Assembly (NCBI RefSeq): GCF_001644575.1
Contig: NZ_CP015597.1
Location: 62,001-126,000 of the forward strand
Direction of reading: 5' to 3'
Length of the DNA: 64,000 bases
From: Mycobacterium adipatum
GTDB taxonomy: Bacteria > Actinomycetota > Actinomycetes > Mycobacteriales > Mycobacteriaceae
Shown here: one piece after another, positions 1 through 64,000 of the stretch
Numbering within the stretch: position 1 is the stretch's first letter
Layout of the letters: each line of letters starts with the position of its first letter
Notes under the pieces: generated by a model
Seen by the model: only the letters and a program-made list of their open reading frames with translations
Databases searched by the model: none
Told to the model about the DNA's origin: nothing
Translations under genes and position numbers: made by a program

Positions 1-36
1 TACCGCCGCAACCGGCGTACTGCCAGAATTGTCGCG

Positions 37-750
37 ATGGCCGCTACACCGCTGACTGAGGTCCGCCTGCCCGAGCAGGCACTGTCCGAGCTGTCCGGCA
101 TCAACGAAAACCAGTGGATCCGCGACCACGCGATCAGCGTCGGCAGACCCTGGTGGACCCAAACGCTGGCCGAACACGGTTTCGACGACACCCTCACTGG
201 CGAGACAATCCGCCGCGCCGACATCTTCGCCCTCTCCGACGCCGCCGCCGACGATCCCGCCGCTGCGCTGACCCTGCTGTGGAACGCGCTGGCATGGGGC
301 AGCGGGGACAAACGGCGCAACAACAAGGCACGCATCGCCGCGGTCGCCGCCCACCCCGAGGCCGCGGCCGCACTGCTCCAGCAGGCCGCCGCACTGAGCC
401 GCACCGACCCACAGACCGCCTACGAACTGCTTTACCCGCGCAACCGGACCGCCATCGCCGGACTGGGGCCAGCGTTCTTCACCAAGTACCTCTACTTCGC
501 CGGCGGCGGCGAGGCCCACCACCCATGCGCCATCCTCGACGAGAACGTCGCCCTGGCCCTGCAGAAGAGCTGCGGCTGGGCCTCACTTCCGCTCAGCGGC
601 TGGCTGTCCACCGCCTATCAGCGCTACGCCACACTGCTGGGCATGTGGACAGACCAACACCACCTCGGGCGCCGCGACTCAATCGAACGATGGCTGTTCG
701 AGGCAGGCAAGACCACACCGCGGCGGCCCACCTCCGGAGACCCGTCATGA
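37..750 (+). CDS. OGG-fold 8-oxoguanine DNA glycosylase-like protein
   Basis: A 237-aa protein resembling the bacterial OGG-fold branch of the HhH glycosylases, which excise oxidised guanine in base excision repair. A helix-hairpin-helix-like stretch 'RTAIAGLGPAFFTKYLYF' (about residues 137-154) carries Lys150, in the place of the catalytic lysine of OGG/AGOG enzymes. The following 'CAILDENVA' gives Asp169 in the place of the conserved aspartate. Its stop overlaps the next start as ATGA, so it heads a coupled cluster that also contains a (broken) uracil-DNA glycosylase. Only 36 bases precede it, so the promoter cannot be judged. The family call is from motif recognition; substrate is inferred. 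Confidence 0.6.
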   Translation: MAATPLTEVRLPEQALSELSGINENQWIRDHAISVGRPWWTQTLAEHGFDDTLTGETIRRADIFALSDAAADDPAAALTLLWNALAWGSGDKRRNNKARIAAVAAHPEAAAALLQQAAALSRTDPQTAYELLYPRNRTAIAGLGPAFFTKYLYFAGGGEAHHPCAILDENVALALQKSCGWASLPLSGWLSTAYQRYATLLGMWTDQHHLGRRDSIERWLFEAGKTTPRRPTSGDPS

Positions 751-866
751 CCGCTCTCGACGAGCACCTCGACGCCAACACCTGGTGGCCGAACATCTCC
801 TGCGGCGACACCGTCACAGCACCGCTGCGCCAGGTCACCGACGAGCTTCACGAGCACAAGCGATGA
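747..866 (+). CDS. Small hypothetical protein (39 aa)
   Basis: A 39-aa reading frame, MTALDEHLDANTWW..., starts with ATGA over the stop of the glycosylase-like gene. It ends with ATGA over the start of the next gene. Coupling on both sides is the main reason to believe it is translated. It has no recognisable motif, signal peptide or membrane segment. It could be a short accessory protein or a translational linker between its neighbours. Confidence 0.5.
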   Translation: MTALDEHLDANTWWPNISCGDTVTAPLRQVTDELHEHKR

Positions 867-1807
867 GCCGCCGACAAGGAGTCCCCTGGGCGGCCACCAG
901 CGTGCCCGAGATCCGCCGGCAATGGTGCAACGCCCTGGACCTCACCGCCGAACGATTCACCTCCCAGGGCATGTCCCCACCACCACCCGGCACACCCGGC
1001 AGCCGGCGCCTGGAGCGCATGCAATCCAAGCTGGCCGCCGAGATGGAAATCATGAAAACCGAAACCCGGGCCATCGGCGACGCCGAAATGTTCTGGGTGG
1101 CAAGAGACATGGTGGACACCGCCCTCGACGCCGCAGCGACCCTGCCCGAATGGACACCCGCGCTGGCCTGCCCCACACCCAACGGGCTGCTGTGCTGGGC
1201 CAAACCCGCCGGCACCGTCCCCTTCGGCCCAAGGCCCACCGCCACGACCGACGTCCCATGGGACGCGGTGTGGTGGTGGATGCGACCCGACGGACAGCTC
1301 CACATGTCACCGTCGAGCCGGTTCACCAAACACGCAGACCTCATCGCCCCGTTTCAGGTCACCACTCCGCTGTGGTCAGCGCACACCATCGTCATCGACC
1401 CCACCCAGCCACGCACCGAGGAAGCCAACGGCACCGAAGCAGCACACCCGTTCGTCTCTGTCGTCGGCGCCGCCTGGTTGCTGATGGGACAACCCGCGGT
1501 CACCGAAACCCGCGCCATCACCGACACCACCGCAGCACCCCGCACCGGCGGCCGCGGCCCAGAGCTCGCACCGCCGCCGGCCGTCACCCTCATCGACATA
1601 CGCCGCCCCCAACGAACACCCCACGACCCTTCCGAGGCAACCGGCGAGCGCCAGTACCACCGCCGGTGGTGGGTGGGCGGACACTGGCGCCAACAGGCCT
1701 GCGGCCCCAACCACAGCCAGCGCAAACCGATCTATGTGGCGCCCTACATCAAAGGGCCCGAAGACAAACCACTGTCCAGTGAGCGCGTCAACGTGTGGCG
1801 GCGATGA
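863..1807 (+). CDS. Hypothetical protein with C-terminal GHWRxQ motif
   Basis: A 314-aa protein of unknown function. The ATG at 863 overlaps the upstream stop (ATGA), which favours it over the longer frame. Tryptophan clusters occur mid-protein ('DAVWWWM'). The C-terminus has 'RWWVGGHWRQQACGP' followed by a basic stretch and 'IYVAPYIKG'. A very similar tail (GHWRRQ...GP...IAPVMVN) ends the unrelated-looking 611-aa protein at 3141-4976, so the tail is probably a shared module. Such tails are, from memory, common in actinobacterial plasmid and phage proteins of unknown role. The gene ends in ATGA overlap with the uracil-DNA glycosylase remnant. Confidence 0.6.
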   Translation: MSRRQGVPWAATSVPEIRRQWCNALDLTAERFTSQGMSPPPPGTPGSRRLERMQSKLAAEMEIMKTETRAIGDAEMFWVARDMVDTALDAAATLPEWTPALACPTPNGLLCWAKPAGTVPFGPRPTATTDVPWDAVWWWMRPDGQLHMSPSSRFTKHADLIAPFQVTTPLWSAHTIVIDPTQPRTEEANGTEAAHPFVSVVGAAWLLMGQPAVTETRAITDTTAAPRTGGRGPELAPPPAVTLIDIRRPQRTPHDPSEATGERQYHRRWWVGGHWRQQACGPNHSQRKPIYVAPYIKGPEDKPLSSERVNVWRR

Positions 1808-2398
1808 CCGACACCCGCGAGCGCCGCATGCGCACCCTGGCCACCCGCATCAGAAACTGCACCGCCTGCGACGGCATGAACATCCCCCACATCACCCAAG
1901 CCGCACCCGGTTACGGCTCCGCCCAATCCCCGGTGATGATCGTCGGCCAAAGCCTCTGCGGGCCGTGCATGGCCACCCAGATTCCCTTCACCGGCGGCAG
2001 CGGCCGATTCCTCGACCGCGCTCTCGACGCCGCCAAGCTCACCAAGGAATCCGTGTTCACCACCAACGTCGTGCACTGCCATCCCCCGAAGAATCGGCCC
2101 TCACTACCCCACGAGATCGACAAACTGCCGCCCCTACCTGGCAGCTGAAATCGACATCGTGGCACCACAACTGATCATCGGCCTCGGCCGAGACGCCCGC
2201 GCCACGCTCGAACTCCTCCAACCCACCGCGCCCGTCCTGCCATGGCCGTTCACCCGGCCCCGCAAGACCCCCGCCGCCACCGACCCGACGCGGTTGCTGT
2301 TCGCGCCGCACCCGTCATGGATTGCCCGCCAACCCCGCCCCGTCCAAGACGACTACGTGGCCACCCTCACCAAGGCGCTGCGCTGGGCTTTCACTTAG
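1804..2398 (+). pseudogene. Uracil-DNA glycosylase, Fe-S type, frameshifted
   Basis: The frame from 1804 encodes a family 4/5-like uracil-DNA glycosylase start: 'RIRNCTACDGMN' with paired cysteines for an Fe-S cluster, then 'VGQSLCGPCM...FTGGSGRFLDRAL'. It stops early at 2148. The missing part continues in another frame to 2398 ('EIDIVAPQLIIGLGRDA...LFAPHPSW'). Removing one A from the AAA at 2122-2124 turns 'aaactgccgcccctac' into codons for NCRPY and joins both halves into one expected protein. This is either a recent inactivating insertion or a sequencing error. Upstream it is coupled to the 314-aa gene. Confidence 0.75.
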
Positions 2399-2403
2399 AA
2401 TCA

Positions 2404-3144
2404 TCACCACTGCCACGGCAGACGAATCTCCGCCAGGGCCACGGCGCCACCGGCCTGAACGCGCTGCCGATATAGCCACAACCAGTCCATGTGATTCGGG
2501 TAGAAACCGGGTCGCGTCCAAGCATGCTCAAGTGAACCCGCCGGCACCCGCGGCCGTCCGTTCAAACCCGGAAAATCGGGCGGAAACATCAGATACGACC
2601 GCCCCAGCTCGTCGAGCACCATCTCCGACCCGTTACCATTCGGGAACAGAAAATGCCATGGCCACCACCGGCCGAGCCACCGAAAATCCTCGTCGACATA
2701 ACCGCGGGACCGCGATAGCGGCGGCGCGCGCAGGTACCCGTCCTCGAAATACTGCCGGGTCGAATCCGCCCAACGGTAGTCCGCAGCCAGTGCCTTGACG
2801 ATCTGGCGGGCATTCGGCAGCGCCGCCTCCTCCACGACCTCGACCGACACCGCCCTGACGGGCCCACGGAACCGCACACCGAGAGTCGAAAAATCCGGAT
2901 CAACCTCTGCCACCAGGGAACCCGGACTGATCTCGCACACCGCGTTGCCCCCACCGAGCACACTGAACGCCAGCGCCACCTCCCGCGACCCACTCGCATA
3001 GACGTACTCCCGGCATTCCGGCGAAGCGTCAGCGCGCACCGCACAACCACGCATCTGCGCAGTCTCAATCCACCGCACGCTGAACGGATCAAGGCACGGT
3101 CCCAATCCGTGCCAGTACCGCGCCGGCCGCTTCCGCCTGTTCAC
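2404..3144 (-). CDS. Possible ADP-ribosyltransferase-fold protein
   Basis: A 246-aa protein, convergent with the glycosylase remnant and coupled to the upstream 611-aa gene (start overlaps its stop). The N-terminal third has 'YWHGLGPCLDP', 'YVYASGSREVALAF', 'NAVCEISP' and 'AEVDPDF..GVRFRGPVRAV', an order reminiscent of small ADP-ribosyltransferases of the rifampin Arr type (HG motif, YVY(A/S) strand, later acidic strand). The rest is rich in W and P and has no recognised domain. The fold assignment is tentative; it may be an unrelated family. Confidence 0.4.
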   Translation of the reverse strand: MNRRKRPARYWHGLGPCLDPFSVRWIETAQMRGCAVRADASPECREYVYASGSREVALAFSVLGGGNAVCEISPGSLVAEVDPDFSTLGVRFRGPVRAVSVEVVEEAALPNARQIVKALAADYRWADSTRQYFEDGYLRAPPLSRSRGYVDEDFRWLGRWWPWHFLFPNGNGSEMVLDELGRSYLMFPPDFPGLNGRPRVPAGSLEHAWTRPGFYPNHMDWLWLYRQRVQAGGAVALAEIRLPWQW

Positions 3145-4976
3145 CGCGGCTCCGCCAGCGTCGGCGCCGGCAGCCGATAGATCTGCGGCCGATCAGACCC
3201 CAGCCGTCCAGCGTTGACCATCACCGGGGCGATCCGGACCCGACGTGTCTGCGTGCGCCCTGGCCCGAAATGCTGACGCCGCCAGTGACCGCGGCGGCGG
3301 TGCGGTGCGGTGGTGCGCCCGGTCGGCTCACCCTTGGCCGTCGGCTGCGGGTCCGCTGGCGTCGTGGCCGTCACGTTGAGCACGTGCACCGAGTCCTCGG
3401 GGCGTTTCGCAGTACCGGAGCTGGGCGCGGCCACGGACTCCTGTTCGTCCTCGCCGCGCTTGTGACCGGGCCGGTGCCAGTCCGCCCAGGCGGCGACCGC
3501 CGCGGCGTTGGTGACGAGATTGGCGTAGCTCGTCGCACTGCGAGACGCCGGGACCACCCAGCGGCCCAAAGTCGCGCCGGCCGTCGCTGACGGGATGGCC
3601 ACACACCAGCCGAACAGGTCATCCAGACGTCCGTGCGCATCGGCGAGCAACAAGACGGCCTCGATGTGTGCGCCTCGCGCAGCAACGGCATCCCAGAACG
3701 CCGGAAGCGGAGACTGGAAGTTGTTGGTCGCGCCGATCATCATCTCGCGGCCGTCCGGCAGCTCCCTTCCGGAGCCGACCAGGTGGTCGATCCAGCGCAT
3801 TCGAGCGTCATCGCGCAGCACCCCGTTGTCGATGGCTGGTAGCCGCGCCGGTTCGGCGAAGGTCACCAGCACCTGAGCGAACGGCATCCGCAGATCCTCG
3901 ACGTCCTCCCCTGACAGCGGCTCGGAGTCCAGGTAGGCCATGGTGTGCCCCGGCGGCAACCAGAACGGAACGGCCGCGGCCGCAGCCACCGCAATCCGCC
4001 CGTTCGTCACCGTCCGGTGCCGACCCCATGCGCCGACCGCCGACACCGCGTACCAGGCCTGCATCGCGGCGGCATCAGCCGGCGAAGGATACGGCGAACT
4101 GCCCGCCACCAGAGACGGAATCTGCGACCGCGCCGCCGCCGTCACGTTGTGCTGCAGACTGCCGATGAACGCATCCGCAACCACCGGCGCCCCCGCCGCG
4201 GTGGCCTTGTCGCGCAGCGCCGCCGAACCGGTAGACAACTCGGTGACGGCGGGCACCGCGGCCGGCGCATCGACAGTCACCGCCACACCCTCCGGACAGC
4301 CACCCAGCATCCGAGAAACCGGATGACCGGGGTCGGCGGCGATGTTCAACCACGGCGGCGGTGACTTGAAAGCGATCACCGCGGCGGTGTCCGCCGCGAG
4401 GGCATCCATGTAGGCGTCCCACGCCGGGCCGTCGACATCGGTCACATCGTCGGGCAGCACTGTGCCGGTCGCGTAGGCAACCGATTTCGCCAGCGCCATC
4501 TTCTGCTCGACCGTGAAGTCCAACGGGGCGTCCTTGCGGATGCCGCGCGCACGCTGAATCGCTTCGGTCTGAACCGAATTCAACCGGGTGGACACCACAC
4601 CCTCAGTCAGATACGCCCGGTTGCCGGACAGGATCGCGTAGAACGACTCCGGCCCGAACGTCTCCCAGCCCCAATCCCCGATCCGCGACCAATGACGAGC
4701 CAACTCCCGCACCGCCTCGTCGAGCTGGCGCGACGCCACACGAATGGCGTCCCGGTCAACAGCGATGCGCTGCAGCTGCGGCGCGCACACCGCATCCCGC
4801 GCCGCGATCGCCGCACGCAGCTCAGCGCGCAGTCGGGCATCCAACTCGGCGCGTTCGCGCATCGCGGCCAGCCGCGCCAGCTCCTCGTCGAGCTGGGCTC
4901 GCACCTGCGCCAAATCGGTGGCCAGCTGCGCCGCATCCTGATTGTGCTTGCGCTGCTTGTACTTACCCCTGGCCAT
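3141..4976 (-). CDS. Large hypothetical protein, coiled coil and GHWRxQ tail
   Basis: A 611-aa protein. The start MARGKYKQRK at 4976 overlaps the end of the upstream coiled-coil gene by 14 bases, typical of an operon, and is preferred to a longer frame. Residues about 10-100 form an Ala/Arg/Glu/Leu-rich coiled coil. The middle is a long Ala-rich domain ('WGWETFGPESFYAIL', 'WAEWHR'-like tryptophans) that I do not recognise. Residues about 580-600 contain 'RRGHWRRQHFGPGRTQ', closely matching the tail of the protein encoded at 863-1807. It has no signal peptide or membrane segment. Function unknown. Confidence 0.55.
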   Translation of the reverse strand: MARGKYKQRKHNQDAAQLATDLAQVRAQLDEELARLAAMRERAELDARLRAELRAAIAARDAVCAPQLQRIAVDRDAIRVASRQLDEAVRELARHWSRIGDWGWETFGPESFYAILSGNRAYLTEGVVSTRLNSVQTEAIQRARGIRKDAPLDFTVEQKMALAKSVAYATGTVLPDDVTDVDGPAWDAYMDALAADTAAVIAFKSPPPWLNIAADPGHPVSRMLGGCPEGVAVTVDAPAAVPAVTELSTGSAALRDKATAAGAPVVADAFIGSLQHNVTAAARSQIPSLVAGSSPYPSPADAAAMQAWYAVSAVGAWGRHRTVTNGRIAVAAAAAVPFWLPPGHTMAYLDSEPLSGEDVEDLRMPFAQVLVTFAEPARLPAIDNGVLRDDARMRWIDHLVGSGRELPDGREMMIGATNNFQSPLPAFWDAVAARGAHIEAVLLLADAHGRLDDLFGWCVAIPSATAGATLGRWVVPASRSATSYANLVTNAAAVAAWADWHRPGHKRGEDEQESVAAPSSGTAKRPEDSVHVLNVTATTPADPQPTAKGEPTGRTTAPHRRRGHWRRQHFGPGRTQTRRVRIAPVMVNAGRLGSDRPQIYRLPAPTLAEPR

Positions 4977-5385
4977 CGACGTGGACCTCCTCGGGCAGGA
5001 TGCTGTGCAATCCCGCCGCAATGAGATCGCGCGCGACCTGCGCGCGCCGGTCCCGCACCGCGGGCAGCCCCTCAGCGATCGCGTCACGGTGGCCAAGAAC
5101 GTACGCCGGCGCCTCGTCGAGCAGATCCGCCACGCGTTCGACGTTGCGGGCGATCGTGTCGACATGGCGCCAGTGCTTGTGAAACTCCTCGATGTCGGCG
5201 GCCACCTTCTCGCGGGCCTCCTCCAGCAGCGGGTTGGTCACCGCATCGCGATCCCGATAGGCCCGCGCTGTCGCCGACCGCAGAGCGTCCGGATTGGCCA
5301 ACCCCTGCTCAAGGCTGGTGCGTTCCTTGATGGCGGCACGCACCTGCTTCTGCAGGCGCTGCAACTCCTCGACGTCCTCGGCCAT
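4963..5385 (-). CDS. Small coiled-coil hypothetical protein
   Basis: A 140-aa, charged, mostly helical protein (MAEDVEELQRLQKQV...) predicted to form coiled coils across most of its length. The start at 5385 is chosen because a strong ribosome site (GGGAGGG) lies about seven bases upstream; a longer frame to 5502 lacks this. Its 3' end overlaps the 611-aa gene, whose N-terminus is also coiled coil, so the two products may associate. Function unknown. Confidence 0.55.
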   Translation of the reverse strand: MAEDVEELQRLQKQVRAAIKERTSLEQGLANPDALRSATARAYRDRDAVTNPLLEEAREKVAADIEEFHKHWRHVDTIARNVERVADLLDEAPAYVLGHRDAIAEGLPAVRDRRAQVARDLIAAGLHSILPEEVHVDGQG

Positions 5386-5509
5386 GGCGTCCCTCCCGCT
5401 CCGTGCTGCCAGGGTTGATGATGCTCCCCGAGTACGACACGCCTGCCCCGCGCCGCCGAGTCCTTCTCGCCCGTAGAAACCGGTGCCCGTCGGTGTCCAC
5501 ATCCGGCTT

Positions 5510-5650
5510 TAGCATCACTTTTACCGCAACACCATGGAGCCGCCGCACATGTTCGAGACACTGCACGCCAGCCACAACGGCAACCCTCACCGGGTCCGGC
5601 TGCGCGATCGGGAAGACATCGCTGAGCGAAACGGACAGGCAGCTCCATGA
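5510..5650 (+). pseudogene. Truncated duplicate: promoter plus N-terminus of the 5909 gene
   Basis: The reading frame 5549-5650 encodes 33 aa, MFETLHASHNGNPHRV..., nearly matching the start of the protein at 5909 (MLQTIHASHNGNLYRV...). Similarity stops after 'LRDREDIA'. The upstream pieces match too: TAGCAT at 5510-5515 against TAGAAT, then shared CGCAACAC and GCACATG. So a promoter and the first quarter of a gene were duplicated and the rest was lost. Its stop overlaps the start of the small membrane gene (ATGA at 5647), which may now be translated by coupling from it. Confidence 0.65.
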
Positions 5651-5865
5651 CCGAGCCGAGCCTGTTGGACGCCGCAGGCATCGACAACAGTCCGCTGCTG
5701 ATGGTGGTCATCGGCGCGGTAGGTGTGCTGGTCGCCCTAGGTCTGCTGCGGTTGCTGCGACGCATTAAGCGGCTGATCTGGACTGCAGCGGTATTAGCCG
5801 CCGCAGGCGGCGCGGGTACAGGCGGGGGCTGGGCCTTCCTCGACGCCCTCAAGACGATGCGCTGA
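5647..5865 (+). CDS. Small membrane protein (72 aa)
   Basis: MTEPSLLDAAGIDNSP is followed by two hydrophobic segments (about residues 17-38 and 43-62) with a basic loop 'RLLRRIKR' between them, giving a two-pass hairpin. There is no family I recognise. It is coupled by ATGA to a truncated duplicate N-terminus upstream. It sits just before the promoter of the 5909 gene. Function unknown. Confidence 0.5.
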   Translation: MTEPSLLDAAGIDNSPLLMVVIGAVGVLVALGLLRLLRRIKRLIWTAAVLAAAGGAGTGGGWAFLDALKTMR

Positions 5866-5877
5866 GACTGCGCTCCC

Positions 5878-5883
5878 TAGAAT
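5878..5883 (+). promoter_or_regulatory. -10 element TAGAAT
   Basis: TAGAAT matches the mycobacterial -10 pattern TANNNT and lies 25 bases before the ATG at 5909. A GAGG ribosome site at 5900-5903 supports that ATG rather than the GTG at 5903. A variant copy (TAGCAT) precedes the truncated duplicate at 5549. Confidence 0.45.
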
Positions 5884-5908
5884 CCGAACGCAACACGACG
5901 AGGTGCAC

Positions 5909-6361
5909 ATGCTTCAAACCATCCACGCCAGCCACAACGGCAACCTCTATCGGGTCCAGCTGCGCGATCGAAAAGACATCGCCGACCTCGTGCGCGAGCA
6001 CCGCCTCGAAACAGTCAGCAGCCGCGACAACACGATCGTCTTCTGGTTCACCCCATCCACCCACTGCTCCCACATGCAGCTCAACAAGCAGGCCACCGTA
6101 CTGCTGCTGATAAGCACCGCATTCACCGCCCGCCAGGTGCCGCTGCTGCGCGGCAACATCGTCATCACCGGCAACGACGGACACGGCAACCCCGCCGCAC
6201 TCACCCCTGCCCAAATGAACAGGCTCATCAACACCGACCTGACCGGCCGCCAGGAGTGGATCCTCAGCTGGCGATTCACCCGCGACGAACGCGCCCGCCG
6301 ACGCGCCTCCCGTTCCACCGAAGCCACCCCGATGGCCGCCATCGTGCGGGCCTGGCGGTAG
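5909..6361 (+). CDS. Hypothetical protein, 150 aa
   Basis: A soluble 150-aa protein beginning MLQTIHASHNGNLYRV. It is Asn/Arg rich, with 'GNIVITGNDGHGNPAALTPAQMNRLI' in its second half, a pattern vaguely like small DUF3846-type domains, which I do not assert. The ATG at 5909 has a GAGG ribosome site. The tail is basic. Its promoter and N-terminus are duplicated in degraded form at 5510-5650. Function unknown. Confidence 0.5.
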   Translation: MLQTIHASHNGNLYRVQLRDRKDIADLVREHRLETVSSRDNTIVFWFTPSTHCSHMQLNKQATVLLLISTAFTARQVPLLRGNIVITGNDGHGNPAALTPAQMNRLINTDLTGRQEWILSWRFTRDERARRRASRSTEATPMAAIVRAWR

Positions 6362-6395
6362 CACCGAACACCACCGACAGCCGCCGGCAGGCCGG

Positions 6396-6401
6396 TACCG
6401 T
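6396..6401 (+). promoter_or_regulatory. Leaderless -10 element TACCGT
   Basis: TACCGT fits TANNNT and is separated by exactly six bases from the ATG at 6408. Transcription would then begin at or next to the start codon. No ribosome site is visible. Confidence 0.5.
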
Positions 6402-6407
6402 TCCGGC

Positions 6408-6851
6408 ATGGCAGCCGAGCGCCGCGCCAACAAGGCCAACCCCACCCGCGAACGCCGCGCTGCGGCCAAGCGCCGCGCCGCCAAGAAAGCCGCCCCCACC
6501 GAACACCGCGGCCAGGTGTGCTCGTCCTGCGGCTACTTCCCTGCAGACCTCACCTCGACCGGCCTGCTTCCACTGCACAACACCCCGCGCGGCGGCCGCT
6601 GCCACGGCACCAACGAGAAACCCATCACCGCGGTCGTCCCCGCCTGGCTGAAACCCGGAAAGTACGCACCCGCATTCGGAACCCGATCCAAAGGCGTCCG
6701 CAACACCGCACCCCCACCACGCACACCCGGCACCCAAACCCCCAAACTCACCGACCGCACCGATCTGCCCGACAGCCGCGCCGACACCGACCGAGTACGT
6801 CATCCCGGCACCGTCTCCGGCGGCGCGCCGAGCCTCGGCCGGCGCCGCTGA
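6408..6851 (+). CDS. Basic hypothetical protein with CxxC motif
   Basis: A 147-aa protein with a very basic N-terminus (residues 1-33 rich in R, K and A, likely nucleic-acid binding or disordered). It then has 'VCSSCGYFPADL' and 'GGRCHGT', three cysteines that with a histidine could bind zinc. The rest is Pro/Thr-rich and disordered. It is probably transcribed leaderless from TACCGT at 6396. Its stop overlaps the next start by one base. Function unknown. Confidence 0.45.
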   Translation: MAAERRANKANPTRERRAAAKRRAAKKAAPTEHRGQVCSSCGYFPADLTSTGLLPLHNTPRGGRCHGTNEKPITAVVPAWLKPGKYAPAFGTRSKGVRNTAPPPRTPGTQTPKLTDRTDLPDSRADTDRVRHPGTVSGGAPSLGRRR

Positions 6852-7135
6852 TGCCGCGTCGCTCACCCTGGCTCGACGAACGCACAGCCCTGCTGATCAG
6901 CCTGCTCACCGACCGCCACCACCTGCCCATGACCGACGGCCTCGAAGACGCGGTACGCCAGGACATCAGCGACCACCTCGACTTCGTAGCCCGCATGATG
7001 CGCATCGGCCGCCAGGCCGCCAAGGTCTACGTCACCGACGACGTGATCGGCGAGCTGGCCGGCCGCATCGCCGCCGGCGTCGCCGAAGCACACGGTGTCG
7101 TCGACCTCACCACCGAACGACGCAAACGCCGCTAA
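6851..7135 (+). CDS. Small hypothetical helical protein
   Basis: A 94-aa protein, MPRRSPWLDERTALLIS..., whose ATG overlaps the upstream TGA by one base (TGATG), so translational coupling is likely. It is mainly helical with no membrane segment. It ends in a basic tail (TTERRKRR). No family recognised. Confidence 0.5.
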   Translation: MPRRSPWLDERTALLISLLTDRHHLPMTDGLEDAVRQDISDHLDFVARMMRIGRQAAKVYVTDDVIGELAGRIAAGVAEAHGVVDLTTERRKRR

Positions 7136-7176
7136 CCCGCAGACGCGCGACGCTGCAGAGTCGTTCGCCACGACCC

Positions 7177-7425
7177 TCAGCGTTCGCCGGGCTGGCTGTC
7201 GTCTCCACCGCCTGCCTCTCGCGGCGGAGCGGAGACCCCCACACCGGTGTGGCCGGGCCAGCGCCTGATGAGCGCCACGACGGCGGCGATGAATGCGGCC
7301 ACAGCCGCCCCGACGGCAGGCAAGCCGTCGGTGGACCCGGTACGCAGGACTACCACCGCGCACAGCACCAGGTAGGCAACAAAGCAGCCGGCGATCATGA
7401 GAGCAATCTGGGTCACAGCGTTCAC
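7177..7425 (-). CDS. Small two-pass membrane protein
   Basis: An 82-aa protein with two hydrophobic segments (about residues 6-27 and 37-54) separated by a short loop, then a hydrophilic Gly/Pro-rich tail. The GTG start at 7425 is preceded by a good ribosome site, GGAAGGGA. Such small membrane proteins are common on actinobacterial plasmids; no specific function can be given. Confidence 0.5.
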   Translation of the reverse strand: MNAVTQIALMIAGCFVAYLVLCAVVVLRTGSTDGLPAVGAAVAAFIAAVVALIRRWPGHTGVGVSAPPREAGGGDDSQPGER

Positions 7426-7490
7426 GGTTCGTCCCTTCCATTGGGTGAAGCGAACCCAGTGAACGTCGTGGACGTGCGTTCTATCGAAAG

Positions 7491-8330
7491 CTAGAAACGG
7501 TCAGCGCGCAGTCGGGCGAGCTTGCGGTCACCGGCCTCGACAGCTCCCGGCACTGACATGTCTGGCTCGGGTGATCCCTCGACGACGCGGATCACCATTC
7601 CGATGCCGTAGCTCAAGTCCGGAAAACACAACAGGCCATCGCTGTCGGCCATCTTCCACCTCGGCTCGCAGTGGGAGGTCTCTACTGCGGGGGCGCGAAC
7701 CGTCACCGAGATGTCGACAGTGGAATCAGGCTCGGTGTCGGCGATCGGCACCCACGGTGGCGATCGCACTAGCCCGTAGCTCGTGGCAGGCCCCACCCGT
7801 ATGAGCCGGCGTCCCACCCACGGAACTGTCCCAGCGTTGTACAGCCGCCACGACTTGGTGAACTCCAGATTGGGCGGAACGTCAACACCATCGCGCACGG
7901 TGAGATCGGCAAGCCATCGCACATCGTCACCCGGAACTCGTCCCCGCTGAGGTGGCCGCGATGGGCGCGAGCGGGGCGGATCAGCGATCCGCACCTGTTC
8001 CCACATCTCAGTCAGAAATGGCTGCCCGTTGTTGAACATCTCGTCGTAGAACCACACCAATTCCCTTCCCTGAGAGGGTGTTCGGTCCCTGGAGATGTCC
8101 TCGGCCTGGTACAGCGCTTTCACATGCCAGTACGTGCGGTCGGCGCCACCATCAATCAACCGCTGGAGCGCGCCAGCGACAACGGGATCGCACCCCCGAT
8201 GCCCCTCGGCCTGGAAGCGGCTGATCTCCTCATGCAACCTGGTCACCGTCCACACGAACTCACCACTGTCGTCGAGAAGACGCCGCCGAGTCGACCGCAT
8301 GTGCGCGGCCAGGTCATGACGCGTCACCAT
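7491..8330 (-). CDS. NBR1 Ig-like domain protein
   Basis: A 279-aa protein. The ATG at 8330 is chosen because GGGGAGG lies six bases upstream. The C-terminal half (about residues 145-265) has the features of the NBR1-type Ig-like domain: 'VPPNLEFTKSWRLYNAGTVPW', a 'PDSTVDISVTVRAP' strand pair, 'CEPRWKMADSDGLLCFP' and a final 'GMVIRV'. The N-terminal half is helical and unrecognised. In eukaryotes this domain is in the autophagy receptor NBR1; bacterial copies occur in actinobacteria with no settled role. It stands alone between a small membrane gene and the divergent GIY-YIG-like gene. Confidence 0.55.
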   Translation of the reverse strand: MVTRHDLAAHMRSTRRRLLDDSGEFVWTVTRLHEEISRFQAEGHRGCDPVVAGALQRLIDGGADRTYWHVKALYQAEDISRDRTPSQGRELVWFYDEMFNNGQPFLTEMWEQVRIADPPRSRPSRPPQRGRVPGDDVRWLADLTVRDGVDVPPNLEFTKSWRLYNAGTVPWVGRRLIRVGPATSYGLVRSPPWVPIADTEPDSTVDISVTVRAPAVETSHCEPRWKMADSDGLLCFPDLSYGIGMVIRVVEGSPEPDMSVPGAVEAGDRKLARLRADRF

Positions 8331-8512
8331 GTGCTGCCTCCCCGCCTCCCGGAACACGCGCCGGGTGCACCGCCGCGTTGAGGCCTGAACGTAGCGCGCA
8401 CAAGCCTTCGGGGCAGGGCTCCCCGCTCTCTGACGGCATCGCGTCGCTCCAGCCCAACAGTTGGCTCCAACTGCGAGGATCGAGGTCGACCTCGAAGGAA
8501 GGACAGCAGCCG

Positions 8513-8998
8513 ATGACGACCGACCCGGTTGACCTCTCCGGTTTCACGGGGTGGGTGCCGTTCGCCGAACTGCCCACTGCCGGCGTCCCGACTGGGCCGG
8601 GTGTGTACGTCATCGTGCGCACCACCGACGACCCACCCACATTTCTCGACGTCTCACCAGCGGGGCACTTCAAAGGAAAAGACCCCACCGTGCCCGTCGC
8701 CGAGCTGCAGCAGCTGTGGGTGCCCGGCACCCGCGTCGTCTACATCGGCAAGGCCAACCACGGCGGCAACCGCCGACGCGGGCTCTGCAAGCGGCTCGAC
8801 GAGTTTCGCCGCTTCGGTGCCGGCGAACCCATCGGCCACTCCGGGGGCCGCCGGATCTGGCAGCTCGCCGACCACACCGACCTCCTCGTCGGATGGCGTG
8901 AAACCGACGACACCGAAGCGGCCGCCATCGAGACCGCCATGATCGCCCGATTCCGCGCCCACCACGGCCGACTCCCGTTCGCCAACATGCGCGCCTGA
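8513..8998 (+). CDS. GIY-YIG-like nuclease
   Basis: A 161-aa protein. The ATG at 8513 has the ribosome site GAAGGAAGGA. 'GPGVYVIVRT' (residues 28-37) and 'RVVYIGKANHGG' (74-85) match the GVY and YIG strands of the GIY-YIG fold, followed by 'GLCKRLDEFRRF' with an arginine (Arg94) in the place of the catalytic one. A later 'AAIETAMIARF' could supply the metal-binding glutamate. The domain includes a long insertion between the two motif strands. It overlaps by one base (TGATG) with a PD-(D/E)XK-like gene, suggesting one transcript. Restriction, repair or a mobile-element role are all possible. Confidence 0.6.
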   Translation: MTTDPVDLSGFTGWVPFAELPTAGVPTGPGVYVIVRTTDDPPTFLDVSPAGHFKGKDPTVPVAELQQLWVPGTRVVYIGKANHGGNRRRGLCKRLDEFRRFGAGEPIGHSGGRRIWQLADHTDLLVGWRETDDTEAAAIETAMIARFRAHHGRLPFANMRA

Positions 8999-9852
8999 TG
9001 CACCCCGACGACCGGGCGCCTGCTCCGTGCGGCCATCGCGGCTGCCGGCTCAAACCGGTGGAGGTGCGCGCACAGTTGGCGGCCGCCGCGGCGCTCGACG
9101 ACGCGGACTTGACCCGTGTGTGCGACCAGGACCCGGCGTTCGCCGGCGGGCCCATCCCCGACTTCCGCTCGCCCCGCCACGTCGTCGAAGTCAAAGAGTT
9201 GACCAGCCGCCCGCTGCGGGGGTTCAACGCCGCCTACAACAAGCAACCGCGATACATCCCAATCCCGAACCTGCGCCACCTGTGGGCCGCCTCGGTGGAC
9301 GTCTCGGTCGCCGCCGCGGTTTATGAGGGCGACCCTGAGACGCCGGTGGTCAATACGTTGATCGCGACGTTGACCGAGATGGTCGAAGACCTCGAATCCC
9401 GTGGATACACAAACTCATTGCACGACCACGACAACTTCCCGCGCTACGCGAAAGAACTCGGCTTTCACTGCGATCTCACCGTGGTGCCAGACAGCGACCT
9501 GAAGCCGGGGATCCTGTTGACGGGCACCATCGTGGGGCGCCCCCGCGCCCTCAACCTTGACATCGACATCACCGCGCTCCTGCAGGACTGGCTCGACTCC
9601 GATCAATCCTCCAATGCCCGCCACTCGCTCGCCGGACGCGGCGGAGTTCACGTGCTGGCCGTCGTCCCGAGCCGCGACGGCCCCGCCGCAACGGTGATCG
9701 ACGCCGTGCGCGAGACGCCCGGCGAGGTCCCCGAGGCCGCGCTCCGGCTACCCGACGGCATCGACGTCCTGGTCGTCGTCACTGATACCGACGTCCTGCG
9801 CTTCACCCCCGCAGACGGGTGGTCGCGTCATAGCGCGCCGCGCATCGAGTGA
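8998..9852 (+). CDS. Possible PD-(D/E)XK-fold protein
   Basis: A 284-aa protein translationally coupled to the GIY-YIG-like gene. The segment 'IPDFRSPRHVVEVKEL' (residues 53-68) fits the PD...ExK pattern (Pro54-Asp55, Glu64, Lys66) of PD-(D/E)XK nucleases. The later part contains 'LTGTIVGRPRALNLDID' and a final beta-rich segment. Three cysteines and a histidine near the N-terminus ('CGHRGC') may bind zinc. The motif is short, so the nuclease assignment is only a suggestion. Confidence 0.4.
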   Translation: MHPDDRAPAPCGHRGCRLKPVEVRAQLAAAAALDDADLTRVCDQDPAFAGGPIPDFRSPRHVVEVKELTSRPLRGFNAAYNKQPRYIPIPNLRHLWAASVDVSVAAAVYEGDPETPVVNTLIATLTEMVEDLESRGYTNSLHDHDNFPRYAKELGFHCDLTVVPDSDLKPGILLTGTIVGRPRALNLDIDITALLQDWLDSDQSSNARHSLAGRGGVHVLAVVPSRDGPAATVIDAVRETPGEVPEAALRLPDGIDVLVVVTDTDVLRFTPADGWSRHSAPRIE

Positions 9853-9891
9853 CCGCCGGTGGTGTCGGCCGCGACGACCACAATGGGCCAC

Positions 9892-10212
9892 GTGACCGAG
9901 AACGCCAGCCCGCACCCGCACCACGTGGAGCAGAAGCCGCGCAAGCGGACAACCCCGGTCGAGGTCGCCGACTTCACCATGCTGGTAAAAGTGCCGGGAC
10001 AGCCTGAAGCCATCAAGGCCTTCACCGACGACGAAGCCGAGGAAGCCCGCAAGTACGCCGCCGACACCGGCGGAACCGTTGTGCCGCTGCCACTTCCGCC
10101 CCCGGACGGCTACACCACCGACGACGCCGGCAACCTCATTCCGTTGCCGCCGCCGACCTGCGCCGGCATGGCCGACGGACCCCAGCCCGAGCCCAGCGAT
10201 GTCACCGGCTGA
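9892..10212 (+). CDS. Hypothetical protein, Pro-rich C-terminus
   Basis: A 106-aa frame from GTG at 9892 (MTENASPHPHHVEQK...); ATG at 9883 and GTG at 9859 are alternatives in the same frame. A CACAAT seven bases before 9892 could be a weak leaderless -10. There is a small folded core 'VADFTMLVKVPGQPEAIKAF', then a Pro/Leu-rich tail. The next gene starts 14 bases before its end. Function unknown. Confidence 0.4.
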   Translation: MTENASPHPHHVEQKPRKRTTPVEVADFTMLVKVPGQPEAIKAFTDDEAEEARKYAADTGGTVVPLPLPPPDGYTTDDAGNLIPLPPPTCAGMADGPQPEPSDVTG

Positions 10213-10597
10213 CGGCCAGCAGGCCAGCCTGGATCTGTGGCCGCGAGAGCACGACCTGCCACCCCGGTGGGACGGCCTGCCCGTGCAGTGGGGCGGCTGG
10301 TCTGACACCGCCGGCATGATCATCTGCCCGCCGCCGCGGCGCCCCGAGCGCTGCGCGCGATGCGGCGCCACCGCGGCCGCGTTGATCAACACCGGCCGAA
10401 TCTTCACCGACCCCGCCAGCGCTCCGCCGGCGATCGGTCGCGCCCGCATGCAGCGCGGTCGCCACCTCGTCGGGCTCATCTCGGCGTTCCGCTGCCCGCA
10501 CTGCGAGCACGATCGCGTCCTCGACCCAGCCGGCCAGGAGTGGGATCTCGACGACACCGACTACACCGACGACGGCTCCTGGGACGTCAACGCCTAA
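10199..10597 (+). CDS. Zinc-ribbon-like hypothetical protein
   Basis: A 132-aa protein overlapping the upstream gene by 14 bases. It has 'RCARCGATAA' and, about 50 residues on, 'FRCPHCEHDRVL': two CxxC knuckles spaced as in a split zinc ribbon. The C-terminus is strongly acidic (WDLDDTDYTDDGSWD). Its stop overlaps the end of the small convergent gene at 10594. Proteins of this look are common in actinobacterial phages and plasmids. Function unknown. Confidence 0.5.
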   Translation: MSPADGQQASLDLWPREHDLPPRWDGLPVQWGGWSDTAGMIICPPPRRPERCARCGATAAALINTGRIFTDPASAPPAIGRARMQRGRHLVGLISAFRCPHCEHDRVLDPAGQEWDLDDTDYTDDGSWDVNA

Positions 10598-10728
10598 GCC
10601 TGCTCGGTGGGCAGGACCACCGTGAACGTGCCGTCGCGCGGCGGATCGTCCGGATCGAACCCGAACAGCGCGCACAAGCACTCGTCGCCACCCCACATCG
10701 AGCACAGCTCGGCTCTGCAGCTGCTCAC
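10594..10728 (-). CDS. Small Cys-containing protein (44 aa)
   Basis: GTG at 10728 overlaps the stop of the upstream gene (GTGA). The frame encodes 44 aa, MSSCRAELCSMWGGDECLC..., with five... cysteines counted as four in the first 19 residues (positions 4, 9, 17, 19), which could bind a metal. The remainder, 'DPDDPPRDGTFTVVLP', looks like a genuine folded end. Its 3' end meets the convergent zinc-ribbon gene. It is the last of four coupled genes after the MazE/MazF-like pair. Function unknown. Confidence 0.5.
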   Translation of the reverse strand: MSSCRAELCSMWGGDECLCALFGFDPDDPPRDGTFTVVLPTEQA

Positions 10729-11369
10729 GATGCCTCCCCGCGCCCCCGGACCCGCCGCCACCACCGGGCGATCGGCCCAACGGAGGAATCGGGCGGCAGC
10801 GACATCCTGATGCCGGCGATGTGGATGACCTCCTGCAGCTGCCCATCAGGGGTGGTGCGGTAAGACGTGCCGGCGTTCGTGCCGCCGGCCTCAGTCAGCA
10901 TGTCCACGATGCGATCCCGCATCGACTCCCGCTCAGCGTCCCACCAGGCGTCCACGGTGTTCAGGACGTGACTGACCGCCCCCGACGTCGGCCGCGGCGG
11001 CGGCTGCTCGGCGCTGGCCGGCGTCCACCGCCCCACCACCGGCAGCCACTGGCCCCACGCCGCCGCCAGGGCGTCAACCTCACCCGACAGCTCAGGGGTC
11101 ACCGACTGGAACATCGCCTGCACGAAAGCCGCATTCGGCAAGTCCTCGACGTGCGGCCCGCCGGACGGGCAGGACCTCGCGAAGGCGATCACCGCACGGG
11201 TCACCTCGAGTCCGGCCTCGAAGTCAGCCTGCAACGCGCCCACCGGAGGCGGGGCGTCCTGGGCGGCCGCAGCCGCCATCTCCTCATCCAGGCGGGTGTT
11301 GGCCCGCACCCACGCCTCGTAGGCGCTCCCGACGGCAGCCAGAGCCTCGTATTCCGCGTACCTGCTCAA
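10725..11369 (-). CDS. Hypothetical helical protein coupled to mazF
   Basis: A 214-aa protein. The start is taken as TTG at 11369 because it overlaps the MazF-like gene's stop as TTGA; a GTG at 11402 is the alternative. The product is Ala-rich and helical. Its end reads 'YRTTPDGQLQEVIHIAGI' and then a basic tail 'ARWWRRVRGRGE'. There is no membrane segment and no known domain. Its place between a toxin gene and a small Cys-rich gene suggests co-expression with the toxin-antitoxin pair. Confidence 0.5.
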   Translation of the reverse strand: MSRYAEYEALAAVGSAYEAWVRANTRLDEEMAAAAAQDAPPPVGALQADFEAGLEVTRAVIAFARSCPSGGPHVEDLPNAAFVQAMFQSVTPELSGEVDALAAAWGQWLPVVGRWTPASAEQPPPRPTSGAVSHVLNTVDAWWDAERESMRDRIVDMLTEAGGTNAGTSYRTTPDGQLQEVIHIAGIRMSLPPDSSVGPIARWWRRVRGRGEAS

Positions 11370-11689
11370 CGCCAGTCCACCGCCACGGCCAAAGCGGCGC
11401 ACACCGCCCGCATCCGATCGTCAGCCAGCCGACCCAACCGGGACCCCAGCGCCGCCACCGGCACGCTCTCGACCAGATCGAGGTTCACCGCCGCCCGCTG
11501 CGGCACCGGATCCGCGCCCGGTTCCAGGACGACCTCACTGGCCAACCCGCGCACCGTCGTGGTGCACGGCGCGACCAGGACACGGCGCAGCCGGGGAATC
11601 GCGACATCGCGCGAGAGCACGACCACCGGGCGCGGCGCGGCGTCGGTGGTCTCGCACCACCACAGCTCCCCGCGCGCCGGCAGCGTCAC
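11366..11689 (-). CDS. mazF: MazF-family toxin (type II toxin-antitoxin)
   Basis: A 107-aa protein with MazF/PemK hallmarks: '[23 protein letters not shown]' near the N-terminus, '[12 protein letters not shown]' and '[12 protein letters not shown]', matching the beta strands and the 'P-V-V-V-L-S-R' and 'APxTxxxR' signatures. The family cleaves single-stranded RNA at short sequence motifs. It starts with ATGA overlap on the antitoxin gene, the usual antitoxin-first order, and its stop overlaps the next gene. Length is normal and no key residue is obviously missing. Confidence 0.8.
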
Positions 11690-11922
11690 CGTCGCCCCGC
11701 CGACTGTCGCCAGGCCGCGACGTCGCCCCAGTGGTCGGGCTCATCGGCCGGATGCTCGTCGTAGGCCGCGTAGCTGGCGTCGACCTCGGCGGCCCGGTTC
11801 GCCGCCAACAGCGCGGCCAACGCAGTGTCGAGCAGTGCGTGATCCTTCGCGCCGGGCATCTGCTTGCGCACCTGGTCCAGCAGATCGGTATCCACCGTCG
11901 TGCTCACCCGTGTGCGCGGCAT
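11686..11922 (-). CDS. MazE-like antitoxin
   Basis: A 78-aa protein. The ATG at 11922 is chosen over 11973 because [18 protein letters not shown] is a typical ribbon-helix-helix start and because the palindrome 11922-11937 lies exactly there. The RHH-like N-terminus is followed by a helix '[30 protein letters not shown]' and an acidic, Trp-containing tail, as in MazE/VapB-type antitoxins that wrap the toxin. It overlaps mazF by four bases. Autoregulation through the palindrome is inferred. Confidence 0.7.
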
Positions 11923-11937
11923 GCCACAAGTGTGGCA
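11922..11937. promoter_or_regulatory. Palindrome at the antitoxin start, candidate operator
   Basis: TGCCACA-AG-TGTGGCA: two perfect 7-base arms with a two-base centre. It overlaps the start codon of the MazE-like antitoxin gene, a usual place for an autoregulatory operator bound by an RHH antitoxin. Confidence 0.55.
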
Positions 11938-11969
11938 CGCGTGCGGGACACCAACGCGCAGTCGAGCGG

Positions 11970-12170
11970 TCACTGCGGTGGGCGCCCGAAGGCCTCGCGC
12001 AGCAGGCTCAACGCGACCCCGGTGGCGGTGATTGCCTGGCCGATGTCACCGGTGACGTACGCGTAGGCGATGCCGACACCGACGGCTGCCACCGCGCGGG
12101 CGATGCCGTGTGCGCGATCGCGGCGGGGAGCGTTGCCATTGGTGTCGTCCTGGGGGTGGTGCTCGGTCAT
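11970..12170 (-). CDS. Small membrane protein (66 aa)
   Basis: [22 protein letters not shown]... is followed by one or two Ala/Gly/Val-rich hydrophobic segments (about residues 22-55, '[19 protein letters not shown]'), then a short basic end. The start at 12170 has a ribosome site AAGGGA. It faces away from the replication region. Function unknown. Confidence 0.45.
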
Positions 12171-12233
12171 GTGGTGATCCCTTCTCGGTGCTGTTGAGCT
12201 GCACGCTTCCCGAATCCAAGCGCGGTGGCACGC

Positions 12234-12280
12234 GCTCAAAGGTGCCGAGTTGGCGGGGCTCAAATGGCCGAGTTGGCGGG
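12234..12280 (+). repeat. Iteron-like tandem direct repeats
   Basis: Two adjacent direct repeats, 24 and 23 bases, each beginning GCTCAAA and ending GCCGAGTTGGCGGG; they differ by one substitution and one indel. A partial third unit may follow (ACAAAAGG). They lie 82 bases before the candidate replication gene, where plasmid initiator-binding iterons usually are. Confidence 0.6.
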
Positions 12281-12321
12281 ACAAAAGGTCACTTACATTG
12301 ATATTGGATATGGTCAGTTAC

Positions 12322-12351
12322 TCCGCTAACTAGGTATCCGCTATATAGGTA
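12322..12351 (+). repeat. Tandem 15-base repeats over the rep promoter
   Basis: TCCGCTAACTAGGTA and TCCGCTATATAGGTA are adjacent 15-base repeats with two mismatches. The second ends inside the -10 element of the replication gene, so a protein binding here could control its transcription. Confidence 0.55.
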
Positions 12352-12355
12352 CTCT
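12350..12355 (+). promoter_or_regulatory. Leaderless -10 element TACTCT for the replication gene
   Basis: TACTCT fits TANNNT and is six bases from the GTG at 12362. No ribosome site is present, so leaderless translation is likely. Confidence 0.5.
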
Positions 12356-12361
12356 CGTTGT

Positions 12362-13468
12362 GTGAGCACATCGGAATCCGGCGTCGACGAACCAGGTGCT
12401 GCGCAGGACGCCGAACGCGCCCGCCAAGCCGCCTACATGAAGAAGGTCGCCGACAAATACCTCGCGGAACGCAAGGACCGCCGCGCCGAGCTGAAGAAGC
12501 GCGAGACCTATGACGCCATCACCCGCGCCACCGAGCGCCTGCAAAGCATCGCCCACCCGGAGCAGCCGTACATCGTCATCCGCTCCGACTTCCTGATCCT
12601 GAACACCGGTCGGCCCTACCCCCCGCCGGCGCGGCAGCCGGAGAACATTGCCTCTCGCCCCTCGCTGACTCGGGTCCAGAACGGCAAAAACCCGCACGCT
12701 CTGCCGGTCTACCTCAACAGCCTGTTCGTCCATCAGATGCGCGCGGCGTACAAGAACGGCCCCGGCACTCCCCCCGAGCCGTCCCGGCGCCGCAACGCGA
12801 AGAGCGACCCGCTCAACAAGGCCACCAACTGGATCGCCCTGGCCGCGCTCGACGTCGACGGCGTCCACATCCGCAACCAGCGCAAGGCGTTCAATCGCGC
12901 CCTCGATGCACTCCGTAAGTGGGATCTGGTGTCACTCAACGACACCGGGCAGCGCTACGCCAACTCCACGTTCTGCCGCGAAGACGGGTCCGGCCGGAAC
13001 TATGTCATCCCACGGGGCACCCCAGCCGCGCCCAAGCACCTCTGCATCCCCACCGAGTTCTTCACCACCGGATGGCATCTGGTGCTCACCCTCAACGAAC
13101 TGACAACGTTTCTGGCGGTGTGCCACGTTGCCGACCTACGGCTGCAGCACGACCGCAGCACCGTTATGTTCCTGGCCGAATGGTTCCGCTACAGCATGCT
13201 CGGACTCACCGACGAGGCCTACGTGTCCATCCACGAGCTGGCCGAGTTCGGACTGATCGAGGTAACCGACCCGATGCCCAACCGCAAACGCGGCCGCATC
13301 CAAGCGGGACAGAAGGGCGAGAAACCCCCTGAGCCCTATGAGATTTCGGTGCCGATGTTCAGCGGTATGCCGTCCACCGATGCCCTGTTCGACCTGTCAA
13401 AGTTCGATGATCCGGCCATCGACCGTGCGATCTCCACCCTGGCTTTGCAGGCACCCCGATTCAGGTAG
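12362..13468 (+). CDS. Candidate plasmid replication initiator
   Basis: A 368-aa protein beginning at GTG 12362, supported by a leaderless promoter. It is basic and helical at the N-terminus (about residues 20-55). Middle segments such as 'LNKATNWIALAALDVDGVHIRNQRKAFNRALDALRKWDLV' and 'FLAEWFRYSMLGLTDEAYVSIHELAEFGLIEVTD' look like two winged-helix units, as in initiator proteins of iteron plasmids. The direct repeats and AT-rich region just upstream are the strongest support. I cannot place it in a named Rep family. It could instead be another DNA-binding regulator. Confidence 0.55.
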   Translation: MSTSESGVDEPGAAQDAERARQAAYMKKVADKYLAERKDRRAELKKRETYDAITRATERLQSIAHPEQPYIVIRSDFLILNTGRPYPPPARQPENIASRPSLTRVQNGKNPHALPVYLNSLFVHQMRAAYKNGPGTPPEPSRRRNAKSDPLNKATNWIALAALDVDGVHIRNQRKAFNRALDALRKWDLVSLNDTGQRYANSTFCREDGSGRNYVIPRGTPAAPKHLCIPTEFFTTGWHLVLTLNELTTFLAVCHVADLRLQHDRSTVMFLAEWFRYSMLGLTDEAYVSIHELAEFGLIEVTDPMPNRKRGRIQAGQKGEKPPEPYEISVPMFSGMPSTDALFDLSKFDDPAIDRAISTLALQAPRFR

Positions 13469-13477
13469 CGCGTAGGC

Positions 13478-13765
13478 TCAGGGTGCCAGGCGGCGCAGAT
13501 CTGCGATCGCCGCAGTGAGGTCCTCAGCCAGTCGCTCCGCGGAGCCAACATCCAACGGCCCATCAGCGTCGACGCTGATCGCCAAGTCGTAGAGGGTGCC
13601 GTCAGCACGCTGGAAGCCGGCCAACCGCACCGTCGCGACTTCCCCTCGCGGGGTCCCCAGGAAATACCGGAACCTCGCTCCGTCGTCGTCGGAGGTCTCC
13701 CACGGATCGACCCGCTCGGTCGGCACGGGCAGCAGGACAGCAGGGGCGTCATCGTCATTGGCCAC
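13478..13765 (-). CDS. Small hypothetical protein
   Basis: A 95-aa protein from GTG 13765 (MANDDDAPAVLLPVPTERVDPWE...); a longer frame to 13882 would add an unlikely basic, Cys-rich start. It has 'GTPRGEVATVRLAGFQRADGTLYDLAISVDADGPL', a beta-rich core, then a helix 'AERLAEDLTAAIADLRRLA'. It is convergent with the replication gene. No family recognised. Confidence 0.45.
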   Translation of the reverse strand: MANDDDAPAVLLPVPTERVDPWETSDDDGARFRYFLGTPRGEVATVRLAGFQRADGTLYDLAISVDADGPLDVGSAERLAEDLTAAIADLRRLAP

Positions 13766-13818
13766 GACGACGCAACATACCCGTGCCGGACCGCTGAAGC
13801 AGCAGGCGGCAATGGGCA

Positions 13819-13824
13819 TAGCCT
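13819..13824 (+). promoter_or_regulatory. Leaderless -10 element TAGCCT
   Basis: TAGCCT (TANNNT) is exactly six bases before the ATG at 13831, with no ribosome site, so leaderless expression is likely. Confidence 0.45.
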
Positions 13825-13830
13825 GGGGGT

Positions 13831-14064
13831 ATGGGACCACAACCTGCGCTCGTCGAGACCGACGCACGCGGCCGCACGGCACTTCCCGGCCACCCCAACC
13901 AACGGTTCCTCATGCGAGTCAATGAGGACGGAAGCATCCTGCTGCAGCCCGCCCATGTCGACACCGCCGCCCAGCAGGAATACGACTCCAACCCCGAACT
14001 GCAAGCTCTTCTCGCCAGGGCCGCGGCCGCCCCTACAGCGCGGCGCACACGTCACCACCACTGA
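13831..14064 (+). CDS. AbrB/MazE-like small protein, possible orphan antitoxin
   Basis: A 77-aa protein with 'VETDARGRTALPG...FLMRVNEDGSILLQPA', close to the swapped-hairpin (SpoVT/AbrB) pattern in which a 'D.RGR..L' strand pairs with 'DGSI.L.PA'. It then has a helix 'QQEYDSNPELQALLARA' and a basic end. Proteins like this serve as antitoxins, but no toxin gene follows: the next feature is an IS481 element 183 bases on. The partner may have been lost or never present. Confidence 0.5.
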   Translation: MGPQPALVETDARGRTALPGHPNQRFLMRVNEDGSILLQPAHVDTAAQQEYDSNPELQALLARAAAAPTARRTRHHH

Positions 14065-14242
14065 ATGACCGGCCCACCGACCGCGGTGGACAGCCAAGCG
14101 CACAAGCAGGCGTGGACCGAAGTCGAGCGAACATGATTCATTAGGGCTTCGCGACCTGAACGCCGATATGACACGCGCGCCGCGCGACGCCCGGCTCGCT
14201 CACTGCCTCCGCGCTGCATACGGCACGCTTCGATATGGCTGC

Positions 14243-15241
14243 CTAGATGTGATGTCCAGGGAGGTTGGTCAGTCTGGTGACTGGTGGGCGGCCTCCGATG
14301 GCGGAGTGGGCTCGGTGGTGATTGTAGAAGTGCAGCCAGCCCGGTAGCGCGGTGTTGCGTTGGTCGGTGGATTCGTAGAACCGTGCGTAGGCCCATCCGT
14401 CGCCCAGCGTGCGGTGGAATCGTTCGATTTTGCCGTTGGTTTGTGGCCGATACGGGCGGGTGCGCTTCGGGGTGATGTTCAGTTCGGCGCAGGCGTCGCG
14501 CCAGGCGTAGGACACGTAGGCCGACCCGTTGTCAGACAAGACTCGTTCGACGGTGACGCCACGCTCAGCGAACCACGCCACCGCGCGGCGCAGGACACCG
14601 ATTGCGGTGACGGCTTTCTCGTCGGACTGAATCTCGGCGTAGGCCATCCGGGAATGATCGTCAATGACTGTGTGCAGGAATGCAATTCCGATCCGGGGTC
14701 GCCAATTCCCCGCGCGTTCGCCGGTTCGATGCGCGGTCCGCTGTCTGTTGCGTCTGCCGTGCTCGCGGCTTAAGAACCGATGTCCGCCGCCGTCGGGGAT
14801 GTTGGCGAACTTGGTGACGTCGACGTGGATCAGCGAGCCGGGATAGTCGTGTTCGTAGCGCCGCAGGGGTTCCCCGGTGACCCGGTCAATGTAGGACAGC
14901 CGGTTGATCCGGCACCGGGTCAGCACCGCGTGCACCGTGGAAGCCGGCACGCCAAGGCGCCCGGCGATCTGCACCGGACCCAACCGCTTGCGCCACCGCA
15001 CGTCAACGATTCGTCGCATCACCTGCTGGCTGGTCTTGTTCGGACTGTGGCGCGGCCGAGAACTGCGGTCGACCATCCCCGCAGCGCCTTCGGCGCGGAA
15101 GCGGTCCGCCCATTTCTTGGCGGTTCGTGGGGAGACCATGAACATCTTGGCCGCTGCGGCGTAGGTCCAGCCCTCCTCGACGACGAACTGAGCGAGCCTC
15201 AAACGTGCACGAGGGGTCAAAGCAGCGTTAGCGTGGGACAC
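14243..15241 (-). CDS. IS481-family transposase
   Basis: A 332-aa DDE transposase from GTG at 15241 (MSHANAALTPRARLRLA). An alternative longer frame begins at 15310. The N-terminal helix-turn-helix domain ('WTYAAAAKMFMVSPRTAKKWADRF') is followed by a second HTH ('GPVQIAGRLGVPASTVHAVL'), then the integrase core with 'LIHVDVTKF', 'VIDDHSRMAYAE', 'LSDNGSAYVS' and 'QTNGKIERFHRTL' supplying the D, D and E. The protein appears intact. Its TAG stop is formed by the CTAG target next to the element, not by the element itself. Confidence 0.85.
   Translation of the reverse strand: MSHANAALTPRARLRLAQFVVEEGWTYAAAAKMFMVSPRTAKKWADRFRAEGAAGMVDRSSRPRHSPNKTSQQVMRRIVDVRWRKRLGPVQIAGRLGVPASTVHAVLTRCRINRLSYIDRVTGEPLRRYEHDYPGSLIHVDVTKFANIPDGGGHRFLSREHGRRNRQRTAHRTGERAGNWRPRIGIAFLHTVIDDHSRMAYAEIQSDEKAVTAIGVLRRAVAWFAERGVTVERVLSDNGSAYVSYAWRDACAELNITPKRTRPYRPQTNGKIERFHRTLGDGWAYARFYESTDQRNTALPGWLHFYNHHRAHSAIGGRPPVTRLTNLPGHHI
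14248..14267 (+). repeat. IS481 terminal inverted repeat, left
   Basis: TGTGATGTCCAGGGAGGTTG, perfectly complementary to 15336-15355. Confidence 0.85.
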
Positions 15242-15306
15242 GAAGGCCTCCTGGTTGATGAAGCGGTTCCTAGACAGCTCCACTTCACAACCGGAGGCCT
15301 TCTCTG

Positions 15307-16395
15307 TCACACAGACTCACCGATACGAATCGGGACAACCTCCCTGGACATCACACCTAGGTGCAGGGGCAGGCCGTTGCCGTCGAACAGCGCCAGCCAG
15401 GGCCTCGAGTGGGCGGCGAACTTCAGGACATCGGCGATCGGCAGCAGCGTGCCGCCGGCGGTCAGCCCGTGGCCGGTGCCCTTCTCCAGATCAGTCAGAC
15501 TCACCGTGATCACGACATTCGCGGGCAGGCCGTTGATGGTCCCCGTCGCTCTGGTGAGCATCCGCTTGCACAACGCCAGCAGCGCATCGTGGTTGCGCTT
15601 ACCCGCGGTGCGGGTGTCATTCCGCTTCTGCTCTTCGGTGGGTTCACCCTCGAGGCAGGGATTCTCGTCAGCCGGGTTGCACATCCCCGGGGCGGCGTTG
15701 CGCTGCATCAACGGCTCTAAGGTGGCCCACGCTTCCGGGGTCAACAAGCCTTCGAAGGGGCGCATCCCGTCGGGGCGTTGCTTGCCGACCCGGATGTAGG
15801 CCAGGGCTTGACGGTCCTCATCGGAGAGCTCGCCGTCCTGGTTGAGCAGATAGAGCATGTGCGCTGCGGCTATCCGGAACTCGGCGGGCCCGAGTTCGCA
15901 GGCATGCTGGGCCAACTGGGCCTCGACATTCTCCCGGGTCTGAAAGTCCACGAACCCGGGCAGCTCACGGAAGAACCACCGCAGATGCTTGATGTGCTCG
16001 GCGCCGATCAACCCCTGGGCCTGACCGCGGGCGAACATCGGCATCGAGGGCGTCAACGGCTCGCCGGTCAGCGAGGTCCGCGGCCCCAACGACGCCGCCT
16101 CATCCAACCGGCGGTGCGCCTCAGCGGTGGAGATCCGCAGCCGCTGTACCAGTACGGCGGCGTAACTCTTGGCGCCCAGGGATATCGGTGAGCTTTGGGA
16201 GGTGATCCGCTGATACACGCGGTGATCGAGCACTGGCTGCGCCCGGACCACCGCTTCGCGGCGCTGCTGCACGTCGAGTAACTCGGCATCGGTGAACGCG
16301 TCGATCGACAGCCGATTCATCTGCGCGGTCAAGGTTTCGATCTGCGCGAGGGCAGCCAGCATCGCCTCCCGATCGGCAATAGCTGACGTTCCCAT
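15307..16395 (-). pseudogene. DUF222 (13E12-type) HNH endonuclease, 3' truncated
   Basis: The protein from ATG 16395 has the DUF222 domain of the 13E12 family ('LRISTAEAHRRLDEAASLGPR', 'ARGQAQGLIGAEHIKHL'). It reaches 'LKFAAHSRPWLALFDGNGLPLHLG', the point just before the usual C-terminal HNH nuclease domain. There it meets the IS481 right end (15355), and the last 15 or so codons are IS sequence. The HNH part is absent on both sides of the IS. The start at 16395 is favoured over 16425 by TATTGT seven bases upstream. Intact relatives are abundant in mycobacterial chromosomes. Confidence 0.8.
15336..15355 (-). repeat. IS481 terminal inverted repeat, right
   Basis: On the minus strand this reads the same 20 bases as the left repeat. 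It lies 95 bases upstream of the chosen transposase start. Confidence 0.85.
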
Positions 16396-16402
16396 GACTC
16401 GA

Positions 16403-16408
16403 ACAATA
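16403..16408 (-). promoter_or_regulatory. Leaderless -10 element TATTGT
   Basis: On the minus strand TATTGT (TANNNT) precedes the ATG at 16395 by seven bases. This decides the start of the DUF222 fragment. Confidence 0.45.
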
Positions 16409-16547
16409 GTGCGACCCACCGACAAGACTCAGCGCGGTGAGGCGTCAGATACTGAAGTGAAACACGGGTTTTCGCACATCGTCGAGACTGCACCCAGCGT
16501 GAGCGTCAGCCGAGCTTTATCACGCTGTGCGCAGTGTCAACGCTCGT

Positions 16548-16739
16548 TCACTCGACGATGCTCAGCGCCCCAGAGGGGCAGAGCTGCACGGCTTTCCGCG
16601 CGTTGTCCTGCTCGGCTGGGGGCACGTCGTCGACCAGCAGTACCACGATGCCGTCGTCGTCCTGATCAAAGACCGCCTCGCTGTTCATCACACAGACCCC
16701 GGCGCCGATGCAGACGTCGCGGTCGGCGCGCACCCTCAC
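16548..16739 (-). CDS. Ferredoxin, [3Fe-4S] type, P450 partner
   Basis: A 63-aa ferredoxin, 'DVCIGAGVCVMNSEAVFDQ' and 'AVQLCPSGALSI', with three cysteines (10, 16, 54) placed as in the small [3Fe-4S] ferredoxins that pass electrons to bacterial cytochromes P450. GTG at 16739 overlaps the stop of the P450 gene (GTGA), so the two are made together. It appears full length. It belongs to a chromosome-like block. Confidence 0.85.
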   Translation of the reverse strand: MRVRADRDVCIGAGVCVMNSEAVFDQDDDGIVVLLVDDVPPAEQDNARKAVQLCPSGALSIVE

Positions 16740-17941
16740 CAGGCCACCTGCAGCGACTGCAGCCCATAGATGAAGTGGAAGGACCGGAACGCCACGTCGT
16801 CGAAGGGTTCGTCGAGCCGCAGCGTCGGGAAGCGTTGCAGCAGAGCCGGAAACGCGATCTTCATCTCCATCCGGGCCAGCGGTGCGCCCAGGCAGTGATG
16901 GACGCCGTGGCCGAACGCCAGATGTCCCATCGCGCCGCGGCGGACGTCGAATACCTCCGGGTTGTCGATGAAGCTCGGGTCGCGGTTGCCCGACGGTAGT
17001 GAGACGACCACCAGCTGGTGCGCGGGAATCTGCACCCCGGCGATCTCCACCTCGTTGGTGGTGATGCGGGGGATGCCCGAATGCACGATCGACAGCCAGC
17101 GCAGCAGCTCCTCCACCGCCGGGCCCACGGCATCGGGGTCGTTGCGCACCAGGGCCAGCTGATCCGGGTGCTGCAGCAACGCCAGGGTGCCGAGGCCGAG
17201 CATGTTGGAGGTGGTCTCGTGACCGGCCACCAGTAGCAGGCTGCAGATGCCCACCAGCTCGTCGTCGGTGAGCTCGGATCCATGCTCGCGCACCAGCATT
17301 CCGAGCATGTCGTCACCGGGGGAGCGACGTGCGCCGGCCACCAGCGCCTGCATGTAGGCACGCCCGGCGCGCTGCAGCTCGAAGCGTTCCTCGATCGGGA
17401 TCGACAGGTCGAGCTGCCGGCTGGTGCGGTGCTGGAAATCGTCGCGGTCGTCATACGGCACGCCCAGCAACTCGCAGATCACCAGTGACGGGATGGGCAA
17501 TGCGAAGTCGGTGACGAGATCACTTGGTGGACCTGCCTTTTCCATGGCGTCCAGATGCTGGGTCACGATCTCGGTGATCCGCGGCTCCAGGCGCTTCATC
17601 CGGCGGCCGGTGAACTCGCCGGTGAGCATGCGGCGCAACCGGGTGTGCCTGGGTGGGTCCAGGCCCAGCAGGTTGCCGGACTGGGCGGCGCGTTGTTCTT
17701 CCTCGGACACCTCGGGTGCCCCGGGTACGACGAACCCTGGCGGGCGCTCATTGGAGAACCGCTCCGGATCGGAGAGCACCGTCTTGATGTCGTCGTGGCG
17801 GGTCACCAGGTACACCGGCATGCCGAAGGCGTTGATGACGGTGCGCACCCCCTCGGTCTCGCGGATCTCGCCGAGGGTGGGGATGGGGTCGAAGTCGACA
17901 CGCTGCATGTGCAGCGGAGGTGAGGCAGGTGCCTGGGTCAT
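16736..17941 (-). CDS. Cytochrome P450
   Basis: A 401-aa soluble class I P450. The I-helix is 'LLLVAGHETTSNMLG'. The K-helix ExxR lies in 'AVEELLRWLS', followed by 'PRIT'. The heme loop 'LAFGHGVHHCLGAPLARME' has the cysteine ligand at residue 350. Length and motif order are normal. TACCGT seven bases before the ATG indicates a leaderless promoter. Substrate unknown; the coupled ferredoxin is the likely electron donor. It looks like recent cargo from a mycobacterial chromosome. Confidence 0.9.
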   Translation of the reverse strand: MTQAPASPPLHMQRVDFDPIPTLGEIRETEGVRTVINAFGMPVYLVTRHDDIKTVLSDPERFSNERPPGFVVPGAPEVSEEEQRAAQSGNLLGLDPPRHTRLRRMLTGEFTGRRMKRLEPRITEIVTQHLDAMEKAGPPSDLVTDFALPIPSLVICELLGVPYDDRDDFQHRTSRQLDLSIPIEERFELQRAGRAYMQALVAGARRSPGDDMLGMLVREHGSELTDDELVGICSLLLVAGHETTSNMLGLGTLALLQHPDQLALVRNDPDAVGPAVEELLRWLSIVHSGIPRITTNEVEIAGVQIPAHQLVVVSLPSGNRDPSFIDNPEVFDVRRGAMGHLAFGHGVHHCLGAPLARMEMKIAFPALLQRFPTLRLDEPFDDVAFRSFHFIYGLQSLQVAW

Positions 17942-17948
17942 GGTGTCG

Positions 17949-17954
17949 ACGGTA
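17949..17954 (-). promoter_or_regulatory. Leaderless -10 element TACCGT for the P450 operon
   Basis: On the minus strand, TACCGT then seven bases then the ATG at 17941. Confidence 0.5.
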
Positions 17955-18034
17955 CACGCGAGGCTGTTGGGTCCGCGTTGGGAAAGCGTCGATCAGGCCG
18001 TTGACCAGGGCGGGATCGCCAAGAAGCCGCTAAC

Positions 18035-19285
18035 TCACCAGCCCCCCACCCAGCCGTCGAAAATGGCGTCCGGCTCGTTTTCGGGCTGCTCGGAGCGGCC
18101 GACCAGAAAGTCGAAATCGCACCCCCGGTCGGCCTGCAGGACACGGTCGACGTACATGGCCGCGTAGCCACGACGCTGTCGATGGCGCGGGGGTGGCGCC
18201 TGGCGGGTGGCCAGTTCGTCGTCGGGAACCAGTAGGTCCAGCGTGCCGGCGTGGGCGTTCAGCGCGATGATGTCGCCGTCGCGGACCAGGCCCAGCGGAC
18301 CGCCCGCGGCCGACTCGGGGCTGACGTGCAGAACACACGTGCCGTAGGCGGTTCCGCTCATCCGGGCATCGGAGATCCGCACCATGTCGGTGACGCCCTG
18401 GCGCAGCAGCTTGCTGGGGATGGGCAGCTGGCCCCACTCAGGCATGCCGGGGGCACCGCGCGGGCCGGCATTACGCAGCACCAGCACGGAATCCGCGGTG
18501 ACGTCCAGGTCGGGGTCGTCGAAGCGGGCCATCATGTCGCGCATGTCGTCGAACACCACGGCGGGCCCCTGGTGCACCAGCAGGGCAGGGGTGGCCGCGC
18601 TGCACTTGATCACTGCGCCGGTGGGCGCCAGGTTGCCGCGCACCACGGCCAGGCCCTGCGGCGGCTGGAACGGGGCATCGATGGTGGCGATGACGTCTGC
18701 GGCGGTGGAGATGCCGGAGGGCAGGTTGTCGGCGACGGTCTTGCCGCTGACGGTCAGCGCGTCTGTGTGCAGCAGGGTCTCGATTGACTTCATCACCGCG
18801 GGGATGCCGCCGGCGTGGAACACCTGCTCCACCAGGTGCTCTCCGGCGGGCCGCACGTTCACCATCAGCGGTGTGCGCGCGGACAATTCGTGGAACCTGT
18901 CCAGGGTCAGCGGCACCCCGGCGCGGCCGGCGATGGCCAGCAGGTGCACGATCGCGTTGGTGGATCCGCCGACCGCCAGCATCAGAGTGATGGCGTTGTC
19001 GAAGGCCTCGGCGGTGAGCACGTGCGAGGGCCGCACTCCCTCGGCGGCCAGGCCCACCGCACGCGCACCCACCTCTTCGGCCACCTGCAACCGCCGCGAG
19101 TCCATGGCGGGCACCGCGGCGGCGCCGGGCAGTGTCATGCCCAGCCCCTCCACGATCGTGGCCATGGTGGAGGCCGTGCCCATCTCCGGGCAGTGCCCGC
19201 GGGACGGGCCGGCCGCGGCCTCGAGACGCTCGTAGTCGGCCATCGACATCCGGCCCGCCCGCACATCGTCGATGTACTGCCACAC
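18035..19285 (-). pseudogene. IlvD/Edd-family dehydratase, 5' truncated
   Basis: A 416-residue open frame matching the C-terminal two thirds or more of IlvD/Edd dehydratases: 'GHCPEMGTASTMATIVEGLGM', 'LMLAVGGSTNAIVHLLAIA', 'GLAVVRGNLAPTGAVIK', 'GMPEWGQLPIPSKLL', 'RISDARMSGTAYG'. Family members are about 560-590 aa. Here the first roughly 150 residues, including two of the usual cluster-binding cysteines, are missing. The frame begins directly after the stop of the neighbouring 124-aa gene, at a CTAG. So this is a rearrangement breakpoint and the product is probably inactive. Confidence 0.75.
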
Positions 19286-19660
19286 CTAGAAGTCGTCGAC
19301 GGTCAACGAGCGCGGCATCAGCCACAGGGTGTCGGGGTCGCCGTCGATGAGGTGCGCGCCGACCATCTGCGGCCACGGCCACGGCAAAAATGGGAAGAAC
19401 ACCAGCTTGTCCTCGACGCTGTTGGCGCGGTCCAGACGCGGTTCGGCGATCGCCACCGCGGCCGTCATCACGGGCCGCAGAAGAATGTGTGTGCGCAGCA
19501 GCTCGAACCGCGTGCCGGGGCAATCCTGGGCCTGGTCCTTCCGGGTCGCCACGGTCGCGCCGCGCGACACCCAGTCCTGCCACCGCCGCGTCAACGACGC
19601 GATCGACTCCGCTGGGAAGTAGAACAGCAGCTCGGGTGTGGACAGCGCGGCGCCGGCCAT
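19286..19660 (-). CDS. Hypothetical protein, ESX-accessory cluster
   Basis: A 124-aa soluble protein (MAGAALSTPELLFYFPAESI...) with an aromatic 'FFPFLPWPWPQMVGAHLIDGDPDTLW' segment. It is the last gene of a six-gene minus-strand cluster and starts two bases after the 195-aa gene. Its TAG stop lies in the CTAG at the junction with the IlvD fragment, so its own C-terminus may have been altered. No family recognised. The cluster setting recalls the small genes next to Rv3899c in M. tuberculosis, from memory only. Confidence 0.5.
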   Translation of the reverse strand: MAGAALSTPELLFYFPAESIASLTRRWQDWVSRGATVATRKDQAQDCPGTRFELLRTHILLRPVMTAAVAIAEPRLDRANSVEDKLVFFPFLPWPWPQMVGAHLIDGDPDTLWLMPRSLTVDDF

Positions 19661-19661
19661 G

Positions 19662-20249
19662 TCAGACCACCGGCCGTGTGCCCGACCCCGCTTCGGAGTT
19701 CTTTTGAATGTCGCTCAGTCGGCGGCGGTAGCCGTCGATCCTGCGGGCGACCTCGACTGCGTGACGCAGCTGCTCGCCGACGTCATCGCAGGACTGCAGG
19801 AACCCGGTGAAGCCAGCGACGGTGCGGTCCACCGCCGCCAGGTAGAACGCGATCGCCTCGCGCAAGCTCGCCCGGTCCGCGTCGCACTTACGTTGGGAAA
19901 CTGCGAGAGCCTGAATCTCATCGAAAACCGTTGTCGCCGAATCGTACTCAGTCCCGTCGCCGACATCAGGCAACGCGGCCATCGCCGCGGCAGCGCGATC
20001 TACGTCATCGCCAGCGTCGAGAACATCCAGCCACGCGTTGATCCGGATCATCCGCTCACCCCACTGGCGCATGGCGACGAGCTGATCCGACGACAGGACC
20101 ACGTTCACCGCCTGGAGGTAACCGCGAGCTGCCATGTCGACTACGCGCAGCGGGCCGTCACTGGTGACCTCGGGCACGTCATAGGTCTCGGCCATGGGCG
20201 GAAACGGCGTCTGCTGCAAACCTTTGAGATATGACCGGATCGCGTTCAC
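19662..20249 (-). CDS. Hypothetical helical protein, ESX-accessory cluster
   Basis: A 195-aa protein from GTG at 20249, 16 bases after the stop of the 816-aa gene (MNAIRSYLKGLQQTPFPPM...). It is almost entirely helical, for example 'AAMAALPDVGDGTEYDS' and 'EAIAFYLAAVDRTVAGFTGFL', with no signal peptide or membrane segment. It could act as a chaperone or partner for the large secreted-looking protein before it. That is inference from position. Confidence 0.5.
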   Translation of the reverse strand: MNAIRSYLKGLQQTPFPPMAETYDVPEVTSDGPLRVVDMAARGYLQAVNVVLSSDQLVAMRQWGERMIRINAWLDVLDAGDDVDRAAAAMAALPDVGDGTEYDSATTVFDEIQALAVSQRKCDADRASLREAIAFYLAAVDRTVAGFTGFLQSCDDVGEQLRHAVEVARRIDGYRRRLSDIQKNSEAGSGTRPVV

Positions 20250-20265
20250 GTCGGCGTCGCCCGCT

Positions 20266-22716
20266 CTATGCCGTGTTGGCGGCGGCGGGATGCAGCGGCG
20301 CCCCCGCCAACCGGGAGGCGTACAACAGATCCGCACAGCCATCGACCGAATCGAAATCGCGCAGGCACATCACGACCTCAGCGGCACGCGCCGTCGCCAA
20401 CAGCCGGGCCGGCGGCTCCGCTCCGCCCTGACCGGCATTCTTCATCGCCGTCTGGTAGGCGATCAACGACATGAAACGTTGCTTCGCAACGTCGGCCCAC
20501 AACGCGTCGCTGATGGGCTTGCGCTGCTCGAAAAGGTCGATGACCTGATCGGTGGCGCGCCCGCTCATCTGCGTCACACTGGCCGCCATCTGCGAATGCC
20601 GCGCCGCCACCTTCAACCGGTCCTGTTCGGTGAACCTGTTGACGACACTCCATTCCCACGGCATCGCGACCGCGCAGCGATGCGCCATCGACGGATCCGC
20701 GATTCCCTTGCTGGCCTGGACCTCTCGGGGATTCACACTGACCGGCCGCGCTCCCACTGCGCCGGCCCAGTCGATGACTTGATCCATCGGCAGCGTCGAA
20801 GCGACCGCCAACACCCGCGCGCCCGGCGCGGCCTGCTCACGCGCCTCGGCCTGCCGAACGATGGTCTCCAGCGGATTGGCGCCGCCCGCCTCCGCCGATT
20901 CGCTCCACAGCTTGTGCCCGACGATCGGGTCGGTGACCGCCAAGCGGACGTCCTGCGGGATCCGCACACCCAGCGGGATGTAGCTCGCGCCCTCACTGGT
21001 GGCCAGCCACGCTGAGATGGTGCCGCCACGCTCCCAGATCAGCGACGCCGCGTACTGGATGTCGACGTAGCCGCTGCCCATCGTCTGCGCGACCAGCGAG
21101 GTGATCACGTCCCGGCCGGCGTCCATCGCCTGATCGAAGATGACATCTCCGGTGGCACCGTCCGCGCCGATCCCACGAATGGACGGCCCCTGCACCGCCA
21201 CCGGCGCCAACGAAGCCCCAGCAGAGGCCGCAGACGGCGCTGCGGCGCTACTGAGCGGTGCCGCGCCAGCGGCCGGCGACGTCGGCGTCGGAGCGGCAGC
21301 AGCGGGAGGAGCGCCGGTCACCGGGCTCACCGGACCAGGACCGCCCGCGGCCGCAGCCGGCGGCGGCATCATCCCCATCGGCGGCGCAGCAGCACTCACC
21401 GGACCACCCACAGACGCCGGCGTGGTCGTCGCCGCAGGACCCGCCGGCGCTTGCGCGGCGGCCTGCGCCACGTTGTGCGCCACGTTGGTGCCGATGTTCG
21501 TCGCGGCACTGACCGCATTGGTCGCCGTATTCACCGCCCCAGAAGCCATCCGCGCCGACGACTCAGCCAACCCGGAACCCAAGCTGGCCAGCCCCGATGC
21601 GCGCCCTGCCGCGTTGGCAGCATTGGCCGCCCCAGCCCCGTTCGCCGCCCCGGCCCCGTTCGCGCCGTTGGCATTCGCTAGCTGACTCGACTGCGCCGCA
21701 CTCGCAGGATTGCTCGCCGCGCTCGATGACGCCGGCGACGACGACGCCGGCGACGAGCTGCCCGAGGACGCCGGCTTCATCATCTGTCCGAGCACAGACG
21801 CCGGATTACTACTGCCCCCACCAGAACTCGGCGACGAAGGCGTCGATGGCGTGGACGGTGTGGAAGGCGTCGAGGGCTTCGATACTTCGGTGGGGTCAGC
21901 TTTGTCGGGCTGCTTAAAAGCTGTCTGCTGAATGTTTCTGTCGGCCGCAGTCTGTGATTCGGATTTCGGCGCCTGTTGCTCCGGTGTGGCCTGCTTCGGA
22001 TCAAGCGCGTTCCCAGTTAGATAGTCGACCTGGCGCACGCTGCCGTTCGTGTCCTGAGGCAGTCCTGGAGCAGGAGCAGCCGGCGCGCTGATCCCAGGGA
22101 GACCTGGCATGCCGCCCGCCTCGGGCAGTAGGTGATTAGCGAAGGGGGCGGCCCATTGAGAGATGTCGGTCGACAGAGCAGTCACCGTGGAGGCGCCCTG
22201 CCCGTCACGTGCTATGGCATTTGACTTAGCTATGGAAACAATCTTGGCGATGCTCGTCTGTAGTTGCGCCTCGATGGCGGCGATCGCAGCAGGAGCAATT
22301 AGCGGGGTGCTTTGTAGTGCAACGGCTTTGGCCTTTTCCGCGCTGTCGCGGGAAGTTTGGATGTCCTCCTCGGCCTGGTTCACGATCTCGACAAGATCCT
22401 GTTTGGTCGACTGCAGCTCATTCGCCGCCCAGTGGGCCTTCTTCGAGATATGGCGGTACGCCTCGATCCGATTCTGCAATGCGGTCTCGCGGCCTGCGGC
22501 GAGGTTGCGCGCCGCGTCGATGAACGCGCCGTCCATCGGGGCTAGAATCTGCTTGATGTCCATCTGGACATCGAGTTCCTTGAATAGCGTGTTTGCGGCC
22601 TGCGAGAACGCCATGGCGTAACCCGACCAAGACATGACACTCGACGCTGGCCACGACCCGGCCAGAATTTCAGCCGAGTGCTCCGTCATCGGCATCATGA
22701 CCTCACCGAAAGCCAA
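20266..22716 (-). CDS. Large ESX-associated protein with DUF5631/DUF5632-like C-terminus
   Basis: An 816-aa protein in three parts. Residues about 1-200 are helical and resemble ESX substrates ('WSGYAMAFSQAANTLFKEL', then a long coiled region). About 200-535 is a disordered Ala/Pro/Ser/Gly linker with SXPSTP-type and ANAANGAG-type repeats. About 540-816 is a folded domain ('DVIFDQAMDAGRDVITSLVAQ', 'WERGGTISAWLATSEGASYIPLGVRIP', 'LAVASTLPMDQVIDWAGAVGARPVSV'), which I recall as the DUF5632/DUF5631 region of Rv3899c near ESX-2 of M. tuberculosis. It probably works with, or is exported by, an ESX system. Confidence 0.6.
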   Translation of the reverse strand: MAFGEVMMPMTEHSAEILAGSWPASSVMSWSGYAMAFSQAANTLFKELDVQMDIKQILAPMDGAFIDAARNLAAGRETALQNRIEAYRHISKKAHWAANELQSTKQDLVEIVNQAEEDIQTSRDSAEKAKAVALQSTPLIAPAAIAAIEAQLQTSIAKIVSIAKSNAIARDGQGASTVTALSTDISQWAAPFANHLLPEAGGMPGLPGISAPAAPAPGLPQDTNGSVRQVDYLTGNALDPKQATPEQQAPKSESQTAADRNIQQTAFKQPDKADPTEVSKPSTPSTPSTPSTPSSPSSGGGSSNPASVLGQMMKPASSGSSSPASSSPASSSAASNPASAAQSSQLANANGANGAGAANGAGAANAANAAGRASGLASLGSGLAESSARMASGAVNTATNAVSAATNIGTNVAHNVAQAAAQAPAGPAATTTPASVGGPVSAAAPPMGMMPPPAAAAGGPGPVSPVTGAPPAAAAPTPTSPAAGAAPLSSAAAPSAASAGASLAPVAVQGPSIRGIGADGATGDVIFDQAMDAGRDVITSLVAQTMGSGYVDIQYAASLIWERGGTISAWLATSEGASYIPLGVRIPQDVRLAVTDPIVGHKLWSESAEAGGANPLETIVRQAEAREQAAPGARVLAVASTLPMDQVIDWAGAVGARPVSVNPREVQASKGIADPSMAHRCAVAMPWEWSVVNRFTEQDRLKVAARHSQMAASVTQMSGRATDQVIDLFEQRKPISDALWADVAKQRFMSLIAYQTAMKNAGQGGAEPPARLLATARAAEVVMCLRDFDSVDGCADLLYASRLAGAPLHPAAANTA

Positions 22717-22734
22717 GGCGCTGAATCCTTTCGG

Positions 22735-23403
22735 CTATGCCAGACGGACGCACAATGCGCCGGTCAGCTGAGTCGACTCGTTTGCCATCGTGACGGCGTT
22801 TCCAGTAATCGGATCACTTGTCCGGATTGCCTCACCAAGGACCCGAAGGGTGCGAACGCTTGTTCGTGCAGCTTCGGATAAGACAGGTGTGGCGCCCGGT
22901 GCGATACTTCCGTCGAGTGCCGCACTAGCCTGCGTATAAAGATCTGCCGCCCTGCGAATAGAGCTGGCCCACTGTGGATTCGACGTCGCAGCCGGATCTC
23001 CGACCTTTACATCAGGCGGCAGCACACTGAGGGCGTCTTGCGCAGACCTGATGAGATTGCCTGCCTGAACCCACCCGTCTTGGCATGTTTGACGGTCGGC
23101 CTCTGCGGTCGGCAAAGGCGCGGGCGCGGCAGGGGTTGGTGCTGCAACGGTGACCGTGACTGGTGAGCTGGTGACCGGGGCGTCTGACGGACCTGTATCC
23201 CGTGCGCTGAGGGTGATTGAGGCCGCGGCGACGCTGGCGATTGTCGCAGCGATGGCGCCGGCAGCCACAAGCACGGGCCAGCGCCGACCACGGGCTGGCC
23301 TCGCTGGGGGCGGCCCAGGCGGCTGATGAGGCGGCCAACCCGGAACGGGCGGTGGAGGTGGCGGAGGAAACGCCGTGTCCACACCAAAATGGTTCTGACT
23401 CAT
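22735..23403 (-). CDS. Proline-rich membrane-anchored protein, paralog 1
   Basis: A 222-aa protein: Pro-rich cytoplasmic start (PPPPPPVPGWPPHQPPGPPP), one membrane segment (about residues 40-65), a short linker, then an extracytoplasmic helical domain beginning 'PLPTAEADRQTCQDGWVQAG' and ending 'DPITGNAV...LTGALCVRLA' with two cysteines likely paired. The downstream-encoded 200-aa protein has the same plan and matching motifs. Its start overlaps that gene's end (ATGA at 23400-23403). Start 23403 rather than 23415 because of this overlap. Confidence 0.6.
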   Translation of the reverse strand: MSQNHFGVDTAFPPPPPPPVPGWPPHQPPGPPPARPARGRRWPVLVAAGAIAATIASVAAASITLSARDTGPSDAPVTSSPVTVTVAAPTPAAPAPLPTAEADRQTCQDGWVQAGNLIRSAQDALSVLPPDVKVGDPAATSNPQWASSIRRAADLYTQASAALDGSIAPGATPVLSEAARTSVRTLRVLGEAIRTSDPITGNAVTMANESTQLTGALCVRLA

Positions 23404-24002
23404 CGGCACAACCAATCAACAGCCTTCTGGCTCGCTTGGAAGACCGCAATCGCGTTGCCTGTGGCCGGGTCGAACGACTTGTAAGACTCGGAGAGAGCCC
23501 TCAGCGAGCTGACGGTGGTGTCCGCCACGGCCGCCAGCGTCGGGCTAGTACCCGGAGCCGTTTGAGCCGCGAAGGTTTCGGCGGCCTGGCCGAAGAGATC
23601 GCCGGCGCGCGTGAAAGCAGCTTTGTACACCGGGTTGTTCGGCGTGGCTGGGTCGTTGAAATCTACGCCGGGGGGCACGGCTGCAGCGCCGGCGGTGACG
23701 AGGGTGTCCGTTGTCTGCCATGCCCGGCAGGTTTGGGCGTCGGCCTGGGCGGCGGGCAGTGGCGCGGGAGCTGGTGGCGGCGCGGCAGTTTCGGTGACTG
23801 TGGAGGGTGCCGATGTGGCGGTGGTTGCAGCTTCGGGGGTGGTGACGGCGAAGGTGATCAGGGTGGTGACGAGGCCGCCGACGATGGCCGCGCCAGCTGC
23901 TGTGGCTGCGACTGCGGGCCAGCGTCGACGTGGGGGCTGCGGAGCCGGTGGGTACGGCTGCGGCGGCCACGTCTGGTAGGCCGGTGGCGGCGCGACTGAC
24001 AT
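23400..24002 (-). CDS. Proline-rich membrane-anchored protein, paralog 2
   Basis: A 200-aa protein with the same architecture as the 222-aa neighbour: 'PPQPYPPAPQPPRRRWP', a membrane segment (about residues 30-52), then 'PLPAAQADAQTCRAWQTTDTL' ... 'SFDPATGNAIAV...AVDWLCR'. Shared motifs are LP.A.AD.QTC near the start and DP.TGNA followed by LC at the end of the outer domain. The pair arose by tandem duplication. Membrane-anchored proteins of this kind accompany ESX loci in mycobacteria. Confidence 0.6.
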   Translation of the reverse strand: MSVAPPPAYQTWPPQPYPPAPQPPRRRWPAVAATAAGAAIVGGLVTTLITFAVTTPEAATTATSAPSTVTETAAPPPAPAPLPAAQADAQTCRAWQTTDTLVTAGAAAVPPGVDFNDPATPNNPVYKAAFTRAGDLFGQAAETFAAQTAPGTSPTLAAVADTTVSSLRALSESYKSFDPATGNAIAVFQASQKAVDWLCR

Positions 24003-24036
24003 CCTGTACTCCCTGGTCCGGTATCGACTTCTGTAT

Positions 24037-24558
24037 CTAGATTGGCGCGACTCCGCCGGATACGCCAGCGCCGGGTCCTGCTCCCCCGCTGGCGCCACCC
24101 TGCGGCCACACGGGCTGCGGGGAGCCCCACTCGTCCAGCTCCCACTCACCGTCGTCCAGGCCCCATGGCCCGTTCTCGGGCATTGAGGGGCTGTAGCTCG
24201 CGGGCTGAATACCGTCGGCCGGCGCGATCGGGTTGATCTGCGGCATCGGGTACTCGCTCTGGGGTACCGACTCCATCTCCGTAGCGCCCTGAACGTCCTG
24301 CTGCTGAAGAACGGGGGGCGACTCCGTGAGCGCCGCGGACTGCTTGGTGGCCCAGGTGCTGTCGAGTGTGTCTACGTTGGACCTCAGTAGCTCGCTCTGC
24401 GCGCTCACTCCGGCCAGCGCTGCGTCGAGCTGCGACATCGCTGCGGGAGGGGGTGGCGGGATTGCACCGATCACGCTTGCGGCAAGCGTCTGCCCGGCTT
24501 TGCCGGCTGCTGAATGCAGCTGGTCGGTCTCGATGTCGAGCTTCGTTTTCGCGCCCAT
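24037..24558 (-). CDS. Small ESX-type secreted-like protein
   Basis: A 173-aa protein that starts the minus-strand cluster. Residues about 1-80 are helical (MGAKTKLDIETDQLHSAAGK..., 'VDTLDSTWATKQSAAL'), like the helical hairpins of ESX substrates. The rest is disordered, acidic and Trp/Pro/Gly-rich ('GPWGLDDGEWELDEWG'). GACAAT six bases before the ATG may be a leaderless -10. No exact EsxA/EspC signature is present, so the substrate role is inferred from size, helix pattern and neighbours. Confidence 0.5.
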   Translation of the reverse strand: MGAKTKLDIETDQLHSAAGKAGQTLAASVIGAIPPPPPAAMSQLDAALAGVSAQSELLRSNVDTLDSTWATKQSAALTESPPVLQQQDVQGATEMESVPQSEYPMPQINPIAPADGIQPASYSPSMPENGPWGLDDGEWELDEWGSPQPVWPQGGASGGAGPGAGVSGGVAPI

Positions 24559-24659
24559 GGGTGAATTGTCCCAGCATCCGCAGACATTGGAAACAGCAAT
24601 TGGCTGCTTAGGCTGGGTGGCGGCATCCGGCGTGTAGACGCTCGCCTAGTACTAGATAG

Positions 24660-24678
24660 TCGTACGGAATAGGTACGA
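24660..24678. promoter_or_regulatory. Inverted repeat before yefM-yoeB, candidate operator
   Basis: TCGTAC (24660-24665) and GTACGA (24673-24678) are perfect arms with a seven-base spacer. TACGAT at 24674-24679 fits a -10 element, so a protein bound here would block the promoter. Antitoxins of the YefM/Phd type bind similar GTAC-centred repeats. Confidence 0.55.
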
Positions 24679-24713
24679 TTATTATGTACTGGTCCGAGTG
24701 GAAGGCTGGATGG

Positions 24714-25001
24714 ATGTCTATCAGCGCAAGCGAAGCACGTCAGCGGCTGTTTCCCCTGCTGGAGCAAGTCAATACCGACCACGAGCCCGTCCGGATTACG
24801 TCCAAGGCCGGTGACGCAGTGTTGATGTCAGCGGACGATTACGACTCGTGGCAGGAGACCGTCTACCTGCTGCGATCTCCTGAGAACGCACGGCGGCTGA
24901 TGGAGGCCGTCGCCCGAGACAAAGGTTCTCAATCTCCTAATTCGGTGGATCACGCGACGACGATCGAGGAACTCGAGGAGATGTCCGGCGGCCAGGCGTG
25001 A
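24714..25001 (+). CDS. yefM: YefM/Phd-family antitoxin
   Basis: A 95-aa protein. The ATG at 24714 is preferred to 24684 because of a GTGGAAGG ribosome site and because [20 protein letters not shown] is the standard family start. '[26 protein letters not shown]' is the conserved DNA-binding core. The C-terminal acidic tail ([12 protein letters not shown]) would cover the toxin. It overlaps yoeB by four bases. Confidence 0.85.
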
Positions 25002-25255
25002 GAAGCATCCATTTCGACCCAGACGGATGGGACGACTTCCTGTACTGGCTGGCCACCGATCGGAAAACGGCGCGCAGGATCACGAGGCTGATCGCAGAGA
25101 TTCAACGAGATCCGTTCAACGGCATCGGGAAGCCGGAACCGTTGAAGGGCGACCTCTCCGGGTACTGGTCGCGGCGCATCGACGACGAGCACCGTCTGGT
25201 GTACCGGGCCGACGCCAATGAGGTGAAGATCCTGAAAGCCCGCTACCACTACTGA
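24998..25255 (+). CDS. yoeB: YoeB-family mRNA interferase toxin
   Basis: An 85-aa toxin, full length: '[50 protein letters not shown]' shortened here to its key parts (GKPEPLKG loop, '[14 protein letters not shown]', 'KARYHY' end), which are the diagnostic YoeB/Txe features including the terminal His-Tyr. The family binds ribosomes and cleaves mRNA. It is the second gene after yefM, coupled by a four-base overlap, and convergent with a truncated antitoxin gene. Confidence 0.9.
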
Positions 25256-25517
25256 AGTTCGTCTCGGTCGTCTCGGATGTGTGTGCGATGTAGTCGCGGT
25301 CAGTTGCCCAGTCGGGATCGGCGGGACCGGTGAAGACCTCGGCGACGTCACTCCATTGTCGCCAGGCGTGAGTGCGCACTGTGGCGGGGACGAGCTTGGC
25401 GATGGGCCGCCCTGCGACGGTGATGGTGATCTCTTCGCCAGCCTCGGCGCGGCTCGCCAGTTCGTCAGCGTGCTCGCGTAGTTCACGCAGTCCCACACCG
25501 TCCATGGTGTCCACCAT
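25116..25517 (-). pseudogene. Phd/VapB-like antitoxin fragment, toxin gene missing
   Basis: The start (ATG 25505 or 25517) is a clear Phd/VapB antitoxin: 'GLRELREHADELASRAEAG', 'ITVAGRPIAKLVPA', 'DPDWATDRDYI'. The normal ending after 'DRD.I' is lost. From about 25250 the frame runs antisense through yoeB. No VapC gene follows. The likely history is that the yefM-yoeB region replaced the end of this antitoxin and its toxin. Confidence 0.6.
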
Positions 25518-25538
25518 GGCATCCGGCGCGCCGGGTGG

Positions 25539-25733
25539 TCAGTCGTTGTAGAGGCAAGCGGCGGTGCAGTAGCCAGCGGCCAGCACGGGATCCACAAGGG
25601 GTTGGCCGCAGCGGCGGCAGTTGGATCGGTGGCGGCAGGCACAGGTTGAAGGCCAGAGGTGGTGACAGCGGGCGCATTCAAGGGGTAGTGGGTCCTCGAT
25701 GTAGAGCGGTGTCGCCGGTGGCCGCTTGGTCAT
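25539..25733 (-). CDS. Small zinc-binding-like protein (64 aa)
   Basis: MTKRPPATPLYIEDPLPLE is followed by 'CARCHHLWPSTCACRH' and 'CRRCGQP...GYCTAACL', eight cysteines with histidines, consistent with two zinc knuckles. The start at 25733 overlaps the stop of the upstream gene (25730) by four bases. Function unknown; coupled to the ADP-ribosyltransferase-like gene. Confidence 0.5.
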   Translation of the reverse strand: MTKRPPATPLYIEDPLPLECARCHHLWPSTCACRHRSNCRRCGQPLVDPVLAAGYCTAACLYND

Positions 25734-26080
25734 GCGGCGTCCACACCGAAGACGCGGCTGCCGATCCAGGTGAGTCGCTCGGAGGGGATGTCGCCCGGTA
25801 CGCGGATCTCGGGGTAGTCCGGCCGCCCTGGGGTGTGATCGATGTCGGTGAGGTCGGCTTCCCACAGGTCCCAGACGGGATGCTCCACGGCGAACCCGCC
25901 ACCTTCTAGCGCTCCCCCGGACAGCCACCACGCCTGGGCCGCTGTCGGCGCCAGGCTGATCCAGGGGTTGCGGTGGTCGTCTTCGACGCCGTTGACGCTC
26001 GGGGCGGCTCCGATGACCAATCCGTGCATCCGGATGGAGGTGCGCCGTGTGATCGGCGACCAGTGGTAGGCGACTGGCAT
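25730..26080 (-). CDS. Small protein with KptA/ART-like motif
   Basis: A 116-aa protein, MPVAYHWSPITRRTSIRMHGLVIG..., then 'PWISLAPTAAQAWWLSGG', 'WDLWEADL' and 'IPSERLTWIGSRVFG'. The 'YHWSP..RR.SI...GL..G' opening is one I recall from actinobacteriophage and plasmid proteins and is reminiscent of the RNA 2'-phosphotransferase/ADP-ribosyltransferase fold (H near the start, S/T strand). TACAGT lies seven bases before the ATG at 26080, supporting this start and a leaderless transcript. Enzyme activity is not shown. Confidence 0.45.
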   Translation of the reverse strand: MPVAYHWSPITRRTSIRMHGLVIGAAPSVNGVEDDHRNPWISLAPTAAQAWWLSGGALEGGGFAVEHPVWDLWEADLTDIDHTPGRPDYPEIRVPGDIPSERLTWIGSRVFGVDAA

Positions 26081-26288
26081 GTCCCGCACTGTAGGTGCCG
26101 GACGCGACACCGCCGCTGGTTCACCGGCGCGGTTCCTTGGAGCATCCGCCGCACCTGGTGCACGGTTCCGGCGCAGGGCCCAGAGGGGCGGTCTAGTTGG
26201 TGGCGCAGTTGGCGCGCCGTCTGGTGCAGTTCTCTGACCTGCGGCGCGCTAGCGGTGCACCGCGCCAGAGGCTGGCCGTGATCTGTTC

Positions 26289-26307
26289 GTGATGCACGGT
26301 GCATCAC
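26289..26307. repeat. 19-base palindrome, copy 1
   Basis: GTGATGCACGGTGCATCAC: nine-base arms around one central base. It is identical except at one base to 34204-34222. Confidence 0.65.
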
Positions 26308-26545
26308 CGGGCTGGCCCACGGAACGATTGCAAGGGCCTCGTTGTGAGGGCCTCCTTGGGCACATGCCTGCGCTCGACGAGAGACGGAGAAACGGCGCCA
26401 CCGCTGCCGACCGTTCCGCGGCGAGCGTTTGCGATACGGAGGATGCAGGCTTGTGCCTGTGCTTGCGGGTGGAGATAGTCGGGAGGCGGGGGCAGCTCGC
26501 CGCGGGTTGCACTGATGAGGTGGCCTCTACGTGATCTAGGTCGAC

Positions 26546-26551
26546 TAAGCT
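26546..26551 (+). promoter_or_regulatory. Leaderless -10 element TAAGCT for the deaminase gene
   Basis: TAAGCT (TANNNT), then exactly six bases, then GTG at 26558; no ribosome site. Confidence 0.5.
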
Positions 26552-26557
26552 GCCCCG

Positions 26558-27964
26558 GTGGAGCGCATTGGTCCTGAACTGGTCATCGGTTTGGTGTCGC
26601 CGGTCGGTATGGACACCAGTGACTTGGCGGGCAAGGTTCAGGGAATCCTGGCGGACTGCGATTACACGGCGGTCAATATCAAGCTTTCCGGGCTATTGCC
26701 GACTGAACCTGCGCCCGCGGGTGAGTCGGAGGATCAGAGGATCCGTCGGCTGATCCGTGCGGGGAACCAGTTTTGTAGGGATAACAATGAGGATCCGGCT
26801 TCGATCGCCCGGTTAGCGGTGGCGGCGGTCCGCGCTCAGAGGATCGCCCTGTATCGCAGTGACGGCGATACGCGGCCGGCTGCAGAGATCTTGCCCGGAC
26901 GACCGCGCACGGCCTACATCCTGCAGTCGTTGAAACGGCGGGAGGAAGTGCAGCTGCTCCGGGAGGTCTACGGCAATCAGTTCGTGTTGGTCGGCAGCCA
27001 GAGCAGCGTTGCTGAACGCACCGAGAATTTGATGCAGCGCAACCTGTCGGCCAGCGACCCGGCGGGGAAGCGGCAAATTGTCGAGGAGTTGATCGGTGTC
27101 GACGCTGATGACCGCGAGCCTTTTGGCCAGAACGTCATCGACACCTACCCGCAGGCGGACTTCTTCGTCCGCAACAACGACCGAGGCGAGATCAACCGAA
27201 TTGTGGGTTTGCTGTTCGGTGAGCCTGTCGAGCCGACTATCGGTGAGTATGCGATGTATGTCGCGCGTGCCAGTAGAGCGCGCTCGTTGGCGGCGAGCCG
27301 AAAAGTGGGTGCGGCCATCGTTGTTGGTGATGCGGTGGTCGCTACGGGCTATAACGACGTGCCCTACGGGCAGACGCCTGATGTGCAGCAAGGTGTGGAT
27401 ACCAGCGAGAGGTTCAAGAGGGACAACTTGCGCGACACGGTGCAGCGGTTGAAGTCTGCCGGCCTGCTCGCTGAGGGTCTGGAAGGTGACGGCGTTGATC
27501 AAGCCGCGGCCGCTCTGAAGGGCGGGGAATTGATGAGCGTTATCGAGTATCAACGCGCGGTGCATGCCGAAGCGCGCGCCATCGACGACGCGACCGTCCG
27601 GGGTGTGTCGCCTGCGCAGGGCACTCTGTATGTGACGACCTATCCCTGTCATTTGTGTTACAAGCACGCTCTGTCGGTGCGTTTGAGCAGGGTGGAGTAC
27701 ATCGAGCCTTACCCGAAGAGTCGGGCTGTTCGTATGTTCTCGGAGGGTGCCGAAGACAGGTTGAAGCCGTTTGCCGGGGTCGCCCCGCGTCGGTATATCG
27801 GAATCTTCGACGACCGCCCGGCTTTTATGTCGGACGCTTCTGGGATATTTCCTAAGCATGATCGGAGAGTCGCGCAGCCGCTGATTGGCGCCCAGCGTCA
27901 GGATGAGGACATCGCGGTTCTTGAACGCACCGCAATGAGCGGTCTGAATGAGGAGTTTCACTGA
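26558..27964 (+). CDS. Anti-phage dCTP deaminase-like protein
   Basis: A 468-aa two-domain protein. The C-terminal half has the zinc-dependent cytidine/deoxycytidylate deaminase signature: 'AVHAEARAID' (His336, Glu338) and 'TYPCHLCYKHAL' (Cys364, Cys367). The N-terminal half (about residues 1-220) resembles the nucleotide-kinase-like domain of AvcD-type anti-phage deaminases, which deplete dCTP during infection. Its phosphate-binding loop is degenerate ('GLVSPVGMDTSDLAG', without GKS/T). A leaderless promoter precedes GTG 26558. The stop overlaps a 58-aa gene. Confidence 0.7.
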   Translation: MERIGPELVIGLVSPVGMDTSDLAGKVQGILADCDYTAVNIKLSGLLPTEPAPAGESEDQRIRRLIRAGNQFCRDNNEDPASIARLAVAAVRAQRIALYRSDGDTRPAAEILPGRPRTAYILQSLKRREEVQLLREVYGNQFVLVGSQSSVAERTENLMQRNLSASDPAGKRQIVEELIGVDADDREPFGQNVIDTYPQADFFVRNNDRGEINRIVGLLFGEPVEPTIGEYAMYVARASRARSLAASRKVGAAIVVGDAVVATGYNDVPYGQTPDVQQGVDTSERFKRDNLRDTVQRLKSAGLLAEGLEGDGVDQAAAALKGGELMSVIEYQRAVHAEARAIDDATVRGVSPAQGTLYVTTYPCHLCYKHALSVRLSRVEYIEPYPKSRAVRMFSEGAEDRLKPFAGVAPRRYIGIFDDRPAFMSDASGIFPKHDRRVAQPLIGAQRQDEDIAVLERTAMSGLNEEFH

Positions 27965-28140
27965 TGGCATCACCGTTGTCCGGCTTGAACCCCGAAGACC
28001 GCGCCGCGCTGTCGAATTCTGCCCGAGATCTCAGCGACGTCGATGAACGCACGCGTTCTCGGGTCAACGCTGGGATTCAGAGGGCGTATGACACAGCGCG
28101 GGGTATCGCTGACGGTCGACTGGATCCGCTCACGCACTAG
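27964..28140 (+). CDS. Small hypothetical protein coupled to the deaminase
   Basis: A 58-aa frame, MASPLSGLNPEDRAALSNSA..., whose ATG overlaps the deaminase stop by one base (TGATG), so it is probably translated with it. It is charged and helical with no membrane segment. It could be a partner or regulator of the deaminase, or only a passenger. No family recognised. Confidence 0.5.
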   Translation: MASPLSGLNPEDRAALSNSARDLSDVDERTRSRVNAGIQRAYDTARGIADGRLDPLTH

Positions 28141-28424
28141 CGCCACCTATTTCAGCGGCGCATCCCGGCGTCGGCGTTTATCACTGGGGGTAGTGGCGAG
28201 GTCTGGATCTGCTTCAGCACGGTGAGGTTGGTGTCGACGTCGATGTCGGCGTCGGCGTCGAGCATGAGCCGGGTGAGACCTTGGGCGAGTGTGTCGGGTC
28301 CTGTCGTCGGGGGTCTCGGAGTTTCGTCACAGTGACGCGGGTGGCTTGACCCTGCATTCGGGGATGATTCCGACCGGAAGAGGTGTTAACCTAGTTGCGA
28401 GCAAAGGAACCGGCCCTCCGGGCT

Positions 28425-29183
28425 TTAAGCCTCGACAGTCGGTCTGGCCCTCGGTGTAGCTACGGCAGCCGGGGGCTGCTTCATTTCTGGGGTCGGGTGG
28501 CCGGACTGCGGCGTGGGCAGCGCCACGAAGTGGGTCTGGTCCTTGATCACGTCGAACAGGCTGCGGTCGCTGTGGGTGATGGTGCGCCGATACGCCGCGG
28601 CCACAAGATCGGGTAGCCACAACAAGCGCTCACATGCCGGTGAGATCTGCACGAGCCGGGTCTGTCGAGGAACCCGTCCTGCTGAGATCAGTTCTTTGTG
28701 GTTGAGCTGGTCCTTGTTCTTGAAGTTGCTCTGGTTGCGCTCCTCCAGGATGAGCAGGTCCACCGCGTCCCAGACGCCGGGCCGGCCGGCGGCCAGCTCG
28801 ACGGCCAGGGCGTGGTAGCACTCCCGGCGCGCCCCTTCGGCGTCGGCGTCCTCGGCGTCGACGTTGACTCGGTGGGCGACCACGCACGGTTCGACGCCTT
28901 CGGCGAGGTAGTCGAGCATCTCCTGCGTCAGGGCCCGCCCGTCGTCGGTCTGCAAGGCGTCGCAGGTGTGCCAGTAGTCGCTGCCGGCGATTTCGCCGAG
29001 CCCGGTCCGCAGTGTGTCCATGTCCTTGACGGCCACCAGCACGGCGGTCAGGACGTAGAACGAGCCGCGGTGGGTGCCGTTGGCCGGGGCCTGGTACGAC
29101 TCGTCGAGGAACGCGACCGGCCCCTTGGTGCGCTTGTAGGCGTCGTCGACGACACGCTGAACCGGATCAATGTAGCCGCCCAC
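28425..29183 (-). CDS. DUF3800-like protein
   Basis: A 252-aa protein with the DUF3800 pattern: 'GPVAFLDESYQAP' (Asp-Glu-Ser near the N-terminus), 'SFYVLTAVLVAVKDMDTLRTGL', then 'VVAHRVNV', 'RECYHALAVELA' and 'DLLILEERNQ'. DUF3800 is thought to have an RNase H-like fold and is often found in mobile and defence regions. The GTG or ATG at 29183 lies five bases after the stop of the 580-aa repeat protein gene, so the two form an operon. Its nuclease nature is inferred from fold. Confidence 0.5.
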   Translation of the reverse strand: MGGYIDPVQRVVDDAYKRTKGPVAFLDESYQAPANGTHRGSFYVLTAVLVAVKDMDTLRTGLGEIAGSDYWHTCDALQTDDGRALTQEMLDYLAEGVEPCVVAHRVNVDAEDADAEGARRECYHALAVELAAGRPGVWDAVDLLILEERNQSNFKNKDQLNHKELISAGRVPRQTRLVQISPACERLLWLPDLVAAAYRRTITHSDRSLFDVIKDQTHFVALPTPQSGHPTPEMKQPPAAVATPRARPTVEA

Positions 29184-29188
29184 TGCGA

Positions 29189-30931
29189 TCAGCTCGCCTC
29201 GGTGGTGCGGCGCACCGGGGCCTCGGATGTCTGATCGGCGCGGGCCAGGCGGCGGGCCTTGCGTCGCAGCCGGTCACCTTCTGCTGCGGTGCCGCCGCAG
29301 GCGATCGCCGCAGCCGGCCACGTCACCCTCGGCTTACTCTTCTCGCGCAGAATCTCGCGCTCGCGGTCGGTGAACTTCCACCACAGCCGGGCGATCCGCG
29401 GGTCGGCGATCTCGGTGTCGTCGACGTCGGCCGGATCGGGTGCCGCTCGATCTGGAACGAGGTCACGAAGCACTGTGACCGAGCTGTCGGCGTCGGACAC
29501 CTTGACCGGCTGGTCGAGAGACAGCAGCGGCTTGCCTCGGAAACGGAGGTTGGGGTCGGTGCTCAGCCGGCTGACCGCCCGATGTTCCTTCAAGGTCAGG
29601 GCGCGCAGCCGGGGGCAAGGATCGAAGGTCCCCGCCAGCAGGTTGTCCGGCAGCCATGAGCCGACGTTCATCAGGACCAACGTGGCCGAGCACACCAAAT
29701 CCCAAGTCGCGTAACTGAAGTCGAGCCACTCGATCAGGAAGTCCCGCACCGCGTCCCGCGCCTTCGGGTCGTTGCGCTCTAGCATGCGGACGATCCGCAG
29801 CGCATCCCACAGCGCAGACTGCGCCGCGCGCATGCCGCGGTCGGCGAGCGGCCACAGCGACCGCATCATCTCGGTGATCGACTCCGCAGGGCGGAACAGA
29901 TCGTTCATCCATGCCGACGGCTCAAGGAACCGCGACGTTCCGTACATGAACTCGTGGATCGAACGCTGCGAGCGGCGCATCATGTCGTCGAACGCGGACG
30001 GATAGGCGCCCAGAGCTGCGTGGCGTAGCTGATCGGTGATGCCGGCCGCGTGGCCGCCGAGCAGGTTGTCGACACCCCACCGATCCGACAGGCCGGCATC
30101 TAGCGACGAGCGGAACCCAGCCAGCGGGTCCACCCCGTGCCGGGCAAGCACGTCGAAGGCCGACGACCGAGATCCGAAGGCGTCGATCGCGACGCGCGCA
30201 CCGGCGCCAAGACCGAGCCCGAGGTCGGGTCCCTGGATACCTTTGAGGTGATCGAGAGGTGAGGTGAAGGAGCCGGGCCCGATGATGTCGGCGAGCGCGG
30301 AGCGGCCTATCAGGTCGTCGGTGCGCTGCTTGAAGGTATCCATGGCGGCCTGCGCACCGGCGCCGAGGCCGAGCCCGAGGTCAGGTCCCTGGATACCTTT
30401 GAGGTGATCGAGAGGTGAGGTGAAGGAGCCGGGCCCGATGATGTCGGCGAGCGCGGAGCGGCCCATCAGGTCGTCGGTGCGCTGCTTGAAGGTATCCATG
30501 GCGGCCCGCGCGCCAGCGCCGAGGCCGAGATCAAGGTGTGGGCCGCGAACGTCCTTCATGAAGTCGATCGGGGACGTCAGGTCGCGCGCACCGATGATGT
30601 CGGAGAGGCTGCCGCCGAGAATGTCGTGCGCCCGCCCGGAGATGGCCTTCGTGAGAGCGTCACCAGCTGCCTGGGCGGCAGCACTTAGACCGAAGTCGAA
30701 CTTCTCGCCCCGCAGCTGATTGGCGGGCGACGCCCACGCACCGATGCTGGCAGCGCCCAGTGCGTCATGGGCGGCGCCGCGGATGCCGGCGTTGAGGACG
30801 TCGGACAGTGGGCCGCCGGTCATCGCCGACCTGATCCCCTCGGTGACGGTGTTGGTCACGGCGGTGCGATCGAGATGTTCGTCGTCGTCGGGTGCGGACG
30901 CGGCGTGGTCGCGTTCGGGGTCCTCGTTCAT
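29189..30931 (-). CDS. Large protein with 52-aa tandem repeats
   Basis: A 580-aa protein. The ATG at 30931 has a strong AAGGAGGA ribosome site. Residues about 130-250 hold near-identical tandem units of 52 residues ('SALADIIGPGSFTSPLDHLK', 'GLGLGAGAQAAMDTFKQR'), two almost exact and one diverged. The C-terminal part is helical, with 'WLDFSYATWDLVCSATLVLMNVGSWL' and then 'WKFTDREREILREKSKPRVTW', an HTH-like segment. There is no signal peptide. It precedes the DUF3800-like gene by five bases. I do not recognise the family. Confidence 0.5.
   Translation of the reverse strand: MNEDPERDHAASAPDDDEHLDRTAVTNTVTEGIRSAMTGGPLSDVLNAGIRGAAHDALGAASIGAWASPANQLRGEKFDFGLSAAAQAAGDALTKAISGRAHDILGGSLSDIIGARDLTSPIDFMKDVRGPHLDLGLGAGARAAMDTFKQRTDDLMGRSALADIIGPGSFTSPLDHLKGIQGPDLGLGLGAGAQAAMDTFKQRTDDLIGRSALADIIGPGSFTSPLDHLKGIQGPDLGLGLGAGARVAIDAFGSRSSAFDVLARHGVDPLAGFRSSLDAGLSDRWGVDNLLGGHAAGITDQLRHAALGAYPSAFDDMMRRSQRSIHEFMYGTSRFLEPSAWMNDLFRPAESITEMMRSLWPLADRGMRAAQSALWDALRIVRMLERNDPKARDAVRDFLIEWLDFSYATWDLVCSATLVLMNVGSWLPDNLLAGTFDPCPRLRALTLKEHRAVSRLSTDPNLRFRGKPLLSLDQPVKVSDADSSVTVLRDLVPDRAAPDPADVDDTEIADPRIARLWWKFTDREREILREKSKPRVTWPAAAIACGGTAAEGDRLRRKARRLARADQTSEAPVRRTTEAS
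30190..30505. repeat. 156-base tandem repeats inside the 580-aa gene
   Basis: Two consecutive 156-base copies differ at only a few positions (for example CTTTGAGGTGATCGAGAGG begins at 30241 and again at 30397). The period keeps the reading frame (52 codons). A third, more diverged copy follows to about 30640. Confidence 0.8.
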
Positions 30932-31215
30932 AAGCTGTTCCTCCTTCGGGCACCCCGCACTGTTCGCGGGTCTCACCTTGAAGGGGTCTCAACAGCCCGA
31001 AACGACACTATTGTGACGCAAATCACTACGGCGGTCGTTCGGGCTGGTCGGGAAACCATGCCGCCCCTCTGGAGGAAGTGGTGCCTGCTGACCATTATCG
31101 CAGTTACCCCCGACGGACAGCGCGTGTCGCAACACCACTCCCGCGCGTCGCGGCTGTCGGCGCGTTGACGAAGCGTTTGCCCACCGTGCCGCCTCCATGC
31201 CGCATCCTTGAACGC

Positions 31216-32862
31216 ATGGTCTCGGTGGGCTCAGTGATAGCGGGTTACCGCATCGAACGTGTGCTGGGCACCGGCGGCATGGGCTCGGTGTACCTGGCGA
31301 AGAACCCGACCCTGCCCCGGCGCGACGCGCTGAAGGTTCTCGACGCCGAGCTGTCCCGCGATCGCGCGTTCCGAGAGCGGTTCATCCGCGAAGCCGACAT
31401 CGTGTCGCAGTTCGACCACCCCGGCATCGTGTCGATGTACGGGCGCGGCGAAACCAGCGACGGCGAGCTGTGGATCGCGCTGCAGTACGTCGACGGCACC
31501 GACGCCGAGGAGGCCCTGCGCGCCGGTGTGATGACACCGCACCGGGCGGTGCACATCGTTGGTGAGGTCGCCAAGGCCTTGGACTACGCCCATCAGCGCG
31601 ACGTCGTGCACCACGACGTCAAGCCGTCCAACCTGCTGCTCAGCGATGAGATCGGTGATGGTGAGCGGGTGTTCCTCAGCGACTTCGGGGTGGCCCGCCC
31701 GATCAAGGACGCTGACCGGGAGATGGACGGGGCGTTCACCGCCACCCTGGCCTACTCCGCGCCTGAGGTCATCACCGGTGACCCGATCGACGGCCGGGCC
31801 GACATCTACTCGCTGGGCTGCACCCTGTTCCGGCTGCTCACCGGCCGGCAGCCGTACTTCCAGGCTGACGGGGTGGTGGGCACCATCCGCGCCCACCTGC
31901 AGCAGGCCCAGCCGCGGGTGTCCGAGCACCTGCCGTGGGCCACCTCGGATCTCGACGCGGTGATCGCCAAGGCGTTGGCGAAGAATCCAGCGCAGCGGTT
32001 CGGGTCGGCTCGCGAGTTCGCCGCGGCCGCGGCCGACGCGGTGCGCGGTGCTGCGCCCCCCGCGGGGTCGGCTGCGCCGTACCGCGCCATCCCGGCGTCG
32101 CCGGCTCCGCGGCGCGTGCCGCCTCCGCGGCCGGCTGCGGTCGTCGAGCAGCCGGCCGGTCCGATCCCGCCGCCGCCGCGACAGCAGCTGTTCGATCACG
32201 CCACAGAGTTCCGGCCAAACCAGGCGCCGCGGCGCGCACGACCGCAGGTCTCGGTGCCCAAGGTCTCGGCACCGAAGCTGTCGGTGCCGAGCGTCTCGAT
32301 GCCCCGGCCGATCGTCATCCTGTGGTGCGTGGCCGCCGTCCTGATCGTGGCCGCCGCAGTGCTGATCAGCCTTGTGGTGCGGCGGGAGATGAGCCCGCCA
32401 CCGGCGGCCGCTCCGACGTCCACGCCGGCGCCGGTCGGCGATACCGCCGCCCAGGAACAGCTCACCGAGCTGCTTCCGCCGGGATACCCGGCGGGCAGCT
32501 GCGAGCCGACCCCGATCAGTGCCGGCACTCGTGCCGTCGTGTCGTGCGGGCAGAACACCGATCCCGGTGGCCCCGAGTCGTCGAGGTTCACCCTCGCCGA
32601 GGACGCGACGGCCCTGCAGGGCGCGTTCACCGACGTGATGAGCCGGTCGTCGGTAGTCGTGTGCCCCGGAAACATTCAGTCGCCGGGCGCGTGGCGGCGC
32701 AACGCCAGCCCGACGTCGGTGGCCGGGACGCTGTATTGCGGCACCCGCGACGGCACGGCCGTGATCGCCTGGACCACGACCGCTGACCTGCTGCTCAACG
32801 TTGTCGAGGCCGACACCTCGGAGATGGCAGACCTGTACCGCTGGTGGTCCTCGCACTCTTGA
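31216..32862 (+). CDS. Transmembrane Ser/Thr protein kinase (Pkn family)
   Basis: A 548-aa receptor-like kinase. The glycine loop 'VLGTGGMGSVYLAKN' is at residues 17-30. The ATP lysine is Lys40. The catalytic loop is 'VVHHDVKPSNLL' (residues 130-141), where the usual HRD is HHD. 'LSDFGVARP' follows. A Pro-rich linker, one membrane segment (about residues 355-380) and an extracytoplasmic domain with four cysteines complete it, as in mycobacterial Pkn proteins. The replaced arginine marks a non-RD type, possibly not needing activation-loop phosphorylation. Start chosen at ATG 31216. Confidence 0.8.
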   Translation: MVSVGSVIAGYRIERVLGTGGMGSVYLAKNPTLPRRDALKVLDAELSRDRAFRERFIREADIVSQFDHPGIVSMYGRGETSDGELWIALQYVDGTDAEEALRAGVMTPHRAVHIVGEVAKALDYAHQRDVVHHDVKPSNLLLSDEIGDGERVFLSDFGVARPIKDADREMDGAFTATLAYSAPEVITGDPIDGRADIYSLGCTLFRLLTGRQPYFQADGVVGTIRAHLQQAQPRVSEHLPWATSDLDAVIAKALAKNPAQRFGSAREFAAAAADAVRGAAPPAGSAAPYRAIPASPAPRRVPPPRPAAVVEQPAGPIPPPPRQQLFDHATEFRPNQAPRRARPQVSVPKVSAPKLSVPSVSMPRPIVILWCVAAVLIVAAAVLISLVVRREMSPPPAAAPTSTPAPVGDTAAQEQLTELLPPGYPAGSCEPTPISAGTRAVVSCGQNTDPGGPESSRFTLAEDATALQGAFTDVMSRSSVVVCPGNIQSPGAWRRNASPTSVAGTLYCGTRDGTAVIAWTTTADLLLNVVEADTSEMADLYRWWSSHS

Positions 32863-32978
32863 CCCTGTGAAACGGGGCGTGAGTCCCCGGAATAGGTGGT
32901 GACGCCACCTATTACGCGGCAGCGGCGGAGCCAGAGGACTGCGGTCTTCTGCCGCGATTTCCCGAAGGGAGCCGCGTC

Positions 32979-33155
32979 GTGAATAACGCAAGCATCGTGA
33001 TGCTGGCCGGAGTGCTCTTCCTGTACCAGGTGTTCGGCCTTTACGTGGTGCACACCACCGGCAGCACCGCCGGCCTGGCTGACATCGGTAACGCCAAGCT
33101 CGCGTGGGTGGGCGTGGCGGCTTTGGCCGTGGCTGCCGGCGCCCGCAGGAAGTAG
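32979..33155 (+). CDS. Small two-pass membrane protein (58 aa)
   Basis: GTG 32979 has a GAAGGGA ribosome site eight bases upstream. The 58-aa product (MNNASIVMLAGVLFLYQVFG...) has two hydrophobic segments (about residues 5-24 and 41-54) with a polar loop, and ends 'GARRK'. Not long enough for most gene finders. It ends five bases before the convergent ligase gene. Function unknown. Confidence 0.5.
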   Translation: MNNASIVMLAGVLFLYQVFGLYVVHTTGSTAGLADIGNAKLAWVGVAALAVAAGARRK

Positions 33156-33160
33156 CGGGG

Positions 33161-34153
33161 CTACGCGGGGGTGGGCAGCAGTGTCTGGCTGGGATTTGAG
33201 GGCCGCAGGCCCTTGAAGCTGGTGTGTCGGAGCCATCGACCCGCGACGTACTCGCGGTAGGCGACCTCGGCGACGAGCTGGGGCTGCACGAAGCGCACGC
33301 CGGGCACGTCGACGTGGTTGGCGACAGGGGCGGTCGAGCATCGCAGCGGCTGCAGCTGGGCGTGCAGGGTCCGGCGCGTGAGGTCGCTGAAGCCGGTGCC
33401 GACTTGGCCGATGGCCATCAGGTCGCCGGTCTGGTCGTGTCCGGCGACGAGCAGGGACCCGACGCGGGTGCGTCCGCCTGGACCGCCGGCGTTCCAGTAC
33501 CCGACGATTGTCAGCTCGATACTGGCTCGGATCGGGACCTTGATCCAGTAGGGGCTGCGCTCCCCCGGCCGGTACGGCGAGTCGAGTTCCTTGACGACCA
33601 CACCCTCCATCCCGTGCGCGGCTACGGCGTCCAGCGCGTCGGAGGGGGTGACGCCGAGCATGGGGCGCGGCACGGTGAGTACCCGCGATTTGTCGACCAC
33701 CGTGAGGTCGTCGAGCAGGTCCCGGCGGCGGGTGTAGGGCTGCTCGGTGACGTCGTTGCCGTCGGCGTGCAGGATGTCGAACGCCCAGAATCGGACGGGA
33801 ACCGAGCGTACGAGGTCCGCGCCGGGCCGGCGCTGCTGAGGCCAGCGCCGCTGTAGCCGGGTGAACGACGGCCGCCCTTGAGCGTCGAGGGCGACGATTT
33901 CACCGTCGAGCACGACGCGGCGGTCACCGATCGCCGCGGTGATGCCGGCCAGCTCGGGGAACGTGCGGGTGACGTCGGTGCCGTTGCGGGAGAACACGGT
34001 GACGGCGCCGTCGGCCACGACGATCGTGCCGCGCTGGCCGTCGGCTTTCACTTCCACGGCCCGTCCGGTGCCCTGTGGCGGGGTGCCCAGGGTGGCCAGC
34101 ATCGGCGCGTACGCGGCGTTGCGCACGGCTGGCTTGGTCCTGGTGATGGGCAC
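33161..34153 (-). CDS. ATP-dependent DNA ligase
   Basis: A 330-aa ligase core. The nucleotidyl-lysine motif is 'EVKADGQRGTIV' (KxDGxR). Further motifs are 'VVLDGEIVALD', 'VRFWAFDILHADG', 'GMEGVVVKELDSPY' and 'SPYWIKVP', followed by an OB-fold domain with 'GSLLVAGHD' and 'GLRPSNP'. Length matches the two-domain LigC/LigD-ligase type. GTG at 34153 is chosen because TACCGT lies six bases upstream. It seals nicks, plausibly in plasmid repair or after conjugation. No Ku or polymerase gene is adjacent. Confidence 0.85.
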   Translation of the reverse strand: MPITRTKPAVRNAAYAPMLATLGTPPQGTGRAVEVKADGQRGTIVVADGAVTVFSRNGTDVTRTFPELAGITAAIGDRRVVLDGEIVALDAQGRPSFTRLQRRWPQQRRPGADLVRSVPVRFWAFDILHADGNDVTEQPYTRRRDLLDDLTVVDKSRVLTVPRPMLGVTPSDALDAVAAHGMEGVVVKELDSPYRPGERSPYWIKVPIRASIELTIVGYWNAGGPGGRTRVGSLLVAGHDQTGDLMAIGQVGTGFSDLTRRTLHAQLQPLRCSTAPVANHVDVPGVRFVQPQLVAEVAYREYVAGRWLRHTSFKGLRPSNPSQTLLPTPA

Positions 34154-34159
34154 GTTTCG

Positions 34160-34165
34160 ACGGTA
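34160..34165 (-). promoter_or_regulatory. Leaderless -10 element TACCGT for the ligase
   Basis: On the minus strand TACCGT, six bases, then GTG at 34153. Confidence 0.5.
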
Positions 34166-34203
34166 CGCGCGAGAACCGGCTGTGCTGCCTTCGTGACCGA
34201 CTG

Positions 34204-34222
34204 GTGATGCATGGTGCATCAC
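34204..34222. repeat. 19-base palindrome, copy 2
   Basis: GTGATGCATGGTGCATCAC, with eight-base perfect arms. It differs from 26289-26307 only at the base before the central GG. It lies about 40 bases upstream of the ligase -10 element. Confidence 0.65.
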
Positions 34223-34247
34223 TGATCGGGTGTTGGTGGTTGAGTCC

Positions 34248-35186
34248 TCAGGCTGGTGGGGAGTGTCCGTCGGTGCCGATGAACTGAATTTCCGACATTG
34301 CTACGGAGGTCACTTCGTCCGGGTTGGGGGAGGCGGTTTCGCTTGTCGGGGTTGCGGGTTGTGGTGGTGGCGAGGTTTCAGCGATGCGGATAAGTAGTTT
34401 GCTGAGGGTGGCCGGCGGGTTAAGGGCGATGAACCGCCAGTCGCGGGCGCCACCCGTGTCGATTGTCACGGGGTCCCGCCTGAGGTCTTTCGGGAAATAC
34501 ACCTCGAGTTTGGTGACGATGCGGTGCTTGGCCCACTGGTCGGTGCCGTCGGGTGCGGTGGCATCAAAGCCGCCGATGATGCGGATCTGAGTCAGGGTGA
34601 CTTGTCGGCCGAAGTCGATCTGGATCTGCTGCCCGTCCTGGTTCTTGACGCGGGTGCACACCCATGCGGTGTTGAAGTCGCTGTCGAACGCGCGGTTGGC
34701 GTCTGAGTAGTTGGGGTCTCGGGGGCAGACGTCGGAGGCGGTGGCCCCGGACAAGATCGTGTCGCGGTTGAGCGGTGCCTGGCTGGGAGGTGGCGGTGGA
34801 GCCGCGGTGGCTGGCGTCGCCGGTGCTGGTGGATTGACGTCGGTGGTGAGGTAGTTGACGGCTGCCAGGGCGACCAACAGGATCGCGACGGCGGCGACGG
34901 TCATGATGGCCACGCGGGCGCGGTTCTCTCGCGGTACCCGGTTGTTGAAGGCACGTCCGCCGGCGGACACGGCGCGGCCGGAGACCCGCATTCCGCGGCT
35001 GAATAGTCCGGGTTTGCGGGTTCGGTCCGGGCCGCCGGGAGGGGTGGGATCGCCGTCGAGGGGGGTGCCGCGGCGGGCCGGGCGCGTGGCTGAGCGTGGG
35101 GCCAGCGACGCCAGGATCAGGCGCCGGTTGTCCCAGCTGTGATCGACCGGCAGGTCGTTTTCGTCGATGTCTGTGCCCATGCTCAT
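34248..35186 (-). CDS. Membrane-anchored discoidin-like protein
   Basis: A 312-aa protein: cytoplasmic basic/Pro-rich region, one membrane segment (about residues 93-112), a Pro/Ala linker, and an outer domain with 'SDANRAFDSDFNTAWVCTRV', 'IQIDFGRQVTLTQIRIIGGF' and a terminal 'VAMSEIQFIG'. This is the F5/8-type C (discoidin) sandwich pattern with two likely disulfide cysteines. The fold usually binds glycans or lipids. Start overlaps the end of the 126-aa gene (ATGA), the last step in a chain running from vapB. Confidence 0.6.
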   Translation of the reverse strand: MSMGTDIDENDLPVDHSWDNRRLILASLAPRSATRPARRGTPLDGDPTPPGGPDRTRKPGLFSRGMRVSGRAVSAGGRAFNNRVPRENRARVAIMTVAAVAILLVALAAVNYLTTDVNPPAPATPATAAPPPPPSQAPLNRDTILSGATASDVCPRDPNYSDANRAFDSDFNTAWVCTRVKNQDGQQIQIDFGRQVTLTQIRIIGGFDATAPDGTDQWAKHRIVTKLEVYFPKDLRRDPVTIDTGGARDWRFIALNPPATLSKLLIRIAETSPPPQPATPTSETASPNPDEVTSVAMSEIQFIGTDGHSPPA

Positions 35187-35563
35187 CGTGTCGTGTCGTC
35201 GTCCATGTCGATGATGTCGTAAATCGCGTCGTGGGCCTTCTGGCCTTCGGTGCGCACCGGCAAAGCTTGGCGGCTGTAGTCAGGCCGCGACATCGGCTGT
35301 GCCGCGGCGGGGACGTGGCCGTAGAAGTGGTAGTGGTTCACCTGTGTCAGCTGCGGTGATGCCGTCTTTTGACCGCGTGCGGGCGTCCGTCGGCGGTGGC
35401 GCTGGCGGAGCGCCAGGCGCGCGATGCGCCGCAGCAGTGGCCAGAAGAACCACAGCGTGACGGTGAGGACGAGGCTGTACCCGAGAGCCTCGTAGGGGTC
35501 GATGTGCAGGAAGTGTGTCGTGGCGCCGGTCAAGAGCGCCGCGATGATCAGGGTGCGTATCAC
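35183..35563 (-). CDS. Membrane protein, 126 aa
   Basis: From GTG 35563, overlapping the vapC stop as GTGA. Two hydrophobic segments (about residues 2-14 and 27-47) are followed by a basic loop (RRIARLALRQRHRRR) and a polar tail with 'NHYHFYGHVPAAA'. It ends in a four-base overlap with the discoidin-like gene, so the two probably form a membrane pair. Function unknown. Confidence 0.5.
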   Translation of the reverse strand: MIRTLIIAALLTGATTHFLHIDPYEALGYSLVLTVTLWFFWPLLRRIARLALRQRHRRRTPARGQKTASPQLTQVNHYHFYGHVPAAAQPMSRPDYSRQALPVRTEGQKAHDAIYDIIDMDDDTTR

Positions 35564-35964
35564 GGTGATTCCCCTCCGGGGCTGACGGTGGTGATGTGAT
35601 GGCCGGCTGCGGCGTCGGCGAGTTGGGGGTCGTAGGTGACGAGGGTGCGCAGTCGTGGTCCGGCGCTCAGGGCCGATGCGATGTGCAGTGCGTCGACGGT
35701 GCGTGCAGGGCTGGGGGTAAGCGCCACGGCGGCGTCGAGGAGGCGCTCGGTGACGGCCACGGTGTCGAGTCCGGCCAGGACGTGGTGGGCATGCCCGGTG
35801 GCGTCTGGAGGTAGCGCGGCCATGGCGCGGAGCAGCTCGGCTCGTGACAGCGCGCAGGTGATCCATCGGGTGTCGGTGTGCGCGCTGAGGTATGCGGTTA
35901 GGGCGGCGGATTCGGGTGCTTCGTCGATGAGTTTCATGAGGGCGGTGGGGTCGAGATAGATCAC
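35560..35964 (-). CDS. vapC: VapC-family PIN-domain toxin
   Basis: A 134-aa PIN-domain ribonuclease. 'MIYLDPTALMKLIDE' gives Asp5. 'SRAELLRAMA' gives Glu43. 'RTVDALHIASA' gives Asp91. 'TLVTYDPQLADAA' gives Asp112. All four acidic metal-binding positions are present. It is coupled to the VapB-type gene upstream (35961-35964 overlap) and to the 126-aa membrane gene downstream. The family cleaves specific tRNAs or rRNA. Confidence 0.9.
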   Translation of the reverse strand: MIYLDPTALMKLIDEAPESAALTAYLSAHTDTRWITCALSRAELLRAMAALPPDATGHAHHVLAGLDTVAVTERLLDAAVALTPSPARTVDALHIASALSAGPRLRTLVTYDPQLADAAAGHHITTVSPGGESP

Positions 35965-36221
35965 CGGTCGTCCCGTGGGACGGCGGTGCTGGTGGTCTGG
36001 CGGTACGGGCGGGGTGGGCGTTTGAGGATGTCGGTGACGCTGCTGCGCGCGGCGGTGACTTCCTTGCTGGCGATAAGCGCGGTCCAGGGGTCGTAGGAGG
36101 CGGGGATCATCTGCGCGACGGGGTGTCCGTTGTTGGTGATCTCGACGGTTTCGCCGGCGGCCACCTCGCGTAGGACCATGGCTGCATTCTGGCGCAGTTC
36201 ACGGACACCGTAGCTCTTCAT
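35961..36221 (-). CDS. vapB: VapB/Phd-family antitoxin
   Basis: An 86-aa protein. ATG 36221 gives MKSYGVRELRQNAAMVLREV, the normal Phd/YefM-type start, with 'VEITNNGHPVAQMIPA' as the DNA-binding core and an Arg-rich end. The -10 TACCGT (minus strand, 36233-36228) lies six bases upstream, so the transcript is probably leaderless. Two TGTACA boxes surround this promoter. Confidence 0.85.
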   Translation of the reverse strand: MKSYGVRELRQNAAMVLREVAAGETVEITNNGHPVAQMIPASYDPWTALIASKEVTAARSSVTDILKRPPRPYRQTTSTAVPRDDR

Positions 36222-36257
36222 GTACACACGGTAGCTCGATGTAGCACACCGTGTACA
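36221..36257. promoter_or_regulatory. vapBC promoter and TGTACA operator pair
   Basis: TGTACAC at 36221-36227 and GTGTACA at 36251-36257 form an inverted pair. TGTACA is also the core bound by YefM/Phd antitoxins. The minus-strand -10 TACCGT (36228-36233) lies between them. Autorepression is inferred. Confidence 0.6.
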
Positions 36258-36344
36258 CAACGTCGGATTTGCGGTAGCGGATCCCTGAGCACAGCACGCT
36301 GTTAGCGTCTACGGGCATCCATCCCCCGCGAGGAGGTCCACCGC

Positions 36345-36428
36345 GTGTCCACGCCCCTGGAAATTGTCCGGCTTCACTTTCCGTGGGACGTCCCCGCCGA
36401 GTGCAGCCCAGCCCCGTCTATGCGCTGA
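36345..36428 (+). CDS. Short upstream reading frame (27 aa)
   Basis: GTG 36345 has a strong AGGAGG ribosome site at 36331-36336. The frame, MSTPLEIVRLHFPWDVPAEC..., ends TGATG over the ATG of the next gene. Either it is a leader that couples translation, or it is the true N-terminus of the next gene separated by a frameshift. The sequence alone does not decide. Confidence 0.4.
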   Translation: MSTPLEIVRLHFPWDVPAECSPAPSMR

Positions 36429-36718
36429 TGCGGCTGCATGGCGATTTCATGGCCACCGGAGGCCAGCGCATGGCCGACGCCGACCTCGACCGTGTGCACG
36501 CGTTCCACGACCGACTGCGCGAGGAGGACGCGGTCATCGAGTTCGATCCGAACATTCCCGCCGATCAGGGAATTGATGGTGCGGCCGGCTTCGCGTTCCG
36601 GCCGCGCACGATCGACGACGAGGACCGGCTGATCCGGGTCAACGGCTTCACCGTGTTGACCGAGGAGGGCGACATGATCTGGTCGTTCCCACCCGATCTG
36701 CCCGACTTGCGTCCGTAG
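36428..36718 (+). CDS. Small hypothetical protein
   Basis: A 96-aa acidic protein, MRLHGDFMATGGQRMADADL..., with 'LDRVHAFHDRLREEDAVIEFDP' and 'VNGFTVLTEEGDMIWSFPPDLPD'. The ATG at 36428 overlaps the stop of a 27-aa frame that carries the only good ribosome site. The same frame is open upstream to 36383. No family recognised. Confidence 0.45.
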   Translation: MRLHGDFMATGGQRMADADLDRVHAFHDRLREEDAVIEFDPNIPADQGIDGAAGFAFRPRTIDDEDRLIRVNGFTVLTEEGDMIWSFPPDLPDLRP

Positions 36719-37224
36719 CTGGACCTTGCGCCGTCGAGCGCTTTGGACGGTGGGATCGTCGCGATGAGCAGCGATGGGCACCCCGTCGTCGTGCACCCGC
36801 CTGCAGCGCTGGTTCGCGAAGTCCCCACACGGTCCCCTGTGGCGCGGCCCTTGGTGCACGGTGGCGAGCGGTGGCGCAGGCCCGTGCAACCCCCGGTTGC
36901 CGCCGCTTTAACGCATCGCTGATCGGAGTTGTCGACGCACGCGTCGCGATCGCACGCGGGTGACAATGGCGGTGTTGGCGCGCGTCGGCGCGGGCGTGCT
37001 TCAGGCGTGCGAGGGCCACCCGAAGCGACGGCCGAGAACCGCCGCCGTACGACCGTCTCGGATGCTTTACGAACTAATCCCGGCGCGCGCCGCCGGTGGG
37101 CCGATCGTTCGGTGCGGGACGCGGCCCGGATATCCCCGGCGGCGTGCCAATGCGTCAGATCAATCGGGGGCGCGGGCGTGCGAGGCGCGGCTGCCGGCAC
37201 GGTGTGGCGAGCCGGGTCTGCCGG
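36719..37224. other. Intergenic region, 506 bases
   Basis: High-GC sequence between convergent genes. The reading frames in it lack ribosome sites, have atypical composition (Arg/Ala-rich) and do not overlap sensibly with the neighbours. I see no repeat, clear hairpin or known element. Confidence 0.4.
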
Positions 37225-37524
37225 TCATTTCGCGGCGGCCCTGCGGTTGTCGAGAGCGGTGCGCAGGGAGGCGATGTCGGTGTGGCGGACGTAGACGTCC
37301 CAGTTCTTGTCGAGGTCGTTGAGGTCGGCTCCGGGAGCCAGTTCGAGACCCAGCTCGCGGAGGCAGTCAGGGAGCTGCTCACGGCCGTCGCAGAGGGCGT
37401 AGACGGGCCAGTGATCGGTGCGGACTGGGGCGGCAGATGTGGCGTCGTCGCTGCCGGTCTCTGACCATCCGGTGAGGGTGATGCGGCCGGTGTCATCGGC
37501 GAGCAGCCACAAGCCGTAGTCCAT
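37225..37524 (-). CDS. Small hypothetical protein
   Basis: A 99-aa protein, MDYGLWLLADDTGRITLTGW..., with 'WPVYALCDGREQLPDCLRELGLELAPGADLNDLDKNWDVYVRHTD'-type composition in the middle and a basic end. ATG 37524 has AAGGGA upstream; an alternative start lies 18 bases earlier. No domain recognised. It follows the cutinase-like gene on the same strand. Confidence 0.45.
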   Translation of the reverse strand: MDYGLWLLADDTGRITLTGWSETGSDDATSAAPVRTDHWPVYALCDGREQLPDCLRELGLELAPGADLNDLDKNWDVYVRHTDIASLRTALDNRRAAAK

Positions 37525-37592
37525 GTACAGGAGTCCCTTCTGCATTAACGGCGCTCGCTGGATGCGGTGTCGATGGTCATGTGTGGTGCCTT

Positions 37593-38957
37593 TCAGACGA
37601 GCTTGTTGATCTGGTTGACGAAGTAGCGCTGCACGATCTGAGTGCCGGTGTGGCCGGCCTTGTCCAGCGGCGTGGTGGCGTAGTTCTCGTGGAATCCGCC
37701 TTCGATGAACGCGGCGAAGCGCTTGACGGCCTGGGCGACGTTGGCCGCGGAGAACTGGGAGAAGGTGGGTCCGAACATGCCGGTGGACTGGCTGCCGACG
37801 CCGCCGGTGGCGATGCTGATGGCGTCGAGCACGGCGGCGGCCAGGTCCCCGATGTTGACCCCGCCAGCTTGGGAGATGCCCGCTCCGACGGGGCCGAAGC
37901 CGCTCACATTGATGGTGGTGGTGCGGTCCTTCATCTGTGCGAGAGCAGCGCCGACGCTGCTGGCGGTGGTGGCGATGGTGGTGATGGCGGCGGGGATGGC
38001 CGCCCACGCGCGGGAGGTCACCAGGTTGATGACGTTGGTGACGGCGTTGACGAGGTTGGTGGCGGCACCGGCAACCTGGGGGCCGGCTAGGTAAAACAGC
38101 TGCTGAGCGAGGGCCTGGGCGAAGGCGACGCCGCGGCTGATCAGGTTGGGGATCAGGTTGGGGTCGTTGACCAGCTGCAGGATCTGGTTGATGGCAGCGG
38201 CGGCGGGGGCAATGAGACCGCCCATGAAGATGGTGGCGAGCTTCTGTGCGGACCCGGAAGGGTCGGCGGCGTCGAGTTGGGATCCGAGGTGGCCGATCAT
38301 GCGCATCACGAGGTCGCCCTGAGGCAGGTTGCAGTAGTAGTCCCGGGGGGCGCAGATGGAGAGCAGTCCGTTGCGCTGCAGCAGTGATCCGAAGCCTCCG
38401 GAGCGGACGCCGGCGAACCCCATGCCGGGGTCTCGGAGGCCGATGGTGGGTTGTCCGACGGGGGCCTGGGAGGGGTCAGCGACCAGTGCGACGCCGAGCA
38501 GCTTATTGGCGGGGATGACGCCGCGGTTGTGTCCGATGGCAGCAGCGATGTCACCGGCGACGTCGGCGCCCTGGCTATAGCCGGTAAGGATGAAAACAGT
38601 GTTGGGGCAGGCGCGGGAGACGGCTTTGAGGCGGGCGTTGGTGGCATCGATACCGGCGTTCTTGGATGCGCGGTACCCCCCGCCATCTGTGCCGCCGACG
38701 ATGGTCGCGGGATAGGGCGTGTAGTAGGTGACCATCCGTACGGGAGCGTTCTTGCGCAGCGGCTCCAGGATGTTGCCGAGGACACCTACGGGCTCGTCCG
38801 GATCGGCCTTCGGGTTGGTTTGGGTGGTGCCGGGAACGGCGATGGCATCCACGGCAGGGCAGTTGGTGGCCAGCGCGGCGGGGGCTGTGTGCAGCAGCAG
38901 GGTGCAGCTGAAGGCTGGCGCGAGCACCAGAGCGGTAAGGCGGCGGGTGAGAGTCAT
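37593..38957 (-). CDS. Secreted cutinase-like serine hydrolase
   Basis: A 454-aa protein with a signal peptide (residues 1-30, cut near 'ALATNC'). The alpha/beta-hydrolase nucleophile is in 'ILTGYSQGADVAG' (Ser128). Likely acid and base are Asp206 ('CAPRDYYC') and His223 ('MIGHLGS'), in cutinase order, with cysteines placed for disulfides. Beyond about residue 240, a 210-residue hydrophobic, helical extension is not part of a standard cutinase. Mycobacterial relatives hydrolyse lipids or polyesters at the cell surface. Start 38957 overlaps the sigma-like gene (ATGA). Confidence 0.7.
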   Translation of the reverse strand: MTLTRRLTALVLAPAFSCTLLLHTAPAALATNCPAVDAIAVPGTTQTNPKADPDEPVGVLGNILEPLRKNAPVRMVTYYTPYPATIVGGTDGGGYRASKNAGIDATNARLKAVSRACPNTVFILTGYSQGADVAGDIAAAIGHNRGVIPANKLLGVALVADPSQAPVGQPTIGLRDPGMGFAGVRSGGFGSLLQRNGLLSICAPRDYYCNLPQGDLVMRMIGHLGSQLDAADPSGSAQKLATIFMGGLIAPAAAAINQILQLVNDPNLIPNLISRGVAFAQALAQQLFYLAGPQVAGAATNLVNAVTNVINLVTSRAWAAIPAAITTIATTASSVGAALAQMKDRTTTINVSGFGPVGAGISQAGGVNIGDLAAAVLDAISIATGGVGSQSTGMFGPTFSQFSAANVAQAVKRFAAFIEGGFHENYATTPLDKAGHTGTQIVQRYFVNQINKLV

Positions 38958-39670
38958 GCGGCGACCGCTCCGTCGTAGAAGGTGCACAGCTTTCGGATCG
39001 CGCGTTGGGCGCGGCGTTCGACGGCGCTGACGTTGGCGCCCAAGACGCGGGCTGCGGTGGAGGGGCTGAAGACGTCGGAGGTGAGGTAGAGGGCACGAAG
39101 GGTGTCGTGCTCCAAGGCGGTGATGATGCGTCGGTCGCGGGCCTGCTGCAGCAGGGTGACGGTGTGGTCGTAGTCGGTGCCCAGATCGGCCCGGTCCAGG
39201 ACGATGGAGTGAGGGTCCACGCGCACGGCGACGGCCGGCGACTCGGTGGCGGGTCGGGCTTTGAGGACGCGCTTGAGGGTCTGACCGTAGAGGTAGCGCG
39301 AGTTGAGCAGCTGAGGGTCGGCTGCGGTGCGGATGATCTCGAAGAAGATGCGCAGGGTGTCGTTGTCGCGGGCGTCGCGGTCGCTGGAGCGGTACCCGTC
39401 GGGGTCGGCCATGTCGGCGATGCGGCGCAGCGGATGGCGCATGAGCACTGCGGCCATCAGGAGGGCGTGGCGGTCGCCGGTGCGGGCGTAGCGGGCGATC
39501 TGGGGCAGTGCGGTGGAGGCGGTCTCCAGGTGCGCGCAGATGGCGGCCGGTGAGGACGGGGGCTGCTTGTGCAGTGATTGGACGAGGGTCACTGACGGGG
39601 TGAGGTCGCCGCGGCTCGGCCGGGTGAGGAGGCGGTGGGCCTGCTCGGCGAGGTGGTCCCAGGTGTTCAT
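38954..39670 (-). CDS. Sigma-factor-like or HTH regulator
   Basis: A 238-aa protein. The C-terminus, 'ALEHDTLRALYLTSDVFSPSTAARVLGANVSAVERRAQRAIRKL' in outline, has the helix-turn-helix spacing of sigma region 4: a length of acidic helix, 'STAARVLG', and a recognition helix. The N-terminal part is helical. AAGGA lies five bases before the ATG at 39670. It is coupled to the cutinase-like gene, which it may control, and faces the T4SS operon across a repeat-rich intergenic region. A true sigma factor is not proven since region 2 is unclear. Confidence 0.5.
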   Translation of the reverse strand: MNTWDHLAEQAHRLLTRPSRGDLTPSVTLVQSLHKQPPSSPAAICAHLETASTALPQIARYARTGDRHALLMAAVLMRHPLRRIADMADPDGYRSSDRDARDNDTLRIFFEIIRTAADPQLLNSRYLYGQTLKRVLKARPATESPAVAVRVDPHSIVLDRADLGTDYDHTVTLLQQARDRRIITALEHDTLRALYLTSDVFSPSTAARVLGANVSAVERRAQRAIRKLCTFYDGAVAA

Positions 39671-39991
39671 CGAATTCCTTGGCGTCGCGGGTAGGTGACG
39701 CGTTCATGGAATCCGCGGAGGTTGTTGCGGAGGTTTGCACAGCGGTTGCCTGAGAGGTTGCCAACCGTCCCCAACAGGTGTGATCTGGATCACTCTTGGG
39801 TGCAATGTGCTGGGGATTTGGGGTTGACAAGCGGGTTGTCAGGAAAGTGGTGTGCGCGGCTTACTGGACGTTGCTGCGCATTGCTGGAGATGCCCAGTCG
39901 GTGCGGCGTGAAGTCGGTGGAATCGCACGTGAGGACGCGCTAGTGCGGTACGTGCGGGTGCGGGAGGTATTCGCCCAGGTCGTGTGCGCCG

Positions 39992-40163
39992 CATATGCGG
40001 TGATGCGGTCGGCGAATAGTTGTCGAGCTAAATGCACTAGGGGTGTCGCTCGGGATCCCTCTACGCAAGCTCCGAGATCCCGAGCGTAATCCCCTTGTCA
40101 AGCATCTAGCGAACATATGCGGCGCATACGCGCGTATGCGTTATCAATTCGTTACATATGCGG
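39992..40163 (+). repeat. Three CATATGCGG direct repeats
   Basis: Copies at 39992-40000, 40114-40122 and 40155-40163. The first is extended to the palindrome CCGCATATGCGG. Confidence 0.6.
40123..40140. repeat. Perfect 18-base palindrome
   Basis: CGCATACGCGCGTATGCG, directly after the second CATATGCGG copy. Likely a dimeric protein-binding site. Confidence 0.6.
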
Positions 40164-40242
40164 TTGTCGGGATTTCGGGGTCGCAGGGGTCATAAGGGGC
40201 TGCTCGAACACCACCGACCCGAGAGGCCCGCCCGTGGAGCCC

Positions 40243-40443
40243 ATGGCCCAGCCGATCCGCCGCACCGCCGGCGGCGTCCGCGCATACTCCCATCACCTGC
40301 GCAACCTCATGAGCCAGCTCGCGGCCGACCCGCTCAACGAACAAAAGTCGATCGCCCTGGTGACCCACATCGTTGAACGCCGGGAATCCGCAGCGCAGCT
40401 ACTCGAAGAACTGCAGTCGCAGACCTTGGGGATCTCGTGCTGA
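40243..40443 (+). CDS. Small first gene of the T4SS operon
   Basis: A 66-aa charged, helical protein, MAQPIRRTAGGVRAYSHHLR..., with ATG 40243 (GTG 40234 is an alternative). Its end overlaps the tcpC-like gene. It has no membrane segment. From position it could regulate or accompany the transfer operon. Confidence 0.45.
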   Translation: MAQPIRRTAGGVRAYSHHLRNLMSQLAADPLNEQKSIALVTHIVERRESAAQLLEELQSQTLGISC

Positions 40444-41453
40444 GCCGCCCCCTGCAGAGGTTCCTCGACGGCGTGTTCCTGCGCATCAGCGGCGGCGACG
40501 CGATCCGCGCCGACGAGATCCGCACCCGCGCGACAGGCGCCTTCCTGGTGTTCATCATGGCGAGCTACATACCGCTCATCGCTGCGGTCGTCCTGCTGGT
40601 GATCAACCGGCCCCAGCCAGTTGACGAAGCTGCTCAGAGCGACCAGATGTCCGCCGTCGAGGCGTACGCCACACACTTCGTCGACACCTACCTCAAAGAC
40701 CCCTCCAACAGCGCGGCAATCAAACAGTTCTACGACGGTGAAGTCCCCGCGTCGGCGCTACCGGCAGGCGGTCGGGCACTGCGCGCATCCTCGGCGCTCC
40801 CCGGCGTCTTTCTTGACGGATTTCAGACCTATTCGGTGGTCGTCGACGCCGAGATTCCGAAGGCGGCGAACTCCGCGTCAATGGTCTTCATCAGGCTGCA
40901 GGTCGACATCTCTGCGGACCCGAAGAACCGATTCAAAGCGTTCACACTTCCGCACGCCCGACCGGACCGCCCTTCGGGTGTTCCCGTCGAGCTGGCAACG
41001 ACCACATTGGTCGCCGAGGACCGACCGGTTTTCAAGACGGTTTACGGCTTTCTCAGCGCCATGTTGACCGGCCAGGGTGACCTCGCCCCGTACGTGGCAG
41101 CAGGCTCCAGTTTGACCGCCGCGCAGCCGCCTCGTTTCACCACGATGGCAATCGAGCGTGTGCAGACCAACTCCGACCTCGCCAACGCCCAAGACGTCCC
41201 GCCCAAAGCGGACGGAATCGAGGTCACTGTCCGCGCGGTGATGCAGACCGCGAGCGGCGTACTCATGCCCATGGATTTCCCGCTCGTCATGTCCGTCGCG
41301 GGCGGTCATTGGCAGGTCGATCGGATCAACGATGCGCCAAGCATCGTCACGCCCAATGACCCGGGGTCAACGCCGCCCCAGACCACCAACCCAACCACCA
41401 CGACAACCACACCACCACCGATGTACTCCAGCAACACTCCGGAAGGGAGTTAG
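40437..41453 (+). CDS. TcpC/VirB8-like conjugation protein
   Basis: A 338-aa membrane protein: short cytoplasmic part, one membrane segment (about residues 33-57), then two NTF2-like outer domains ('AVEAYATHFVDTYLKDPSNS...' and 'VYGFLSAMLTGQGDL...'), and a Thr/Pro-rich end. This is the plan of TcpC of Gram-positive conjugation systems, a VirB8 analogue linking ATPases to the channel. It overlaps the preceding small gene. Next in line are further membrane parts, TcpE and the VirB4-like ATPase, the usual order. Confidence 0.65.
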   Translation: MLSRPLQRFLDGVFLRISGGDAIRADEIRTRATGAFLVFIMASYIPLIAAVVLLVINRPQPVDEAAQSDQMSAVEAYATHFVDTYLKDPSNSAAIKQFYDGEVPASALPAGGRALRASSALPGVFLDGFQTYSVVVDAEIPKAANSASMVFIRLQVDISADPKNRFKAFTLPHARPDRPSGVPVELATTTLVAEDRPVFKTVYGFLSAMLTGQGDLAPYVAAGSSLTAAQPPRFTTMAIERVQTNSDLANAQDVPPKADGIEVTVRAVMQTASGVLMPMDFPLVMSVAGGHWQVDRINDAPSIVTPNDPGSTPPQTTNPTTTTTTPPPMYSSNTPEGS

Positions 41454-41456
41454 AAC

Positions 41457-41777
41457 GTGATCACCACCCTCGCACCACTGGTCCTCGACAGCGCCGCCGC
41501 CGGCACCACCGCCGCCCAGGTCACCTACATGGCCGCACCGATCTGGGACATCGGCGCCAACATCAAGAACCAGGGCATCACCTTCGCGGTGTACCTGCTC
41601 ATCGGAGGCACCGCGCTCGTGTCGGCCGGCTACTACTTCATCGGCCGCAACAAAACCGCCGCACTGAAGACCCTCGCGGTCGGCGTAGTGCTCATCGGAC
41701 TGGTCGGTTCACTGCCCGCGCTTGGTGTGGTCTCCAAAGACACCATCGGCGGACTGACCAACAGCGGAACCAGGTAG
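41457..41777 (+). CDS. Small T4SS membrane protein
   Basis: A 106-aa protein from GTG 41457 with a GGAAGGGA ribosome site. Hydrophobic segments at about residues 42-62 and 70-88 are separated by 'IGRNKTAALKT'. Size, two membrane passes and place between TcpC and TcpE suggest a VirB2/TcpD-like part, but no sequence signature settles this. Confidence 0.5.
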   Translation: MITTLAPLVLDSAAAGTTAAQVTYMAAPIWDIGANIKNQGITFAVYLLIGGTALVSAGYYFIGRNKTAALKTLAVGVVLIGLVGSLPALGVVSKDTIGGLTNSGTR

Positions 41778-41790
41778 GGCCACGGCGCCG

Positions 41791-42306
41791 ATGTTCGTCG
41801 CCAAGTGGTACACGCGAGCCAGCCGGGTTCGCATCGTCATCGCCAAGTTCGATGGCCGATGGAAGCTTCCCGGCGGGCCGTACCCAATTCCCGAACTGGT
41901 CGCACTCGTCGTGGGAATCATGCTGACGCTGTTCCTGCTGCCGCGTCTCGGCCAACCGGTGATCACCGGTGTCGTCGGCATCTCGGTAACCGCCATCGCC
42001 GTCGGCGCGATGCGCAAGATGCCCTACTCACCGGTGCCCTTCGGCACCCGTGCGCACCGCATCGCGCGCCTGTACACCAGCCCGGTCAGCGTCAGCACCG
42101 GCGATGAATCCCACGCGGTGAACACCGTGTCGACCGTGCGCCCGCAGATCGAAGTGCTCGACATGGCGACAGAGCACGCCCCCGCCTACGCATCGAGTCC
42201 GCACCGCCCGTCGTCACCGTCGTTCACTCCGGCCACCGACACCGACGAATGGTCGGACATGTTCGGCGGTCAGCAGCGCAGCGCTGCAGCGGACCTCTTC
42301 GGCTGA
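41791..42306 (+). CDS. TcpE-like conjugation protein
   Basis: A 171-aa protein: 'YTRASRVRIVIAKFDGRWKLPGGPY', then two membrane segments (about residues 32-50 and 55-73), then 'MRKMPYSPVPFGTRAHRIAR', which matches the TcpE family layout. The C-terminal 75 residues are polar and disordered. It sits 14 bases after the small membrane gene and 25 before the VirB4-like ATPase. Confidence 0.6.
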   Translation: MFVAKWYTRASRVRIVIAKFDGRWKLPGGPYPIPELVALVVGIMLTLFLLPRLGQPVITGVVGISVTAIAVGAMRKMPYSPVPFGTRAHRIARLYTSPVSVSTGDESHAVNTVSTVRPQIEVLDMATEHAPAYASSPHRPSSPSFTPATDTDEWSDMFGGQQRSAAADLFG

Positions 42307-42331
42307 TCCCCCACCATTCAAGGACTCATTG

Positions 42332-44833
42332 ATGGCCAACCAGCTCGACCAGAACCTACAGCCCACCGTGTCGATCTTCGGCAACCTGCGCCGCCTGCAT
42401 GACGGATCCATATGGGCCGACTACCGGATCACCGGACTGCCCTACGGCTACACCAGCGATCAGCGCAAGTACGACACCCTCGTTCACCACAAGAACCTGT
42501 TCCGCGCACTGCCGAACAATGCGGTGATCTCGGGGCTGATCGCAGCCATGAACCCCGACGAGATCCTGGCGCGCGCCATCGCCGGTACCGACGTCAACGC
42601 GATGCCCATGTGGCGCGAGGAGTGCGAGGGCAAGCACGACTTCTTCTCCTCGGCGGTGCGGCCCACCGAACGCATCTTCACAGTGTCGTTCCCCGTCGTG
42701 GACTCCGATGTCGTCACCGACCTGACCGGGCTGGGCACCGCGGGTCGCCGCTCCCGAGAGCGCGACCGCGCCGAGATGGCCAAGGCTGCCGATCTCGCCG
42801 CGTCGATGGTGTCGCGCTTGCCGTCGGTGTTCGGGTTCGAGCCCATGACCCCCTCGCAGATGGTGTGGCTGTGGAACCACGCCCTCTCCCGCGGCGGCGC
42901 ACCGGAAGTGTTTCCCACCTCCATCCCGTCGAACGTGTCCTCGCCCGCGGGTGCGTTCTCGATGGCCGAGTTCGACGAGGGGGAACGCCGAAGCGAAGGC
43001 AAGCGGTGGCGACCCAGCAGCTTCGCGCCGCTGGTGAAGATCACCCAGCCCGGCCGCATCGGCGCCACTGAATCGTGGCAGACGCTGCTGGCGATCGAAG
43101 CGCTCCCCTTAGAGGGGCTTCAGTTTCCCGGCTCGGAGTTCTTCACGATCGCCGACCGGGTGGCTGACTTCGATATCGACTGGGCGGTGCGGATCAGCAA
43201 GACGCCGCGCGAACAGGCGATCTCACGCAACACCAAGAACCTTCGCAAGCTCACCGAGCAGGTCGATGAACGCGACAGCGAGATTTCCTTCGCGCAAAAC
43301 ACGCTCCACGAACAGGTGCTGCTACTCAGCGAGTACAACGGCCACCTGGAAAGCAACGACGACGAGATCGAGGTGTCGTTGTGCCCGATCTTCTCCGTCG
43401 CCGGAACCACCCGAGCCATCTGCGAAGACGGCGCCCTCAAACTGGTCCAGGCCTTCGAGCGCAACCGCATCAAGGTGGTCGCGCCCCTAGGCGGTCAACG
43501 CGAGCTGTGGGCGGCGATGAACCCCGGCGGCACCAGCATGCGCGCCGTCGCGGACTTCTCGCACGTGACGATCAGCGAGTACGCCGCGGCCAGCGTGCCG
43601 TGCGCCACCAACGACGTCGGCGACGTCCGAGGTCCGATCTTCGCGCTGAACCTGTCCGGCCGGCGCAATCAGCCGGTACACCTCGAATGGTTCCGCGAAG
43701 CCTCCCGCGATGCATCGCCGTCGGTCGCCTTCGCTGGCGAACTCGGCGCCGGCAAGACGTGGGCGATCGTGACACTGCTGTTCCATCTCGTCGACATCGG
43801 TGGGCAGTACCTGGCGATCGACCGCACCGATCAAGGGGAGTACGCGGCGCCGACCAGAACGCTGCCCAACTCCGTGGTCGTCGACATGATGCGGCCGCAG
43901 TGGTCGATGGATCCGCTGCGGATCTTCCCGTCAGACATCGGCGTCGACAAGGCCGTCGACCTGCTCACGCCGCTGTTCGGCTGCACCGCCGACTCGCCGC
44001 AGGGGCTGACCCTCGGCGAGTTGCTCCGCCCCGAACTCGGGGTGCGATCCATTCCCGACATGCTGGCCGTCCTGCAGCGCGGTATGGACACCGGCGGCAT
44101 GCCCGACGGCAAAAAGGCGTTGCCGGCGGGCTGGGCCGAACTGCACCGGCACCTGGACTACTGGTCGCGCAAGCGCTACGCCGCGGCCCTGATGGACCCC
44201 AACCTGCCGCCGCTGAACCTCAACGCCGAGGGCATCGTCATCCGCACTAACCGCGTGGAAGTGCCGACCGCCGAAGAGGTGGCCAGTGGTGACCCGATCG
44301 ACCCGAGCAAGGTGTTCGGCCGTGCCATCTACGGGTTGTCCACCGAGATCGGCCGGCAGGCGTTCGGCTCCAACCGTCGCCGCATGGGCGCCGTCGTCAT
44401 GGACGAGGCCTACCACGTGACCTCGACCCCACGCGGGCTCGCCAGCGTCACCCGCATCGTTCGTGACGGCCGCAAGGACAACACCGCCCTGATCCTGGGC
44501 AGCCACGACCCGGTGTCCGACTACCCCGCCGGCACCGCGCTCGATCTGATCCCGATCCGCATCGTCATGCGCCACCGCGACGAGTCGTTGGCCAAACGCT
44601 CCTTGAAGTGGCTGGGCATCGACCCGGACAAAAACCCGCACATCGTCACCGACCTCACCAAGAACACCGCCCCAAAAGGCAGCAACAACAAGGTGATCCC
44701 CGGCCGAGAAGGCGAGGGCTACCTGCGTGACGCGCGCGGCGCCATCGGCCGAATCAAGGTTCTCGGCCCGTCCTCGCAGATGCGCCGGGAGGCGATGAGC
44801 ACCACTCCCCCAGAGCAGTCCGACGTCGCATAA
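42332..44833 (+). CDS. VirB4/TcpF-like conjugation ATPase
   Basis: An 833-aa ATPase. ATG 42332 has AAGGA upstream. An N-terminal domain of about 440 residues is followed by the motor domain: Walker A 'AFAGELGAGKTWAIV' (about residue 468 on), 'YLAIDRTDQGEYA', and a Walker B-like 'MGAVVMDEAYHVTS'. A later 'DLIPIRIVMRHRDESLAKRSLKWLG' completes a VirB4-type C-terminus. It powers assembly or substrate transfer in the T4SS. No key residue appears missing. Confidence 0.85.
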   Translation: MANQLDQNLQPTVSIFGNLRRLHDGSIWADYRITGLPYGYTSDQRKYDTLVHHKNLFRALPNNAVISGLIAAMNPDEILARAIAGTDVNAMPMWREECEGKHDFFSSAVRPTERIFTVSFPVVDSDVVTDLTGLGTAGRRSRERDRAEMAKAADLAASMVSRLPSVFGFEPMTPSQMVWLWNHALSRGGAPEVFPTSIPSNVSSPAGAFSMAEFDEGERRSEGKRWRPSSFAPLVKITQPGRIGATESWQTLLAIEALPLEGLQFPGSEFFTIADRVADFDIDWAVRISKTPREQAISRNTKNLRKLTEQVDERDSEISFAQNTLHEQVLLLSEYNGHLESNDDEIEVSLCPIFSVAGTTRAICEDGALKLVQAFERNRIKVVAPLGGQRELWAAMNPGGTSMRAVADFSHVTISEYAAASVPCATNDVGDVRGPIFALNLSGRRNQPVHLEWFREASRDASPSVAFAGELGAGKTWAIVTLLFHLVDIGGQYLAIDRTDQGEYAAPTRTLPNSVVVDMMRPQWSMDPLRIFPSDIGVDKAVDLLTPLFGCTADSPQGLTLGELLRPELGVRSIPDMLAVLQRGMDTGGMPDGKKALPAGWAELHRHLDYWSRKRYAAALMDPNLPPLNLNAEGIVIRTNRVEVPTAEEVASGDPIDPSKVFGRAIYGLSTEIGRQAFGSNRRRMGAVVMDEAYHVTSTPRGLASVTRIVRDGRKDNTALILGSHDPVSDYPAGTALDLIPIRIVMRHRDESLAKRSLKWLGIDPDKNPHIVTDLTKNTAPKGSNNKVIPGREGEGYLRDARGAIGRIKVLGPSSQMRREAMSTTPPEQSDVA

Positions 44834-44853
44834 CCGAGAACGGGGCCACCGAC

Positions 44854-45477
44854 ATGATCGACCACCACCAAGACGCCCGCGCCGTGATCGCCGCCGGCCG
44901 CCGGCGGCTCCTCGTGGCGGCACTCATCGCGCTGGCCGCCGCTGCCGCGCTGGTGGTCACCACCGGGCCGACATCGACCCCGCAGGCCGACCCCGTGTGC
45001 CTGAGGGTCGGTTCGGGGCCGGTGACCAACGGCAAGACGGTGATCGCCGCCGGTGTGGCGATGAATGTCCCCGAAGAGGGCATCGTCGCCGGACTGACCG
45101 CGGCGATGGCCGAAACTCACCTGCTCAACCTCGCCAACCCCCACGTCCCGGACTCGCTGGCCACCACCCAAGACGGCCTCGTCCTCGACCGTCAGTCCGT
45201 GGGAATCCTGCAGCAGGGCGCCACCTGGGGAAGCGCCGAGGAACGGATGTCGCCCGCGTCGGCGGCCAAGCGCTTCTACAGCGCGATGATCTCCGTCGAC
45301 GGCTGGGAGACGATGCCGGCCAGCGAGCTGGCCGGCCTGGTGCAGCGCTCGGCCTGGACTGACGGCTACATCGACGACGAACCCGCAGCCCGCCGGTTCT
45401 ACCGCGACCACATCGACGACGTGCGGGTGTTGCGCTGCGGCGACAGAGGCGCTGCCCTCGTGGGGGCGCCTTCGTGA
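44854..45477 (+). CDS. Membrane-anchored lysozyme-like hydrolase (module A alone)
   Basis: A 207-aa protein with one N-terminal membrane segment (about residues 18-37) and an outer domain 'GPVTNGKTVIAAGVAMNVPEEG' ... 'TAAMAETHLLNLANPHVPDSL' ... 'SVGILQQG' ... 'LVQRSAWTDGYIDDEP'. Glu87 takes the place of the catalytic Glu of lytic transglycosylase-like folds. The same module makes up the N-terminal half of the protein at 47340. It would open peptidoglycan for the T4SS. It overlaps the next gene by four bases. Confidence 0.65.
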   Translation: MIDHHQDARAVIAAGRRRLLVAALIALAAAAALVVTTGPTSTPQADPVCLRVGSGPVTNGKTVIAAGVAMNVPEEGIVAGLTAAMAETHLLNLANPHVPDSLATTQDGLVLDRQSVGILQQGATWGSAEERMSPASAAKRFYSAMISVDGWETMPASELAGLVQRSAWTDGYIDDEPAARRFYRDHIDDVRVLRCGDRGAALVGAPS

Positions 45478-47327
45478 TGACCCTCAGCAGGCTCGCCGAC
45501 CCCGACCGGCTCGACAACGCCCACCGGTGGATCCGGGGCTGGACCCCGGCAGCGCCACTGCGGTGGTGCGGCCGACACCGTTCGATCACCGCCGCCCTCG
45601 CCGGCGCCCTGGCGCTGCTGATCATCGGAACCGCCACGGCGTGGGCCGATCCGGGCACCGGCAACAGCAGCGACGCCGGCAATCTGCTCATTTCCTGGAT
45701 GGGCATCAAGGACTCCGACGGAGTGCCGGTGGCCAAGTACACCCTCACCCTCAACGAGGGCGGCTGGGACGACCCCGCCTCGACGATGTTCGCCAAGGTC
45801 GCCTCCATCTCCTACGAGATCTATCTGTGCATCACCGCCACGGCGCTCTGGCTGATCAAGTTCGTTCTGGACTTCCAGTGGATGAGCCTGTTCACCATCC
45901 CGTTTCAGACCATCGGGCGTGGCGTCACCGATGCCATGGACCGGTTCGGGCTTGCCGCGACCGCGTTGGCGGTACTCGCGATCGTCGTCGTGTGCACTGT
46001 GCTGGTCGGCCGGACCGCCAAGGCGTTCTCCAACATCGCCATGGGCATGCTCATGATCGGTGTCGCCGCAACGATTTTCGCTAACCCGCTCAGTGAACTC
46101 GTCGGCCCGGACGGGCTGCTGGCCAAAGGCCGCGATACCGGACTCGAAATTGCCACCTCCGTGTCCGACGGCTCCCTGAGCAAGCAGGGCGATGGCGCCA
46201 ACATCGACCAAATGGTCTCGCGGCTGGCCGACCGTTTCCTGCGCTCTCCGACGCAGATGATCAACTTCGGCACCGTCGCCGACTCGATCTCGCGCAAATG
46301 CCGCGAAGCCTGGTCTGCCGGCATCAACAACGAACGCGGCGACAAGCTCAAAGACGACATCAAGGGGTGCGATTCCGACAAGGGCGAAGCGATGCACCAG
46401 AAGTCGATGGGCAACCCCGCCGCGATCATGGTGCCCCTGAGCATCTGTGGGCTGCTCGCCGCCTTCCTGGTCGCGTTCGCCTGCTACTTCGTCTGGCACG
46501 TGGTCAAAGCTGCCGTGCAAGCCATGCTCTACGCCGCGCTGGCTCCACCGGCGTTCGCGATCGGTGTGATCCCTGGCGGCCCGCAGACATTCGCCTGGAA
46601 AACCGTCCTGGACTGCGCGATGGCCTACGCCGCCATGGTTATTTACACCGCAGCTTTCGGCGCCTACAACGTGATCCTCGATCAGGTCTTCAAGGAATCC
46701 ACTAACGCCATCCAATCGCTGTTTATGACCGCGCTGGTCCTGGCGTTCGGATTCGCGGTGTTCGGGCCACTGCGGCGCATGTTCGACCGTCAACGCGACA
46801 CGATGGCCGCCCGACTCGGCGGTGGCGGCGCGATGGGCGGTCGTGGTCGCGGCTTCATGCACAAGGCCGCCGACATGTCGCGCATCCGCCAGGAACTCGG
46901 CGACCAATTCGGTTGGGGCCGTGGAGGGCGTGGCGGCTCCTCCCAGCGTGACCCCGGAAGGATCGAGCCCGAAACTGACTCGTCGAGCAGCTCCGGAGGG
47001 GGCGGAGACGGCGGCGGCGGCGCGGGCCCCGACGGCGGCGGCCCTTCGGACCCGGTTTCGGTCGGCGACCCCGCCTCCGGTGCCCCCGACACGAGCGGAT
47101 CCGGAGCGGCGGGCGCAAGCTCGGACGCCGAAGCCACCGGCGACACCGGGAGACGTCGCGCACCCGAGCCGCAGCCCGCCGGCGCATCCGAGGACCGCAG
47201 CCGTGCCCGCGACACCCTCGACGCCGCGGTCCGGATCTACCGCGCCAGCCGCGGCGATGTCGGGGGCGCAGGTGGTGGTTCCGGTGCTGCAGGGCCCGGC
47301 CGGCACGCCCTGTCTGAGGCAGCCTGA
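45474..47327 (+). CDS. Polytopic T4SS membrane protein (VirB6-like)
   Basis: A 617-aa protein starting at GTG 45474 or ATG 45477. It has a hydrophobic start ending 'TATAWADPG' (signal-like), then about six further membrane segments ('AATALAVLAIVVVCTVLV', 'IMVPLSICGLLAAFLVAF', 'YAAMVIYTAAFGAYNVIL', 'LVLAFGFAVFGPL'), a basic loop, and a long Gly/Ser/Asp-rich disordered tail from about residue 450. This is the layout of VirB6/TcpH-type channel proteins. Position between two cell-wall hydrolase genes supports a channel role. Confidence 0.65.
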   Translation: MMTLSRLADPDRLDNAHRWIRGWTPAAPLRWCGRHRSITAALAGALALLIIGTATAWADPGTGNSSDAGNLLISWMGIKDSDGVPVAKYTLTLNEGGWDDPASTMFAKVASISYEIYLCITATALWLIKFVLDFQWMSLFTIPFQTIGRGVTDAMDRFGLAATALAVLAIVVVCTVLVGRTAKAFSNIAMGMLMIGVAATIFANPLSELVGPDGLLAKGRDTGLEIATSVSDGSLSKQGDGANIDQMVSRLADRFLRSPTQMINFGTVADSISRKCREAWSAGINNERGDKLKDDIKGCDSDKGEAMHQKSMGNPAAIMVPLSICGLLAAFLVAFACYFVWHVVKAAVQAMLYAALAPPAFAIGVIPGGPQTFAWKTVLDCAMAYAAMVIYTAAFGAYNVILDQVFKESTNAIQSLFMTALVLAFGFAVFGPLRRMFDRQRDTMAARLGGGGAMGGRGRGFMHKAADMSRIRQELGDQFGWGRGGRGGSSQRDPGRIEPETDSSSSSGGGGDGGGGAGPDGGGPSDPVSVGDPASGAPDTSGSGAAGASSDAEATGDTGRRRAPEPQPAGASEDRSRARDTLDAAVRIYRASRGDVGGAGGGSGAAGPGRHALSEAA

Positions 47328-47339
47328 CAGGCCGCGCGG

Positions 47340-48485
47340 ATGGAACCGATGTCGTGGGCGGCAGTGGCCAGCACCCTGTGGGCGCACCGGCGCAAGCTCT
47401 ATGCCGCGGCTGCGATGCTCGCGCCGTTTGCCCTGGTCGCAGTGCTGCTGATATTCGTGCTGTTCTTCGGCGGCGGCTCGCCGTCGACCAAGGATGCGGC
47501 GCTGACCACACCGCAGTGCGCTCAGCAGATGCAGTCTCAAGGGGTCGACGCGGGCCGGGGTGTGCAGTTCGGGCCGGGGCCGGTCAACAACGGCAAGGCG
47601 GTGATCGCCGCTGGCATTCAGATGCGGATCCCCGAGAAGGGCATCATCGTCGCCCTGGCCACCGCCATGCAGGAGTCCGGCATGCGCAACCTGGCCAACC
47701 CGAATGTTCCTGAGTCGCTGCAGATCCCGAACGAAGGTGTGGGCCACGATCACCAGTCGGTTGGCATCTTTCAGCAGCAGCCATGGTGGGGAACCATCCG
47801 CGACCTGATGACGCCGCGGATCTCGGCGCTGAAGTTCTACGCCGGACTGCTCAAGGTCGGTGGCTGGCAGCAGATGGCGCCCACGGTGGCCGCGCAGGCA
47901 GTGCAGCGCTCAGCGTTTCCCGACGCCTACGCCGACGACGTGGCAGCTGCGACGCTGTTCTACCGCCAGCATCTGCGTGAGGTCATGACAGCTGCCGGAC
48001 CGGGTGCTGCCACACCGGACTCGATGAACAGCGGCGAAACCGAAAACATGTGCGCCGCATCGCGTCCCCGCGCCTCACGCTCGGTGTACAACCTGTCCAA
48101 ACTGCCGCCCGGAAAAGCCCCCGAGGACCGTCTGCAGCGCTACACCATCCTCACCAACCGCGCGGTCTCGGCAGCCTTCCCGCAGATCCAGACGATCGGC
48201 GGGTACCGGCAGGACGCGATGAAATGGCATCCCCAGGGCCTGGCGCTCGACGTCATGATCCCGAACTACCTCAGCCCGCAGGGCATCGCACTCGGCAACG
48301 GGGTGCTGCAGTTCCTCCTCAAGAACGCAAAAACCCTCGGCATCGACCACGCGATCTGGCGCCAACGCATCTACTACCCCAGCGGCACATCCGAACCGAT
48401 GGAAGACCGCGGCGGCCTGACCGCCAACCACTTCGACCACGTGCACCTCGCCACCATCGGCGGCGGCTACCCCACCCCGCAATGA
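47340..48485 (+). CDS. Two-module cell-wall hydrolase (A+B)
   Basis: A 381-aa protein: membrane segment (about residues 20-43); module A, lysozyme-like ('AIAGIQ...ATAMQESGMRNLANP', Glu112), about residues 78-215; module B about 265-378, a LAS-type metallopeptidase pattern with 'WHPQGLALDVMIP' (His297, Asp304) and 'NHFDHVHLA' (His367, His369). Module A stands alone in the product of 44854-45477 and module B alone in that of 48510-49157. It probably cuts both glycan and peptide bonds at the transfer site. Confidence 0.7.
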   Translation: MEPMSWAAVASTLWAHRRKLYAAAAMLAPFALVAVLLIFVLFFGGGSPSTKDAALTTPQCAQQMQSQGVDAGRGVQFGPGPVNNGKAVIAAGIQMRIPEKGIIVALATAMQESGMRNLANPNVPESLQIPNEGVGHDHQSVGIFQQQPWWGTIRDLMTPRISALKFYAGLLKVGGWQQMAPTVAAQAVQRSAFPDAYADDVAAATLFYRQHLREVMTAAGPGAATPDSMNSGETENMCAASRPRASRSVYNLSKLPPGKAPEDRLQRYTILTNRAVSAAFPQIQTIGGYRQDAMKWHPQGLALDVMIPNYLSPQGIALGNGVLQFLLKNAKTLGIDHAIWRQRIYYPSGTSEPMEDRGGLTANHFDHVHLATIGGGYPTPQ

Positions 48486-48509
48486 CGTCCACGCCAGGAG
48501 ATAGAGCCC

Positions 48510-49157
48510 ATGGAGTACTACGAACCGCCGCCCAACCCACTGACCCTGGGGCTCGACGGCGTCGCCCTGGTCACCCTGTGGAGCCTGCTCACCCTGCTGA
48601 TCGCCGCTCCAATCGCCGACATCGCCGCGCGAGCGATCCTCACCCGCTGCTTCATGCCGCGCAGTGAACTGCGGCGGCGTGTGAGCCCGGCTCGTATCAC
48701 CATCGCCGCCGTGGCGGCGCTGGCCCTGGCCGCCGTCGCAGGGTGGTTCCTTCTCGCGCCGGCCCTTAACCCGGCCCTGGCCGCAGCGGACACCACCTCC
48801 GACGCCGGACTGCAACGCGACCCGATCGCCGTCAATCACGCAGTGGCCGAGCATTTCCCACAGATTCAGGACATCGCAGGTTTCCGACCTGACCCGTTCG
48901 GTGAACACGAACAGGGCCGGGCACTGGACGTCCTCATTCCCGGCGACCCGACCATCCCGCAGAGCATCGCCTTGGGCGACGACATCCGGGACTTTCTGCT
49001 GCAGCGCGCCAACGAACTCGGCGTGCAGCACGTGATCTGGCGCCAGCACCTCTACCGCGCCGACGGCACCGCCGAGCCGATGCAACCCCGCGACAGTGAC
49101 GTCGCCAATCACTTCACCCACCTGCACGTCACCACCGCAGGCCCGGGTTACCCGTGA
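48510..49157 (+). CDS. Membrane-anchored LAS-type peptidase-like protein (module B alone)
   Basis: A 215-aa protein with two hydrophobic segments (about residues 18-38 and 63-92) and an outer domain 'HEQGRALDVLIPG' (His133, Asp140) ... 'NHFTHLHVTTAG' (His204, His206). These match the C-terminal half of the 381-aa neighbour nearly position by position, including 'VIWRQHLYRADGTAEPM'. Zinc-dependent peptidoglycan peptidase activity is inferred. Confidence 0.65.
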   Translation: MEYYEPPPNPLTLGLDGVALVTLWSLLTLLIAAPIADIAARAILTRCFMPRSELRRRVSPARITIAAVAALALAAVAGWFLLAPALNPALAAADTTSDAGLQRDPIAVNHAVAEHFPQIQDIAGFRPDPFGEHEQGRALDVLIPGDPTIPQSIALGDDIRDFLLQRANELGVQHVIWRQHLYRADGTAEPMQPRDSDVANHFTHLHVTTAGPGYP

Positions 49158-49201
49158 CCGTTCGAGCCCGCTTCACCAGCCATTGCGAAAGGACATGCGC
49201 C

Positions 49202-49249
49202 ATGACCCACGATCACGACGACCGCGCGAGCAGCGGTGGTGCGCGATGA
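49202..49249 (+). CDS. Micro-ORF, 15 aa, coupled to the next gene
   Basis: ATG 49202 follows GAAAGGA at a good distance and encodes MTHDHDDRASSGGAR. Its TGA overlaps the ATG of the 232-aa gene (ATGA at 49246), which has no ribosome site of its own. It is likely a translational linker. Confidence 0.4.
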   Translation: MTHDHDDRASSGGAR

Positions 49250-49944
49250 GGCAGCGATGGGCAATGCTGCGCTATCGGTGGCGCAGGGTCCCGACGCGCA
49301 CCCGGATGGGCGCCCTGATCGCGGCAGTCGCGATCGCCGGCCTGACATGGCAGTACTACTCGGTCGAAGACGTGGCACCGAACGCAGAGCAGCAGGTGGC
49401 GCCAGGTGAGATCGACCACGAGGGTCACGACCACGGTCCTGAAGACGGCCACGCGCACGGCGAGTACCAACCCGACCCCAGCGAGCTGCCGCCCCCGCCG
49501 GACTTCTCCCCGGAGGCGGCACGCGTCATTGCAGAACGATTTGCGTCGAACTTCGCCTCCCCCAACGGCAATCGTGACGACTGGCTTGCCCGCATCGCCC
49601 CCGATGTGATGCCCGAGCTGCTCGACCAATACCGGCTCACCGACATCCGCAACGTCCCGCAGGCCAGCGTGGCGAAGGTTGACGGCCCGCTGGCTGCCGA
49701 TCCGATCCTGCCCACCTTTCAGGTCGCATACAGCGACGGTTCCGCCGTAGAGATCACACTCGAGATGGCTGTGGATGGGTGGAAGATCAGCACCGTCGTC
49801 CCCGTGCAAGCTCAGGCGCCGTCCCCGCCGGCTGCCCCCGCGGACCCAGCGCAGCCCCCCGCGGCGCCGGCGCCGTCATCGGAGACCGTGGCCCCGACGT
49901 CCGCGATACCCGGAGCGATCCCGATCTCGCTGGCCGCGCCGTGA
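49246..49944 (+). CDS. T4SS accessory membrane protein
   Basis: A 232-aa protein: basic start, one membrane segment (about residues 22-38), a His/Glu/Asp-rich stretch ('DHEGHDHGPEDGHAHGE') that may bind metal, then an outer domain ('EAARVIAERFASNFASPNG...WLARIAPDVMPELLDQYRL'), and a Pro/Ala tail. The outer domain resembles the NTF2-like domains of VirB8/TcpC-type proteins. Start 49246 is chosen for its coupling to the micro-ORF. Confidence 0.5.
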   Translation: MRQRWAMLRYRWRRVPTRTRMGALIAAVAIAGLTWQYYSVEDVAPNAEQQVAPGEIDHEGHDHGPEDGHAHGEYQPDPSELPPPPDFSPEAARVIAERFASNFASPNGNRDDWLARIAPDVMPELLDQYRLTDIRNVPQASVAKVDGPLAADPILPTFQVAYSDGSAVEITLEMAVDGWKISTVVPVQAQAPSPPAAPADPAQPPAAPAPSSETVAPTSAIPGAIPISLAAP

Positions 49945-50057
49945 AACCCAGGCTCGTGGCGCACCGCAGGATCGCACGACCAGTTCACGGTGTCTGTCCG
50001 GCACCCGATGATGTGCTCAAGCAGCTCGCCTCAACCAGCGGAAAGGACAGTCCCTGA
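49941..50057 (+). CDS. Small ORF (38 aa) between T4SS genes
   Basis: GTG 49941 overlaps the upstream stop as GTGA. The 38-aa frame (MKPRLVAHRRIARPVHGVCP...) ends TGATG over the start of the coupling ATPase gene. GAAAGGA inside it at 50041-50047 may serve the ATPase start. It is probably translated, perhaps only for coupling. Confidence 0.4.
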   Translation: MKPRLVAHRRIARPVHGVCPAPDDVLKQLASTSGKDSP

Positions 50058-52828
50058 TGGCTCCCAGCGGCAAAACCGTGCCCGCCAAGTCGTCTTCATC
50101 GGCCGCTGCGCCGAGCGGCCGGCCCTACGCAACCAGCGGCGCCGAACTGAACCGGCCTTACGTCCCCGGCGAGAGCGCCGCCGAGCAGAAGCAGGCCGCC
50201 GAGAGCTGGCGCTGGATCCTGATGGCCGCTCTCGCCGTGGCCGTGGTTCTGGGCTACACCAAGGTGTGGCCGGCCGCCCAAGAGTTCCTTTACCGTCCCT
50301 CACCAGCGCGGGACTACCTGCTACCGCCGTCACCTGAGCCGTTGTACGTCATCGCCGGCGTTGGTGTCGGGTGGTTCTGGATCCTATTCATCGCCGCCCC
50401 GGTGGTCGCCGCGGTCCTGGCCGCACTGTGGTGGGCCATGTTGTCCTGGTCCAACCATCGTGCCCGTTCCGGGCATATCGGGCAGGTGCGCCCGGGACAG
50501 CACTGGACCGGCGAGCAGTACCCCACCGTGCCGCTCATCCTGGCCGGCGCCGCTGTGCTTTTGGCGGCCTCCGGTGTGCTGCTGCGCTGGGCGGCACCCT
50601 CCGCCACGCATCTGCCGGGCCGGCTTCTGGTGGTGGCGGTGCTCGTCACCGCGGCGTTCGGGTTCTGGCAATACGCCCGCTGGGCCTACGCGCGTGGCCT
50701 GGTCACCCGTCAAATCAACAAGATCACCTTTCTGATCTCGCCGGCGCTGGGGTGGCCGGATCTGCGGGCTGGGCGCGTGCGCGTCGAACGCTGCGCCCAT
50801 CCCCGCGGGAAACCGGCGTTCCCCAAGGTGATCAAGCTGCTCTACGGTCAGCACCCCCGATCGGTCGGCGAAGAGCTCACTGCCGAGATCGCCGCAGTTC
50901 TGCACGAAGTCACCAGGCGCACCTACGTTTTCGAGCACGATCCCTTGGCGCGGGCGCTGACCGCGACCGAGACCGTCGTGGTCGAAGAGGACGTGGTCGT
51001 CGACGCCGAGTCGGTCCTGGCGCCGCTGGTGGCGTCCTGGTTCGATGCCGCGGCTCAGATCGCCTCAGTGACTGTGGACAAGCCCGCCCCGGTATTGGAC
51101 TCCGCGGTCAGCACGGTTGCTCACGGCGAGGGGACAATGAATCCGCAGCTAGACATGGACGACGAGCTGGCGGCACGGTCGGCGTCCACGGGTAACGACG
51201 CGATCGCTGCGCGGATCCGAGAGTTCACCGTCGGGTTCGCGTACAACCTCAAGGTCAGTTCGGCCTTCCGGCGCGGTGCGATCGAGGGCATGGTCTCCGA
51301 CTCGCTCGGCGGATCGTGGGAAGCCGAGTGGAGCATGGCATCGCGCCGTGTCCGATTCGTCCGCAGCCCCGGCCTGCCGACCATGGTCGATCCGCCCCTG
51401 GACTTCCCAGACGTGACTCGGGCCAGCGTCCGCTCGCTCTACAAGAACACCGTCATCCCCTTCGGCATCGATGCATACGGCAACGTCGTCGGCTGGGACT
51501 TCAAACAGTCACCGCACTTCCTCATCGCCGGCGCGACCTCCACCGGTAAGACCTCGGTGCTGATGACGATCGCCACCCAGTGCGCACGCCGCGGCTTCAA
51601 CGTCGTCTGGGTCGACCCGAAGGGCTTCGACTCCCCCGGCATGCGCAGCTGGCCCAACGTCTCACTGGTGACCGCCGGCACCGACGAGGACGGCCTCGTC
51701 GGTCACACCGCAGCGCTGCGCCTGATCGCCGACACCATGACCGACCGGCTGTCTCAGGTGAAGATCAACCCCAACCGCGCCGACGACTTCGATCCCATCA
51801 TCGTGATCACCGATGAGTTCTCGAACCTGGCCGTCGCCCTCGGCCAGTTCTACAAGACCTACAAGACCTCCAAGGAACGCGGCGAACCACCGACCGCGAC
51901 GGATATCGGAATCTTGCTGCGAACCGCCCGTGCGGTCGGCATCCACATGGCACTCGGCATCCAACGCCCGGACACCATGTTCATTGCCGGTGAGGCGCGC
52001 GACAACACCGCGCTACGCGTCGCGATGGGCCGACTGCGATCCAAAGACGCCGCCATCATGATGTTTAACGACGCGGTGGCCGGCACCAGATTGCAGCCCG
52101 GCATCAAAGGCCGTGGCACCGTGCAGCTGCCGGACGGATCGTTCCGCGAGATGCAGGCCTTCTACACGCCACGCGTGCCCGCAACCGAGGAGCAAGACGC
52201 CGCCCTGACTGACCACGAACGCGCCATCTTGACCGAGCTGCAAAACGTGGACAGTTTCTGGCCTCGCCGCGTCGTCGACAGTGCCCTGCGCGGTTACGAT
52301 CCCGAGGACGACGAGCAAGAGATGTCGTTCAAGATGATCCGCGAATCGCCCGTCGTTCTGGCATCGGACCGGCCCGATCTGGATCCCCTGCACCCGTCCT
52401 ATGTGCGGCCGATGATGGCACTTCGCCGGCCAACGATGGACGACGAGCACGGCGACACAAGCGAAGACCTGCCAGCGACGCATCCGAGTCCTGCAACCGG
52501 GCCGGACGGCGCAGCGAAACCGGCGCCTTTCAACGAGGCGGTAGACGGATTCGACGACGAGTATCTGCCCACCGTCGACGACGAATACGGGCCTCCTATT
52601 CCGGTGTCGGCAAACGAGCTTCAACACGGTGATCTGGTCAATATCGGTGACATTGACGGTGTCATGGACTGGAAGTACGTTCACGCTGAGCCCTACCTCA
52701 CCGATGACGTTGACGGTGGTGACCGGCTGGTGATCCCGTATCGGGACCTCGACGACGGCCGCCATGCGGGCGACATCGACGTCGATCCCTACGAAGTGAT
52801 GCAGGCTCGGCAACTGCATATGCACTAG
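50057..52828 (+). CDS. TcpA/FtsK-like coupling ATPase
   Basis: A 923-aa protein: disordered start, about four membrane segments within residues 50-230, then a P-loop motor with Walker A 'IAGATSTGKTSVLMT' (about residues 490-503) and Walker B 'IIVITDEFSNLAVAL' (about 580-594), plus 'LLRTARAVGIHMALGIQRPD', typical of FtsK/VirD4-type DNA pumps. The acidic C-terminal 150 residues are extra. It would bring the DNA-relaxase complex to the T4SS. No relaxase gene is in this window. Confidence 0.8.
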   Translation: MAPSGKTVPAKSSSSAAAPSGRPYATSGAELNRPYVPGESAAEQKQAAESWRWILMAALAVAVVLGYTKVWPAAQEFLYRPSPARDYLLPPSPEPLYVIAGVGVGWFWILFIAAPVVAAVLAALWWAMLSWSNHRARSGHIGQVRPGQHWTGEQYPTVPLILAGAAVLLAASGVLLRWAAPSATHLPGRLLVVAVLVTAAFGFWQYARWAYARGLVTRQINKITFLISPALGWPDLRAGRVRVERCAHPRGKPAFPKVIKLLYGQHPRSVGEELTAEIAAVLHEVTRRTYVFEHDPLARALTATETVVVEEDVVVDAESVLAPLVASWFDAAAQIASVTVDKPAPVLDSAVSTVAHGEGTMNPQLDMDDELAARSASTGNDAIAARIREFTVGFAYNLKVSSAFRRGAIEGMVSDSLGGSWEAEWSMASRRVRFVRSPGLPTMVDPPLDFPDVTRASVRSLYKNTVIPFGIDAYGNVVGWDFKQSPHFLIAGATSTGKTSVLMTIATQCARRGFNVVWVDPKGFDSPGMRSWPNVSLVTAGTDEDGLVGHTAALRLIADTMTDRLSQVKINPNRADDFDPIIVITDEFSNLAVALGQFYKTYKTSKERGEPPTATDIGILLRTARAVGIHMALGIQRPDTMFIAGEARDNTALRVAMGRLRSKDAAIMMFNDAVAGTRLQPGIKGRGTVQLPDGSFREMQAFYTPRVPATEEQDAALTDHERAILTELQNVDSFWPRRVVDSALRGYDPEDDEQEMSFKMIRESPVVLASDRPDLDPLHPSYVRPMMALRRPTMDDEHGDTSEDLPATHPSPATGPDGAAKPAPFNEAVDGFDDEYLPTVDDEYGPPIPVSANELQHGDLVNIGDIDGVMDWKYVHAEPYLTDDVDGGDRLVIPYRDLDDGRHAGDIDVDPYEVMQARQLHMH

Positions 52829-52852
52829 TGCGAACGCGAAGGAGAGTCGGTT

Positions 52853-53242
52853 TTGGCACCCAGGAAGAAGAACGGCCGGGCCGCTGCGGAAGCGGCCTAT
52901 GCCAATCTGCTCAAGGACAACACCGCTCTCGTCGGTGACGTCGGAGAAGCCTTCGACCGCTACGTCGCCAGTTTGGAGGCCGCAGCCCAGGCCCGCGAAC
53001 AGTTCGAGGAAGCACGCACGGCCGCCGTGAAAGCGGGTGCAGTCACCAACGACCAGCTCGACCAGATGGGCTACAAGAAAACCTCGAAACTGCCCGCACC
53101 GCCGGCCCGCCCGGCGGACAAATCCAGCCAGGAATCACCAGGGGCCGATGCCGGCTCCTCGCTTAGCTCGAACACCAACGGTGCCGCGCTCGGCGGCACC
53201 AAACTGACGTCCACGGGCGTCGGAACAGGGGAGGGAAGCTGA
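52853..53242 (+). CDS. Small coiled-coil protein
   Basis: A 129-aa protein from TTG 52853, supported by GAAGGAGA eight bases upstream. Basic start, a coiled coil (about residues 10-60, 'EAFDRYVASLEAAAQAREQFEEAR'), then a disordered Ser/Gly tail. It follows the coupling ATPase by 24 bases and may assist it. Function unknown. Confidence 0.5.
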   Translation: MAPRKKNGRAAAEAAYANLLKDNTALVGDVGEAFDRYVASLEAAAQAREQFEEARTAAVKAGAVTNDQLDQMGYKKTSKLPAPPARPADKSSQESPGADAGSSLSSNTNGAALGGTKLTSTGVGTGEGS

Positions 53243-53243
53243 C

Positions 53244-53438
53244 ATGACGCCAATCGAATTACTGGCGCAGCAATCGCAGGAACAGCACGCGCGCTACCAC
53301 GCCCTGTTTGGGCTCAACCCCGCCGGCGGTGAGGGTCTGCGCGACTTGGCACGCCGCGCCCGCGAGGTCGGCCTGCGCGAGCGGCAGGTGCGCCAAGGCG
53401 TCATCAACCTCAACTTCTCGACCAGAGTCACCGGATGA
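53244..53438 (+). CDS. Small hypothetical protein
   Basis: A 64-aa helical, Arg/Gln-rich protein (MTPIELLAQQSQEQHARYHA...). It starts one base after the coiled-coil gene's end and overlaps the next gene by four bases. The overlaps support translation. No domain recognised. Confidence 0.5.
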   Translation: MTPIELLAQQSQEQHARYHALFGLNPAGGEGLRDLARRAREVGLRERQVRQGVINLNFSTRVTG

Positions 53439-54346
53439 GCACCGGAAGCGGCGGCCCCTTCGCCGAATACACCGGCCTCGACAACTTGCCGCTGGACAAC
53501 TTCGGCGGAACCGCTGACAACAGCGCCGATGTCACCGACAACAGCGCCGACGTCAACGTCACCGGCGCCAACGACGTCGCGGCAAACGCCCAAGCGGAGG
53601 CCGCGGAGATCGCCGCGGTGCCCGACCCGCAGTCGCCCGCCGGCCAGGCGGCCATCCTTGCGATCATCGAGAAGTACCACGGCAAAAGCGCTGGCACCGT
53701 CGAAGGATCGGCAGCCACCGAGCAGGCCAACGGATCTCAGGCCGCCGACAGCGGCAGCGACAAAGACGACGATGACGACGACGAGGGCAGCGACGAGATG
53801 AGTGGCACAGGCAGCGGTACCAGCCTGATGGACATTCTCGGTCAGCTGCTCGGTGCCGGCGGCTCAGGCATGCAGGGTATGCAGGGCATGAACCCGATGG
53901 GCCAGCAGGGCATGAGTCCGTTCGGTCAGCAAGGTATGAGCCCGTTCGGCGACCCGTACGGCCAGCAGGGTGCCGCCACGCCCGCAGCCGACCCGTTCGC
54001 CGACCCGTTCGCGGGATCCTCAGCAGGTGGTGTGCCGGCGACCACGGCCAGCTACAACGCTGCCGCCGATCCGTTCGCGACCGCCCCATCCGGGGGCAGC
54101 GGAACAGTCACCACGGCCAGCACTGACGCCAATGCCGCCGCGGACCCGTTCTCCACAGCCGACAACAGCAGCGACGGCAACACCGACAGCGAAGACAGCG
54201 ACGGCGAGGCGACCGAGCAGGGCACAGATCCCGCGGCGGCCTCGGAATCGTCGTCCTCGGGTGTGGACGCCGGCGCGTTCGGCGGCGCCGACGGTTCGGC
54301 GGTCCCCGCCGATCCCGCCTCCGCCAGTAGCGGCGCCACACCGTAA
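53435..54346 (+). CDS. Acidic low-complexity protein
   Basis: A 303-aa protein. It has an N-terminal Asn/Asp/Val-rich stretch, a short helical unit (about residues 50-85, 'SPAGQAAILAIIEKYHGK'), a run of acidic residues, and a Met/Gly/Gln region with repeats such as 'QQGMSPFG' (three copies) and 'AADPFA' (several). It has no signal peptide or membrane segment and is likely disordered. It may be a structural or exported factor tied to the T4SS/ESX junction. Function unknown. Confidence 0.5.
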   Translation: MSTGSGGPFAEYTGLDNLPLDNFGGTADNSADVTDNSADVNVTGANDVAANAQAEAAEIAAVPDPQSPAGQAAILAIIEKYHGKSAGTVEGSAATEQANGSQAADSGSDKDDDDDDEGSDEMSGTGSGTSLMDILGQLLGAGGSGMQGMQGMNPMGQQGMSPFGQQGMSPFGDPYGQQGAATPAADPFADPFAGSSAGGVPATTASYNAAADPFATAPSGGSGTVTTASTDANAAADPFSTADNSSDGNTDSEDSDGEATEQGTDPAAASESSSSGVDAGAFGGADGSAVPADPASASSGATP

Positions 54347-54370
54347 GGGAAAGCAGGTCATTTCACCGTC

Positions 54371-56278
54371 ATGACGTCGACCATCGCTGCCAGCAGCACC
54401 CCGGTCACCTCCTGGTGGTACGGGCAAGGCCGCGCGGTCGACGTCGTACGGCGGCTGGAATCGCTCTACAGCCTCTCCCCCGCGCCGGCTGGTCCCGCAG
54501 GGCTGATCACCGCCCGACGCGACGAGCTGGTGGTCACCTTCGTGGCCGGCCTCAAATCGCCGCTGCCTTACCCCTGGAGAACCGCCGACTCCACCAACGA
54601 GGCCCGCATCCCGTGGGAAGCGGTGGACCCCGACCTCGCGCCCGACCCCGACCGCCCGGTCTACCTGGTGGCGTTCGGCACCACTGACGAAGGTGCCCTC
54701 ATCGGGCTCAATCTTGCAGCGTTTCAACGCATCAGCATCGACGGTGATGCGAACGTCGCCACTGCGCTGATCAGTCGCTGGGTGCTTGAACTGCTGACCA
54801 CCCACCCCGACATCACCATCGGGGTGACACCCGACTTGTGGCGCGGCCCCCTCACCACTCGTGTGCGACCGGTGGCGGTCGGGCGTGTCCCGCAAGTCGA
54901 CGTCCTGATCTGCGGACCGGACCTGACCTACACCGACCGCGCGCAGATCGTGTCCAACGCCGCCAGCAAGATCATGGTCGATCTCGGCAAGGACGCCGCC
55001 GTCGATACGAAGTGGACCATCACGTGCGGCCCGGATCGGCTCGGCCAGATCAGCAACGGCGTGACCCGGCCCATGTCCGCCACCTTGATCCTCCCGAGCC
55101 CCGCCGTCATTGAACGCTGCGCAGATTTGCTCACCGACCAGCCTGCAGTGGCCGCCACCCCGCTCGAACCCGCTGCAGCGGCCTCCGAGCAGCTGCAGCC
55201 CGCAGACGAGTTCGATGACACCAACACCGACCCCCGGCTGCCTGCGTGGACACCGGCCGCCGAAGGCGAAGCCAGCGCTGAGCCGATCGACTTCTTCGCC
55301 CGTTCAGCCCCCATCGCCGCCGCAGGGACCGATGACGACGCTGCCTCATGGCCAGCCGAGGACGATGGCCCCGCCGCGGCGGACCGGCCGGACGTCGGCG
55401 CTGCACCGCTTCCGGCCCCCCTCGCCGCGACCCCGGCGCCGGACACGCGCGACGACCGGACCGCTGCTGAGGCCGCGACCCCGGCCCCCGAACTCGCGCA
55501 GACATCCGGTGCGGTCGGGGATGACGCCATCGGCGAGTCCGCGGCGGAAACGGCGGCACCCGAGATCGCGCCCATCTGGAACCGCATCCTCGGCCAGGTC
55601 GACCTCAAGCCACCCCACAGCGCTCAGGCACCCGGCCCACGCGAGAAGCGTCTCAACGAACTGACGGTTTTTCTGCAGCACAACCGCTTCGCTGACAGCG
55701 GCGAGATTATCCGCGCAGTCTTCAACGGAGGGGCCTCAGAAAAGACCGTTACACAACAGGTTTCACTGCTACGTGCGCGGCTCGGAGTGACCCACGTCGG
55801 TGGCCCCAAGGCGCTACCGCCGATGAAAGACGGCGGCTACGTGCTGCACAACGCGGTGCGTTCGGACTGGTTGGAGTTCGAGCGGCTAGTCGAGATCCTC
55901 ATCGACACCACCTCGACGGCCAACCTGATTGCCGCGATGAGCCTGGTCACCGGCCCGCCCCTGGGCGGGGTGCCGCCGAAGGAGTGGGCCTGGACCAAGG
56001 ACCTGCGCGACGAGATCCGCGATCGCGTCGCCGGAGCCGCGGTCGTCCTCGCCGGCCGCCACCACTCAACCAAGAACTTCAGTGCTGCAGTGGAAATCGC
56101 ACGCAAAGGACTCTGGTACGACAACGCACGCCAAGATCTGTGGCAGATCGGTATGCAGGCCGCTCTGGACGGGCACGACAAGGACGCATACCGCGCGCTG
56201 CGCAGCCAATACCTCAGCACCGTGCCCGGACCCGACCGGGATCCGGCAGTACTCGATTTGACCAAACAAGCAGGGTAG
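54371..56278 (+). CDS. BTAD-like regulator or scaffold
   Basis: A 635-aa protein. An N-terminal domain (about residues 10-245) of mixed alpha/beta type is followed by a disordered Ala/Pro/Asp linker (about 250-410). The C-terminus has a winged-helix-like 'LNELTVFLQHNRFADSGEIIRAVFNGGASEKTVTQQVSLLRARLG', split here as its key helices, and then 'YVLHNAVRSDWLEFERLVE' leading into tandem helices as in bacterial transcriptional activator domains (BTAD). Membrane-anchored relatives occur in actinobacterial T4SS/ESX loci; this one shows no clear membrane segment. Confidence 0.5.
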   Translation: MTSTIAASSTPVTSWWYGQGRAVDVVRRLESLYSLSPAPAGPAGLITARRDELVVTFVAGLKSPLPYPWRTADSTNEARIPWEAVDPDLAPDPDRPVYLVAFGTTDEGALIGLNLAAFQRISIDGDANVATALISRWVLELLTTHPDITIGVTPDLWRGPLTTRVRPVAVGRVPQVDVLICGPDLTYTDRAQIVSNAASKIMVDLGKDAAVDTKWTITCGPDRLGQISNGVTRPMSATLILPSPAVIERCADLLTDQPAVAATPLEPAAAASEQLQPADEFDDTNTDPRLPAWTPAAEGEASAEPIDFFARSAPIAAAGTDDDAASWPAEDDGPAAADRPDVGAAPLPAPLAATPAPDTRDDRTAAEAATPAPELAQTSGAVGDDAIGESAAETAAPEIAPIWNRILGQVDLKPPHSAQAPGPREKRLNELTVFLQHNRFADSGEIIRAVFNGGASEKTVTQQVSLLRARLGVTHVGGPKALPPMKDGGYVLHNAVRSDWLEFERLVEILIDTTSTANLIAAMSLVTGPPLGGVPPKEWAWTKDLRDEIRDRVAGAAVVLAGRHHSTKNFSAAVEIARKGLWYDNARQDLWQIGMQAALDGHDKDAYRALRSQYLSTVPGPDRDPAVLDLTKQAG

Positions 56279-56284
56279 GTCCAC

Positions 56285-56521
56285 ATGCACTCGATCACGT
56301 TGTCCCAGTTCAAAGATGACGACGATGAAGTCATCACCACCGCCGCCACCGACCCGCCGGCGATGTCCGTCTCGGTGCGCACTACCGGCGAGATCGTCGA
56401 CGTTGACGCGCAACCCGAACGACTCAAACCCCTAGGCGCGGACGGCCTCGGTGAGCTATTCACCGCGTGCGCACAATCAGCGTTCGCCCACCGCTACGAC
56501 CCGCTGCAAGACGACCAGTGA
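56285..56521 (+). CDS. Small hypothetical protein
   Basis: A 78-aa acidic protein, MHSITLSQFKDDDDEVITTA..., beginning six bases after the BTAD-like gene. Strands 'MSVSVRTTGEIVDVDAQPERLKPLG' and a short helix follow. Its end overlaps the next small frame as GTGA. No family recognised. Confidence 0.45.
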   Translation: MHSITLSQFKDDDDEVITTAATDPPAMSVSVRTTGEIVDVDAQPERLKPLGADGLGELFTACAQSAFAHRYDPLQDDQ

Positions 56522-56709
56522 GCGAGGTGGCCCCATCAGGACACTGGACCGACGCCGACCGCGGCGATCTACCGCCAAGACCGGAGCGGGCGCAGCCGCC
56601 GGCAACTGCGTGCGCGCAAACACGCCTCAGCGCTCGCGGCAAACACCAACGACCAGGTACAAAGTCAAATAGGGGCAACTGTGTTAGTCGCGTTGGAGAT
56701 GGTGAGTAG
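56518..56709 (+). CDS. Small hypothetical protein
   Basis: GTG 56518 overlaps the upstream stop (GTGA). The 63-aa product begins plausibly (MSEVAPSGHWTDADRGDLPP) but becomes basic, Thr/Arg-rich and unlike its neighbours, possibly because the true end was lost to the rearrangement seen just after it (56783-56985). Confidence 0.35.
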   Translation: MSEVAPSGHWTDADRGDLPPRPERAQPPATACAQTRLSARGKHQRPGTKSNRGNCVSRVGDGE

Positions 56710-56782
56710 CACCGTCTCTTCGATCGCTCACCGAGGAGCGGGACGCAACACAGGCAGCGACCTGAACGGGCAGGAGGCACCG

Positions 56783-56985
56783 ATGACTGAGATAGGCGAT
56801 CCTGATGCACCGGATCCATCGACGCGTGCGCCGTTCCCACCGGGCCCGACGCATCCAATCGGTGTCGGTCAGCGGTCCCGACGACTGGTTCACCGCACCC
56901 GTCTGGCACGACAACAACGTGGCCGTTGATCCCGGCGGTGCCGCCGCAGGCCCAACGCCGGCCCAGCCATTCCCCCGAACCTGAT
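56783..56985 (+). pseudogene. Collapsed copy of the EspC-like gene
   Basis: ATG 56783 has an AGGAGG ribosome site and starts a frame of 48 aa (to 56929). From about 56845 the DNA closely matches the last 140 bases of the next gene (57690-57830), but read in a different frame and with the middle missing. So a tandem copy of the EspC-like gene lost most of its body by deletion. Confidence 0.6.
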
Positions 56986-56996
56986 CTAGGAGAGTC

Positions 56997-57836
56997 ATGA
57001 CTCAACCGAACGAGCCGACACCCACCCCCGCACCGAACATCATCTACCCCTCCGGACCGCCCGGAGGCTTCGACGACGGCTCACCGCTGTACCCGGAGGG
57101 CGCTCCCGGCCCCGACGGCACCTGGCAGGTCCCCCAGTACCCGCCTCACATCCCCGAATCGCAGTTCGACACCTCACAAGGAATGCCGCGCTCCACCCTC
57201 GACGGAATCCACGGCACCGGTGACGACGAACCCATCCGGTGGTCACCAAGTCACCCCGGCGAGCTGCCGCCCTACTGGATGCACGACTACGTGCAGGACC
57301 AGACCGACCCCGGCCTGTGGTGGCCCGACAAACGTCCCCTTGCCCCCGGCTCCGTCCAACCGGCCGGCCTGCACAGCGGTGACGACAAGGGCGGCAACCA
57401 CGGTTCCGGTGAGGGCAAGCTCGATGTCAATCCGGCTGATCTGACCAACGTCAGTGAGCAGTACGCCGAGTTGCAGGCTGCGGCCGCGGCGATCGGTCCG
57501 CAGGCCGTCGACGAGGTGAATCGGATCATCGCCAGCCACGGTGCGATGGGCTATCCGGTGGCGGTCGGCGTGGTGGCCGGATTGGGGCGCCGACAGGCGG
57601 CGCTGGAGAAGAAGGCCGCCGACTTCGGGGTGTACTCGACGCGGTTCACCGAGCACGCCGCGGCGTATCAGACCGGTGACTCCGAGGGCGCCCGACGCAT
57701 CCAATCGGTGTCGGTCAGCGATCCCGACGACTGGTTCACCGCACCCGGCTGGCACGACGACAACGTGGCCGTTGATCCAGGCGGTGCCGCCGCAGGCCCC
57801 AACGCCGGCCCCGCGATTCCGCCGGGGTTGCTGTAG
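56997..57836 (+). CDS. EspC-like ESX substrate protein
   Basis: A 279-aa protein. Residues about 1-135 are Pro-rich, Trp-containing and disordered. About 138-240 resembles the EspC (type VII secretion target) family: 'LDVNPADLTNVSEQYAEL', a helix with 'AAAAIGPQAVDEVNRIIASHG', the turn 'GAMGYPVA', and 'RFTEHAAAYQTGDSEGARRI' with a helix-end YxxxD/E-like stretch. The tail is disordered. It lies just upstream of the EspB-like gene and eccA, as Esp genes do. A truncated copy precedes it. Confidence 0.6.
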   Translation: MTQPNEPTPTPAPNIIYPSGPPGGFDDGSPLYPEGAPGPDGTWQVPQYPPHIPESQFDTSQGMPRSTLDGIHGTGDDEPIRWSPSHPGELPPYWMHDYVQDQTDPGLWWPDKRPLAPGSVQPAGLHSGDDKGGNHGSGEGKLDVNPADLTNVSEQYAELQAAAAAIGPQAVDEVNRIIASHGAMGYPVAVGVVAGLGRRQAALEKKAADFGVYSTRFTEHAAAYQTGDSEGARRIQSVSVSDPDDWFTAPGWHDDNVAVDPGGAAAGPNAGPAIPPGLL

Positions 57837-57908
57837 ACCTAGACCGTTGACGGTGCCGGCGAGAAATTGGTGAGTCGCGGGTGCGTCGACTCGGGAGAAA
57901 ATACAGTC

Positions 57909-59510
57909 ATGGCCGCTTTGAATGTCGACACCGACGGGTTCCGCCGCACCGGCGAACTCGTCGAACTCGCCGGGGTGCTGCTGGGCTCAGATTTCGACGA
58001 CCCGACACCGACGCCGGCCTGTGCGTCGGATCCGGCGTCGGAGACCATCATGCGCAATCTCAACGCCCGCCATCAGTGGTTGCTCGGGCACGTCCGCGCC
58101 GGATCCGACCAGGCCACCAACGCGGCCGCCGGCATGAACGACACCGCCGCCAGCTATGAGATCGGCGACAGCCAGGGCGCAGCCTCCTTCGGTCAGTTCG
58201 GTGGAAGCTCATCAGTCGGCGCGCCAGCTGCGACGATGAGCAGCTTCACTCGCCCCGCAGCAGCCCCGTCCGCCATGCCCACCTTCGACCCGATCCCCGA
58301 TGTCAGTGGCACTGAGGGCGAGTCGCTGGCCCAGCAGCTGGAAGCCGGTGCCGGCCCCGGCCCGGCCGTATCCGCTGCGACTCGGCTGAACACCCTGGCC
58401 TCCCGTGCCGCTGCCGCCAACGCCAGCCTGGTCAATGCCCAGGCAGAACTGCTGGCCACTGGTGAGTCTGCGGCGACACCGGGGATGGCCGCCAAACTGA
58501 CTCGAGGAATCGCCTTCACCGAAGCCGTGGCCGAGCACGCCACGGCGCTCGCGGCCGGATACGAGTCGGCAGGCAACCTGCATACGCTGACCTATGGTCA
58601 GGTCGGCCCGTCGGCAAGTTGGGCGAGCCTGAAAACTCAACTGGCAGAGGCACAGGGACTCAGGGCGGCGTTCGGTGAGTCGTACCAGCCCCTCGTGGAT
58701 GCCTACCAACAAACCCTCGACGACAAGGAAGCCCTCAAAGGGGTGGCCGCGACTGGTTTGCAGGCCGGCGGTGAGGTCGTGAGCACCCCACTCGGTGATA
58801 TCCCCGACCCGGGCATGGACCCCAACAGTCAGGAACCAGGCGAGTCGGACAAGAAAAAGGGCGAGGGCGAAAGGACGGGCGAGGCCGAGGACCCGGCATC
58901 GGGCGGCATGCAGGACATGTTGCAGCCGCTGATGGGTGCACTCGGCCCGCTGACGCAGTCGCTCGGCAAGGCCAATCCCCTGCAGTCGGTCGGTCAAATG
59001 GCCCAACAGCTCGGCGAGCAGGTGAGCAAGCTTGGCGGGGATGCTGCGAAGACGGCCGCCGGCAGCAGCCCTCTCAAGCCCGCCGCCATGGCCAAGCCTC
59101 TTGCCGGTGCCGGGAAAGGCAGCGGTGGTGGCGGTGGTGGGGGCAGTCCCATCAAACCGTCAAGCAACCTGCCCGGCGCCACCCATCCCGCGTCGTTGAC
59201 CGGTTCGCCTAGCGCCACACCGTCGAGCGCCGCTGCACCCGTGAAGCCCGCGGTGGCGGCCGCGGCGGGCAGCGGTGCAATGGGCGGCGGCATGATGCCG
59301 ATGGGAGGTCGGCCCGGCGGTGACAACAAGACCTCCAAGATCAACAGCTACGAGGACCCGCTGGCCGAGGTGGAGGGCAGCGGCCGCCCCGGCGTCGTCG
59401 GCGAGATACCCAAGGCTGCTGCGCCCGTGGTGAATCCTGACGCGCAGAACGCCGTCAAAGAACGCTTGGCGCGCCGGAAGAAAGACGTTGCCGGCGACGG
59501 CGATGGATAG
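57909..59510 (+). CDS. EspB-like ESX-associated protein
   Basis: A 533-aa protein with a helical N-terminal third of EspC/PE-PPE type ('MAALNVDTDGFRRTGELVEL', 'LNARHQWLLGHVRAGSDQATNAAAGM', 'AASYEIGDSQGAASF'), a second helical stretch, then a long Gly/Ala/Pro/Met-rich disordered region ('GSGAMGGGMMPMGGRPGG'). EspB-type substrates of other ESX systems share this plan. ATG 57909 is chosen over 57867, with GGGAGA upstream. Probably secreted by the ESX system whose core genes follow. Confidence 0.6.
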   Translation: MAALNVDTDGFRRTGELVELAGVLLGSDFDDPTPTPACASDPASETIMRNLNARHQWLLGHVRAGSDQATNAAAGMNDTAASYEIGDSQGAASFGQFGGSSSVGAPAATMSSFTRPAAAPSAMPTFDPIPDVSGTEGESLAQQLEAGAGPGPAVSAATRLNTLASRAAAANASLVNAQAELLATGESAATPGMAAKLTRGIAFTEAVAEHATALAAGYESAGNLHTLTYGQVGPSASWASLKTQLAEAQGLRAAFGESYQPLVDAYQQTLDDKEALKGVAATGLQAGGEVVSTPLGDIPDPGMDPNSQEPGESDKKKGEGERTGEAEDPASGGMQDMLQPLMGALGPLTQSLGKANPLQSVGQMAQQLGEQVSKLGGDAAKTAAGSSPLKPAAMAKPLAGAGKGSGGGGGGGSPIKPSSNLPGATHPASLTGSPSATPSSAAAPVKPAVAAAAGSGAMGGGMMPMGGRPGGDNKTSKINSYEDPLAEVEGSGRPGVVGEIPKAAAPVVNPDAQNAVKERLARRKKDVAGDGDG

Positions 59511-59559
59511 CTGCGCAGACGTTGACCGCCGTGTCCCACTTTTGTGCCACGCTGATGGC

Positions 59560-59652
59560 ATGACTGATCAGTCGACCGTCACGGCACACCTCACCGGGTC
59601 CGGTCGCCGACCGTCGCGCCGCCTGGTCACACCTCAGCCCGATAAGCGTTAG
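59560..59652 (+). CDS. Possible small ORF (30 aa)
   Basis: MTDQSTVTAHLTGSGRRPSR... fills much of the 151-base gap before the YbaB-like gene. It has no clear ribosome site. It is basic at the end. Low support; may not be translated. Confidence 0.2.
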   Translation: MTDQSTVTAHLTGSGRRPSRRLVTPQPDKR

Positions 59653-59661
59653 GCACCTCTG

Positions 59662-59970
59662 ATGGACATCCCCCTGCACCCCGCGGTATCCACTGAGATC
59701 GCCCGTGGCCGGGAGTTTCTCGACCGGATACGCAACGCCCGCCGCAACGTCGAAGGACTGCAAGTGACAGTCCCCTGCCCCGACGGCGACAACGAAATTG
59801 TCTTCGGCGGTGACGGCATGGTCGTATCGGCCACCTTCACCGAGGACGTGTTCAGCCGTTATCCCGGTGACAAGCTCAGCGAACTGCTGCTGGCGATGTC
59901 CGAGGAAGGATTCATCCAGGTGTCGACGAAGGTCACCGCGGAGGTTGCCAGCGTGCTGGAGCAGCAGTGA
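59662..59970 (+). CDS. YbaB/EbfC-like protein (EspL-type)
   Basis: A 102-aa protein with the YbaB pattern: N-terminal helix 'ISTEIARGREFLDRIRNARRN'-like, strands 'LQVTVPCPDGDNEIVFGGDGMVVSATFTEDVFSRY' in outline, and a C-terminal helix 'TKVTAEVASVLEQQ'. In ESX-1 the EspL protein next to EspK is of this type. It overlaps eccA by four bases. Possibly a chaperone or nucleoid-associated factor. Confidence 0.6.
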   Translation: MDIPLHPAVSTEIARGREFLDRIRNARRNVEGLQVTVPCPDGDNEIVFGGDGMVVSATFTEDVFSRYPGDKLSELLLAMSEEGFIQVSTKVTAEVASVLEQQ

Positions 59971-61805
59971 TCGACCACGACGCGCTGGACCTGTTCACCA
60001 GCAGCTGCGCCGCCCTGGGGGCTGAGGTGTTCGGCCGCCGGCAGGTCGCCGACCTACGTCAGGCCCGCATCGGGTTCGAGCGACTGACCGCGCAGTACCC
60101 CGACCTGTGCGACGGATGGCTAGGCCTGGCCGCCAGCGGCGCCACCGACCGCGTGGTGCTGGAGAGTGCCTACCGCGCCCTCGACACCGCCGGCGAGCTG
60201 ATCTCAGCTGCCGACGTCGCCGCCGACGCCGTGGACTTCCCGTTCGACACCGGCCTGTACGTGCAGCTGCACGCCCGCGGCGCCGACGGGGTGGTCATGG
60301 CCTGCGCTGCGGCACGGGCACGCGACGGCGACTACAGCGCCGCCCGAGACCTGCTCGACGACCGACTGCTGCACGCACATCCGCAGCACGCCGGCTGGGT
60401 CCTGGCCGTCATCTTCTTCCGCGCCAAGCGCTGGCACGACGTGCGTCGGGTGTTGGCGCCGCTCACACCGCAGGCCCGCAACGACCCCTATCTCTTCCAG
60501 GCGATGTCGGTCGCGCAGGGCCTGGCTACCGCCTACCTCGGTCTGTGGGAGCCGGCATTCGACCAATTGAGCGACCACGGGCAGGGCCCCATTCCCGCGG
60601 CCAGCTCCGAAGCCTTGCTGGCCGCCGCGCTGTCGGCGCGCGCGTTGGGCCGTGCCGACACCGCCACGGCACTGTTGAACGAGGCCTACGGCATCGCCGG
60701 CATCCAGGACAATGTGCGCGCGACGATCGGCACCGCGCTCAGCGACCCCGGTTACGGCATCCAACCGACCACCGCAGCCCGCATCGACGCCCGCACCGAC
60801 TACTGGGACCCTGACACCGAGCCTGGCGAGCGTGACTTCGCCCGTCAGCTCGGCGCGTCCCGCCGGGAAGAACTTCGCGCCGAAGCCGACGCAGAACTCG
60901 CCGAGTTCGTCGGCATGGCCGAAGTCAAAGAGCAGATCGCGCGACTGGAATCCAGTGTTCGCGCCACCAAACAACGTGAGGCTCTGGGACTTCCGGTCCG
61001 CAACAAGTCGTTGCACCTGGTTCTCAAAGGACCGCCGGGAACCGGCAAAACCACCATCGCGCGCGTGATCGCCAAGCTGCTGTGCGCCGCCGACGTCCTG
61101 CCGTCAGACACGTTCGTCGAAACCGGGCGCGCCGACCTGGTCGACAAGATCATCGGCGGCTCCGAGGCGAAGGTTCGACAGATCATCGACCGCATCATCG
61201 ACAGCGGCGGCGGTGTCCTGTTCATCGACGAGGCATACGCGTTGACCGACTCCGGTTCCGAGAACGACTTCGGCCCGCTGGTGATCGCCGAACTGATCCG
61301 CGCCATGACCAATCACGCCGACAAGCTGATGGTGATCGCCGCCGGATACGCCGACAAGATGCAGGAGTTCCTGGACTCCAATGAAGGCCTGCGCGGGCGC
61401 TTCACTCGTGCGATTACCCTGCCCTCCTACTCCGTGGACGAACTCGTCGAGATCACCACCCGCAAGGCAGTCAAGGGCGGCAGCATCGTCGAAGACGTCG
61501 AACCGCTTCGCCAGGCCTACGCCGACCTCAGTGCCGCCACCGCACTGGACACCACTGGTCGCCGCCGCCCGGCGCTCGACGTGCTCGGCAACGCCCGCCT
61601 CGCTGACAACCTGATCGGCTTCGCCGAAGAGGAACGCGATCACCGACTCGACGTCACCGGCAAGCTCGGCCCCGACACCACCGCCGAGGAACTGCAGACC
61701 ATCACCGGAGATGACCTGCGCGCCGCGGTCTCCCGCGAAATCGGTCGCGCCGAAAAAGAACAGAACATCGAACTGAGCCGAGGCGCGACCGGAGGTGCGC
61801 AGTGA
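59967..61805 (+). CDS. eccA: ESX AAA+ ATPase EccA
   Basis: A 612-aa protein. Residues about 1-280 form the TPR-like helical domain of EccA. The AAA+ domain has Walker A 'LKGPPGTGKTTIAR' (355-362) and Walker B 'VLFIDEAYAL' (417-426), with 'EGLRGRFTRAITLPSYS' giving the sensor/arginine-finger region. Length and motif order match EccA proteins. EccA binds ESX substrates in the cytosol. Overlaps eccB by four bases. Confidence 0.95.
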   Translation: MIDHDALDLFTSSCAALGAEVFGRRQVADLRQARIGFERLTAQYPDLCDGWLGLAASGATDRVVLESAYRALDTAGELISAADVAADAVDFPFDTGLYVQLHARGADGVVMACAAARARDGDYSAARDLLDDRLLHAHPQHAGWVLAVIFFRAKRWHDVRRVLAPLTPQARNDPYLFQAMSVAQGLATAYLGLWEPAFDQLSDHGQGPIPAASSEALLAAALSARALGRADTATALLNEAYGIAGIQDNVRATIGTALSDPGYGIQPTTAARIDARTDYWDPDTEPGERDFARQLGASRREELRAEADAELAEFVGMAEVKEQIARLESSVRATKQREALGLPVRNKSLHLVLKGPPGTGKTTIARVIAKLLCAADVLPSDTFVETGRADLVDKIIGGSEAKVRQIIDRIIDSGGGVLFIDEAYALTDSGSENDFGPLVIAELIRAMTNHADKLMVIAAGYADKMQEFLDSNEGLRGRFTRAITLPSYSVDELVEITTRKAVKGGSIVEDVEPLRQAYADLSAATALDTTGRRRPALDVLGNARLADNLIGFAEEERDHRLDVTGKLGPDTTAEELQTITGDDLRAAVSREIGRAEKEQNIELSRGATGGAQ

Positions 61806-63322
61806 CGACACCGCTTCAGCCGCGGCGTGGCTTCAAATCCAAGAGCGCAGAGCCCGGCCCGACATCGCAGCGCACCCGCCCGTGGGGATTCGTCACCAAA
61901 CACCAGATCTCCGGATGGCGCTTCCTGATTCGACGGATCAGCAATGGTGTCGCGTTGCGCGACACCCGCATGCTCACCGACCCGCTGCGCCGTCAGGGCC
62001 GCGCCCTGAGCGTCGGTCTGATGCTGGGAGTGATCCTGCTGGCCGGCGCGTTCATCCTGTCGATCCTGCGGCCGGCCGGGACCAGCGGCGGACAGGCCAT
62101 CCTCGCGGAGCGCTCCACCAATGCGCTGTACGTTCGCATCGACGACGAACTGCACCCGGTGCTCAATCTCGCCAGCGCACGGCTGATCGTCGGCAAGCCC
62201 GAAAATCCCACCGTGGTCAAGCCCAGCGAGATCGACAAGTTTCCCCTCGGCAACACCCTCGGCATTCCCAACGCGCCGTCTCGGATGGAACAGAACCCCA
62301 CCCGCGACGCCCGGTGGATGGTCTGCGATGCCGTGGGTGGCCCCGACGCCGGAACCACGATCATCTCCGGCGATCCGGTGCCCGGCCCGGGACACGCCAC
62401 ACCGATGCAGGACAACGCAGCGGTCCTGGCCACTGACAACGGCGACCAGAGCACCTGGCTGATCTGGGGTAACAAGCGCAGTGAGATCGACTTGAACAAC
62501 GCCGCGGTCACCGCAGCCGTCGGCATCAACGTCGACACCCCCAATCCGCGCACCATCGACCGCTCGCTGCTAAACCTCATCCCCGAATCCCCGCCGCTTG
62601 CAGTGCCGTTCATCGCCAACGCCGGCGATCCGCCGCGTTTCCCGTGGCCAGTGGCCGGGCAACAGGCTCCGTTGATCGGGTCGGTCGTCGTCGACCGGGA
62701 CGAGAACAACCAGCTGCGCTATTACGTCGTCACCGCCGAAGGGATTCAGCCGATCTCCCCAGTGATCGCTGCGATCCTGCGCGCCAACGACGCCTACGGC
62801 CTCGTCGAACCGCCGGCGCTGACCCCCGACCAGATCGCAAAGGCGCCCAAAGCCGAGCCGGTCCCGGTCGAGGACTATCCGACCGATGCGCTTCAGATCA
62901 TCGACCCCACAACCGATCCCGTGTCGTGCGGGCAGTGGGTGAAGCTCGACGGCGCACCGACGTCAAGTCTGACCCTGCTGGTTGGCCAATCCCTTCCCGT
63001 TGCCGAGGACACCAAGCCGGTGACTCTCACCGGCGCCGGCCCCACCTCCGCGCAGCGCGCCATCCTGCCCAAGGGCCGCGGCTTCTACGTCCAGGTCACC
63101 GGTCAGCAGCCGGAATCGGCGACCAAGGAGTCGACGTTCTGGGTGTCCGACCTCGGGGTGCGCTACGGGCTGGAGGCCCCGAGTACCCCCGGCGGCGCCG
63201 GTGGGGGTCCAGCCGAGTCGCTCGGCATGACCGCCGAACCTCTCCCCATCCCCTGGTCATTGCTGAGCCTGTTCGCCCCAGGGCCCACCTTGTCCAAAGA
63301 CGATGCGCTGGTTGCGCACTAA
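61802..63322 (+). CDS. eccB: ESX membrane protein EccB
   Basis: A 506-aa protein from GTG 61802: cytoplasmic start with 'SGWRFLIRRISNGVALRDTRML' (conserved in EccB), one membrane segment (about residues 73-93), and a long periplasmic repeat domain with 'NALYVRIDDELHPVLNLASARLIVG', 'MVCDAVGG' and cysteine pairs. Typical EccB length and order. It stabilises the ESX complex in the periplasm. Next is eccC, 14 bases on. Confidence 0.95.
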   Translation: MTTPLQPRRGFKSKSAEPGPTSQRTRPWGFVTKHQISGWRFLIRRISNGVALRDTRMLTDPLRRQGRALSVGLMLGVILLAGAFILSILRPAGTSGGQAILAERSTNALYVRIDDELHPVLNLASARLIVGKPENPTVVKPSEIDKFPLGNTLGIPNAPSRMEQNPTRDARWMVCDAVGGPDAGTTIISGDPVPGPGHATPMQDNAAVLATDNGDQSTWLIWGNKRSEIDLNNAAVTAAVGINVDTPNPRTIDRSLLNLIPESPPLAVPFIANAGDPPRFPWPVAGQQAPLIGSVVVDRDENNQLRYYVVTAEGIQPISPVIAAILRANDAYGLVEPPALTPDQIAKAPKAEPVPVEDYPTDALQIIDPTTDPVSCGQWVKLDGAPTSSLTLLVGQSLPVAEDTKPVTLTGAGPTSAQRAILPKGRGFYVQVTGQQPESATKESTFWVSDLGVRYGLEAPSTPGGAGGGPAESLGMTAEPLPIPWSLLSLFAPGPTLSKDDALVAH

Positions 63323-63336
63323 ACGGAAAGCCGGAA

Positions 63337-64000
63337 ATGCGAGCGAGATTCCCTCAGCGGCGGCGCGTCAGCGGCCCTAAGCCCGCACCGAAGGACAACT
63401 TCCTCTTCGAGCCGCCACCGGAGCTGCCTCGCACCATTGAGGTCAGCGCGTGGAAGAAGGCGTTGCCGTGGGTGTTCGGCGTCGTCATCGTCGGCATGGT
63501 CGCAATGATGTTCATCATGGGGTTCCGCCAGATGAACCCCATGTACCTGTTCTTCATGGCGATGATGGGCATCGCGCTGTTCTCCTCGATGCAGGGCCAG
63601 AGCGGCAACTCGGAGATGAGCAAAGCCGAGGTCAACTCCGAGCGCGCCGAGTACCTGCGCTACCTGTCGGGTATGGCCGAGCAGATCCGGGAGGCGGCCG
63701 ACGCGCAGAAGGCCGGCGCCGAGTGGTCGCACCCGGATCCAGACGTGCTCGAAGCGGTGCTCGACGGGCCGCGGATGTGGGAACGCGGCGCGAGCGACCC
63801 TGACTACCTCCACATCCGGGTCGGCCGCGATGAGGTGAAGTTGGCCGCGAAGGTCAAGGTCAAGCCGGTCGAGTCCGAGCTGGATCTCGAACCGGTGACC
63901 AAGACCGCTCTGCAGCACCTGCGGGCGGTGCAGCAGTCGATTCCACACTGCCCCAAGGCGATCAACTTCGCAGGACTAGGCATGATCGGTATCTACGGCG
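63337..64000 (+). CDS. eccC: ESX ATPase EccC, 5' part (cut by window end)
   Basis: From ATG 63337 the frame stays open to the last base and encodes the first 221 residues of EccC: basic start, 'FEPPPELPR', two membrane segments (about residues 40-60 and 63-84, 'MMFIMGFRQMNPMYLFFMAM'), and the start of the cytoplasmic domain. The FtsK-like ATPase domains lie beyond the window. EccC recognises substrates and drives export. Confidence 0.9.
   Translation, partial: MRARFPQRRRVSGPKPAPKDNFLFEPPPELPRTIEVSAWKKALPWVFGVVIVGMVAMMFIMGFRQMNPMYLFFMAMMGIALFSSMQGQSGNSEMSKAEVNSERAEYLRYLSGMAEQIREAADAQKAGAEWSHPDPDVLEAVLDGPRMWERGASDPDYLHIRVGRDEVKLAAKVKVKPVESELDLEPVTKTALQHLRAVQQSIPHCPKAINFAGLGMIGIYG

Follow-up and report, generated by a model that had tools for sequence, protein, structure and literature searches.

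Genes at the locus

The window analysed here (the whole 64,000-nucleotide stretch of Mycobacterium adipatum DNA, to which the coordinates below refer unless a locus is named) belongs to a plasmid-like contig of 252,568 bases in a two-contig genome of 6.05 Mb. This contig is most likely a conjugative megaplasmid of mycobacteria, as EccA/EccB type VII secretion genes are present along with an FtsK-like protein and an AAA_10 ATPase that we read as VirB4-like. The features of interest are:

26558-27964, + strand: deaminase related to anti-phage dCTP deaminase (PADLOC dCTPase, 373.9 bits)
28387..28392, + strand: predicted -10 box TAACCT, 6 nt ahead of the RNA
28399..28481, + strand: structured noncoding RNA core, ~85 nt (match to covariance model R2 at 28385-28491, 103.8 bits)
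28399-28404 with 28477-28481, + strand: P1 helix, which closes the RNA
28409-28443, + strand: P3-P4 arm, 12 pairs, every pair changed on both sides
28448-28475, + strand: P2 arm, 7 pairs, plus the 2-pair P2b with loop UACG
28464..28490, + strand: terminator-like hairpin and T-rich tail at the RNA 3' end (2 such sites in the region by scan vs. 1.3 expected)
28425..29183, - strand: DUF3800-like gene, 252 aa, with a predicted RNase H2-like fold
29189..30931, - strand: partner protein, 580 aa, with variable N-terminal repeats and a conserved C-terminal region; an optional component
30195..30607, - strand: 52-residue repeats of the partner, DNA period 156

The original prediction described an undescribed two-gene module beside an anti-phage deaminase. 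The deaminase is related to that family by its PADLOC score, but the gene stays under the cut-off of NCBIfam NF041025 (284 vs. 400 bits). Elsewhere in the window, positions 24714-25255 (+) share 77.4% DNA identity with genes of mycobacterial plasmids that carry a YefM/YoeB-type toxin-antitoxin annotation, and at 35560-36227 (-) a PIN-domain protein overlaps a small upstream ORF resembling an antitoxin. The latter is a probable VapBC-type pair, so this plasmid stretch seems to hold several addiction modules.

Both genes of the proposed module, with the DUF3800-like gene beginning five bases past the stop of the 580-aa gene on the same (-) strand, are real, and so are the near-exact repeats (50 of 52 residues identical between adjacent copies; the best of 200 shuffles reached 14). 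The pair also recurs in mycobacteria. The partner is present in 11 of the 396 genomes surveyed in the genus, with the DUF3800-like gene adjoining it in 8 (the other three matches are weak, at 24.8-51.2 bits, and two of them contain a stop), and in 12 records of the plasmid collection, representing about four plasmid types, all 12 of which carry the DUF3800-like gene. However, the repeat protein is not the regular companion it was proposed to be: a profile of its C-terminal region detected it at only 5 of the 42 genome loci encoding a DUF3800-like relative, all five mycobacterial, and not at the other 37 (two of which, L039 and L041, start too close to a contig edge to tell), while the DUF3800-like gene occurs without it in 15 of 27 plasmid records and 10 of 18 genomes of the genus. 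This is the outcome that the original prediction had named as refuting it. Since the partner is optional, we reject the two-gene pair as the unit of the module, a view that also missed the structured RNA, which is the steadier companion of the DUF3800-like gene. In a second clade, the upstream gene encodes instead a YfbU protein with an RHH-type N-terminus (L023 and L033 tested; the RHH match of L033 is sub-cut-off), and the upstream genes at four more loci that we tested bear no relation to one another. The C-terminal region of the window's partner may contain a sigma-region-4-like HTH, its AF2 model being too poor to read beyond possible HTH helices. These DNA-binding-like proteins (repeat/HTH and RHH-YfbU) are probably optional accessories with a regulatory role.

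The 252-aa protein itself is predicted to have an RNase H2-like fold and is a putative nuclease. Structure comparison of its model returned RNase H2-like chains (7-14% identity in those rows), with Argonaute PIWI chains further down the same list; ToxN was not among the matches listed, which does not exclude a ToxN/AbiQ fold. Residues D27, E28 and D192 are invariant, and E147 nearly so, among 36 aligned proteins, most of which are ~29 residues shorter at the end, the extra tail of the window protein being encoded opposite the RNA strand. Such low identity and a patchy distribution (18 full-length matches, defined as 184 bits or more, in the 396 genomes of the genus) set the gene apart from RNase HII/RNase H2. 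The RNase H-fold part of the earlier label agrees with the model, but the DUF3800 part applies only remotely: the curated profile (PF12686) does not match the window protein and matches 4 of the 36 aligned proteins at E<=0.01 (best 1.1e-5). The gene is present on 27 plasmid records (15 kb and up), and some loci lie on contigs of 1.5 to 6.2 Mb that are probably chromosomal. On three small mycobacterial plasmids (L148, L149 and L150; 18-32 kb) the module lies near ParA, with ParA on the opposite strand, which suggests a link to plasmid maintenance there.

A structured RNA beside the DUF3800-like gene

Trained on 36 gene-adjacent copies and no phage sequence, covariance model R1 found the RNA with at least 50 bits at 35 of the 42 loci, a count that is partly by construction because 30 of these 35 are in the training set (L024, identical in sequence to L023, and L031, L036, L041 and L042 are outside it); blastn with the window element alone recovered 23 of the 42. 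Each gene-adjacent locus carries one two-arm element of ~85 nt, and 34 of the 35 strong RNAs are convergent with the gene, at its 3' end. The window copy extends into the end of the ORF in antisense. The exception is a Tsukamurella locus (L031, of which L190 appears to be the same locus), where the RNA lies 5' of the gene on the same strand. Among the loci below 50 bits with R1, two have truncated genes (L013, L039), one ends with its contig 20 bases past the match (L027), and one scores 20.6 bits (24.8 with R2) at the correct position (L038); the distant relatives L037, L040 and L043 gave no significant RNA match. The genus survey (396 genomes) shows the same association, the RNA adjoining 17 of the 18 full-length genes, with the 18th (G392) ending 30 bases from a contig edge. 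Megablast of the region also revealed ~83% DNA identity beside the gene in Nocardia and Rhodococcus plasmids.

The final alignment, read on the + strand, comprises 53 copies (41 gene-adjacent, 6 solo in bacteria and 6 from phages). In it, 94.5% of the cells pair, compared to 30-49% in slid controls, and both-side changes occur at 21 of the 26 pairs (174 cells; none of 500 shuffles was as high), counts that are favoured by the fold having been derived by inspecting the same alignments and that kin sequences can raise above shuffles even without structure. RNAalifold, run on the first alignment (A3), predicted the P2 arm and P2b alone (8 pairs); the remaining helices come from manual inspection and were counted afterwards. 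Variation in the stems is compensated and several positions in the loops are fixed, and the single-sequence fold of the window RNA reproduces the same arms, with an ordinary folding energy (z -0.83; 43 of 200 shuffles fold as well or better).

The opposite orientation, with the RNA on the strand of the gene as in R1, was considered and dropped. Read in that way, 86.2% of the cells pair and 16 of the 26 pairs change on both sides, and the failures are mostly A.C (84 cells vs. 18 G.U and 43 others). These A.C failures become G.U on the other strand, which, together with the -10 box, the T-rich tail, the orientation in phages and the Tsukamurella gene order, indicates that the functional strand is the one opposite the gene. 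Model R2, rebuilt on that strand, beats R1 at most shared loci (L033, L035 and L036 score lower), a comparison that is not independent because the R2 training set includes the phage and solo copies.

The RNA is also predicted to have its own promoter. A TANNNT box lies 3-10 nt before P1 in 36 of the 41 gene-adjacent copies (mean 3.6 and maximum 10 after shuffling the letters; 0-2 in four other windows of position) and in 3 of the 6 bacterial solo copies, and is absent from 5 gene-adjacent, 3 solo and all 6 phage copies. In Tsukamurella, TTGACA-17-TATTCT precedes the RNA, which is followed by the gene, all on the same strand. The case for the -10 box is comparative, a strict sigma-70 scan having found no promoter in the window. 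At the other end of the RNA, the T-rich tail averages 4.5 T of 9 across the gene-adjacent copies.

Copies of the RNA without the gene

Across the genus, the RNA reaches at least 50 bits at 25 places. A full-length gene adjoins 17 of them and a broken gene one, and seven have none adjacent. Of the genomes holding these seven, five give no match to the protein profile (G309, G087, G049, G002 and G290), G257 gives only a weak match at another place, and G189 has a gene and an RNA on a different contig. The G257 place (L119) matches the window in two blocks separated by a gap: the kinase flank shares 95.1% identity over 1473 bases, to window position 31112, and within 8 bases of that flank lies the RNA, 91.5% identical to window 28522-28381. 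That is, the protein cassette is absent while the RNA and its -10 box are kept, which could represent either loss of the cassette or a state preceding its gain. Decaying genes were seen as well. At L124 (1004-1600), the DUF3800-like gene is split into two short frames and the adjacent RNA is intact (80 bits), and at L042 (8001-8218) a gene remnant matching the last ~66 residues' worth adjoins an RNA of 93.1 bits. At L126 (1-1061), a solo RNA lies ~440 bases past an ATPase-like gene (sub-cut-off SMC/AAA matches) and a small ORF, which may form a defence operon. The RNA is rare overall, being found in 5 of 397 genomes of the order and 36 of 396 of the genus, weak matches included.

The RNA, but not the gene, was also found in phages. 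Searching with the window element (blastn) identified two records of Rhodococcus phage E3 and eight from Mycobacterium phages, and the copy of phage Courthouse identified 19 Mycobacterium phage records and Nocardia phage NTR1; the six Mycobacterium phages that we looked up are all Omegavirus. Pattern searches of IMG/VR gave 36 distinct contigs, 7 with an R1 match; the other 29 were dropped, as were matches of 20 bases to Phrappuccino (two records) and Settecandela (one), a Phrappuccino stretch (L145) having no model match. R1 scores were 86.7 bits for E3, 78.0 for L138, 71.2 for L160, 37.5-61.5 for Omegavirus, 30.4 for NTR1, 30.2 for L152 and 50.2 for the prophage-like L130. An RNA query from clade B gave one chance-like match in phages, and the L160 copy gave zero matches in plasmids. 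For the protein, tblastn with the window sequence returned zero matches in 50,697 phage records at E<=0.01, and two peptide patterns returned 26 IMG/VR stretches, none of them confirmed as a DUF3800-like gene.

The phage copies occupy at least two kinds of position. tRNA genes of the same strand lie close to the RNA, or on either side of it, in L138, L152, L160 and NTR1, whereas in E3 and Omegavirus it lies past the end of a gene, also on the same strand, which in six Omegavirus genomes places it between the capsid protease and major capsid genes. L138, L152 and L130 are near terminase genes. For L160, the one protein scanned is no recognised phage gene (two PHROGs of unassigned function), and this contig could be a mycobacterial tRNA array, of the sort described previously (PMC12803027), rather than a phage. 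The L138 contig also has, at 1188-1761 (+) and without the DUF3800-like gene, two divergent copies ~470 bases apart, the second scoring 27.9 bits and having different stems. Despite changed stem letters, the six aligned phage copies retain 22-26 pairs, and their loop UACG is unchanged in all six.

Possible roles of the RNA

Rfam contains DUF3800-I (RF02969) and DUF3800-IX (RF02968), likewise conserved structured RNAs and named for DUF3800, together with further DUF3800-associated members (see also Weinberg 2017); we know of no function for any of these RNAs. None of these families had a gathering-level match at 8 other loci, and searches of Rfam 15 with the window RNA came back empty at the gathering thresholds and likewise at E up to 1; DUF3800-I in particular matched nothing in 149 genomes or in 14 controls, a result that is uninformative. 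DUF3800-associated RNA families thus exist (PMC11701678, PMC7657543), and RNAs near DUF3800 genes are a known kind (see also PMC10910872), but orphan copies in phages, a feature of the RNA described here, go unmentioned in the accessible portions of the two former sources. We did not recognise this RNA in the mainly open literature on DUF3800, structured RNAs, toxIN mimicry, phage tRNAs, AbiF and RNA antitoxins, YfbU toxins and a cluster J small RNA. The RNA lies outside the Rfam 15 families, and its orphan phage copies, its predicted promoter and the asymmetry between gene and RNA were not encountered in that literature either.

We favor, at about an even chance, the hypothesis that the DUF3800-like protein is a toxin or defence nuclease of the RNase H fold that an RNA antitoxin keeps in check, and that the phage copies are mimics of the latter, because the gene is rarely without the RNA, the RNA is viable alone, appears to have its own promoter, and is carried by phages. 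Under this hypothesis, the RNA would bind the protein through its conserved loops and keep the nuclease inactive; loss of the RNA (e.g., when a phage shuts down host transcription) would free the nuclease, which would then cut nucleic acid and halt growth or infection. The orphan RNAs of phages, next to tRNA genes or within gene operons, would act as antitoxin mimics, and the repeat/HTH protein (RHH-YfbU elsewhere) would be an accessory that is not always present, probably regulating through DNA binding. Type III toxin-antitoxin systems (ToxIN, AbiQ, CptIN, TenpIN) and AbiF-RCd22 likewise place a toxic protein beside a structured RNA gene, and by analogy the mechanism may be shared. In these systems, RCd22 RNA neutralises AbiF in cis and in trans (PMC12373285), host transcription shutoff activates toxIN, and phage phiTE can overcome toxIN via a toxI-like ncRNA or acquired toxI (PMC10853763). 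There are also differences. Type III antitoxin RNA consists, by definition, of tandem repeats (PMC12373285), ~34-50 nt long, and is encoded upstream of the toxin and cotranscribed with it across a terminator, as opposed to a single two-arm RNA of ~85 nt that is usually convergent (34 of 35 loci), has its own -10 box and accompanies a protein with an RNase H-like fold. This convergent order counts against the antitoxin hypothesis, as do the ordinary folding energy, the empty strict sigma-70 scan, the gene-adjacent and solo copies without a box and the distant relatives without a significant RNA match; the capsid-operon position in Omegavirus, perhaps implying late expression, would also be odd for counter-defence. 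It is a more tentative proposition, with somewhat less than an even chance in our view, that the module represents a new class of RNA-antitoxin defence of Actinobacteria, with an RNase H-fold effector, a two-arm RNA under its own promoter, and mimics in several unrelated actinophage lineages (some among tRNA genes), in which the conserved loops would be a protein-binding code and the freely changing stems a scaffold.

Alternatively, the RNA might be a cofactor or guide in an active ribonucleoprotein with the RNase H-fold nuclease, the phage copies being inhibitors or stolen components. The fold and the PIWI chains lower in the match list would suit such a role, the gene is seldom without the RNA, and TPR-DUF3800 has been linked to Cas12a2, the DUF being predicted to have an RNase H fold with a catalytic rearrangement and being tied to putative ncRNAs (PMC10910872), although neither Cas nor TPR genes were recognised in the window module and its setting is that of actinobacterial plasmids and genomes. 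We consider this unlikely, given that no guide-like variable segment is apparent among the compensated stems and fixed loop positions, and that an inhibitor is the simpler explanation for RNAs found without the nuclease, whether solo or in phages. In TnpB/OMEGA, moreover, the guide RNA shares the strand of the gene and overlaps its 3' end, whereas the functional strand inferred here is the opposite one.

It is less probable still that the RNA serves phages and plasmids itself, in a translation- or tRNA-related function, and that the DUF3800-like protein processes or regulates it. On four contigs the RNA does share the orientation of phage tRNA genes close by, it also sits within structural-gene operons, and phage tRNAs reportedly help to escape defences, tRNA-targeting ones among them (PMC10264068, PMC11555353), but its rarity in the order and the genus does not fit a core function, and most copies of the gene keep the RNA adjacent. 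Slightly behind in our estimation is a cis element, that is, a bidirectional terminator or antisense regulator of the DUF3800-like mRNA, as the convergent order at the 3' end of the gene, the T-rich tail and the overlap with the ORF end in the window might indicate; the upstream, same-strand RNA of Tsukamurella, the -10 box in most gene-adjacent copies and the RNAs that stand alone (7 of the 25 places in the genus) or are carried by phages lacking the gene argue otherwise, and a terminator would have no need of a two-arm fold with conserved loops. Finally, plasmid addiction alone, with the protein and RNA stabilising plasmids and no anti-phage role, seems the least probable in view of the phage-borne RNAs and the probably chromosomal loci, even though the gene is on 27 plasmid records, ParA is nearby on three small plasmids, and the window has other probable toxin-antitoxin pairs.

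The antitoxin hypothesis can be approached through what amounts to a natural experiment: the gene is rarely without the RNA, the RNA is often without the gene, and the phage copies keep the fold and rewrite the stems, which makes function directly testable in mycobacteria and their phages. If the hypothesis is true, RNA-antitoxin systems would gain an effector fold, and our results suggest that phage tRNA clusters could then hold RNA mimics besides tRNAs. More broadly, an overlooked small RNA beside a nuclease-like gene suggests a toxin or defence system controlled by RNA and possibly switched off by viruses.
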